In this document: positions 1 through 33,608 of the stretch, piece after piece
Layout: each line of letters opens with the position of its first letter
Position numbering within the stretch: the stretch's first letter is position 1
Assembly: GCA_017508105.1 (NCBI GenBank)
Contig: JAFVZP010000043.1
Coordinates: 1 to 33,608 of the forward strand
Reading direction: 5' to 3'
DNA length: 33,608 bases
DNA from: Clostridia bacterium
Lineage (GTDB): Bacteria > Bacillota > Clostridia > Christensenellales > Borkfalkiaceae
Notes under the pieces: generated by a model
The model's database searches: none
What the model was told of the DNA's origin: nothing
Seen by the model: the letters and a program-made list of their open reading frames with translations, nothing else
Translations under genes and position numbers: made by a program

Positions 1-110
1 AATATACCTTGCAACAATACGGCTTGCTCTTTCGTTGCAGCTTTCCAATCAAGGAATAACTTATCGTAATGAGATGCCATATTGTCATAAAACTTTTGTA
101 TTATACTCAT
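1..110 (-). CDS. N-terminus of a probable class I SAM-dependent methyltransferase (partial)
   Basis: Only the first 36 codons are in the window; the gene runs off the left edge. The start ATG at 110 is preceded by GGAG with 7 to 8 bases spacing and by a strong promoter at 150-178. The peptide begins MSIIQKFYDNMASHYDKLF, which resembles the N-terminal helix of many small SAM-dependent methyltransferases (a pattern of the kind FYDxxAxxYDxLF). The SAM-binding motif itself lies outside, so the assignment is an inference from this short stretch. It is separated from rluB by one or two hairpins and is therefore its own transcription unit. Confidence 0.55.
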   Translation of the reverse strand, partial: MSIIQKFYDNMASHYDKLFLDWKAATKEQAVLLQGI

Positions 111-149
111 TTCATTATCTCCGTCAAATTCTTATTTATCGGTGAGTTT

Positions 150-178
150 ATTATAACATAAAATAAAATTTAATTCAA
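150..178 (-). promoter_or_regulatory. SigA promoter of the methyltransferase-like gene
   Basis: On the minus strand a -35 box TTGAAT (173-178) and a -10 box TATAAT (150-155) are separated by 17 bases. TG one base before the -10 makes it an extended -10. The predicted start lies about 30 bases upstream of the GGAG ribosome site of the gene starting at 110. Confidence 0.75.
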
Positions 179-201
179 TCTGTTCTGCGTGGGTAAAAGA
201 A

Positions 202-225
202 AACCCGACTTTAACAAGTCGAGTT
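202..225 (-). terminator. Rho-independent terminator after rluB
   Basis: Two 10-base arms (202-211 and 216-225) form a stem with a 4-base loop; the single imperfect pair is a G-U wobble on the minus strand. It is followed on that strand by TTTTCTTTT. The plus strand also has five T after the stem, so weak bidirectional action is possible, but no plus-strand gene ends here. Confidence 0.7.
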
Positions 226-249
226 TTTCAAATTATTTAATTTAAATCC

Positions 250-268
250 CTAAGGGAAGAGCCCTTAG
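250..268 (-). terminator. Second hairpin just after rluB
   Basis: Perfect 7-base arms CTAAGGG (250-256) and CCCTTAG (262-268) with a 5-base loop. The sequence after it on the minus strand is AT-rich (GGATTTAAATTAAAT) but lacks a clean T run. It may be an auxiliary terminator or an mRNA-end stabiliser in tandem with the hairpin at 202-225. Confidence 0.4.
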
Positions 269-294
269 CCGTCGGCGGTGTTTTGATATTTTTC

Positions 295-999
295 TTATAA
301 ATTAGACAGATAAAAAACTTCTTCCTGCGTGAGCTTTCTGACGGTGCCTCTGTCCATACCCCGCAAGGTAAGCTCGCCGATTTTAATGCGTTTCAAAAAG
401 GCTACGTGCTTGCCGATGGCTTCAAACATCTTTCTGATTTCTCTGTTCTTGCCCTCGGTCAGTACGATTTGTACGCGCGTGTATTTTTTATCCGTTTCCA
501 AAATTTTCATCTTGCATTTTTTGGTCATTACGCCCTTTTCAATTTCAATACCAGGGCGAATGCGGTTGAGCATCTGTTCGGTAACGGCGCCCTCCACCTT
601 TGCAACGTACGTTTTTGGAATTTCGTTGGCGGGCTTGGTCAGCTTATACGCCAGGTCGCCGTCGTTGGTCAAAATCAGCAGTCCCTCGGTATCGTAGTCC
701 AAACGCCCTACGGGGAACACTCTGCCTGCGTTAGGAGGCAATAAATCCATAACCGTCTTTCTGCCGTGTTCGTCCGAAACTGTGCACACACAGCCCTTGG
801 GCTTGTGCATGATATAATATTCAATTTTGGTGTTGTGCCCTACGATTTTTCCGTTCGCACGCACCACATCATCCGGTTCTACGTTATCACCCAATCTTGC
901 AATTCTGCCGTTAATCTCTACGTCGCCGTCCTCAATCATCTTGTCGGCGGCACGGCGGGAAGCAACGCCGTTTTCAGCCAAAAACTTATTAATTCTCAT
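295..999 (-). CDS. rluB: Pseudouridine synthase, RsuA/RluB family
   Basis: This 234-residue protein modifies a uridine of 23S (RluB) or 16S (RsuA) rRNA to pseudouridine. An S4 RNA-binding domain covers about residues 1-60 (MRINKFLAENGVASRR start, typical of the family). The catalytic domain follows, with the signature GRLDYDTEGLLILTNDG near residues 98-114; the Asp after GRL is the nucleophile. The end matches the usual GKNREIRKMFE motif. The full length is normal. RluB rather than RsuA is favoured because in Bacillus and Clostridia rluB follows the dacB-spm genes, and here a DD-carboxypeptidase gene ends 48 bases upstream. Spacing and a weak ribosome site (TTTAGGAT) suggest read-through from dacB. 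Two hairpins follow. Confidence 0.9.
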   Translation of the reverse strand: MRINKFLAENGVASRRAADKMIEDGDVEINGRIARLGDNVEPDDVVRANGKIVGHNTKIEYYIMHKPKGCVCTVSDEHGRKTVMDLLPPNAGRVFPVGRLDYDTEGLLILTNDGDLAYKLTKPANEIPKTYVAKVEGAVTEQMLNRIRPGIEIEKGVMTKKCKMKILETDKKYTRVQIVLTEGKNREIRKMFEAIGKHVAFLKRIKIGELTLRGMDRGTVRKLTQEEVFYLSNL

Positions 1000-1047
1000 A
1001 TCCTAAACACTCTTTATTTTTTTAAGCTTTCATGTAAAATTTTTAAA

Positions 1048-2157
1048 TTAAAAGTTACGGAGCACCTCGTCGAGGCAATCGGCGTAACTTTTTTTCACTT
1101 CCTTTATAGTACACAAATTTTGGCTAAAAATCAACTGATTTTCAAGGTAAATAACAACTTTTCCCCTATTTTCGCCCTTTTGTACGGGTAATTTTATTTT
1201 TTCGGGCAGTTGCACTTTGGTCTGCGTATATTCGTTTGCTAAAAGCGGGTAATAAAAATCACAGTCGCACTTGACGGTGCAGGTTTTATTCTCCACGTCG
1301 GTGGGCAGAATAAACTCCTGTTCTGCGCTGTACAGCTTTTGCATGGTATAGCGCTGAAAGCAGTCGTCTAAAAGCTCGGCACTGCGCTCATACATTTCGG
1401 GCGAGTTTAACACCACGCTGACCAGCTGCATATCCTTTTGCTTTGCGCCCGAAACCAAACACCTGCCCGCTTTCACGGTATACCCCGTTTTAACGCCGTT
1501 TGCCCCCTCGTATTGGTAGAGCAGCTTGTTTTTATTCTGCCAACCCGTTTGGTCAAAATATTTGGTGCTTACAATCTCCCGAAAGGTGGGATTTTGCATA
1601 GCGTGACGGGAAATGTACGCCAAATCTCTCGCCGTGGTATAATGCCCGTCGTCGGGCAGTCCGTGCGGATTTGTAAAATGACTGTGCGTTGCGCCCCACG
1701 CTCTTGCCCGCTCGTTCATGACCCTTGCAAACGCCGATACACTGCCGCTGTGGTGCAGTGCCAAGGTGACCGCGCAATCGTTGCCCGAGCGCAGCATCAG
1801 GCCGTATAAGAGCTGTTTGACTGTATATTCTTCACCCGCCTTTAAATAGACGGACGAGCCTTCAATATCAGTGCCTTCTTTGGGAATTTTGACGGTTTTT
1901 TCTAAATCGCAGTCCTCGATGATAATGATGGCGGTTAAAATTTTGGTGGTGCTCGCCATGGGCAGTTTTTTATCTGCGTTGCGTTGAAAGAGCAACCGTC
2001 CCGAACAGACTTCAATCACCGCTTCCGCCGCCGATACGCTCGCCGCGCTTGCGGAGATTGGCGCGGACGGCGCTTTGAGAAGAGAAAAGAGAGAAATTCC
2101 GCCCAAAATCAACCAACTCGCCAATACAAAGTTCAAAAAGCGATGAGATTTTTTCAT
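1048..2157 (-). CDS. dacB: D-alanyl-D-alanine carboxypeptidase (penicillin-binding protein, S11 family)
   Basis: The enzyme removes the terminal D-Ala from peptidoglycan pentapeptides; in sporulating Firmicutes a DacB of this type trims spore cortex. From the chosen ATG it has 369 residues with an N-terminal signal or anchor segment (FVLASWLILGGISLF). All three S11 active-site motifs are present: STTK (nucleophile Ser), SGN and KTG. The C-terminal part fits the PBP5 C-terminal domain. The start is uncertain. ATG 2157 begins a good signal peptide, but its nearest AGGAG is 19 bases away. A TTG at 2208 would overlap ytfJ by 41 bases and add 17 basic residues. It follows ytfJ directly and precedes rluB. 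The spmA-spmB pair often found between dacB and rluB is absent. The symbol is by context; it is a paralogue of the gene at 8519-9745. Confidence 0.85.
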   Translation of the reverse strand: MKKSHRFLNFVLASWLILGGISLFSLLKAPSAPISASAASVSAAEAVIEVCSGRLLFQRNADKKLPMASTTKILTAIIIIEDCDLEKTVKIPKEGTDIEGSSVYLKAGEEYTVKQLLYGLMLRSGNDCAVTLALHHSGSVSAFARVMNERARAWGATHSHFTNPHGLPDDGHYTTARDLAYISRHAMQNPTFREIVSTKYFDQTGWQNKNKLLYQYEGANGVKTGYTVKAGRCLVSGAKQKDMQLVSVVLNSPEMYERSAELLDDCFQRYTMQKLYSAEQEFILPTDVENKTCTVKCDCDFYYPLLANEYTQTKVQLPEKIKLPVQKGENRGKVVIYLENQLIFSQNLCTIKEVKKSYADCLDEVLRNF

Positions 2158-2167
2158 TGCGGCGCGG

Positions 2168-2557
2168 TTATTCTTGCTCCTTGTCTTTTTCCGGGGCAAA
2201 GCGTGCAATGACGTTTTCCACCTTGTCCATCAAGGCGTCCAGCGGTTCGTCGCTCACCTTGACCAGACGGCAGCCCTTGCCGTCGTCAATCAAAAATCCG
2301 CAGGGCTTCATGCTGACCAAGCTGCCCGCCCCGCCTGCAAATGAGCGCCCGTCTTCCTTGATGAGCTTGGTGTCACCGTATTCTCCGCCGCCCGATAAAT
2401 ACCCGACCATAACCTTGGCAATGGGGATAATCTGCACGCCACTCGCCGAAAGAATGGGCTTTCCTACGACGGTGTTGACGTCGATTAACTCGCCCACCGA
2501 CTGCACTGACATACCGATTAGGTTTTCAATTGTTTTGTGTTTTTCTTTTTCTGCCAT
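2168..2557 (-). CDS. ytfJ: GerW/YtfJ-family sporulation protein
   Basis: The 129-residue protein matches the YtfJ (GerW) family, which in Bacillus subtilis is made in the forespore and is needed for normal germination. Visible family features are the N-terminal helix with TIENLIGMSVQSVGE, then VVGKPI, the IPIAKVMVGYLSGGGEYG stretch and a glycine-rich GGAGSLVSMKPCGFL segment. A helix near the C terminus leads to a charged tail (EKDKEQE). The start ATG at 2557 has GGAGG about 13 bases upstream and overlaps the end of the DUF2953-like gene by 40 bases, so the two are translationally linked. The pair corresponds to ytfI-ytfJ of Bacillus. Confidence 0.88.
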   Translation of the reverse strand: MAEKEKHKTIENLIGMSVQSVGELIDVNTVVGKPILSASGVQIIPIAKVMVGYLSGGGEYGDTKLIKEDGRSFAGGAGSLVSMKPCGFLIDDGKGCRLVKVSDEPLDALMDKVENVIARFAPEKDKEQE

Positions 2558-3099
2558 AAATTGATAATCGCCTCCAGAATGATTTTAGACAACGCCATAC
2601 CGATGGTCAGTTGATTGAACACGGTAACCAAATGTACGGTGGCTTTTGCAATTCCCTCGCCCTGCGTCAATAAAGTGCCGTTCTTTAAATTCATAAATTC
2701 CTTTCTGTAGCTGACGAGCGGGTATATGATTTGCGATAAAACCTGCGCCAACGCCGCCGTATAAAAGGCAGCCAAGGGATATTTTTCGATGGAAAGCTCC
2801 AAGGAAGTGCGCAGAGTAAACAGCTGAAATCCCGCCGTTATCTCAAATTTTTTCTGTTCGTTCTGCATATCTTCGTAGCGAATGAAAATTGCCTTCTTTT
2901 TAGTGAGATGAATGGCAATTCCCTCCGAGTGCAGAAGAATGTATCCCCCGAAAATCTTGATGAATTTAAATAAATGCACGGAAAAAAAGGTCTTATTTTT
3001 GGTCAAATCCGTATAGGCGTCCAAACTCAAAAATATGGGAAAAAATAAGACGAGCGTGCCGAAAAACGCACCGTACACAAAGACGTTTTCCATACCCAT
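2518..3099 (-). CDS. ytfI: DUF2953-like membrane-associated protein (YtfI-type)
   Basis: The 193-residue protein has one strong N-terminal membrane segment (about residues 8-28, VYGAFFGTLVLFFPIFL). A basic beta-rich region with FKFIKIFGGYILLHSEGIAIHLTKKK follows, then hydrophobic segments in the C-terminal half. This pattern, and its position directly before ytfJ with a 40-base overlap, fits the DUF2953 family (YtfI), whose function is unknown. I assign it mainly by context; similarity is plausible but not striking. Two start codons lie close together (ATG 3099 and ATG 3093). The upstream terminator at 3155-3180 separates it from the kinase-phosphatase operon, so a promoter must lie in the 55 bases between. 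I could not identify it with confidence. Confidence 0.6.
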   Translation of the reverse strand: MGMENVFVYGAFFGTLVLFFPIFLSLDAYTDLTKNKTFFSVHLFKFIKIFGGYILLHSEGIAIHLTKKKAIFIRYEDMQNEQKKFEITAGFQLFTLRTSLELSIEKYPLAAFYTAALAQVLSQIIYPLVSYRKEFMNLKNGTLLTQGEGIAKATVHLVTVFNQLTIGMALSKIILEAIINLWQKKKNTKQLKT

Positions 3100-3154
3100 A
3101 TCTTTCGCAATAACCTTAAAAATATACGCAATTCTTTTTGAAAAAACAAAGAAA

Positions 3155-3180
3155 AAAATCCGACCGCTCAGTCGGATTTT
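3155..3180 (-). terminator. Terminator of the Wzz / tyrosine kinase / phosphatase operon
   Basis: Perfect 10-base arms AAAATCCGAC (3155-3164) and GTCGGATTTT (3171-3180) enclose the 6-base loop 3165-3170. On the minus strand the stem ends in a run of seven T. It lies 16 bases after the stop of the phosphatase gene. Confidence 0.85.
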
Positions 3181-3196
3181 AAAAATTTATTTTTTG

Positions 3197-3883
3197 TTAA
3201 TGAAGCTTGGCTTTGCCGAAATTCAACAGCTCCTCTAAAAAGAGCTTTCCGCACTTTTTTTCAATCCATTCAAAGGCTTGCCCGATGTGCGGCGCCCGAT
3301 GGGTCAGGTTATGGCAGTCTGAGCCAATGAAATGTATTTCACCCTTTTTGAGCATGGATAGCGCCTTGCCCTTCGTGGTCAGTTTGAGGAAAAAGCTTGC
3401 ATTGCACTGTAACAGTATGCCGTTTGCACGCAAAAGGCGCAGGGTATCGTGGGATTGATAGCCCATATACCGCTCGATGTGCGCAATTACCACGGTGATA
3501 TCCCCACGTCCCGAAAGCTCAATCAGTTCTTTGACGGTATAGTCCGTCCATTTGGACATGGGCATTTCCAGCAAAAGCAATTTGCTGTTCTCAATGCACA
3601 GCGCCGACAGATTGGGTAAACGGCTGATGCCGGGATAATACGCCACTTCCGCTCCGCATACAATATTCATTCCGGCGGGAATTTTATCCGTCAAGAGTGC
3701 TTTTGCTTGGGCTCTGCGTTCAAGAAAGCGTTCTACTCTTTCATCGTCTGCATAAAAATGCGGCGTTGCGACTACGGTGCGTACTCCCTGATCTTTGAGC
3801 AAATTTAAAAGCGCAAGAGTTTCGGCTACGTCCTTACTGCCGTCGTCGATACCGGGCAAAATATGACTGTGAAAATCAATCAT
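3197..3883 (-). CDS. cpsB: PHP-family protein-tyrosine phosphatase (CpsB/CapC/YwqE type)
   Basis: Phosphatases of this family dephosphorylate the C-terminal tyrosine cluster of the partner BY-kinase and so control polysaccharide chain assembly. The 228-residue protein has the metal-binding signature DFHSHILPGIDDGS at residues 3-16, ATPHFY near residue 40, the metal-ligand stretch VIAHIERY in the middle and GSDCHNLTHR near residue 187. All metal-ligand His and Asp residues of the PHP domain that I can place are kept. The start ATG 3883 has AAGGA just upstream. It follows the kinase gene by 48 bases and is the last gene before a strong terminator, so the set ends without any glycosyltransferase. 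Confidence 0.9.
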   Translation of the reverse strand: MIDFHSHILPGIDDGSKDVAETLALLNLLKDQGVRTVVATPHFYADDERVERFLERRAQAKALLTDKIPAGMNIVCGAEVAYYPGISRLPNLSALCIENSKLLLLEMPMSKWTDYTVKELIELSGRGDITVVIAHIERYMGYQSHDTLRLLRANGILLQCNASFFLKLTTKGKALSMLKKGEIHFIGSDCHNLTHRAPHIGQAFEWIEKKCGKLFLEELLNFGKAKLH

Positions 3884-3931
3884 TTTCCTTCTTCCTTCGG
3901 TTTAGTCTTATAAGATTGATGCCGTTATTTT

Positions 3932-4672
3932 TTATTGCTCTTTCTTATAATATTTATAATTTTTTCTTCGAGCGTACGTTCCGCCGCCCTGACTGCTTTC
4001 GTTCATAACGAAACCGAGAATGTTTACGTTGGAAAGATTCATCTGACGGAAGCAGTTGTCCACGTCGTGCTTGGTTACGTAATTTTCCCTGACAACCACA
4101 ATCATTCCCGTTAAGAAATTGGAAATGGATATGGCGTCGGTAACCAAATTGACGGGCGGAAGGTCGATGACGATATAGTCAAACTGTTCTTTGAGCGTAT
4201 CCAACAGCTTTTCCATTCTCTCCGAGCCCAAGAGCTCCGAAGGGTTGGGCGGAATGTCGCCCGCAGGCAGAATATACCACTGATCGTGTATATCCGATTT
4301 AAACTCTTCCATATCCATATTGGAGGATACGAGCATATTCGAAAGTCCGGGCGCGCCCTTCATGTCCAATTTTTTTGCAATACTCGGAAGGCGCAAGTCG
4401 GCATCGATTAAAAGCACTCTGTGCCCTTTTTCTGCGAGCATATACGATAAATTGACCGAGGTAGTACTTTTTCCTTCCCCTCTGATGCTGGACGTAACTC
4501 CTATAACGGGACATTTTACGTTGGCGGGTAAAGTGAACTGAATATTGGTTCTGAGCATTCTGTACTGTTCGCTGGCGGTGAACGGAAGATTTTTGTGTAA
4601 AGCCTGTACGTTTTCATTCGCAGCGAATGAATTTTTTTCTTTCTTTTTAAAAAACTTTTCAAAAAACATCAT
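3932..4672 (-). CDS. cpsD: Cytoplasmic BY-type tyrosine kinase (CpsD/CapB/YwqD)
   Basis: This 246-residue protein is the ATPase half of a two-piece bacterial tyrosine kinase; the membrane adaptor is the neighbouring Wzz-like protein. It has the Walker A motif SSIRGEGKST (about residue 61), Walker A' VLLIDADLRLPS, and Walker B YIVIDLPPV. The C-terminal end has the autophosphorylation cluster (Tyr in GGGTYARRKNYKYYKKEQ). The EQYRMLRTN segment near residue 35 is the usual oligomerisation motif of the family. Two overlapping start codons (ATGATG, 4672-4667) follow a GAGG site. It lies 20 bases after the Wzz gene and before the cognate phosphatase, so kinase, adaptor and phosphatase form a complete signalling set. 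Confidence 0.92.
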   Translation of the reverse strand: MMFFEKFFKKKEKNSFAANENVQALHKNLPFTASEQYRMLRTNIQFTLPANVKCPVIGVTSSIRGEGKSTTSVNLSYMLAEKGHRVLLIDADLRLPSIAKKLDMKGAPGLSNMLVSSNMDMEEFKSDIHDQWYILPAGDIPPNPSELLGSERMEKLLDTLKEQFDYIVIDLPPVNLVTDAISISNFLTGMIVVVRENYVTKHDVDNCFRQMNLSNVNILGFVMNESSQGGGTYARRKNYKYYKKEQ

Positions 4673-4692
4673 TTTTGCCTTGCCTCGTTAGT

Positions 4693-5463
4693 TTACTTTA
4701 TTTTCTCATTGTTTTCATATCCGTATTTTTGATAATAACCGTATCGCTTGGAATGAGCATCCTGAGAAAGATTGGGTATTTTTGCAAGCATGGGATACTG
4801 ATAGGTTTGCAGCATATAGTTTTCGTCGTGAACGGTGTTATCCATAATTGCCAAAATGACGACGATTGCCGTGGAAATAAGTACGCCCAACAATAAGCCG
4901 ACGAGCGTATACTTTGTACGGCTGGGTGATACTCTGCTTGAATTGGGCAGAGCTTCCTCGATGATTTCTACCGAGGAGCCCTTGATGACCTGCGAAATTC
5001 TGTCGGGTAAAATGTGAGCGATAGAGTTTGCAATGTCGGCTGCTTCCTGCGGGTCTGTAGTGGTTACCGTAACGTACATAACCTCAGTTTGATTGGCAGA
5101 GCCGGCGACGATTAACTTGGACAGCTCTTCGGGGGTATAGTCTAAGTCGGTTTCCTCGATAATGCGTTGGTAGGTGGGACGGCTGTTCAGAATCTCCTTG
5201 TAGGTATCAATCAGCTTCTGAGAGGCGTCGATTTGAGAGGACGTGATGTTGGAATTGTTGCCCGAAGACGGAGCGGCGTTGACATAAAAGCGAATGGACG
5301 CCGCAAACTTGGGTGTAATAACAAACATCGCAATGAGTAATGCCGTGCCTGCCGCCAAAACGCCTGCCAGTACGATAAACCAAATTCTATGTAAAATTGT
5401 CTTGAAGACGTGCTTCAAGTCGATGGTAAATTCTTCCTTTGTATTTTTTTGTATTTCGTTCAT
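4693..5463 (-). CDS. Wzz-type chain-length determinant / kinase adaptor (CapA/YwqC type)
   Basis: The 256-residue protein has an N-terminal cytoplasmic segment and a first membrane helix at about residues 28-50. An extracellular domain with SQIDASQKLIDTYKEIL follows, then a second membrane helix at about 186-208 and a short cytoplasmic tail with LAKIPNLS. This is the layout of polysaccharide co-polymerases that bind and activate a CpsD kinase. The Pro-rich motif before the second helix (PNSSRVSPSRTKY) is present. AAGGAG stands 7 bases before ATG 5463. Only 37 bases separate it from the zinc peptidase gene, so co-transcription with it is possible; I found no convincing promoter in that gap. 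Confidence 0.88.
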   Translation of the reverse strand: MNEIQKNTKEEFTIDLKHVFKTILHRIWFIVLAGVLAAGTALLIAMFVITPKFAASIRFYVNAAPSSGNNSNITSSQIDASQKLIDTYKEILNSRPTYQRIIEETDLDYTPEELSKLIVAGSANQTEVMYVTVTTTDPQEAADIANSIAHILPDRISQVIKGSSVEIIEEALPNSSRVSPSRTKYTLVGLLLGVLISTAIVVILAIMDNTVHDENYMLQTYQYPMLAKIPNLSQDAHSKRYGYYQKYGYENNEKIK

Positions 5464-5500
5464 ACTTTATCTCCTTTGCATCAAATAAGTATCTTAATTT

Positions 5501-6211
5501 TCATTTTCGTCTAAATCTCGAAGCGATAAAAATAAACCGCACGAGATAGAGCAGGGATAAGAACATACTCGCAACGTACGTCATAGCGGCGGCGGTGAGT
5601 ACCTTTCTTGCACCCGATAACTCCTCTGCGTTCAAGCTGCCGCTGGTTTTCAGCATTTTGAGCGCGCGGTGGGAAGCGTTGAACTCCACCGGCAGCGTGA
5701 CGAGCGCAAATACCGTTGCCAAGGAATAGGCGATGATGGCAAGGTCGATAAACAATCCGCCAAAGCTCGTAGCCTGCGCCCCAAAATCCACCAAAAGCCC
5801 GATTAAAAGCAAGGGTACAGCCAGGCGGGATCCCCAGTTGACCACGGGTACGAGAAACGAACGGAAGCGCAGGGGCAAATAGTTTCTTTTATCCTGCACT
5901 GCGTGCCCCACCTCGTGCGCGGCAACGCCTAAGGCGGCGATACTGCTTCTGCCGTACGTCGTCTGAGAGAGTGAGAGCACCTTGTTAGACGGGTTATAGT
6001 TGTCTGTAAGATTGCCCGCAATGGGCGCAACCCGTACGTTGCAACCGTTTTGAGCCAATAAACGTTTGGAAATTTCGTCTGCCGTCCAGCCTGATTTTGC
6101 GGCAATCTTTGAATAGCGACTGTAGGTGCTACTCACGAAAAATTGCGCCAGCATAGTCAAAAGCAACCCGGGAATGATGATGATATAACTGCCCCAATAA
6201 GAATATAGCAT
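5501..6211 (-). CDS. Zinc metallopeptidase of the YugP family (membrane)
   Basis: The 236-residue protein belongs to a family of membrane zinc metallopeptidases with unknown substrates (Pfam Zn_peptidase_2; B. subtilis YugP). The zinc motif HEVGH is at about residue 100, inside GVAAHEVGHAVQDKRNY, and the likely third ligand region follows as LPVEFNASHRALK. Hydrophobic segments occur at residues 5-25, about 125-145, 150-175 and near the C terminus. AAGGAG lies 8 bases before ATG 6211. Upstream sits a good match to a SigE promoter (6237-6264), which suggests mother-cell expression during sporulation. This is my inference. Confidence 0.88.
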   Translation of the reverse strand: MLYSYWGSYIIIIPGLLLTMLAQFFVSSTYSRYSKIAAKSGWTADEISKRLLAQNGCNVRVAPIAGNLTDNYNPSNKVLSLSQTTYGRSSIAALGVAAHEVGHAVQDKRNYLPLRFRSFLVPVVNWGSRLAVPLLLIGLLVDFGAQATSFGGLFIDLAIIAYSLATVFALVTLPVEFNASHRALKMLKTSGSLNAEELSGARKVLTAAAMTYVASMFLSLLYLVRFIFIASRFRRK

Positions 6212-6236
6212 AACTTGTTCTCCTTATTTTGAGTAT

Positions 6237-6264
6237 AGTATATGAAGGCTAACGAATTTTATTC
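6237..6264 (-). promoter_or_regulatory. SigE-type promoter candidate before the zinc metallopeptidase
   Basis: On the minus strand GAATAAA (6258-6264) and CATATACT (6237-6244) are separated by 13 bases. The first fits the SigE -35 pattern KMATAWW and the second differs from the -10 CATACAMT at one base. No SigA -35 box is at the right distance from TATACT. The leader that would result contains AAGGAG before ATG 6211. The same -10 octamer occurs before spoIIM. Confidence 0.5.
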
Positions 6265-6972
6265 GATTCGGATGATATCCTCTGCTACGTCCCTTAAAAA
6301 TTCGGGTAAATCGCTGTCTTCCTGCTCCGTAGGTCTGTCGGCATCCTTACGCACCGCCGCTTCGTCCACCGACGGCTCGGCGAATACCCCTTCGCCCTCG
6401 GCGTACACGTCCTTGGAATAGAGATAAGCGCTCTCCTCCACGTCTCCGCTCAACGCCGCAATCTGGGCGAGCAATTCCTCGTAATTGGGCAACTCGTCCA
6501 ACGAGGAAATTTTAAAGCGCTTTAAGAAATTGTCGGTGGTCATATACATAATGGGTCTGCCGATGGCGTCCTTTCTGCCGCACGGCTCAATCATCTTCAA
6601 TTCCAACAGCGTTTTAACGGCGTAATCCGAATTGACGCGTCGAATTTCTTCCAATTCACCCTTGGTGATGGGCTGTTTGTAGGCGATAATCGCCGCACTC
6701 TCCAGGATGGTCTTGGTGAACTCCTTTTCCTTGATGGAATTGAGTACGGTTGCCACTTCTTCTTTGTACGTAGGGTTAGAGGCAAGCTGAACCTTGTTGT
6801 TAAAGCTCAACAGATGAATGCCGCAATCGTCTGCGTATTTTTCCTTTAAAGCGTCCACGCTCTTTTTGACCTGCGCGGGCGAAACCTCTAATTTTTCAGC
6901 CAACAGTGCCAAGGGAATGGCGCTGCCCGAGGCGAAGAGTACCGCCTCAATTATATTCGTCAATTTCTCCAA
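6259..6972 (-). CDS. scpB: Segregation and condensation protein B
   Basis: ScpB is the winged-helix partner of ScpA in the Smc-ScpAB condensin that organises and separates chromosomes. The 237-residue protein starts MEKLTNIIEAVLFASG, matching the family N terminus, and has two winged-helix units (about residues 1-75 and 85-160). The conserved AIIAYKQPITKGELEEIRRVNSDYAVKTLLE segment lies near 90-125. The C-terminal acidic tail, about 60 residues, is longer than the conserved core and low in complexity. The start is a TTG at 6972 preceded by AGGAAG, overlapping scpA by 26 bases. Confidence 0.92.
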   Translation of the reverse strand: MEKLTNIIEAVLFASGSAIPLALLAEKLEVSPAQVKKSVDALKEKYADDCGIHLLSFNNKVQLASNPTYKEEVATVLNSIKEKEFTKTILESAAIIAYKQPITKGELEEIRRVNSDYAVKTLLELKMIEPCGRKDAIGRPIMYMTTDNFLKRFKISSLDELPNYEELLAQIAALSGDVEESAYLYSKDVYAEGEGVFAEPSVDEAAVRKDADRPTEQEDSDLPEFLRDVAEDIIRIE

Positions 6973-7741
6973 AATCTTCTTCCTCGTTTCTTTCAGGATT
7001 TAACGTGATAAATATTTTTTCAAACACTTCGGGTTGCTTTACGCATATGTATTGGTGCTTCAACAGCTCCAAAAGCGCCTGAAAAGTGGTTATCGCTTCC
7101 ACTTTGTTGAATTTTTTAGACAACAGTTCTTCAAACTGTACGCTTTCTTTTTCTTTTAAGGTCTTTCGGATAACCTCTATTTTTTCGGCAACGGTAAAGG
7201 AGTCTTGGGGGATTTCCTTGATGTCGTCCTCCTCCCGCTTCTCGCTTTCAATGCGCAGCATGAGTTCGGTAAACGCCTGCACTAATCCGTCGAGTGTAAA
7301 ATCCTTGTAGACCACCCGCACCTGTCCCACGCTTTTATCGGGCTCTTTATAAAAATACCCCACCGTCTCCATTTCTTTGAGCTTTTCGGCGTTTTCCTTG
7401 ATCAGGCGGTATTCCTCCAAGGCGCGAATGAGCTGGGTGCGCTCGTCGTCCTCGTCATTTAAAAAGTCCTCTTCCTCCTCGTCGGGCACCAAGCTCTTGG
7501 CTTTGATGGAGAGAATTGTCGAGGCGATGACCAGATACTCGCTCGCCTTGTCCACATCCAAATGCGGCAAGCCGCGCATATAGGCTAAAAACTGCTCCAT
7601 GACCTGGGATACGAAAATTTCTTTAATCTCTATTTCGTTGGTCTTGACGAGATAGAGCAGTAAGTCCAAAGGCCCCTCAAAGTTATTCAAAACCGTGGTA
7701 TAATCCACGTTCGATTCAAAATTTTGCGCCGTTACTTTACT
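6947..7741 (-). CDS. scpA: Segregation and condensation protein A (kleisin)
   Basis: ScpA is the kleisin that bridges the Smc head domains. With ATG 7741 it has 264 residues. The N-terminal helical domain carries the signature FEGPLDLLLYLVKTNEIEI (about residues 21-39), followed by VDKASEYLVIASTILSIKAKSLVP. A charged linker (EEEEDFLNDEDDE) follows, and the C-terminal winged helix includes VEAITTFQALLELLKHQ. A longer reading from TTG 7762 is possible, but GGAG at about 12 bases and the TAATG junction with the M50 gene favour 7741. The stop of the M50 gene abuts this start, so the three genes are one operon. Confidence 0.93.
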   Translation of the reverse strand, partial: SKVTAQNFESNVDYTTVLNNFEGPLDLLLYLVKTNEIEIKEIFVSQVMEQFLAYMRGLPHLDVDKASEYLVIASTILSIKAKSLVPDEEEEDFLNDEDDERTQLIRALEEYRLIKENAEKLKEMETVGYFYKEPDKSVGQVRVVYKDFTLDGLVQAFTELMLRIESEKREEDDIKEIPQDSFTVAEKIEVIRKTLKEKESVQFEELLSKKFNKVEAITTFQALLELLKHQYICVKQPEVFEKIFITLNPERNEEEDFGEIDEYN

Positions 7742-7743
7742 CA

Positions 7744-8415
7744 TTACAAAAATAATCTCCAAAATGCGTCGATAAGGTTTAAAAGAGCGTCAATGACAAA
7801 GCCCATATAAGTACCCAACAGGTCGAACATTGCCAAAAACGGCATTCGTTCTGCGAGCAAGTTTAACAGTATCAACCCCATCAGGATATATTGCCCGTTT
7901 TGCACGATAAAGCGGTATGCTTGCCCCTTTCTTGTGTCCAAGGCGTCCCAGATGCGGAAACCGTCCAACGGATAGAGCGGAATGAGGTTGAAGATGCAAA
8001 AGGTCAAATTAAACAACACGAAATACAGCAAAAAGTCGTTTAAAAATACGAACAGATAATTGGGCTCCGTGAGGTGATTTGCTGCCAATATACACAGCGG
8101 ATAGCCTAAAAACGCCAACAGCAAATTGAGCGCTACGCCTGCGGCGGCGGTCAAGAACAAATCACGCGTATAATGCCGAAAGTTATTGGGATTGATGGGA
8201 ACGGGCTTTGCCCAACCGAAGCCGACGAAGATAAACATGAGCATACCCGCAGGGTCGAAGTGCTTGAGGGGGTTCAAGGTCAGTCTGCCCTGCCATTTTG
8301 CCGTCGGGTCGCCGGCTTTATAAGCCACGAAAGCGTGCGCAAACTCGTGCAGGGATAAAACGAGCACGACGGCGCAGGCACGGGCAATATAATCAATAAG
8401 AGTTTCAGGATTCAT
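7744..8415 (-). CDS. M50-family site-2 protease homologue
   Basis: The 223-residue membrane protein has the intramembrane zinc motif HEFAH at about residue 23 and the second ligand motif NLIPLYPLDGFRI near 140, so it should be an active site-2 protease. The segment GDPTAKWQGRLTLNPLKHFDP after the first motif is typical of the YwhC/rhomboid-like compact group. Four to five hydrophobic segments are visible. The family is commonly placed directly before scpA in Clostridia; its substrate is unknown. It is not SpoIVFB: it is shorter, and I see no CBS domain. ATG 8415 has no ribosome site. A promoter ends just before the ATG, which predicts a leaderless mRNA. Confidence 0.9.
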   Translation of the reverse strand: MNPETLIDYIARACAVVLVLSLHEFAHAFVAYKAGDPTAKWQGRLTLNPLKHFDPAGMLMFIFVGFGWAKPVPINPNNFRHYTRDLFLTAAAGVALNLLLAFLGYPLCILAANHLTEPNYLFVFLNDFLLYFVLFNLTFCIFNLIPLYPLDGFRIWDALDTRKGQAYRFIVQNGQYILMGLILLNLLAERMPFLAMFDLLGTYMGFVIDALLNLIDAFWRLFL

Positions 8416-8422
8416 ACTTTGT

Positions 8423-8451
8423 ATTATAGTATATTTTTTTTAAAAAATCAA
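8423..8451 (-). promoter_or_regulatory. SigA promoter for the M50 protease-scpAB operon
   Basis: On the minus strand TTGATT (8446-8451) and TATAAT (8423-8428) are separated by 17 bases. The -35 box lies in the end of the stem and T run of the terminator of the preceding carboxypeptidase gene. The expected start, about 7 bases after the -10, is at 8415-8416, that is at the first base of the start codon. Confidence 0.65.
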
Positions 8452-8484
8452 GAGGAAAAGCTCAACTTGCGCTCTTCCTCTTGA
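8448..8484 (-). terminator. Terminator of the DacF-type carboxypeptidase gene
   Basis: Fourteen-base arms (8448-8461 and 8471-8484) pair with one wobble around a 9-base loop. The minus strand continues with TTTTTT. It starts 35 bases after the stop codon. Confidence 0.85.
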
Positions 8485-8518
8485 AAAAAATATATAAATA
8501 TTTCTTATTTATATAAAA

Positions 8519-9745
8519 TTATAACGCCCAACCGTCGGCAACCTTTTTACAATAGTCCCAAAAGCTTGCTTTTTCCACGTCCTCTGCCGACAAAATAGCC
8601 ACGCTGTCGTAGGCAACGCCGTCTTTAAATACGGTCAGCTCTCCCACTTTTTGACCCTTTTTCAGCGGAGCGCAAACGTCGTACAGCTCCACGCTATGGC
8701 TGATGTTTGTATTTTCTTCTCCGTTCTTGCAAAAATATCGCACGGCCCGTTCGGGAACAACCTCAATTTGTTCTTTTTTTGCCTTATTGACCGTCAACTT
8801 TTCATCCAACGGCTGTACGGGAATTACCTCTCGGTCTGAAAAATTGGCAAACGAATAATTGAACAGCTCGCTGACGGCGGAAAAGCGTTCCTTGCTCGTG
8901 CTTGCGCCGATGCACACCGAAATGATGCGCATATCCCCACGTTTTGCCGTTGCGGCAAGGCAGAAGCCTGCCTCGTTGGTGAAGCCCGTTTTGCCCCCGT
9001 CGCAGCCCTTATAGTGGCGAATGAGCTTGTTGGTGTTGGTAATCAACGTCGTTCTGCCCTCGGGGTGCTCAAACTCGTCTGTCCAAATTTTACAGTATTC
9101 AAAGTATTTTTCGTGCCGGATTAGCTCTTTTAGCATCAAAGCAACGTCCAAGGCGCACGAATATTGCGGTTCTTTAGGTAAGCCCGTGCAGTTGGAAAAG
9201 AGCGTGTTTTCACAGCCCAGATCCTTGGCTCTCTGGTTCATTTTCTGCACAAATAAGCTGTCGCTTCCCGCAATATACTCCGCAAGCGCCACGCAGGCGT
9301 CGTTTGCCGAACAGACGGTTACGCTCTCCATGAGTCGGTCTGCCGTATAGGTACCGCCTGCTTCCAGATATACCTGCGAACCGCCCATCGACATGGCGTG
9401 CTCGGACACGGGAATAACCGTAGTATAGTCCATTTTTCCGCTTTCAATGGCGTCAAAGCACAAAATTAAGGTCATAATTTTGCACATACTCGCAATGGGC
9501 AGGCGTTGGGTTTGGTTTTGGGCGTAAACTGTCGTTTTGCTGTTTGCGTCCATGCAATACGCCGATTTACAGCGTAAATTAAGCGCATCTGACGCAACGG
9601 AATCGGTTTGCAGAGCGTACGCCGTTGTCGGTTTGGTTGCTATTTTCGTTGCCACGTTGTTGCCAAACAGGCTGACGAAAGCTAAAAACAAAGTAAAACT
9701 ACTCATTAAAAAGATTTTTTTCATGGATTTTATCGTCATATTCAC
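8519..9745 (-). CDS. dacF: D-alanyl-D-alanine carboxypeptidase, DacF type
   Basis: This is a second S11-family carboxypeptidase (408 residues from GTG 9745). It has a signal peptide (FLMSSFTLFLAFVSLFG) and all three active-site motifs: SMCK in PIASMCKIMTLIL, SAN in CSANDACVALAEY and KTG in DGGKTGFTNEAG. The C-terminal half matches the PBP5 C-terminal domain and ends in an aromatic helix (ASFWDYCKKVADGWAL) suited to membrane attachment. Its place directly after spoIIM fits the Bacillus name dacF, a forespore gene there. Start candidates are GTG 9745, ATG 9739 and ATG 9724, all with weak ribosome sites. A SigF-like promoter is possible at 9755-9785. Confidence 0.9.
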   Translation of the reverse strand: MNMTIKSMKKIFLMSSFTLFLAFVSLFGNNVATKIATKPTTAYALQTDSVASDALNLRCKSAYCMDANSKTTVYAQNQTQRLPIASMCKIMTLILCFDAIESGKMDYTTVIPVSEHAMSMGGSQVYLEAGGTYTADRLMESVTVCSANDACVALAEYIAGSDSLFVQKMNQRAKDLGCENTLFSNCTGLPKEPQYSCALDVALMLKELIRHEKYFEYCKIWTDEFEHPEGRTTLITNTNKLIRHYKGCDGGKTGFTNEAGFCLAATAKRGDMRIISVCIGASTSKERFSAVSELFNYSFANFSDREVIPVQPLDEKLTVNKAKKEQIEVVPERAVRYFCKNGEENTNISHSVELYDVCAPLKKGQKVGELTVFKDGVAYDSVAILSAEDVEKASFWDYCKKVADGWAL

Positions 9746-9754
9746 AGTTTTACT

Positions 9755-9785
9755 CGTTTTTGCCCGAATTATTCTATCAATTTAC
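9755..9785 (-). promoter_or_regulatory. SigF/SigG-like promoter candidate before dacF
   Basis: On the minus strand GTAAA (9781-9785) and GGCAAAAACG (9755-9764) are 16 bases apart. The first differs from GYATA at one base; the second fits the SigF -10 pattern GGNRANANTR except at one position. dacF is forespore-specific in B. subtilis, which makes the match more credible. It overlaps the end of spoIIM. Confidence 0.3.
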
Positions 9786-10387
9786 AAGATCAACGCAAAC
9801 GGCTTGAAAAAGATGAGAACCGTAAAAAATTCAAGGAGCGCGGAAAACAGACAAATTGTTCCGAAAAAGGCCAACCAAGGCAAAAATCCCCTCATATGCT
9901 CTAAAGAACGGGTTTGAAAGGTTGTCAACCCACATTCAAGGGAAAACGGTGTGGAAAATATTAAAATTCCGCCGCAAAGGATAGCTTGGGGTAAGAGCAA
10001 TAAAATTACGACGAAGAATCCGCCGACCGTATAATAGGCAAAGAGTATAAAAATCTCCACGCCGAAGATAAATCCCCGATAAAGAATTGCAAAAATTTGC
10101 AAGGGAAAGACAAAAATTACCGTGGACGACAGGCAAACAACGGCTAAAAACAGAGCGTTTCCAATGCAACGTGAAATAAGCACGGAAAAAATGCCCGACT
10201 CTAAAGAAAAGACTTTATACATATAATTTTCGCAATAACCGTGGCAAAACTGTATAATCAGCGTGGGTTTTATAATTATTATGCCACACATAGTACTTAT
10301 TAAAAATAATAAAAATAGTGTTAAAATCAATAATTTATAGTGAGAAATGCGGTTTTTACATTCGCCGAGAAAAAAAGAAAGGTTCAT
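9782..10387 (-). CDS. spoIIM: Stage II sporulation protein M
   Basis: SpoIIM is the membrane scaffold of the SpoIID-SpoIIP-SpoIIM peptidoglycan machine that drives engulfment of the forespore. The 201-residue protein has five to six hydrophobic segments: near residues 18-40, 65-90, 90-120, 120-145 and 165-200. This fits the SpoIIM/DUF95 layout, including the RGFIFGVEIFILFAYYTVGGF centre. spoIIM next to spoIVB and dacF agrees with clostridial gene order. SpoIID and SpoIIP are not in the window. The start ATG 10387 lies inside a hairpin, and no ribosome site precedes it. A SigE-like promoter ends 5 bases before the ATG. Confidence 0.85.
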   Translation of the reverse strand: MNLSFFLGECKNRISHYKLLILTLFLLFLISTMCGIIIIKPTLIIQFCHGYCENYMYKVFSLESGIFSVLISRCIGNALFLAVVCLSSTVIFVFPLQIFAILYRGFIFGVEIFILFAYYTVGGFFVVILLLLPQAILCGGILIFSTPFSLECGLTTFQTRSLEHMRGFLPWLAFFGTICLFSALLEFFTVLIFFKPFALIL

Positions 10388-10404
10388 ATTGTAGTATATG
10401 AACC
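10381..10404 (-). terminator. Hairpin with T run overlapping the spoIIM start codon
   Basis: Perfect 9-base arms GGTTCATAT (10381-10389) and ATATGAACC (10396-10404) have a 6-base loop. On the minus strand TTTCTTTTTTT follows. The form fits an intrinsic terminator for spoIVB, but the spoIIM ATG (10385-10387) is inside the second arm. Confidence 0.5.
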
Positions 10405-10421
10405 CAATTCGTTTTTCATTA
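10393..10421 (-). promoter_or_regulatory. spoIIM: SigE-like promoter candidate for spoIIM
   Basis: On the minus strand TAATGAA (10415-10421) is 14 bases before CATATACT (10393-10400). The -10 differs from CATACAMT at one base and is the same octamer as before the zinc peptidase gene. spoIIM is SigE-dependent in B. subtilis. The predicted start lies at or just before the ATG. Confidence 0.4.
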
Positions 10422-10429
10422 AATGCTTT

Positions 10430-11446
10430 TTAATTTCCCAGCATGTTTTCAATGCCGATGCCGTATCCTCTCGTCGGGTCGTTTAAAAATACGTGCGTAA
10501 CCGCCCCGATGAGCTTGCCGTTTTGAATGATCGGGCTGCCCGACATACCCTGTACGATGCCACCCGTTCTTTCAATGAGAGATTTATCCGTTACCTTGAT
10601 GACGAAATTTTTATTTTCCTTGTTGTGCTCGTCCACCTTGACGATGGAAATGGAGAACTTTTCTTTCTGCAGCCCGTTAACCGTGGAATAAATGTGCGCT
10701 TCGCCTATTTTTGCCTCTTTCAAGGGTGCAATTTGTGTCTTTTCACAGCCATTATAGTCAAAATCTTTATCAATTTTTCCGTACAGACCGCACGCATTGA
10801 TGGTATCTGAAACGCCCACGCCGTTTTCACCGACAAACAGCCCCTTTAACTCGCCTGCCTTGCCTCGTACGCCTTTATTGACCGAAACGATGCTGCAACC
10901 GTACACTTTTCCCGTTCCCACGCTTAAAATATTGTTATTTTCATCGCAAACGGCGTGCCCCAAGGCGCCGAACCGTCCGTTTTCTCTGTCAATATAGGTA
11001 ATGGTACCGATGCCCGATAAGGTATCACGAATGAGAACGCCGATTTTATATTTGCCGCTCACGCAATCCTTTTTAGGCTGGGCGCAAAGCTCGCTTTCGT
11101 TTCCCTCACGTTTTACGGTAATTTTTACGCTTTTTCCGTTGGATTGGTTTAAATATTCATTCAAATCGTTGGCATTTTCTACTTTTTTGCCGTTAATTTT
11201 GGTGATGATATCGCCGTTTTGAATGCCGCACTCTTTTGCTGGCGAACAAATGCCCGACTCGGTTTTGACGTCGCCAACGGCAATGACCTGTACTCCCCCC
11301 ATATTCAAGATAAATCCGGCGGAATTGCCGCCTATATATACGCTTTGACTGATCGCTCCCACGGGCACGGGACTGACCCCCAAACCCAATACACAAAGCG
11401 TCAGAACAAAGATAAAATTCAATAAATAAAAAGAAAGCTTGCGCAT
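10430..11446 (-). CDS. spoIVB: SpoIVB signalling serine peptidase (S55)
   Basis: In B. subtilis SpoIVB is secreted from the forespore into the space between the two spore membranes, where it cuts SpoIVFA to start the SigK pathway. From ATG 11446 this protein has 338 residues, against about 425 in B. subtilis. An N-terminal signal anchor (FYLLNFIFVLTLCVLGLG) is followed by a PDZ domain (about residues 50-115, with AKECGIQNGDIITKINGKKV). The S55 domain has its catalytic His in GALGHAV near residue 165 and the catalytic Ser in GMSGSP near residue 308. A TTG at 11461 would add five residues, but GGAGGG just before ATG 11446 favours the ATG. spo0A, which usually follows spoIVB, is absent. Confidence 0.92.
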   Translation of the reverse strand: MRKLSFYLLNFIFVLTLCVLGLGVSPVPVGAISQSVYIGGNSAGFILNMGGVQVIAVGDVKTESGICSPAKECGIQNGDIITKINGKKVENANDLNEYLNQSNGKSVKITVKREGNESELCAQPKKDCVSGKYKIGVLIRDTLSGIGTITYIDRENGRFGALGHAVCDENNNILSVGTGKVYGCSIVSVNKGVRGKAGELKGLFVGENGVGVSDTINACGLYGKIDKDFDYNGCEKTQIAPLKEAKIGEAHIYSTVNGLQKEKFSISIVKVDEHNKENKNFVIKVTDKSLIERTGGIVQGMSGSPIIQNGKLIGAVTHVFLNDPTRGYGIGIENMLGN

Positions 11447-11465
11447 AATCCCTCCATACAAGAAG

Positions 11466-11495
11466 TAATTTGCGCAAACTCTCTTTGGCTTATTC
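11466..11495 (-). promoter_or_regulatory. spoIVB: SigG-like promoter candidate for spoIVB
   Basis: On the minus strand GAATAA (11490-11495) and CAAATTA (11466-11472) are separated by 17 bases. They resemble the SigG boxes GHATR and CATNHTA with one mismatch in the -10. The resulting leader would contain the GGAGGG ribosome site. spoIVB is transcribed in the forespore in Bacillus. Such a loose match can arise by chance. Confidence 0.25.
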
Positions 11496-11500
11496 TTTGA

Positions 11501-13210
11501 TTACTGATTTTGCGACAGTATATTTTTGTAGTTTTTGGCAGTATCTATCAGCTCCAAGGCGTGCTTTTCGGCGTATTCGCTACCCTCGTCTCCGCCAAGC
11601 AGCCGAAGCAATTCCCGCAGGCGGCCTTGTTCGGATAAAAGAAGTACTTCGGTGGTGGTTTTACCCTCTCTTTCCTTCTTTTCAATTAAGAACTGTCCGT
11701 CTGCCATGCCGGCAATCTGCGCCAGGTGTGAAACGGCGATAATTTGCGTGTTTTGTGCGATTTTTGCAAACTTTTCCGCCACAACCTTGGCAGTTTGACC
11801 CGAAATGCCCGCGTCGATTTCATCAAAAATATAAGTGGAAATATTATTGATTGCAGAAAGCTGCGTCTTAATCGCCAACATAAAACGGCTCATTTCCCCG
11901 CCGCTGATAATTTTGGAGAGCGGTTTGACCGGTTCGCCTGCGTTTGCAGAAAACAGGAAGCAAATTTCATCCATTCCATCGTGCGTCGCTCTCTCTGCAT
12001 CCTGCTCGCCATAGTCGTTAAAGGCTACTTCAAACTGCGCCGAAGGGATATTCAAGGTTTTAAGCTCGGCAATTACCCTCGTTGCAAAGTCGTTTGCGGC
12101 AGCTGTGCGCAAGGCGGTGATTTGTCGGCAAAGTCGGTAGATTTTTTGACGGCAGGCAACAATATTTTTATTTAACTTCTCAATTTCCTCGTCGCTATGA
12201 ACGAGTAAGTCGTATTCTTCCCGGGCTTTTTGTAAAAACGCCTCAATTTCTCCAACCGAATTGCCGTATTTTCGTTTGAGCATTTTAATTTCGTCCAAGC
12301 GTTTTTCTATGCTTTGCAGTCTGTTTTCATCAAAATAGACGTCCTCGGCAAGGCTTTCGACGGTTTGCGCAATATCCTCGGCTTCGGCTTGCAGGTTTTC
12401 CAAGCGCTCGTATACCGCTTGGTATTCCCCGTCCAATTCCGTAACGCTTCCCACACTCTTTTTCGCCGTTCGAAGGGCGTCGATGGCGGCGCTTTCGCCG
12501 TTTAACGCCTGCTCGGCTTGCTGCAATGCCAAGGTGATTTTCTGCACGGAATTCATTTTTTTGCGTTCGGCGAGGAGTTCGTCTTCCTCATCCTCTTTGA
12601 GCTCGGCGTTTTGAATTTCCTCAATCTGAAATGCCAACACGTCTATCCGTCTGCTTCGTCCGGCATCGTCTGCGCCGAGAGTATTTAATCGCTCATTATA
12701 CCCTTTCAGCTGCTTTAATTCTTGTGAAAGCGTCGTTTTTAAGTCCGATAAAGCCGGTCCTACGACGTCGTCGAGCACCTTTAACTGATTTTTTTCCTTT
12801 AATAAAAAGAAATGCTCGCTCTGTCCGTGTACGTCCACAAGCTGCGCCGTTAAGCGCTTTAACATGCTTGCATTTGCTGAAATTCCGTTAATTTTAATGG
12901 TCGAACGCCCGTCTAAGGTAAATTTTCTGTAAACAATCAGCTCGTCGTCCCATTCAATGTCCATTGCGGACAGCTCGTCTTTCACGGCGTTATTATTGGA
13001 AATATCAAAGGTAGCGCACACCGAACATTCATTCTGTCCGTGGCGAATCATGGATTTATCCGCCTTTGCGCCCAAAACGAAATTGACCGAATCGAGAATG
13101 ACCGATTTGCCTGCGCCCGTTTCGCCCGATAATACGTTCAAGCCGCTATGAAAATTGATTTCCGCCGCCTCGATGAGCGCGACGTTTTGAATATTCAGAC
13201 TTATAATCAT
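11501..13210 (-). CDS. recN: DNA repair protein RecN
   Basis: RecN is an SMC-like ATPase that acts on DNA double-strand breaks. The 569 residues have the family layout. There is an N-terminal ATPase lobe with Walker A GETGAGKS at residues 29-36, then two long coiled-coil segments around a short hinge (about 150-370). The C-terminal lobe has the ABC signature LSKIISGGEMSRFMLAIK, Walker B YIFDEIDAG, and AVSHLAQIAGMADGQFLIEK. The length is normal. It lies 21 bases after argR and 54 before spoIVB, in the classic argR-recN-spoIVB order. No LexA/DinR-type box (CGAACN4GTTCG) is visible in the gap upstream. Confidence 0.96.
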   Translation of the reverse strand: MIISLNIQNVALIEAAEINFHSGLNVLSGETGAGKSVILDSVNFVLGAKADKSMIRHGQNECSVCATFDISNNNAVKDELSAMDIEWDDELIVYRKFTLDGRSTIKINGISANASMLKRLTAQLVDVHGQSEHFFLLKEKNQLKVLDDVVGPALSDLKTTLSQELKQLKGYNERLNTLGADDAGRSRRIDVLAFQIEEIQNAELKEDEEDELLAERKKMNSVQKITLALQQAEQALNGESAAIDALRTAKKSVGSVTELDGEYQAVYERLENLQAEAEDIAQTVESLAEDVYFDENRLQSIEKRLDEIKMLKRKYGNSVGEIEAFLQKAREEYDLLVHSDEEIEKLNKNIVACRQKIYRLCRQITALRTAAANDFATRVIAELKTLNIPSAQFEVAFNDYGEQDAERATHDGMDEICFLFSANAGEPVKPLSKIISGGEMSRFMLAIKTQLSAINNISTYIFDEIDAGISGQTAKVVAEKFAKIAQNTQIIAVSHLAQIAGMADGQFLIEKKEREGKTTTEVLLLSEQGRLRELLRLLGGDEGSEYAEKHALELIDTAKNYKNILSQNQ

Positions 13211-13231
13211 ACGCTGTGCTAAATTTTTCTC

Positions 13232-13687
13232 TTACTTTATAATCTCGTTTAATTTTTCCACAATCATTAACGCTGCTTCGGCGCTTTCGCAAGCGCTGAA
13301 TAAGGTGTCGTCGCCGGCAACCGTGCCCACCACTTCGGAATAGTTGAGCTTATCCAGCGCCAAGCCTGCGTTGGATGCGCTGCCCGATAAGGTCTTAATA
13401 ACCACCAAATTGCCTGCCGAACAGATGCTCAGCACGCTCTCTTTAAAGAGTCGGCGTAATTTTCCCGGCAGAGCCACGTCGTCCGTCTGCTGTAAATGCG
13501 AATAGCGGTAGCGCTTTTGCGTACCCTTGATTTTAAAGAGGTGCAAGCTCTTGATATCTCTGGAAACGGTTGCCTGCGTAACCGAATAATTGGCTTGGTT
13601 TAACGCATTGCATAGCTCTTCCTGCGTTTCGATTTCCTGCTTTGCGATAATTTCTAAAATTTTTGCCTGTCTTTCTTCCCTTAACAT
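13232..13687 (-). CDS. argR: Arginine repressor
   Basis: ArgR represses arginine synthesis and activates arginine breakdown when bound to arginine as a hexamer. The 151-residue protein has a winged-helix DNA-binding domain (residues 1-70) with the recognition-helix sequence SVTQATVSRDIKSLHL. The C-terminal oligomerisation domain carries GTVAGDDTLF near residue 126, the arginine-contacting GDDT motif. The start ATG 13687 follows AAGGAAC. It sits 25 bases after nadK. Its presence next to recN is the common Firmicutes arrangement (ahrC-recN). Confidence 0.95.
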   Translation of the reverse strand: MLREERQAKILEIIAKQEIETQEELCNALNQANYSVTQATVSRDIKSLHLFKIKGTQKRYRYSHLQQTDDVALPGKLRRLFKESVLSICSAGNLVVIKTLSGSASNAGLALDKLNYSEVVGTVAGDDTLFSACESAEAALMIVEKLNEIIK

Positions 13688-13712
13688 AGTTCCTTACCTT
13701 TTTACGTTTACT

Positions 13713-14510
13713 CTATTTTAAAAGCTTTTTATTGACGTTATAAAACAATCGGTTGATATCCCTCGTGATAAAATCGGCGGTAAACGGTGCTTTTTCAATG
13801 CATACACGGCTGTTTTTATTGACGTTTCCAAGTATCCTGCCGTCGGCGCATAGCTTTAAATCCTTGTCCTGACGGGATAAATCAAAGGAAAATTTGCCCG
13901 TATCGCTCACAACGAAGGGCTTGGCGCGCAGCCCCAAGGGACAGACGGGCGTTGCGATAAACGCCTGTACGTCGGGAGCTAAAATGCATCCGCCCGCCGA
14001 GAGCGAGTATGCCGTGGAGCCCGTGGGCGTTGCGATGGTCAGTCCGTCGGCGATATAGTCTTGCACCTTGGCACCGTTCATCAACAGAGAAAATTCCGCC
14101 ACCTGATTGCCGTAAGGGCGAGCGTAATCACGCTGCAAAATAACTTCGTTGAGAGCGTAATATTCCCGCCCGTCCAACGTGATTTTGAGTACGCTGCGAG
14201 GGAGAACGGTGTGCTCTCCGCAGATTAAATCGGCTGCACTCAGGGTATCTTTGGCATCGAATTCGCATAAAAAGCCCAGTGTTCCGTGATTGACGCCTAC
14301 GACGCGAATGCCCTGCTGCGCCGCAATAACGGCGGCGTAAATGAGCGCCCCATCGCCGCCCAGCACCACGGCGGTATCCACACCGTTGAGCTCTGCACCC
14401 GAATGAATTATCTTTACCGCACAGCCAAAGCTTTGGAACTTTTGAATGAGTGCGGATACGATATTTTTATCCTTAATTTTTTCTTTTTTATAAACGATTC
14501 CGATTTTCAT
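13713..14510 (-). CDS. nadK: NAD kinase
   Basis: NadK phosphorylates NAD to NADP. The 265-residue protein has the nucleotide motif VVLGGDGALIYAA near residue 51, VNHGTLGFL, and the NAD-binding segment ADGLTIATPTGSTAYSLSAGG near 155-175. The usual GGDGT is GGDGA here, a conservative change at the phosphate-binding loop; the Asp is kept, so activity is likely. It lies between tlyA (22 bases) and argR (25 bases), as in many Clostridia. The ribosome site is weak (AAAAGAAAAA). Confidence 0.93.
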   Translation of the reverse strand: MKIGIVYKKEKIKDKNIVSALIQKFQSFGCAVKIIHSGAELNGVDTAVVLGGDGALIYAAVIAAQQGIRVVGVNHGTLGFLCEFDAKDTLSAADLICGEHTVLPRSVLKITLDGREYYALNEVILQRDYARPYGNQVAEFSLLMNGAKVQDYIADGLTIATPTGSTAYSLSAGGCILAPDVQAFIATPVCPLGLRAKPFVVSDTGKFSFDLSRQDKDLKLCADGRILGNVNKNSRVCIEKAPFTADFITRDINRLFYNVNKKLLK

Positions 14511-14532
14511 GCCGTTTTTTCTTTTGATGGTT

Positions 14533-15303
14533 TTATACTAAAATATTCGCTTTATCGCCGATTGTCTGTTTGGTTGCGTAAGATTGGGCGTGCTTTTTAA
14601 GTAAAATGACGTATTCCACGTTTTTGCGTTCACGTAAGGGAGCGTTGACGATATCCTGCGGGTATAATTGGTTTTTTACGCAGGCGTCGTAAATTTTTTC
14701 CACGATTTTCCGACGCAGTTTTTTATCCAAAACAAGTCCGCTCTTGGTTAAAAATTTCTTGTTTTCACATTCAAATTGCGGTTTGATGAGGGCTAAAACC
14801 AGACCGTTGTCCTTCACGATGTCGTAGAGCACGGGTAAAATGAGCTCCAAGGAAATGAAGCTGACGTCGATTACCGCGCCGTCCAACGCATCCGAAAAAT
14901 CGCTCGCCTTCAAATACCTTGCGTTGGTATTTTCCATGCGCACGATGCGATTGTCTAAAATTAATTTTTCATCCAAAAGACTTTCGCCCACGTCCACGCA
15001 GTAAACTTTTTTCACGCCGTTTTGCAAAAGACAGTCGGTAAATCCGCCCGTGCTTGCGCCGATATCAGCAAAAGTCAAATCGGTTACGTCCAGCGAAAAG
15101 GCACGCAATCCCCTTGCAAGCTTAAAACCGCCGCTTGATACAAAGCTCTCCTCGGGCGTAACGTATTCCACGGCGTCCGTATCCTTGATGTCTTCAGACG
15201 GCTTTATCTTTTTTCCGTTGACAAGTACTTCGCCCCGTTCGATGGCGAGCGCCGCCTTGGTTCTCGAGCCGTAGCGTTCGGCGCAATATTTATCCGCCCT
15301 CAT
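14533..15303 (-). CDS. tlyA: TlyA-family rRNA 2'-O-methyltransferase
   Basis: Members of this family (YqxC in Bacillus) combine an S4 RNA-binding domain with an FtsJ-like methyltransferase; the mycobacterial and Campylobacter proteins methylate 16S or 23S rRNA. The S4 domain spans residues 1-60 (MRADKYCAERYGSRTKAALAIERGEVLVNGK). The SAM-binding motif DIGASTGGFTDCLL starts near residue 80, followed by VYCVDVG. The catalytic Lys region LALIKPQFEC is visible near 170. Length (256) is normal. It overlaps the stop of dxs by an ATGA junction, which couples their translation. Confidence 0.93.
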   Translation of the reverse strand: MRADKYCAERYGSRTKAALAIERGEVLVNGKKIKPSEDIKDTDAVEYVTPEESFVSSGGFKLARGLRAFSLDVTDLTFADIGASTGGFTDCLLQNGVKKVYCVDVGESLLDEKLILDNRIVRMENTNARYLKASDFSDALDGAVIDVSFISLELILPVLYDIVKDNGLVLALIKPQFECENKKFLTKSGLVLDKKLRRKIVEKIYDACVKNQLYPQDIVNAPLRERKNVEYVILLKKHAQSYATKQTIGDKANILV

Positions 15304-17009
15304 AGCGATAAAATATAGTCGGCAATTTCCCGTTCGTTTAAGCCGTATTCTCTTTGTAGCTCTTCAATGCCGCCCTGCGGGATGAAGGTGTCTGCGTAGG
15401 CGTAATTTTGAACGGTTTTACCGCTGTTTTGATAGAATTTATTGATTTGACTGCCCAAACCGCCGATGGACGCGTTGTCCTCTAAGGTGACAATATGCTT
15501 GGACGTGATTGCCGAGAGTAAGGCGCTGTCCAAGGGCTTTACGTAGCGTGCATTGACGATGTCGAAGTGAACATTCGTGCGTTCACGCACAGAAAACGCC
15601 ATGGCAATGGCTCTTTCGCCACAGGCGAGTAGGGTTACGGGCGAGTTTGTTTTTTGGGTTAAATATTCAAACGTACCCACTTCGGGCTTGGTTTGAGAGG
15701 CAAAATAGTGTTTTGCCGAACGGGGATAGCGAATGGCGAGTGGGTGCGCATAGTCCAGCGAAAGCTCAAGCATTTGCTTTAACTCCTCTCCGTCCTTGGG
15801 TACGGCAACCGTCATATTGGGAATGAGCGAGAGGTAGGAAAGGTCAAATACCCCTTGATGGGTTTCACCGTCCGAGCCCGAAAGCCCACCTCTGTCAATG
15901 CAGAAGGTAACGGGCAAATCCTGCGCGCATATATCGTGAATAATCTCGTCGAAGGCGCGCTGTAAAAAGGTGGAATAAATGGCGTAATACGGCTTCAAGC
16001 CGCCGCCCGCCATACCGGCGCACAGCACGGCGGCGTTCTCCTCGCAGATGCCCACGTCGAACGAGCGTTCGGGGAAGCGGTTAAAAAACTCCCGCAAGCC
16101 GAGCGCATCGGTCATTGCCGCGGTCACCGCCACAACGGAGCTATCCTTTTGCGCAAGCTCAATCATTTTTTCGCCCAACAGCTTGGAATATTCCTGCTCC
16201 TGTTTTGCATTCTCGGGCGCAACGCCGTGCGTTTGCATGGGGTTTTCCTCACAAAAGCCGTAGCCCGCCCCTTTCTTGGTCTTAATATGCAGTAATACGC
16301 TGGACGTTTGCAGTTTTTCCTTGGCTTCTTGCAGGGCGTTCGTCACTTCCTGCAAATCGTTGCCGTTGACGTTGCCCATATACTGCACGCCATACTGCTC
16401 GATTAACGCAATATTTTTTTGGTTGTCCTCTTGGCTTTTACTCAACAGCTCGTGCGTAGCGCCCACGGTGGGAGAAATGGACATATTGTTGTCGTTTAAA
16501 ACGATTAAAATTTTACTGTTGAATATAGGCAAGCTGTTCAACGCCTCGTAGATGAGTCCGTTATTGAACGATCCGTCGCCGATGACGGCAATGACGTTGG
16601 CGGGGTTGCCCGTCAGCTCGCACGCCTTTTTTAAGCCGATAGCGGCGGAAACCGAGTTGCCGGCGTGGCCGGTGTTATAGCTGTCAAATACACTTTCCTG
16701 ACGCTTGGGGAAGCCCGAAATGCCGTCCTTTTTGCGCAGGGTGTGAAAGCGTTTGTATCTACCCGAAAGAAGCTTATATGCATAGCACTGATGTCCTACG
16801 TCCCACACGATTTTATCGTCGGGGAAATTAAACACGGTAAAGAGCCCCACCGTCAGTTCAACGACGCCGAGGTTGGACGAGAGATGCCCCCCACAAGAAG
16901 AAACGGTGGAAATAATTGTTTCCCGCAGTTCTTCGCAGAGGACTTCCCGTTCTCTCAAAGACAAATTTTTAATTTCCGATGGTTGCAGTTGTGCCAATAT
17001 ACGGTTCAT
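15300..17009 (-). CDS. dxs: 1-deoxy-D-xylulose-5-phosphate synthase (divergent)
   Basis: Dxs makes DXP from pyruvate and glyceraldehyde 3-phosphate, the first step of the MEP isoprenoid pathway. At 569 residues it is shorter than usual (about 620); the linker after the ThDP domain looks reduced. Kept features are GGHLSSNLGVVELT, DVGHQCYAYK, GDG...NDNNMSIS, GGLSGSDGETHQG and IRYPRS. Two signatures differ from the norm: GDGSFNNGLIYEALN where GDGAxTxGMAxEAxN is usual, and GICEENAAV where GIAEQHAV is usual. The catalytic Glu stays but the following His is Asn. ispA lies upstream and ispH in the same window, which supports the role. The ribosome site is weak. Confidence 0.88.
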   Translation of the reverse strand: MNRILAQLQPSEIKNLSLREREVLCEELRETIISTVSSCGGHLSSNLGVVELTVGLFTVFNFPDDKIVWDVGHQCYAYKLLSGRYKRFHTLRKKDGISGFPKRQESVFDSYNTGHAGNSVSAAIGLKKACELTGNPANVIAVIGDGSFNNGLIYEALNSLPIFNSKILIVLNDNNMSISPTVGATHELLSKSQEDNQKNIALIEQYGVQYMGNVNGNDLQEVTNALQEAKEKLQTSSVLLHIKTKKGAGYGFCEENPMQTHGVAPENAKQEQEYSKLLGEKMIELAQKDSSVVAVTAAMTDALGLREFFNRFPERSFDVGICEENAAVLCAGMAGGGLKPYYAIYSTFLQRAFDEIIHDICAQDLPVTFCIDRGGLSGSDGETHQGVFDLSYLSLIPNMTVAVPKDGEELKQMLELSLDYAHPLAIRYPRSAKHYFASQTKPEVGTFEYLTQKTNSPVTLLACGERAIAMAFSVRERTNVHFDIVNARYVKPLDSALLSAITSKHIVTLEDNASIGGLGSQINKFYQNSGKTVQNYAYADTFIPQGGIEELQREYGLNEREIADYILSL

Positions 17010-17033
17010 CTATTTTCTTTTTTAAGTTTTCAA

Positions 17034-17912
17034 TTATGATTTACGGTTGCGTACAAAGTGTACCAGCTCTCTTAAAAATCTTGAGTCTAAATCCATGCGT
17101 TCCAAGGTCAGGAGGCATAAATCCACGCACATATCCGCCTCTATTTTGGACTGCTCCAAGCCGTACAAGCGAATACAGGTGAGCTTGCCCTCTTCTTTAT
17201 CCTTGCCGATGGTCTTGCCTAATTCGTCAAACGAGCCGATTTCGTCCAAAATATCGTCGGTCAACTGAAAGAGCCGTCCCAAGGACGAGCCGAATTCTTC
17301 CAATTCCACAAAATAACGGTTGTCGGCTAAAATAGACGCCACGGCAAGGGGCGCTGCCAACAGCTTGCCCGTCTTGTTTTCGTAGATAAAGCGCAGCTGC
17401 TCTTGGGTGAAGGTTTCTTGCTTTGACCAAAGAATATCGGCGGACTGTCCGGCAATCATGCCGTTGTCCCCCGCCGCTTCACTCAAATATTTGGCGGCCC
17501 GAACGTATTTTTCTCCCTTAAAGCATTGCTTTATGCATAAATCGTAGGCAAAGTTCAAAAGAGCGTCCCCCGCAAGCACAGCGTGCGCCTCTCCGAACGT
17601 CTTATGGTTGGAGGGCTTGCCCCGTCTGAAATCGTCGTCGTCCATGCAGGGCAAATCGTCGTGAATCAAGGAATAGGTGTGTATAATTTCCAGCGCCACG
17701 GCGAAAGGCATAACGTCCTCTTGGGGTACGTTTAAAATATCCGCCGCCGCCAGCATGAGCACCGGGCGCATTCTCTTTCCGCCCAAGAGCAGGCTGTAAG
17801 CCATGGCTTGCTTTAAGTGTGGGCTTTTATCGGAGAACTGTTCGCAGGTTTTTTTGAGTTCTGCCTCAAATGCTACAAGATAGGTGGTGTAAGTATGGTC
17901 GAAATCGTACAA
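17034..17912 (-). CDS. ispA: Geranyltranstransferase / farnesyl diphosphate synthase
   Basis: IspA joins IPP to DMAPP and GPP to give FPP for undecaprenyl and quinone chains. The 292-residue protein has the first Asp-rich motif in HDDLPCMDDDDFRRGKPS (about residue 82) and the second in LTDDILDEIG (about 225). It also has GGKRMRP near residue 45 and the K-T segment SNHKTFGEAHAVLAGDALL. Its start lies 2 bases after the folD stop; the usual xseA-xseB pair between folD and ispA is missing. dxs follows after 24 bases. Confidence 0.94.
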   Translation of the reverse strand: MYDFDHTYTTYLVAFEAELKKTCEQFSDKSPHLKQAMAYSLLLGGKRMRPVLMLAAADILNVPQEDVMPFAVALEIIHTYSLIHDDLPCMDDDDFRRGKPSNHKTFGEAHAVLAGDALLNFAYDLCIKQCFKGEKYVRAAKYLSEAAGDNGMIAGQSADILWSKQETFTQEQLRFIYENKTGKLLAAPLAVASILADNRYFVELEEFGSSLGRLFQLTDDILDEIGSFDELGKTIGKDKEEGKLTCIRLYGLEQSKIEADMCVDLCLLTLERMDLDSRFLRELVHFVRNRKS

Positions 17913-17914
17913 CT

Positions 17915-18763
17915 TTATTTCACGCTCCTCGTAGCGGCAATGTATGCGTTATACATCAGCATGGTAATGGTCATGGGACCGACGCCGCCCGGAACGGGCG
18001 TGATATACGACGCTTTTTCTTTGACGTTTTCGTAGTCCACGTCCCCGCAGAGCTTGCCGTTTTCATCACGGTTCATGCCTACGTCGATGACGACGGCACC
18101 CTCTTTGATCATATCGGCGGTAACGAACTTCGCTCTGCCGATTGCCGCAACCACCACGTCGGCTTGCAGACAAATTTCCTTTAAATTCTGCGTCTTGCTG
18201 TGGCAGACGGTAACGGTGGCGTCAGCATTGGTCAACAGCATGGACATAGGCTTGCCCACGATATTGCTTCTGCCGATGACAACCGCTCTCTTACCCGACA
18301 AGGGAATATTTTGGCTCTCCAGCATCTTCATTACGCCGTAAGGCGTGCAGGCAACCAACGTTTCCTGCCCCATGGCGAGCTTGCCGATGTTTTCGGCGCA
18401 AAAGCCGTCTACGTCCTTTTCATAGGGAATGAGCTTCAATGCCCGTTCGCTGTCCAAGCCCTTAGGCAGGGGCAGCTGTACCAAGATGCCGTGGATATTC
18501 TTATCCTCGGCGAGAGAGGTAATGAGCTCTTCAAGCTGCGTCTGCGTGGTATCCTGGGGCAGATAAAAGGCGTGCGAAAGAATACCCGTCTCCTCACAAG
18601 CCTTGATTTTATTGCGAACGTACACCTGTGAAGCGGGGTTTTCGCCGACCAAGACAACAGCCAAGCCGATGGCGCCGTGCGCAGCGGTAAAGGCCTCTAC
18701 GTCTTTTTTGAGTTGAATGCGCATATTTTGGGCAAGCGCTTTGCCGTCGATTACTGTATACAT
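17915..18763 (-). CDS. folD: Methylenetetrahydrofolate dehydrogenase / cyclohydrolase
   Basis: FolD interconverts 5,10-methylene-THF and 10-formyl-THF. The 282-residue protein has the catalytic YVRNKIKACEETGI (Tyr and Lys of the YxxxK motif) near residue 48-60, GILVQLPLPKGLD near 95-108, the nucleotide-binding VVIGRSNIVGKPMSMLL near 160-176, and the C-terminal TPVPGGVGPMTITML. The length is normal. The start overlaps the end of nusB by 13 bases. It is in the classical nusB-folD-ispA order. Confidence 0.96.
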   Translation of the reverse strand: MYTVIDGKALAQNMRIQLKKDVEAFTAAHGAIGLAVVLVGENPASQVYVRNKIKACEETGILSHAFYLPQDTTQTQLEELITSLAEDKNIHGILVQLPLPKGLDSERALKLIPYEKDVDGFCAENIGKLAMGQETLVACTPYGVMKMLESQNIPLSGKRAVVIGRSNIVGKPMSMLLTNADATVTVCHSKTQNLKEICLQADVVVAAIGRAKFVTADMIKEGAVVIDVGMNRDENGKLCGDVDYENVKEKASYITPVPGGVGPMTITMLMYNAYIAATRSVK

Positions 18764-19146
18764 TTTTTGATTACTCCTGATAATACGCCGCCCACGAAGT
18801 CGGCGCTGGTTTCGGTTGAATATTTTTGTGCGATGTTGGTGGCTTCGTTTGCCGATACCACCGGCGGAATGTCGTCGAAATATAAAATTTCCGCTACGGC
18901 AATGGTTAAAATGGCTCTGTCAACGGGAAAGAGCCTGTCCTGTTTGAAGTTGCTGATATTTTGGTCGATGACCTGTATAATCCGCTCGCTATGCTCCTCG
19001 ATGGTCTGGAGCAGTTGTGCGGAAAAGGTAAATTCATCGTCAGAGAGTTTTTTCAACACCGAACGTTTGACGGTATCCGCGTCGGAGGGGTTGATGATCT
19101 GCGAATATAAAATTTTCAATACGGCTTCTCTTGCGTCCGTTCTCAT
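18751..19146 (-). CDS. nusB: Transcription antitermination protein NusB
   Basis: NusB binds boxA RNA with NusE (S10) to allow processive rRNA transcription. The 131-residue protein has the usual all-helical layout: MRTDAREAVLKILYSQ at the start and PVDRAILTIAVAEILYFDDIPPVVSANEATNIAQKYSTETSADFVGGVL at the end, with the conserved PxxVxxNEAxxxAxxY block. ATG 19146 is preceded by AGGAG at 5 bases. A terminator (19200-19221) separates it from the asp23 gene, so a promoter or partial read-through is needed for the nusB-spoIVB run. Confidence 0.94.
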   Translation of the reverse strand: MRTDAREAVLKILYSQIINPSDADTVKRSVLKKLSDDEFTFSAQLLQTIEEHSERIIQVIDQNISNFKQDRLFPVDRAILTIAVAEILYFDDIPPVVSANEATNIAQKYSTETSADFVGGVLSGVIKKCIQ

Positions 19147-19199
19147 AGCTTCTCCTCGCTGGCTGTATTTAATATTTTAAAGTTTTTTACAGCAAAAAA

Positions 19200-19221
19200 T
19201 CCCTTTAACGCCGTAAAGGGA
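19200..19221 (-). terminator. Terminator between asp23 and nusB
   Basis: Perfect 8-base arms (19200-19207 and 19214-19221) enclose a 6-base loop. Minus-strand TTTTTT follows directly. It lies 12 bases after the asp23 stop. Confidence 0.8.
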
Positions 19222-19233
19222 CAGTTTGCAAGA

Positions 19234-19623
19234 TTATTTTTCCGATTCGTCCAAATCTTCGTTGGGGTCCTTTTCATGTTCTTTTTTGAGCATGACGGCA
19301 CCGTTTTCGGGGAAAACAACGTCCTGAATGTGCACGTCGACCTTTGCAATTTTATACTTGGTCATGGACTCTACCGACTGCGTGATGGCTTGCTGAATGC
19401 GGAAAGCAAGCTCGGGAATACTGTTACTGTATTCTACGATGACCGAAACGTCTACGTATACGCCGTCCTTTTCAAAATACAGATGGATACCCTTGTTGGG
19501 TGTAAGGCTGTGAACGCCCTCTACTTCTTGCGCGGCAATCGTAACGATACTGTTGACGATGTCCGAGTTATAAGTAATGGTTCCGTTGCTGCCGGATGAG
19601 TAGTTATACTTCATGTTCGCCAT
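19234..19623 (-). CDS. yqhY: Asp23/Gls24-family envelope stress protein (YqhY-type)
   Basis: The 129-residue protein belongs to the Asp23 family; the homologue at this chromosomal position in Bacillus is YqhY, linked to acetyl-CoA carboxylase control. Family features are ITYNSDIVNSIVTIAAQEVEGVHSLTP at residues 18-44, VYVDVSVIVEYSNSIPELAFRIQQAITQSVESMT in the middle, and KVDVHIQDVVFPE. The C-terminal tail is acidic. ATG 19623 has AGGAG 6 bases upstream (AGGAGACGATTATG). Unlike Bacillus, accB and accC are not adjacent. It has its own extended -10 promoter and its own terminator, so it is monocistronic. Confidence 0.92.
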   Translation of the reverse strand: MANMKYNYSSGSNGTITYNSDIVNSIVTIAAQEVEGVHSLTPNKGIHLYFEKDGVYVDVSVIVEYSNSIPELAFRIQQAITQSVESMTKYKIAKVDVHIQDVVFPENGAVMLKKEHEKDPNEDLDESEK

Positions 19624-19655
19624 AATCGTCTCCTGAAAATAATTTCTTTTAGACC

Positions 19656-19684
19656 ATTATAACATATTCTTTTGGAAATTTCCA
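19656..19684 (-). promoter_or_regulatory. SigA extended -10 promoter of asp23, with a palindrome at the -35
   Basis: On the minus strand the -10 TATAAT (19656-19661) is preceded by TG one base upstream, a perfect extended -10. A weak -35 TGGAAA (19679-19684) lies 17 bases before it. The -35 is half of the perfect 12-base palindrome TGGAAATTTCCA (19673-19684), a possible operator. Confidence 0.65.
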
Positions 19685-19693
19685 CTATTTTTA

Positions 19694-20188
19694 TCAACTT
19701 TCTGAATAAACAGGCATAATAATTATATTTCCGGCGACGATTCCCGTTTCATTTTTGAGCATATTGTAAATTTGCAGCGCCGTATCGTAATTCAGCTCGG
19801 CTGAATTGATGAATACGTTGACGTTGTCCGATTCGGTGGAGAGCGAAACCACACAGTCCGAAAAGCCCAAGGATTTAATCATGGTTTCGAGGATGAGCTC
19901 CTGCTCCATTGCCGTTACGATTTCCAATTTCATACCGGCTGCCTCTTGGTACTCTTCACTGCCCTCCTCGTAGAGTGCAATGACCGAGTCGAGCTGTACG
20001 AGCTCTTCGTTTCTGGTGGTCGTGCGTTCGTTTCGGTAGGTGGTGAAGTAATTGGTGGTTACGCTGCCGCCCGCCGAAACCGAAGAGTCGGTTGCGCCCG
20101 CAAGCACAAAATTAAACACCGCCGTCACCGCCAAAAGCAACACCAAACCGCTCATAATAATAATTTTCTTCTTGTTTGTCATAACCAT
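19694..20188 (-). CDS. spoIIIAH: Stage III sporulation protein AH
   Basis: SpoIIIAH sits in the mother-cell membrane and pairs with forespore SpoIIQ to form the channel between the cells. The 164-residue protein has one N-terminal membrane segment (about residues 8-30, IIIMSGLVLLLAVTAVFNFVLA). Then come a helical stretch (NEELVQLDSVIALYEEGSEEYQEAAG) and the YscJ-like ring-building domain ending in LNYDTALQIYNMLKNETGI and NIIIMPV. It is shorter than the 218-residue Bacillus protein, mainly in the linker. AGGAGG stands 12 bases before ATG 20188. No spoIIQ is in the window; Clostridia often use another LytM-like partner. Confidence 0.9.
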   Translation of the reverse strand: MVMTNKKKIIIMSGLVLLLAVTAVFNFVLAGATDSSVSAGGSVTTNYFTTYRNERTTTRNEELVQLDSVIALYEEGSEEYQEAAGMKLEIVTAMEQELILETMIKSLGFSDCVVSLSTESDNVNVFINSAELNYDTALQIYNMLKNETGIVAGNIIIMPVYSES

Positions 20189-20227
20189 TGATTTATCCGT
20201 CCTCCTATAAATTTTTTAAATTGATTT

Positions 20228-20599
20228 TTATTTGGTCATCTGGTAAATTGCCACGTCCTTTTGTGAAATGCCGAGCGCGCAGGAGGTCGCTTTCAATACG
20301 TCCATTCTCACGGACAGACGGTTTGCTCCCTCGAACACCAGCACGGCGCTCACAGCTTCGCCTTGGTTGTTTTGATTTATGTAGGCGTTGATTTTTCCCA
20401 CTCCCTCAATTTCGGAAAGAATTGAACAGAGCTTTACCTCCAATTGGCTCGCCCCCGTTTGCGTCTGCACGAATGCGTCCGTTGATGGGTTATTTTTATT
20501 TATAAAAATAAAATAAGAAAAAAAGAGAAGTAAAAGAGCAATCGCGCTCAACACAATTGTCTGTAAAAGACGTTTATCCTTGCGTATTTTCAGTTCCAT
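20228..20599 (-). CDS. spoIIIAG: Stage III sporulation protein AG, short form
   Basis: SpoIIIAG forms a ring in the mother-cell membrane of the A-Q complex. This copy has 123 residues, against about 229 in B. subtilis. Residues 1-12 are cytoplasmic, 13-33 a membrane helix, then a linker. A compact ring-building domain follows (about 48-123), with VKLCSILSEIEGVGKINAYI, a GEAVSAVLVFEGANRLSVRM strand and the helix MDVLKATSCALGISQKDV. The long insertion usually found between the IEGVGKVxV strand and the VVVxEGA strand is missing. AGGAGG stands 12 bases upstream of ATG 20599. The gene overlaps spoIIIAF by 26 bases. Both frames look intact, and I see no frameshift. Confidence 0.85.
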   Translation of the reverse strand: MELKIRKDKRLLQTIVLSAIALLLLFFSYFIFINKNNPSTDAFVQTQTGASQLEVKLCSILSEIEGVGKINAYINQNNQGEAVSAVLVFEGANRLSVRMDVLKATSCALGISQKDVAIYQMTK

Positions 20600-21032
20600 C
20601 GTAAACGGTTACCTCCTCGCAATCGCAAAGAATTTTAACGCTTTCGGCGATTTGGGTTATAATATTTATATGCTCGGATTTATCGTTCATTCCGAAATCG
20701 AGAATATAAATTTCCGTCCTTTGTATCTTGTCGTTTTGCATCTGTATTTCTGCTCGGGCGGTAACGCCGAACTGATTTTTAAGCTGTGTTTGTACGGCGA
20801 GGGAGTAACTGTTATTTATATACGCTATATCTTGTCCCAAAATGCTTGATTCAAAAGAAAAATTTGTCGTAGGCTGTTGTAAAAAATGTAAAATCGGGCT
20901 GACCAGCGTTAAAAGCATACATAATTTCAAAATTCCCCCCACCGTTTTGGCGTATTTTTTTTCATTGGTGAGAATGGCCGCAAGCGCCGTTACAATCGCC
21001 ATGCCGGCAACGGATAAAACGTAGGTTTTCAT
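20574..21032 (-). CDS. spoIIIAF: Stage III sporulation protein AF
   Basis: SpoIIIAF is part of the A-Q complex in the mother-cell membrane. From ATG 21032 it has 152 residues. Two membrane helices lie at the N terminus (YVLSVAGMAIVTALAAIL and GGILKLCMLLTLVSPILHFL), and a ring-building soluble domain follows, with the helix and VCD-like strand pattern ending KILCDCEEVTVYD. A longer reading from 21101 would overlap spoIIIAE and add an unlikely leader, so 21032 is chosen. It starts 2 bases after the spoIIIAE stop. Confidence 0.85.
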   Translation of the reverse strand: MKTYVLSVAGMAIVTALAAILTNEKKYAKTVGGILKLCMLLTLVSPILHFLQQPTTNFSFESSILGQDIAYINNSYSLAVQTQLKNQFGVTARAEIQMQNDKIQRTEIYILDFGMNDKSEHINIITQIAESVKILCDCEEVTVYDGTENTQG

Positions 21033-21034
21033 AC

Positions 21035-22255
21035 TCAAACAATAACTCCCGCCGAACAAATTAAGAGCAATACGGTTAAAAAATACAAAAACGCCATACA
21101 CAAAAGACAGGCAATCAGATAGCCCACCCCCTCGTTTACGTTGGTTAAAAAGGCGGAAATACGCTCGTCGCCGATGGGCTCGCAGACGGCGGCAGCCAAG
21201 CGCAAAGCAAGCGAAAAGCCAACCAGACAGACGAGCGGCTGTACGACGGTGGATGCGAGGATGAAAATACCCATGACACCGACCGAATTTTTAATGAGCG
21301 TACTGCCCGCAAGCACCAAATCGAACCCGTTGGAAATAAATCCGCCCACGATGGGTACGGAATTGGAAATGGCGTACTTCGCCGCTCTTAAAGAAATGCC
21401 GTCGTAGGTGGCGGCGGTCAGCCCCTGTACGGATAAAAAGATACCGAATACCGCAACACTCAACCCGATTGCCCATTTATTGACGCTCTTAAAGAGTGAA
21501 ATAAAGCCCTTTATTTGCACGTTTTTATGTAAATGCGAGAGTATATAAAGAACGATAACCACCAGGGTGAACGGCAGCACGAGTTGTGTTAAAATGCCGG
21601 CAACGCCCCCGCTTAAAAAGGCGACTGCGGGCTGATATACGGTTGCCGAAACCGTCCCCCCGCTCGCCGACATCAATGTCAAGAGTAAGGGAAAAATAAT
21701 CTCCATTTGCCTGCGTAGGGCGTTAAGCGTTTGAGAACACAGCTCGAAAACGCCGATGAGCTGAGAGAGTAAAACCACCAAAACGGCGGCGTAACAGACA
21801 AAAAATATAATTTCCGCCGTAGAATCCTTTAAAAAACCCGATTTTACGGTGTTTAAAATGCCGCATAAAAGCGCAATGGCACAAATGAGCGCAAAGGACG
21901 GCAGCATATCCTTGAGTGATTGTCCCAAAATGGAGAATAATGCGGAAAATATGCTCGTATATTCTATCCTTCCCCCGTCGATGAGCTCTAAAATTTTATC
22001 CTTGACGTTCCATGAGGAAAACTCCTGCAAGGACGAAAGATACTCTTGCAGTGCCCGGGTGTCCAGCTCGGTTAATAAGTTTTCAATGCTCTCTTTGAGT
22101 TGTTCTTCGCCCGTATTGGTCTGTGTCTGTTCGGGTTGAGCGTATACTGAAGTAAATTGGCAAAAAAGCGGAGAAAATACTGCAAAAAGAGATAAAATCA
22201 AGGCAAAAATTATTCTTTTGATGGGAATGAAGATAGTTTTGCGAGCGGATAACAT
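21035..22255 (-). CDS. spoIIIAE: Stage III sporulation protein AE
   Basis: SpoIIIAE is the large multi-span membrane protein of the A-Q complex. The 406 residues begin with a signal-like segment (IIFALILSLFAVFSPLF), then a helical extracellular part. About eight membrane helices follow from residue 110 to the end. The conserved family block SASGGTVSATVYQPAVAFLS and the GFISNGFDLVLAGSTLIKNSVG segment are present. The length agrees with the family (about 390-410). It lies within the AA-AH operon with 2 bases to spoIIIAD. Confidence 0.93.
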   Translation of the reverse strand: MLSARKTIFIPIKRIIFALILSLFAVFSPLFCQFTSVYAQPEQTQTNTGEEQLKESIENLLTELDTRALQEYLSSLQEFSSWNVKDKILELIDGGRIEYTSIFSALFSILGQSLKDMLPSFALICAIALLCGILNTVKSGFLKDSTAEIIFFVCYAAVLVVLLSQLIGVFELCSQTLNALRRQMEIIFPLLLTLMSASGGTVSATVYQPAVAFLSGGVAGILTQLVLPFTLVVIVLYILSHLHKNVQIKGFISLFKSVNKWAIGLSVAVFGIFLSVQGLTAATYDGISLRAAKYAISNSVPIVGGFISNGFDLVLAGSTLIKNSVGVMGIFILASTVVQPLVCLVGFSLALRLAAAVCEPIGDERISAFLTNVNEGVGYLIACLLCMAFLYFLTVLLLICSAGVIV

Positions 22256-22256
22256 A

Positions 22257-22649
22257 TCAGATTAGAGTTAGAAAATCGGTCAATAGCGACAAGAGCGAGC
22301 GAACGATGGGCAATGCAAGCGCCAAAATGGTGACTTTGCCGCATAACTCTACCTTTGACGCGAGCGACACGCTGCCAAAATCGCTCAACAGCTCGGCTGA
22401 AAATTCGGTTAAATACCCCACGCCGATGATTTTGAGTATAATTTTAATGACGGCGTTGTCAATTCCCGTCAAGGCGACCAGCTCGTTGAACAGCGTAAAG
22501 GTCGATTTTAGCAAGTCCAAGGCGGACAAAAGCAGGATAACGACGCCTGCCAACGCCGCCGCAAAAGCAAGCTCGGGCTTGACGTTTTTTAAAATGATGA
22601 CCGTCAGAGCGGAAACGATGGCAATGCCTATAATTTTAAATAATTGCAT
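22257..22649 (-). CDS. spoIIIAD: Stage III sporulation protein AD
   Basis: SpoIIIAD is a small membrane protein of the A-Q complex, related to SpoIIIAC. From ATG 22649 it has 130 residues, close to the family size, starting MQLFKIIGIAIVSALTVIILK as in its homologues. Helices lie at about 5-22, 28-48 and 95-125. A conserved IDNAVIKIILKIIGVGYLTEFSAELLSDFGS block carries the polar helix. A longer reading from 22715 would add 22 residues overlapping spoIIIAC. The ribosome site is weak (AAAAGAA). Confidence 0.9.
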   Translation of the reverse strand: MQLFKIIGIAIVSALTVIILKNVKPELAFAAALAGVVILLLSALDLLKSTFTLFNELVALTGIDNAVIKIILKIIGVGYLTEFSAELLSDFGSVSLASKVELCGKVTILALALPIVRSLLSLLTDFLTLI

Positions 22650-22668
22650 AAATTCTTTTAAAATTTGG

Positions 22669-22866
22669 TCAGTATAAGTCGAAAATTTGCTTGATTTCGG
22701 CAAATAAATCCCCAACCATACCGATAACGACGGTTAAAACGATGATCAGCCCCACCAGGCTGACCAGGGTCGCGATGTCCTCTCGGTCGGATTTTTTCAA
22801 AACTTGACACACGACGGTGATGATAATGCCCACGGCGGCGATTTTAAAAATGATTGAAATGTCCAT
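22669..22866 (-). CDS. spoIIIAC: Stage III sporulation protein AC
   Basis: SpoIIIAC is the smallest subunit of the A-Q complex. The 65 residues form two membrane helices (IIFKIAAVGIIITVVCQVL and LVSLVGLIIVLTVVIGMV) with the conserved KKSDREDIATL loop between. The length is typical (about 65-68). It stops 19 bases before spoIIIAD and follows spoIIIAB by 6 bases. Confidence 0.93.
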   Translation of the reverse strand: MDISIIFKIAAVGIIITVVCQVLKKSDREDIATLVSLVGLIIVLTVVIGMVGDLFAEIKQIFDLY

Positions 22867-22872
22867 TTTTTC

Positions 22873-23337
22873 TTAAATCAATAGAATGACGATAATCAAA
22901 CCCAATAAAAAGCCGAGTTTTACGTATAAATCCGTATATTTTACGGCGTTTTGCTCGCTTTTTAGTTTGTAATCGTTCAATTTTTTTGTATTGGCGTTAA
23001 AATATTCTCTTTGCGCCGTATAATCGCTCTTGCCCAAAAAGGAAAAGTATTCTTTTAAAAATTCATTCTCCTCTTTGCTCAGAAAATCAATGCTGTTTTC
23101 TATTTTATGATTGTTTCGGTATTCTTTTAAAAATCCCGAAAAATCTCCCTCATCTTCAAACCGCTTCAATACTTCGTCGAGCGGTCGGCGGGTGTATTCA
23201 ACTTCGGATAAGAAAAATTGATGAAATTTATCCCACGAAGCATAAAATTTTTTTGCAAGACGGTGCTTTCCGGCTAAAAAATATCCTAAATATGTTAGAA
23301 ATAGTACTATGCAAATATATAAAATATAGGCAATCAT
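22873..23337 (-). CDS. spoIIIAB: Stage III sporulation protein AB
   Basis: SpoIIIAB resembles GspF of type II secretion and acts as the membrane partner of the SpoIIIAA ATPase. The 154-residue protein has an N-terminal membrane helix (AYILYICIVLFLTYLGYFLA) and a helical soluble part. A C-terminal membrane helix (KLGFLLGLIIVILLI) ends the protein. The length fits the family (about 170). The start overlaps the stop of spoIIIAA by an ATGA junction. Confidence 0.88.
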   Translation of the reverse strand: MIAYILYICIVLFLTYLGYFLAGKHRLAKKFYASWDKFHQFFLSEVEYTRRPLDEVLKRFEDEGDFSGFLKEYRNNHKIENSIDFLSKEENEFLKEYFSFLGKSDYTAQREYFNANTKKLNDYKLKSEQNAVKYTDLYVKLGFLLGLIIVILLI

Positions 23338-24182
23338 AATAAATTCTGTCCGTTTTTATCATAAATTCCTGCGGCTTGTCCGATTTTTTGATTATCAAAC
23401 AGAATGTACCGTTGAAAGAATTTATACGGAAAGTCGGCTATCTCTCCCCCGTAATGCGCCGAAGCGATGACCGTCAAGCCTGCATCAATGGCTTGTTTTA
23501 CAGCGGCGTAGTCGTTTTCCTGCAATTCATCGGTGATAATGACGTCCGGGCGCAGCGAGCGCAAGCCAAAGGAAAAGGCATCCTTTTTGTTTGCATATTT
23601 CAATACGTCCGCATCGTTGACGTCGAAGCAGGAAATTTCTCCTCTTTCGTCCGCAATTAAGATGTTTTTTTGTGGATAATTTTCTCCGATGAGCCGTGCC
23701 AATTCCCGTAAAACGGTGGTTTTTCCGTATCCGGGGGCGGATAATAAAATACAGCTGCGCAATTGATCCTTTTCACAGGCATCGTATACCAAGTCAGCGC
23801 AGTGCAAAACGGGATGCGGAATGCGGATGCACAGCGAGGTTACGCTGCGCAAGGCCACTATTTTTTCCTTTTCTCGCACTAAAGTTCCCGCTAATCCCAA
23901 TCTCACACCCTTTTGTGTGGTCAAAAAACACTCCTTCATTTGTTCGGAGACCGAGTATACCGAATAACCGCTGGCGGCAAAAATGCAGTCCTCCAATTCG
24001 GCGTAGGTAATTTTAAGCGCTTGCTCCCGCCGTGCCACCACGCCGTTTTTGCCCAAATAGACGTATTGCCCGTCATAATTGATTTTTATGGGACGCTCGG
24101 CGCGTAGGCGAAGCTCATATAAACGGTGGATATTTACGTTTTGTATTGCGTTTTGAATAAAATGGGGTAAAAATTCCAACAT
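23334..24182 (-). CDS. spoIIIAA: Stage III sporulation protein AA (ATPase)
   Basis: SpoIIIAA is the AAA-type ATPase thought to power the A-Q channel, similar to type II and IV secretion ATPases. The 282-residue protein has Walker A SAPGYGKTTVLREL near residue 149, Walker B ILIADERGEIS near 178, and the later conserved DVIITDELQENDYAAV block. The length is normal (about 300). It is the first gene of the operon AA-AH, which runs to 19694 without a terminator. Upstream lies a SigE-like promoter candidate; an AGGA with 8 bases spacing is also present before ATG 24182. Confidence 0.95.
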   Translation of the reverse strand: MLEFLPHFIQNAIQNVNIHRLYELRLRAERPIKINYDGQYVYLGKNGVVARREQALKITYAELEDCIFAASGYSVYSVSEQMKECFLTTQKGVRLGLAGTLVREKEKIVALRSVTSLCIRIPHPVLHCADLVYDACEKDQLRSCILLSAPGYGKTTVLRELARLIGENYPQKNILIADERGEISCFDVNDADVLKYANKKDAFSFGLRSLRPDVIITDELQENDYAAVKQAIDAGLTVIASAHYGGEIADFPYKFFQRYILFDNQKIGQAAGIYDKNGQNLL

Positions 24183-24189
24183 TTGTTAT

Positions 24190-24218
24190 ATCCTATGCGG
24201 ACAAGTTATTGTTTATGC
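24190..24218 (-). promoter_or_regulatory. SigE-like promoter candidate for spoIIIA
   Basis: On the minus strand GCATAAA (24212-24218) and CATAGGAT (24190-24197) are 14 bases apart. The -35 fits KMATAWW fully; the -10 keeps CATA and the final T. spoIIIA is SigE-dependent in B. subtilis. The -10 overlaps the likely ribosome site AGGA, so both cannot serve in the same transcript. Confidence 0.35.
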
Positions 24219-24235
24219 CCCATAGCGCGTAAAAG

Positions 24236-24269
24236 AAAAAAGAGGCAGATAAAAATCCACCTCTTTTTT
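24236..24269 (-). terminator. Terminator of htpG
   Basis: Perfect 10-base arms AAAAAAGAGG (24236-24245) and CCTCTTTTTT (24260-24269) surround a 14-base loop. TTTTTTCTTTT ends the structure on the minus strand. It is 20 bases after the htpG stop. Confidence 0.8.
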
Positions 24270-24289
24270 AAGAAGGAACAAATATAGAA

Positions 24290-26128
24290 TTATAATTTCT
24301 CTAAAAGCTGTAAGTTGTTTTGCGTAAATTCCTGCATTTCTTCCATCGTCAAGCTTCTGTAAGAGAGCAGGGCCAGATAATACACGTGTTTTGCAAAAAC
24401 TTTTTGCTTTTCTTCGGGCAAATCCTTAACTTTTTTAACCGTTTGGTTGGCGGTATTGACAACCAGCGTCAAGGACTGCATACCCTCGCCCATGCCGTAA
24501 AAACGGTTCATTTCATTCATTCTGCGCATAAATTCGTTGACGTTGACGATGGCAGGAACGTTGGAATTTTTCAACGCATTGCATTGAACGGTAATATTTT
24601 GTTCTTTGAGTGCCTCCGTGAAGATTTTTTGAATTTCCTCGCCGGAATTTTGATCAGAATCCTCGGCGGTTGCCTTCAAGGCTTGGTCAATTTCCGCATC
24701 AATGCGTAAAAATCTTGCCTTGGTTGCTTCTTTATACTCTAAAAAGCTGATAAAATGCGGGTCTAAATAGGTGTCGCAGTAAATGGCGTCCAGCTCGGCG
24801 TCCTTGAACATCTGTACGTACTGCGCCTGTACGGTCTTGTCAGATACGTAATAGACGGGTTTGGGCTGTTTGCCCTCTTTTTGCTCTTCCTCGGTAAGCT
24901 CTGCACCGAAATAGGAAGAAATGGGCATAAATTTGTCCGAAAGATTCTTATAAATGATGACGTCTTTTATCTTTTGATAGAAATCTTCGTCCTTCATACA
25001 GCCGAACTTGACAAATACCGAGGTGTCCTCCCAGCAGTTTTCGTACTTTTCTCTGTCTTTGCGGAACAAATCAATGAGAGCGTCGGCAACCTTTTTGGAG
25101 ATATACTTGGAGATTTTCTGCACCTGTCTGTCGTTTTGCAGGAAGCTTCTCGAAACGTTCAAGGGAATATCGGGGCAGTCAATCACGCCGTTGAGCAGCA
25201 TTAAATATTCGGGAATGACCTCTTTGATATTTTCGGCGATAAATACCTGATTGCAGAACAGCTTTACCTTACCGCGCTCCAATTCCACCTTGTTTTTGAC
25301 CTTGGGGAAGTATAAAATGCCCTTCAAGCGGAAGGGATATTCCATATTCAGATGCACCCAAAAGAGCGGTTCGGCGTAGTCCGAGAAGGTGTTGCGGTAG
25401 AAGGTTTTGTATTCCTCTTCCGTGCATTCGGACGGCGTTTTCAAATACAAGGGCGCGGTATCGTTGACCGCCATATCCTCTTTTTTACCCTCTTCATTCA
25501 CTTTATCCGTGGGGTTTAAATAGATATTGTACGGCATAAATTCGCAGTATTTGCGCAAGAGAGCTCTAACCGTGTTTTCATTTAAAAATTCGTCTTCGCC
25601 CTCGGCAATATGCATGACGATTTTGGTGCCGCGCTCGGCTTTTTCGGTTTGCTCCATGGTATAGGTGGAGTTCCCGTCCGATTCCCAGTGTACTGCCGGG
25701 GTGTTTTGATAGGATTTGGTGAAAATTTCAATGTTATCCGAAACCATATAGGCAGAATAGAAACCCAGACCGAAATGTCCGATGATACCCTCTCCACCCG
25801 CTTTTTCATAGGTTGAAAGAAAATCGGCTGCGCCGGAAAACGCCACTTGCGTGATGTATTTTTCCACTTCTTCTGCCGTCATGCCGATGCCGTTGTCCTC
25901 CACGGTCAAGGTTCTTGCGGCTTTGTCTGTATACACTTTAACGCAGTACTCTTGGGCTTGAGGATTTTCTGCGTTGCCAAGGTCGATGAGTTTTTTGAAT
26001 TTTGTAATTGCATCCGTGCCGTTGGCGACGATTTCACGCAAAAAGATATCCTTATCCGAATACAGCCATTTTTTGATGATGGGCATCATATTTTCGCTGG
26101 AAATTTGAATATTACCTTGTTTTTTCAT
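24290..26128 (-). CDS. htpG: Molecular chaperone HtpG (Hsp90)
   Basis: HtpG is the bacterial Hsp90, an ATP-dependent chaperone dimer. From ATG 26128 it has 612 residues, near the family size. The N-terminal ATPase domain has VANGTDAITKFKK (the Asn and Asp of the nucleotide site), VEDNGIGMT, and GHFGLGFYSAYMVSD. The middle domain carries the client region with NVSRSFLQ. The C-terminal dimerisation domain ends in MQEFTQNNLQLLEKL. A longer reading from 26161 lacks a ribosome site, while AAAAAGGAG lies 8 bases before 26128. It is a single-gene unit between two terminators, with a promoter and two palindromes upstream. Confidence 0.96.
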   Translation of the reverse strand: MKKQGNIQISSENMMPIIKKWLYSDKDIFLREIVANGTDAITKFKKLIDLGNAENPQAQEYCVKVYTDKAARTLTVEDNGIGMTAEEVEKYITQVAFSGAADFLSTYEKAGGEGIIGHFGLGFYSAYMVSDNIEIFTKSYQNTPAVHWESDGNSTYTMEQTEKAERGTKIVMHIAEGEDEFLNENTVRALLRKYCEFMPYNIYLNPTDKVNEEGKKEDMAVNDTAPLYLKTPSECTEEEYKTFYRNTFSDYAEPLFWVHLNMEYPFRLKGILYFPKVKNKVELERGKVKLFCNQVFIAENIKEVIPEYLMLLNGVIDCPDIPLNVSRSFLQNDRQVQKISKYISKKVADALIDLFRKDREKYENCWEDTSVFVKFGCMKDEDFYQKIKDVIIYKNLSDKFMPISSYFGAELTEEEQKEGKQPKPVYYVSDKTVQAQYVQMFKDAELDAIYCDTYLDPHFISFLEYKEATKARFLRIDAEIDQALKATAEDSDQNSGEEIQKIFTEALKEQNITVQCNALKNSNVPAIVNVNEFMRRMNEMNRFYGMGEGMQSLTLVVNTANQTVKKVKDLPEEKQKVFAKHVYYLALLSYRSLTMEEMQEFTQNNLQLLEKL

Positions 26129-26156
26129 AGTATTTGCTCCTTTTTGGGTAAAGACT

Positions 26157-26170
26157 TTCAAACTTTTGAA
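26157..26170. repeat. Inverted repeat at the predicted htpG transcription start
   Basis: TTCAAA-CT-TTTGAA: perfect 6-base arms with a 2-base spacer. The predicted start of htpG transcription (about 26169) lies inside. It could be an operator. Confidence 0.45.
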
Positions 26171-26172
26171 CA

Positions 26173-26186
26173 GTTTATATATAAAC
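26173..26186. repeat. Perfect palindrome over the htpG -10 box
   Basis: GTTTATATATAAAC is a perfect 14-base palindrome. The -10 box of the predicted htpG promoter (26176-26181) lies wholly within it. Confidence 0.5.
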
Positions 26187-26204
26187 GAAAAGTCCGTATG
26201 TTAA
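26176..26204 (-). promoter_or_regulatory. htpG: SigA promoter candidate of htpG
   Basis: On the minus strand TTAACA (26199-26204) and TATATA (26176-26181) are separated by 17 bases. The -35 lies in the loop and stem of the preceding terminator. The leader would be about 41 bases with AAGGAG before the start. Confidence 0.5.
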
Positions 26205-26217
26205 ACACACGGACTTT
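26189..26217 (-). terminator. Terminator of the ispH-rpsA gene
   Basis: Twelve-base arms (26189-26200 and 26206-26217) pair on the minus strand with one G-U around a 5-base loop. The tail is T-rich but short (TCGTTTATAT). It starts 19 bases after the stop codon. Confidence 0.7.
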
Positions 26218-26235
26218 GGTTTTTTAATAAAAGAA

Positions 26236-28323
26236 TTAGTCTTTTTGACCGATTAAGTCAGCGATGGATGCGCCGCCTACGGAATCTTCCTTCCAGGAGG
26301 TCATTTCATCCGAAACTTCTCTGGGTTCTCTTCTGGGCTTTCTGGGTGCCTTGGGAGCAGCTTCGGCGTTTTCTTCTCTTTCACGTCTTTGAGGCTGTTC
26401 GGGTTTGGGCTGCAAAGCCTTGATGGAGAGAGTCATCTTCTTAGCGGCAGGGTCTAAAGCGAGAATTTTTGCGCTTACATCCTGACCGATAGTCAATACG
26501 GGAGTGGGGTTCTCCAACCATTCATAGGAAATTTGGGAAACGTGTACCAAACCGTCGATGCCCTTTTCAACTTCTACGAATGCGCCGAAGGGTACGATTC
26601 TGACAACCTTACCTTCTACGGTGTCGCCCTCAGCGTACTTTTCAGCAACAACGTCCCAAGGTTGGGGTTGGAGCTGCTTGTAGCCGATGGAAACTTTCTT
26701 CTTTTCTTCGTCTACCTTCAATACCTTAAACTGATAGGTCTGACCGATTTCCAAAACGTCGGAAACGGCTTTTGCGCCCGTCCAGCTCAAGTCGGAGATG
26801 TGTGCCAAGCAGTCGAAACCGTTGACGGATACGAATGCGCCAAAGTCAGTAATTCTTTCAACCTTACCTTCTACAACGTCGTCTACGTGAATGTTTGCAA
26901 AGAATTCTGCTTCCTTAGCCTGTCTTGCGGCGTCACGAGCGCTCTTTTCAGCTTCGATGATTACTCTTTGGGAAGCGATGATTTCTTTTCTTCTTTCGGT
27001 CTTAACTTCGATTGCCTTCAATCTGAGCTTTTTACCGACGTATTTAGTCAAATCGTTTACGTAACCGCTGCGGATTTCTCTTGCGGGAACGAATACCGAA
27101 TAGGTACCGAAATTGGCCGTTAAACCGCCTTTATTAGAGCCGGTGCAAACTACGCTGAATTCTTCACCTGCTACGATTCCGGAGAGCATAGCTTCCTCTT
27201 CCTTGGCCATTTTAATAGCAGTTTGGGAAAGTTTTACGGGATTGAGGCCAATGACCATCAATTCGATTTCTTCGCCACACTTTGCCGCATAAGCCTCTTT
27301 GGAATACTCTTCGCAATCCACTTCGTTCTTATCGAGCAGAATTTCTTTCTTTGCGCCGGACAAAAGGACTTGTAATCCTTCATTCGTTGCGTCGGAGATG
27401 ATTGCCTTGATAATATCCCCTTTCTTAAATTTAGTCTGTCCGTTGTCCATGCCTGCAACAACGTCTTCCATAGTCGTTGCCATTTCTTCTGTTTCGATGT
27501 CTACCATTTTTGTGAGAACCTCCTGAGTTTGCTCGCTTGGGGTGCTTGCACCCGTTACGATACCCAACCTTTTAAAATTTTTGATATATTTTTTTTCGAG
27601 CGATTGGGCATTTTTCAGTCGAAAAACCTGCGGACAGTGCGCCTTACAGATTTCGTAAAGCTTATTGGTATTGCTGGAGTCCAATCCTCCGATTACCAAC
27701 ATGGCATCGCACTGTTTTGCCAATTCCTCGGCCTCTGCCTGTCGCTCTATAGTAGTATAACAAATTGTTTTAAAAACCGCAACTTTTTTTTTGCATACTT
27801 TTCCAATAATTTTAACAATTTTATCAAATTTTTTCACGGAAAAGGTCGTTTGAACGATTATGCTTACGTTTTTTTGCTCCAAAGCCGAAAAATCTTGGCT
27901 TTCGTCCTCATAAATGTATGCCGAATTGTCGCACCAGCCGTTGAGTCCAACGACCTCGGGATGCGTTTTCTTGCCTAAAATGACCACGGTATTGCCGGCA
28001 AGGTATTCCTGCTCGACAATCTTCTGTGCCCGCTTGACAAAGGCGCAGGTGCAGTCGTGCACGGTAACCTTCTTTTCTTGCAGCCGTTGATATACTTGCT
28101 TGCCCACGCCGTGCGAGCGGATAATCACCGAGCTGCCGTCGGGAATTTTCTCCAAATCGTCTACCGTTTGAATGCCCCTTGCCTCAATGCTTTTGACGAC
28201 GTCCTCGTTGTGCACGATTTCACCGTAAATATAGGTATTTTCCGTGGGAATAGACATTGCTGTGTCCACGGCGTTTTTCACGCCTTTGCAAAATCCGCCG
28301 CTCTTGGCTGTTATAATTTCCAT
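26236..28323 (-). CDS. ispH-rpsA: Fusion of IspH (HMBPP reductase) and ribosomal protein S1
   Basis: The 695-residue protein joins two functions in one frame. Residues 1 to about 283 are IspH, the [4Fe-4S] enzyme making IPP and DMAPP: Cys12 (GGFCKGVKNAV), Cys93 (HDCTCAFVKR) and Cys188 (KTICYTT) are the cluster ligands, Glu123 lies in THPEVVG, and SNTNKL and GASTPSEQ are present. About 300-640 hold four S1 RNA-binding repeats; the first is weak, while the third (TDFGAFVSVNGFDCLAHISDL) and fourth (VPFGAFVEVEKGIDGLVHVSQI) are strong. The tail is basic and disordered. The fusion is known in Clostridia. ATG 28323 has AAGGAT nearby; plsC ends 15 bases upstream. Confidence 0.95.
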   Translation of the reverse strand: MEIITAKSGGFCKGVKNAVDTAMSIPTENTYIYGEIVHNEDVVKSIEARGIQTVDDLEKIPDGSSVIIRSHGVGKQVYQRLQEKKVTVHDCTCAFVKRAQKIVEQEYLAGNTVVILGKKTHPEVVGLNGWCDNSAYIYEDESQDFSALEQKNVSIIVQTTFSVKKFDKIVKIIGKVCKKKVAVFKTICYTTIERQAEAEELAKQCDAMLVIGGLDSSNTNKLYEICKAHCPQVFRLKNAQSLEKKYIKNFKRLGIVTGASTPSEQTQEVLTKMVDIETEEMATTMEDVVAGMDNGQTKFKKGDIIKAIISDATNEGLQVLLSGAKKEILLDKNEVDCEEYSKEAYAAKCGEEIELMVIGLNPVKLSQTAIKMAKEEEAMLSGIVAGEEFSVVCTGSNKGGLTANFGTYSVFVPAREIRSGYVNDLTKYVGKKLRLKAIEVKTERRKEIIASQRVIIEAEKSARDAARQAKEAEFFANIHVDDVVEGKVERITDFGAFVSVNGFDCLAHISDLSWTGAKAVSDVLEIGQTYQFKVLKVDEEKKKVSIGYKQLQPQPWDVVAEKYAEGDTVEGKVVRIVPFGAFVEVEKGIDGLVHVSQISYEWLENPTPVLTIGQDVSAKILALDPAAKKMTLSIKALQPKPEQPQRREREENAEAAPKAPRKPRREPREVSDEMTSWKEDSVGGASIADLIGQKD

Positions 28324-28338
28324 AATCCTTTTGTTGCC

Positions 28339-29052
28339 TTATGATTTTTTCTTTTTACTTTCCAATAGCTTGGTATGCTCTTCGCGTATATCCAGCAAGC
28401 GTTGGCGCAATTTCTCGTCCGCCTCGGCGAGCAGCTCCTGGGTCATTTTCTGCCCGTAATACTCGCTCAGCTCAAACGGTTCGCCGATGATGACGTGGTT
28501 CAAGCGGAAAGGTCTTTGCTTTTGATAGGTAACCACGGGCACGATGGGTGTTTTGGTTTTGATGGCGAGCATGGAAGCCCCGCTTTTAAAGGGCAGCATG
28601 GGCTGGTCAGTTTTATTTCTCGTGCCCTCTGGGTAAATGGCGATTTTTTCGTTGTTTTTAAGACAGCGCAATGCGTCCATCAGGCTCTTGACGTCCTCGC
28701 CGTTTCTATCCAGTGGAATGAGCTTGACGGCGCGGCAAAACGGCCAGATGAAGGATTTTTTAAGCTCGCTCTTGGCGAGGTAATGAATGCCCTCGTCCGT
28801 CGTCAACGCAGGGTATACTACGTCCCAGATTCTGTAATGATTGCAAACGTATATACAGGCGCCGTCCTTTACTTTTTTATGCCCGAATACCTTGAATGGA
28901 AAGAGCAGCCAGCTGAGAGGTACTAAGAAAAAGCGCAGAGCGTTGAGCATTGCGTTGACGTGTCTGCCCTGTTTGTTGGCGGGCTGTAAAATGCTGTATT
29001 CCTTCTTTTTTTTGGTCTTTTTTACTTGTTTTTCGTCCGTAACTTCTTGCAT
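28339..29052 (-). CDS. plsC: 1-acyl-sn-glycerol-3-phosphate acyltransferase
   Basis: PlsC adds the second acyl chain to give phosphatidic acid. The 237-residue protein has the HX4D catalytic motif in CNHYRIWDVVYPA (about residue 72), the substrate-binding YPEGTRNK near 141, and FKSGASMLAIKTKTPIVPV. A lysine-rich N-terminal segment precedes a membrane-binding hydrophobic stretch (LRFFLVPLSWLLFPF). The end is also lysine-rich (SKKKKS). It starts 4 bases after cmk and ends 15 bases before ispH-rpsA, a common clostridial operon. Confidence 0.93.
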   Translation of the reverse strand: MQEVTDEKQVKKTKKKKEYSILQPANKQGRHVNAMLNALRFFLVPLSWLLFPFKVFGHKKVKDGACIYVCNHYRIWDVVYPALTTDEGIHYLAKSELKKSFIWPFCRAVKLIPLDRNGEDVKSLMDALRCLKNNEKIAIYPEGTRNKTDQPMLPFKSGASMLAIKTKTPIVPVVTYQKQRPFRLNHVIIGEPFELSEYYGQKMTQELLAEADEKLRQRLLDIREEHTKLLESKKKKS

Positions 29053-29056
29053 AGCG

Positions 29057-29752
29057 TTAAATTTTCTCCTGAATTTTGGCTCGGATAAAGGCGAGCGTTT
29101 GCTCTGCGTTCATATTGGAATTATCCACGACGACGGCGTCGGGTGCTTGGCGCAGAGGGGAAAATTCCCGATTCATATCCTGTTTGTCCCGCTCCTCAAT
29201 TTCTTTTTGCAGGGTGGTTAAATCCATTTGCGTATTCCCCTTTTCCCGCAATTCGTTCAGCCGTCTTTGTGCGCGCACCTTAGAATCGGCGGTTAAATAA
29301 AATTTAAAGGGTGCATCGGGCAGTACTGCCGTACCGATATCTCTGCCGTCCAACACACACGGCTGATTTTTGGCGATTTCCCGCTGTTTTTGTACCAGTT
29401 TTTCGCGTACGAAGGGATAAGTTGATACCGTGGAAGCGAGCATGGAAATTTCGTTTTGCCGTATTTGAGCGGATACGTCCTCGCCGTCCAAAAAGGTATG
29501 CTGTACGCCGTCGATATACTGTACGGTCAAATCAATATTCTCCATGAGTGCCTTTACTTTGTCGCTATCTTGGACGGATACTCCCTCTTTGACCAGCTTG
29601 AATGCACAGGCGCGGTACATAGCGCCCGTATCCAGGTACAAAATATTGTACGAGGCGGCTAGCGCTTTGGCAACCGTGCTCTTTCCGCTCCCTGCGGGAC
29701 CGTCCAATGCTATATTGAGTTTTTTAGAAATATCCTCTCGAATAACGTTCAT
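29057..29752 (-). CDS. cmk: Cytidylate kinase
   Basis: Cmk phosphorylates CMP and dCMP. The 231-residue protein has the P-loop ALDGPAGSGKSTVAKAL at about residues 15-31, then YLDTGAMYRA, a CMP-binding insert, the DGRDIGTAVLPDAPFKFYLTA block near 134-154, and RREL-like lid segments. ATG 29752 has AGGAG 9 bases upstream. It is the first gene of the cmk-plsC-ispH/rpsA operon and has its own promoter. Confidence 0.95.
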   Translation of the reverse strand: MNVIREDISKKLNIALDGPAGSGKSTVAKALAASYNILYLDTGAMYRACAFKLVKEGVSVQDSDKVKALMENIDLTVQYIDGVQHTFLDGEDVSAQIRQNEISMLASTVSTYPFVREKLVQKQREIAKNQPCVLDGRDIGTAVLPDAPFKFYLTADSKVRAQRRLNELREKGNTQMDLTTLQKEIEERDKQDMNREFSPLRQAPDAVVVDNSNMNAEQTLAFIRAKIQEKI

Positions 29753-29801
29753 AAAAAATAACTCCTAACGTATGTTTCTATATAATGTGAAATGCAGATA
29801 A

Positions 29802-29829
29802 ATTATAAAGCTTTTGCTGAAAAAAGCAA
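29802..29829 (-). promoter_or_regulatory. SigA promoter of the cmk operon
   Basis: On the minus strand TTGCTT (29824-29829) and TATAAT (29802-29807) are separated by 16 bases. The predicted start leaves a leader of about 40 bases ending in AGGAG before ATG 29752. Confidence 0.65.
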
Positions 29830-29850
29830 GATTTTTGCGTAAAAAACGTG

Positions 29851-31074
29851 TTATTGAATGGAATTTCCTGCTGCATAGCCCGTGGAAAAGGCAATTTGCA
29901 GGTTAAATCCGCCCGTGTATGCGTCCACATCCAACGCCTCGCCGCAAAAATACAGCCCTTTGACCAATTTACTCTCCATGGTTTTTGGATTGATTTGTTT
30001 AACGTCAATTCCGCCCGAGGTGATAATCGCCTCTCCAAACCCCCGTAAAGCAACGGGATAAAGCGGGTAAAACTTCAAAGCGTGTACCAAGCGCAAACGC
30101 TCCGCCTTCGTAACGGCGTTTACCTGCTTGTTTGTAGCGATATTTGCCTCTTTTAACACAAAATCAATCAATTTTGAGGGCAATAAAGCGTGTAAAACGT
30201 TGGAAATTATCTTGTTTTTTCCCTCGTCGAAATCACGCAAAATTCTGTTATCCAGCTTGGTTTCATCGAGTGCAGGCTTCAAATCTAACGTGAGTGTAAT
30301 ATCTTTTACGTTTTCCCTTGCAATTTGCGAGGAGAGCGTCAAAACCAACGGACCGGAAACGCCGTAATGCGTAAAGAGCATCTCGCCCATGGCGCTGTAT
30401 ATATTCTTTTCCCCTCGCCTTGCAGTTAAAACTACGTTTTTTAAGGAAAGTCCCTGAAGTTTTGAAAAATCGCTTCCCTGCAAGGTAATGCCCGTCAGCG
30501 CAGGATAGAGCTTGCCAACGCTGTGTCCTGCCTTTTTGGCAAATTCATATCCGTCCCCCGTAGAACCGGTGGTCGGATAGCTCAATCCGCCTGTACAAAC
30601 GACGGCGCAATCACATTCATACCGTCCTTTTGTTGTTATTACGTCAGACATAGTACTGTTTATAACGCTTAAATCAAGTACTTTTTCGTTTAAATGGATA
30701 ATAACGCCTGCATTTTTACAGGCTTTTTCCAATGCTTTGGTAATGTCGCTGGCGTGGTCGGAAATAGGAAAAACACGGTTACCTCTTTCGGTTTTCAGTT
30801 TAGTTCCGTGATCTTCTAAAAATTCCTTCATTTTTTCGGGCGGAAAGGAATAGATGCAGCCGTTTAAAAACTTGGCATTGTGCACGACGCTCGACAAAAA
30901 CTCACCGGCGGGGACGTCGTTTGTTACGTTGCAGCGCCCTTTGCCCGTGATGTATATTTTTTTGCCTAATTTTTCGTTTTGTTCTATCAATCGAACGTGG
31001 TTGCCGTTTTTTGCTGCCGCATACGCCGCCATCAAGCCCGAAGCGCCACCGCCGATTACCACAACTTTTTTCAT
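29851..31074 (-). CDS. HI0933/YhiN-family NAD(P)/FAD-dependent oxidoreductase
   Basis: This 407-residue flavoprotein family (COG2081) has no firmly known reaction. The N-terminal dinucleotide fold is VVIGGGASGLMAAYAAAKNG (residues 4-23), followed by the family motif KIYITGKGRCNVTND near 40-54. VVCTGGLSYPTTGSTGDGYEFA lies near 160 and the C-terminal FAD segment is GLYFCGEALDVDAYTGGFNLQIAFSTGYAAG. The length is normal. AGAGG stands 9 bases before ATG 31074. Upstream are a GC-rich hairpin (31108-31126) and the terminator of the oad genes; no clear promoter was found. Confidence 0.93.
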   Translation of the reverse strand: MKKVVVIGGGASGLMAAYAAAKNGNHVRLIEQNEKLGKKIYITGKGRCNVTNDVPAGEFLSSVVHNAKFLNGCIYSFPPEKMKEFLEDHGTKLKTERGNRVFPISDHASDITKALEKACKNAGVIIHLNEKVLDLSVINSTMSDVITTKGRYECDCAVVCTGGLSYPTTGSTGDGYEFAKKAGHSVGKLYPALTGITLQGSDFSKLQGLSLKNVVLTARRGEKNIYSAMGEMLFTHYGVSGPLVLTLSSQIARENVKDITLTLDLKPALDETKLDNRILRDFDEGKNKIISNVLHALLPSKLIDFVLKEANIATNKQVNAVTKAERLRLVHALKFYPLYPVALRGFGEAIITSGGIDVKQINPKTMESKLVKGLYFCGEALDVDAYTGGFNLQIAFSTGYAAGNSIQ

Positions 31075-31107
31075 ACCAACTATCCTCTCGTTGCCAATCT
31101 CCTCAAA

Positions 31108-31126
31108 CGCCGCCCTTTAAGCGGCG
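31108..31126 (-). other. GC-rich hairpin in the leader of the flavoprotein gene
   Basis: Perfect arms CGCCGC (31108-31113) and GCGGCG (31121-31126) have a 7-base loop. Only TTTG follows on the minus strand, so it is not a standard terminator. It lies 34 bases before ATG 31074 and may be a leader structure. Confidence 0.45.
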
Positions 31127-31170
31127 AAATCTTTGATGAGACAGAATGACTTTTAGAGCTTTGACAAAAA

Positions 31171-31193
31171 TCGGGGTGAAAGCTCCACCCCGA
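31171..31193 (-). terminator. Terminator of the decarboxylase operon
   Basis: Perfect 8-base GC-rich arms TCGGGGTG (31171-31178) and CACCCCGA (31186-31193) with a 7-base loop, then TTTTT on the minus strand. It lies 18 bases after the stop of the carboxyltransferase gene. Confidence 0.88.
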
Positions 31194-31211
31194 CTCGACT
31201 TATTTATGCGA

Positions 31212-32627
31212 TTATACGGGATATACTCCGTTTTTATCGGAAGCTAAATCCTTATCCACGCCCTGCTTTTGCGCCTTTCTCCATTTGAAGAAGTTTTCGG
31301 CAACCTGTTCAAAGACGGCGTAAGAGAGTACGTCTTCTTCCTTTTCATAATATCCCTTTGCCTGCAATTCTGCCTTAAAGCCTTCAAACTCGGGCTTTAA
31401 ATCGTCGGCGGGACGGTAAGTGATGGGCTGAATATCCCCCAGCACTTTTTTAGCCACTTCCTCATTCAAAGGTGCGGGCAATCTGCCGTATTTACCGGCA
31501 AACAAGTCCTTTGTTTCTTTGGTAACCATCTTGTATCTCTCGCCGGCGATGACGTTCATAACCGCCTGCGTTCCGACGATCTGCGAGGAAGGCGTAACCA
31601 AGGGAGGATATCCGCAGTCCTTTCGAACGTTGGGTACTTCGGCAAGACATTCCATGAGCTTATCGCTCTTGCCCATTTTATCGAGCTGGGAGATGAGGTT
31701 GGAGAGCATACCGCCCGGTACCTGATAGATTAAGGTATTGACGTCTACGCCCGTTACCTTGTCGGAGAGGAAGCCGTCTTTTTTTAAGCGTGCGGCAACA
31801 CCCTTGAAATGCTCTACGATGGGCAATAATTTAGCAATTTCAATACCCGTATCGTACTGCGTTCCCTTTAAGGTTGCAACCAAAGGTTCGGTGGCAGGCT
31901 GTGCCGTACCGTTACCCAAGGGCGAAAGCGCCGTGTCTACGATGTCCACGCCCGCTTGAATTGCCATTAAATTGACCATATCGCCCGTACCGGTGGTATT
32001 GTGCGTGTGCAGATGGATTTTGGTTTGCGGATTGAGCTTTTGCTTCAATGCGGACACGAGCTTATAGGCTTCAAAGGGCAATAAAAGGTTTGCCATGTCC
32101 TTGATGCAGATGTTGTCTGCGCCCATGCTTTCAAAGTCCTTTGCTAAATTCACAAAGTAATCCATGGTGTGTACGGGGCTTTCGGTGTAGGAAATTGCCG
32201 TTTCGCAGATACCGCCGTATTTTTTGATGGCTTTGACGGCAGTTTCCAAATTTCTCTTATCGTTGAGTGCGTCGAATACACGCACGACGCCAATACCGTT
32301 TTCAATGGACTTTGCAACGAACTTCTCCACTACGTCGTCCGAATAATGACGGTAACCGAGCAGGTTCTGTCCTCTTAAAAGCATTTGAATGGGCGTCTTT
32401 TTGAGGTATTTTTTGAGCGTTCTCAAGCGGTCCCACGGGTCTTCGTTCAAATAACGCAAACAGGAGTCGAAGGTTGCGCCACCCCACGCTTCCAAGGAAT
32501 AATAGCCGATATCGTCGAGCTGCTCTAAAACGGGCAGCATTTCTTCCAAACGCATACGGGTGGCCGCCTGCGATTGGTGTGCGTCACGCAAAATTGTATC
32601 TGTAATAAAAACTTTTTTCTTTTCCAT
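31212..32627 (-). CDS. oadA: Carboxyltransferase subunit (oxaloacetate decarboxylase alpha / pyruvate carboxylase B type) without biotin domain
   Basis: The subunit moves a carboxyl group between oxaloacetate (or pyruvate) and biotin. The 471 residues contain a TIM-barrel transferase domain: TDTILRDAHQSQAATRMR at 9-26, MLLRGQNLLGYRHY, the metal- and carboxylysine-site CIKDMANLLLP near 173, and the HLHTHNTTGTG metal ligands near 204. The C-terminal conserved domain follows to about residue 440. The biotinyl domain with its MKM motif, present in many OadA proteins, is missing, so a separate carrier protein should exist. GAGG lies upstream of ATG 32627. It follows the OadB-type gene by 19 bases. 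Confidence 0.92.
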   Translation of the reverse strand: MEKKKVFITDTILRDAHQSQAATRMRLEEMLPVLEQLDDIGYYSLEAWGGATFDSCLRYLNEDPWDRLRTLKKYLKKTPIQMLLRGQNLLGYRHYSDDVVEKFVAKSIENGIGVVRVFDALNDKRNLETAVKAIKKYGGICETAISYTESPVHTMDYFVNLAKDFESMGADNICIKDMANLLLPFEAYKLVSALKQKLNPQTKIHLHTHNTTGTGDMVNLMAIQAGVDIVDTALSPLGNGTAQPATEPLVATLKGTQYDTGIEIAKLLPIVEHFKGVAARLKKDGFLSDKVTGVDVNTLIYQVPGGMLSNLISQLDKMGKSDKLMECLAEVPNVRKDCGYPPLVTPSSQIVGTQAVMNVIAGERYKMVTKETKDLFAGKYGRLPAPLNEEVAKKVLGDIQPITYRPADDLKPEFEGFKAELQAKGYYEKEEDVLSYAVFEQVAENFFKWRKAQKQGVDKDLASDKNGVYPV

Positions 32628-32646
32628 AATTTTTTACCTCTAATTA

Positions 32647-33608
32647 TTAACCGAAGCAAGCGAGCAATGCGCCTGCGGCAATCGCCGAGCCGATAACGCC
32701 CGAAACATTGGGTCCCATGGCGTGCATCAATAAGTGGTTGCTCGGGTCGTATTCCCTACCGACATCCTCTGAAATACGAGCCGCCATAGGCACAGCCGAA
32801 ACGCCCGCCGAGCCGATGAGCGGATTGATTGTGCCCTTGGAGAGCTTGTTCATGAGCTTTGCCATCAACAAGCCGCCGATCGTACCGCAGGAGAATGCAA
32901 TCAAGCCGAGTAAAATAATACTCAACGTATCTACCGATAAGAAAATTTCACCCTTTGCCTTACAGCCGACCGCAACACCCAAGAAGATGGTTACGGTATT
33001 CATCAAGCCGTTCTGTGCTTGGGAAGAAAGTCTTTCCACTACGCCCGATTCTCTGAACAGGTTGCCGAGCATGAGCATACCGAGCAAGGGAATTGCATCA
33101 GGTAAGAGCAAGCCGACGACCAAGGTAACCAATACGGGAAAGATAACTTTTTCCAATTTGGAAACCTTGCGGAGCTGTTTCATCTTAATGGCACGTTCTT
33201 TTTTGGTCGTCAACGCCTTCATGATGGGCTTTTGAATGATGGGAATGAGCGCCATATAGGAGTACGCTGCAATGGCGATGGTCGAAAGCAAGTGCGGTGC
33301 CAATTTGGAAGAAACGTAGATTGCCGTAGGACCGTCTGCACCGCCGATGATGGCGATAGCCGCCGCTTCAGCACCCGTAAAGCCCAATATGACTGCACCG
33401 GCGAGGGTTAAGAAAATACCCAGCTGCGCCGCTGCACCGATAATCATAGACTTAGGGTTGGCAATCAGCGGACCGAAGTCGGTCATTGCGCCGATGCCGA
33501 GGAAGATGATGGGCGGATAAATTACGTTTTGTACGCCGAAGTAGAAATACCACAGAAGTCCTCTGCTGCCTGCGTTTACGAACTCAAATTCGTGTTGCAA
33601 GGCTTCGT
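32647..33608 (-). CDS. oadB: Sodium-pumping decarboxylase beta subunit (OadB/GcdB/MmdB), partial
   Basis: The beta subunit decarboxylates carboxybiotin and exports sodium ions. About 320 residues are present; the N terminus lies beyond the right edge, because the frame continues through 33608 without a start (the TTG at 33598-33600 is internal). Homologues have about 370-430 residues. Features are [18 protein letters not shown], the ion-site block [24 protein letters not shown] (conserved Asp), [13 protein letters not shown], and [17 protein letters not shown] with [18 protein letters not shown] at the end. About eight membrane helices are visible. Whether the substrate is oxaloacetate or methylmalonyl-CoA depends on the alpha subunit, which here looks oxaloacetate-type. 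Confidence 0.92.

Follow-up and report, generated by a model that had tools for sequence, protein, structure and literature searches.

A short SpoIIIAG without the usual β insertion in a complete clostridial spoIIIA operon

The SpoIIIAG ring protein is thought to link the mother cell with the developing spore. In Bacillus subtilis, SpoIIIAG has about 229 residues and forms a 30-fold cup-and-saucer ring (PDB 5wc3). Few components of the complex that joins mother cell and forespore have been resolved to near-atomic detail; this 30-subunit ring is one of them, and the picture of the complex as a channel centers on its β-barrel cup. About 55 residues of β insertion make up most of that cup (PMC6934232). 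The window analyzed here, a stretch of 33,608 nucleotides, encodes a protein of only 123 residues in the place of SpoIIIAG (20228..20599, minus strand), in which a five-residue turn replaces the insertion. Is this a genuine SpoIIIAG, and what becomes of the ring? Our best reading is that the protein is a genuine SpoIIIAG which retains the ring-building module and lacks the cup.

The spoIIIA operon is complete on the minus strand of the window, running from spoIIIAA to spoIIIAH and followed by an Asp23 gene. Profile matches identify spoIIIAA (23334..24182; PF19568), spoIIIAB (22873..23337; PF09548), spoIIIAC and spoIIIAD (22669..22866 and 22257..22715; both PF06686), spoIIIAE (21035..22255; PF09546, 232.7 bits), and spoIIIAH (19694..20188, 164 residues; PF12685, 80.5 bits). 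The gene spoIIIAF (20574..21032), which encodes 152 residues from its likelier Met start, was assigned from its position, weak matches to PF09581 and TIGR02896, and an iterated profile that relates it to other SpoIIIAF proteins with an E value of 1e-31; its end overlaps the start of spoIIIAG by 26 bases. The 123-residue frame, which begins with ATG, is the syntenic seventh gene of the series, flanked by spoIIIAF and spoIIIAH, and the order AE-AF-AG-AH is kept in the 60 other loci fetched (SpoIIIAF went undetected in three of them).

The SpoIIIAG model TIGR02830 matches the window protein in two stretches (E = 9.2e-6, 25 bits). A profile built from 19 short relatives matches SpoIIIAG of PDB 5wc3 with an E value of 1.5e-11, one built from 10 long relatives does so with 5.9e-21, and when the short and long profiles are aligned with each other (hhalign), both halves of the domain align (99.7% probability, E = 6e-27). 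This alignment contains one large gap, which lies between the first two strands, 'IEGVGKINAYIN' and 'AVSAVLVFEGA'. Across 61 Clostridia, the consensus residues of the ring-building motif (RBM) columns are largely the same in short and long forms, with a mean entropy of 2.06 bits in the former and 1.91 in the latter.

We modeled the protein with AlphaFold from a two-sequence alignment (mean pLDDT 77.7, pTM 0.52, with mean pLDDT of about 84-91 in most domain blocks). In the model, a single long N-terminal helix (residues 3-36) includes the membrane span, at residues about 12-34 (20498..20566, minus strand; hydrophobic run LQTIVLSAIALLLLFFSYFIFIN). It is followed by one ring-building domain of αββαβ topology at residues 49-123 (20231..20455, minus strand), made up of helices 52-61 and 95-109 and strands 67-76, 82-91, and 116-120. 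The first two strands are connected by a turn at residues 77-81 (20357..20371, minus strand), at the site where the A1/A2 profile alignment places the gap. Superposed on residues 96-225 of 5wc3, 75 residues match with an rmsd of 2.3 Å (Z = 9.0, 20% identity), and the β insertion between RBM strands 1 and 2 that marks the 5wc3 type is absent. By profile, gene order, and fold, then, the window protein is orthologous to SpoIIIAG. The first-pass annotation had described a 123-residue SpoIIIAG with one membrane helix, a compact ring-building domain, and no β insertion, and the frame, the alignment gap, and the model all bear it out; the stretch between IEGVGK (64-69) and VLVFEGA (86-92), which it put at about 15 residues, counts 16.

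The αββαβ motif has been described for FliF, SctJ, and SpoIIIA proteins (PMC8092281). A closeness to secretion-system ring-building domains had also been proposed for the window protein, and indeed the RBMs of FliF and PrgK/EscJ fit it at least as well as SpoIIIAG of 5wc3 does: plain RBMs score Z values of 10.3 (6sd2), 10.0 (4oyc), and 9.8 (1yj7), where we take Z differences of less than 1 as ties. Like FliF RBM2 and the second RBM of SctJ (PrgK, EscJ), the domain is the plain motif. Unlike the FliF and SctJ proteins, which carry two or three RBMs and serve flagella or injectisomes, the 123-residue chain has a single RBM and one membrane helix and is encoded in a sporulation operon. FliF RBM3 carries a β-collar insert between strands 1 and 2, as long SpoIIIAG proteins do (PMC4768692, PMC8092281); the window protein, in contrast, is without any collar-forming segment.

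The distance between the glycines that flank the insertion site is bimodal across 60 loci, at 19-38 residues in short forms and 59-81 in long forms, with one locus at 46. That locus, L054, and genome G043 (both family f8) have an insertion of intermediate length, which may be a halfway state.

The window genome is a draft metagenome-assembled genome of 86 contigs (1.16 Mb, 96% complete), a state in which a sequencing or assembly error might hide the insertion. This possibility is negligible, because four independent genomes of the same genus (G001, G002, G003, and G004; 38-52% identity) have a SpoIIIAG of the same short form, in frame, and it is found in frame in other genera as well.

A second alternative is that the lineage is abandoning sporulation and that the short protein is left over from it, in decay and no longer building a ring. 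The small genome would fit this, as would the pace at which the gene changes: in a genus pair, SpoIIIAG is 52% identical, as against 85% for SpoIIIAH and 69% for SpoIIIAE, so that within the genus it evolves faster than these two and about as fast as SpoIIIAF. Some lineages do without SpoIIIAG altogether; in Planococcaceae it is reported missing as a whole gene (PMC7924749). The window resembles that case in having a simplified SpoIIIA complex but differs in that the insertion, not the gene, is lost. Against decay, spoIIIAG is under purifying selection within the genus (dN/dS of 0.19-0.26, from genus pairs whose synonymous sites are not saturated), frameshifts are absent, the short forms in five genera of the window's family keep the same spacing, and the RBM columns of short forms show roughly the conservation seen in long ones. 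Nor do the remaining sporulation genes point to decay, for the whole operon is retained together with SpoIVA, σG, Spo0A, and a SpoIIQ-like gene. We therefore regard a decaying remnant as improbable.

The sporulation genes were located as follows. SpoIVB and YtfJ are encoded in the window itself. Elsewhere in the window genome, σG lies beside σE and SpoIIGA, Spo0A is on another contig (C26), and contig 1 (L092, 542-1201) encodes a 219-residue protein with a transmembrane segment and an M23 domain, adjoining a DUF1779 (YwmB-like) gene; from that context, this SpoIIQ-like protein is a candidate for SpoIIQ, the forespore partner of the complex. SpoIVA was found in 53 of the 54 genomes tested, including all of those with a short SpoIIIAG. 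The retention of spoIIIA, SpoIVA, σG, Spo0A, and SpoIIQ-like genes makes up the gene set expected of a spore former, and by gene content the organism is a putative one. We also considered whether the whole pathway might be missing and rejected this, given the spoIIIA operon, SpoIVA, σG, Spo0A, and SpoIIGA. In B. subtilis, deletion of spoIIIAG lowers sporulation to 0.001-0.003% (PMC12720343).

Several smaller observations concern these genes. The SpoIIQ-like protein of L092 retains what looks like a zinc site made up of HxxxD and HLH, which resembles the intact LytM motif reported for SpoIIQ of Clostridioides difficile (PMC4982068). Downstream of spoIVB, at 9782-10387 on the minus strand, the window encodes a mostly hydrophobic protein of 201 residues without a Pfam or NCBIfam match, in a spot often occupied by spo0A in relatives. 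In raw counts, the GerM domain is absent from 20 of 26 genomes with a short SpoIIIAG and from 9 of 28 with a long one; phylogenetically independent pairs give no support to a link between the two, and we rejected it. Among the same 54 genomes, all those of family f1 lack the Germane (GerM) domain, as does a larger clade within the order, whether their SpoIIIAG is long or short.

How far does the short form extend? The first-pass annotation had treated it as a peculiarity of one lineage, a view that a survey of the window's order does not support. The survey covered 396 genomes, 340 of them with a SpoIIIAG match, and called a form short when it matched the short profile in one unbroken stretch of about 400 bases or less with an E value of 3e-20 or better. 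By this measure at least 105 of the 340 are short, a lower bound because weaker matches of the same type follow. Within family f1 alone, 34 of the 38 matched genomes have the short form and four the long one. It is present in at least eight other clostridial families, and yet outside the window's order it is rare in Clostridia (at least 9 of about 264; contiguous matches in G769, G601, G456, G772, G781, G630, G431, and G751, with G427 intermediate). The annotation had also held that finding many equally short clostridial proteins would count against its reading; such proteins are indeed numerous within the order but not elsewhere in the class. At class level, the short profile matches most SpoIIIAG genes in two separate pieces, in open frames of about 160-230 residues, and among the matches listed for other classes of the phylum, matches are partial or split and nearly all frames encode about 180-250 residues. 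The passages on SpoIIIAG that we consulted hold no mention of a short form, and an earlier mention may exist.

Two observations accompany the survey. In another class of the phylum, genome G953 (contig 64, 533-850) carries a possible short-form SpoIIIAG in an open frame of 148. Within the order, 56 of the 396 genomes gave no SpoIIIAG match, namely G065, G086, and G103 (genus g47 of family f30) and about 50 more; some of these assemblies are complete and consist of a single contig.

To place these states on a phylogeny, we used a tree of SpoIIIAE and SpoIIIAH from 61 Clostridia, leaving SpoIIIAG out. It contains 14 changes between short and long, at least 11 of them forced by well-supported branches, in a tree of which many deep branches are weak and some rows long. 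The sample deliberately included known short forms, which makes them look more common but cannot by itself produce independent origins. Families f1, f10, f24, and f75 each hold both states, and a short clade of f1 (support 100/100) is sister to the long f1 genera g6 and g13.

The number of changes is independent of the root and does not give their direction, so that it fits gain and loss of the insertion alike. A plain RBM could accordingly be the ancestral SpoIIIAG, the insertion having been gained later, and SctJ and SpoIIIAH do have plain RBMs. This history is nevertheless very improbable. In other clostridial orders SpoIIIAG is as a rule long, and so it is, among the matches listed, in other classes of the phylum; short forms are nested within the four mixed families; and the insert of FliF RBM3 sits at the corresponding point (PMC4768692). 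Repeated gain is further disfavored because long forms share sequence at the ends of the insertion, where an invariant P is followed by an I.GV run (alignment A2). Loss is favored by the prevalence of the long form in the class and phylum and by the equivalent place of the FliF RBM3 insert; most likely, then, the insertion is ancestral and has been lost repeatedly, and we infer that the changes are mostly losses.

SpoIIIAH did not shorten along with SpoIIIAG. The first-pass annotation had called SpoIIIAH short like its neighbor; its 164 residues stand, but a common reason does not, because SpoIIIAH has 154-163 residues in relatives with a long SpoIIIAG (L044, L045, L068, L070, and L071) and its length is therefore unlinked to the deletion. 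Compensation by a longer SpoIIIAF or SpoIIIAH was considered separately and rejected, as neither protein shows a consistent change in length with the shortening of SpoIIIAG.

We consider it probable that the window protein is a bona fide SpoIIIAG orthologue in which the β insertion has been lost and whose bare RBM most likely still assembles into a saucer without a cup. Its one helix would anchor the protein in the membrane with which the mother cell surrounds the forespore. There, bare RBMs would most likely assemble side by side, like those in the FliF RBM2 and PrgK rings, and the resulting ring would give the SpoIIIA-SpoIIQ complex its "saucer" but no β-barrel "cup," in a complex that would still work. 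Ring formation by the short protein, as well as the pore size and symmetry of such a ring, is something that we infer, and the different pore or assembly proposed in the first-pass annotation is a conjecture. Alternatively, the short SpoIIIAG might form no ring of its own and instead join SpoIIIAF and SpoIIIAH as one RBM subunit of a mixed ring or stack. All three are RBM proteins (PMC8092281), and a SpoIIIAG without its insertion resembles any plain RBM; even so, the lengths of SpoIIIAF and SpoIIIAH do not change as SpoIIIAG shortens, and we hold a mixed assembly to be a serious but unlikely alternative to a ring of SpoIIIAG itself.

Since clostridial SpoIIIAG has been simplified in this way many times over, the machine can probably do without the cup. 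It is possible, and we suggest it only tentatively, that the SpoIIIA-SpoIIQ complex works in whole clostridial families without the SpoIIIAG β-barrel cup, in which case the cup is not an obligatory wall of the conduit. Were this true, the conserved role of SpoIIIAG would be that of a flat RBM platform, which would speak against one sealed "feeding tube" with the SpoIIIAG barrel as its basis, and a complex working in bacteria with a short SpoIIIAG would mean that the cup is no universal need. The many natural losses also offer material for gene swapping that could ask whether the cup is needed.

The short form also bears on annotation. Short SpoIIIAG proteins score 22-60 bits against TIGR02830, whose curated cutoff is 147.7, and are likely called hypothetical proteins. 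Two long clostridial proteins (L043 and L078) likewise fall below the cutoff, at 101 and 139 bits; as even long forms miss it, annotation can be expected to under-call spoIIIAG. This gene is among the 16 used by the spore-former predictor SpoMAG (PMC12536801), and sporulation may therefore be under-called in Clostridia whose SpoIIIAG is short.
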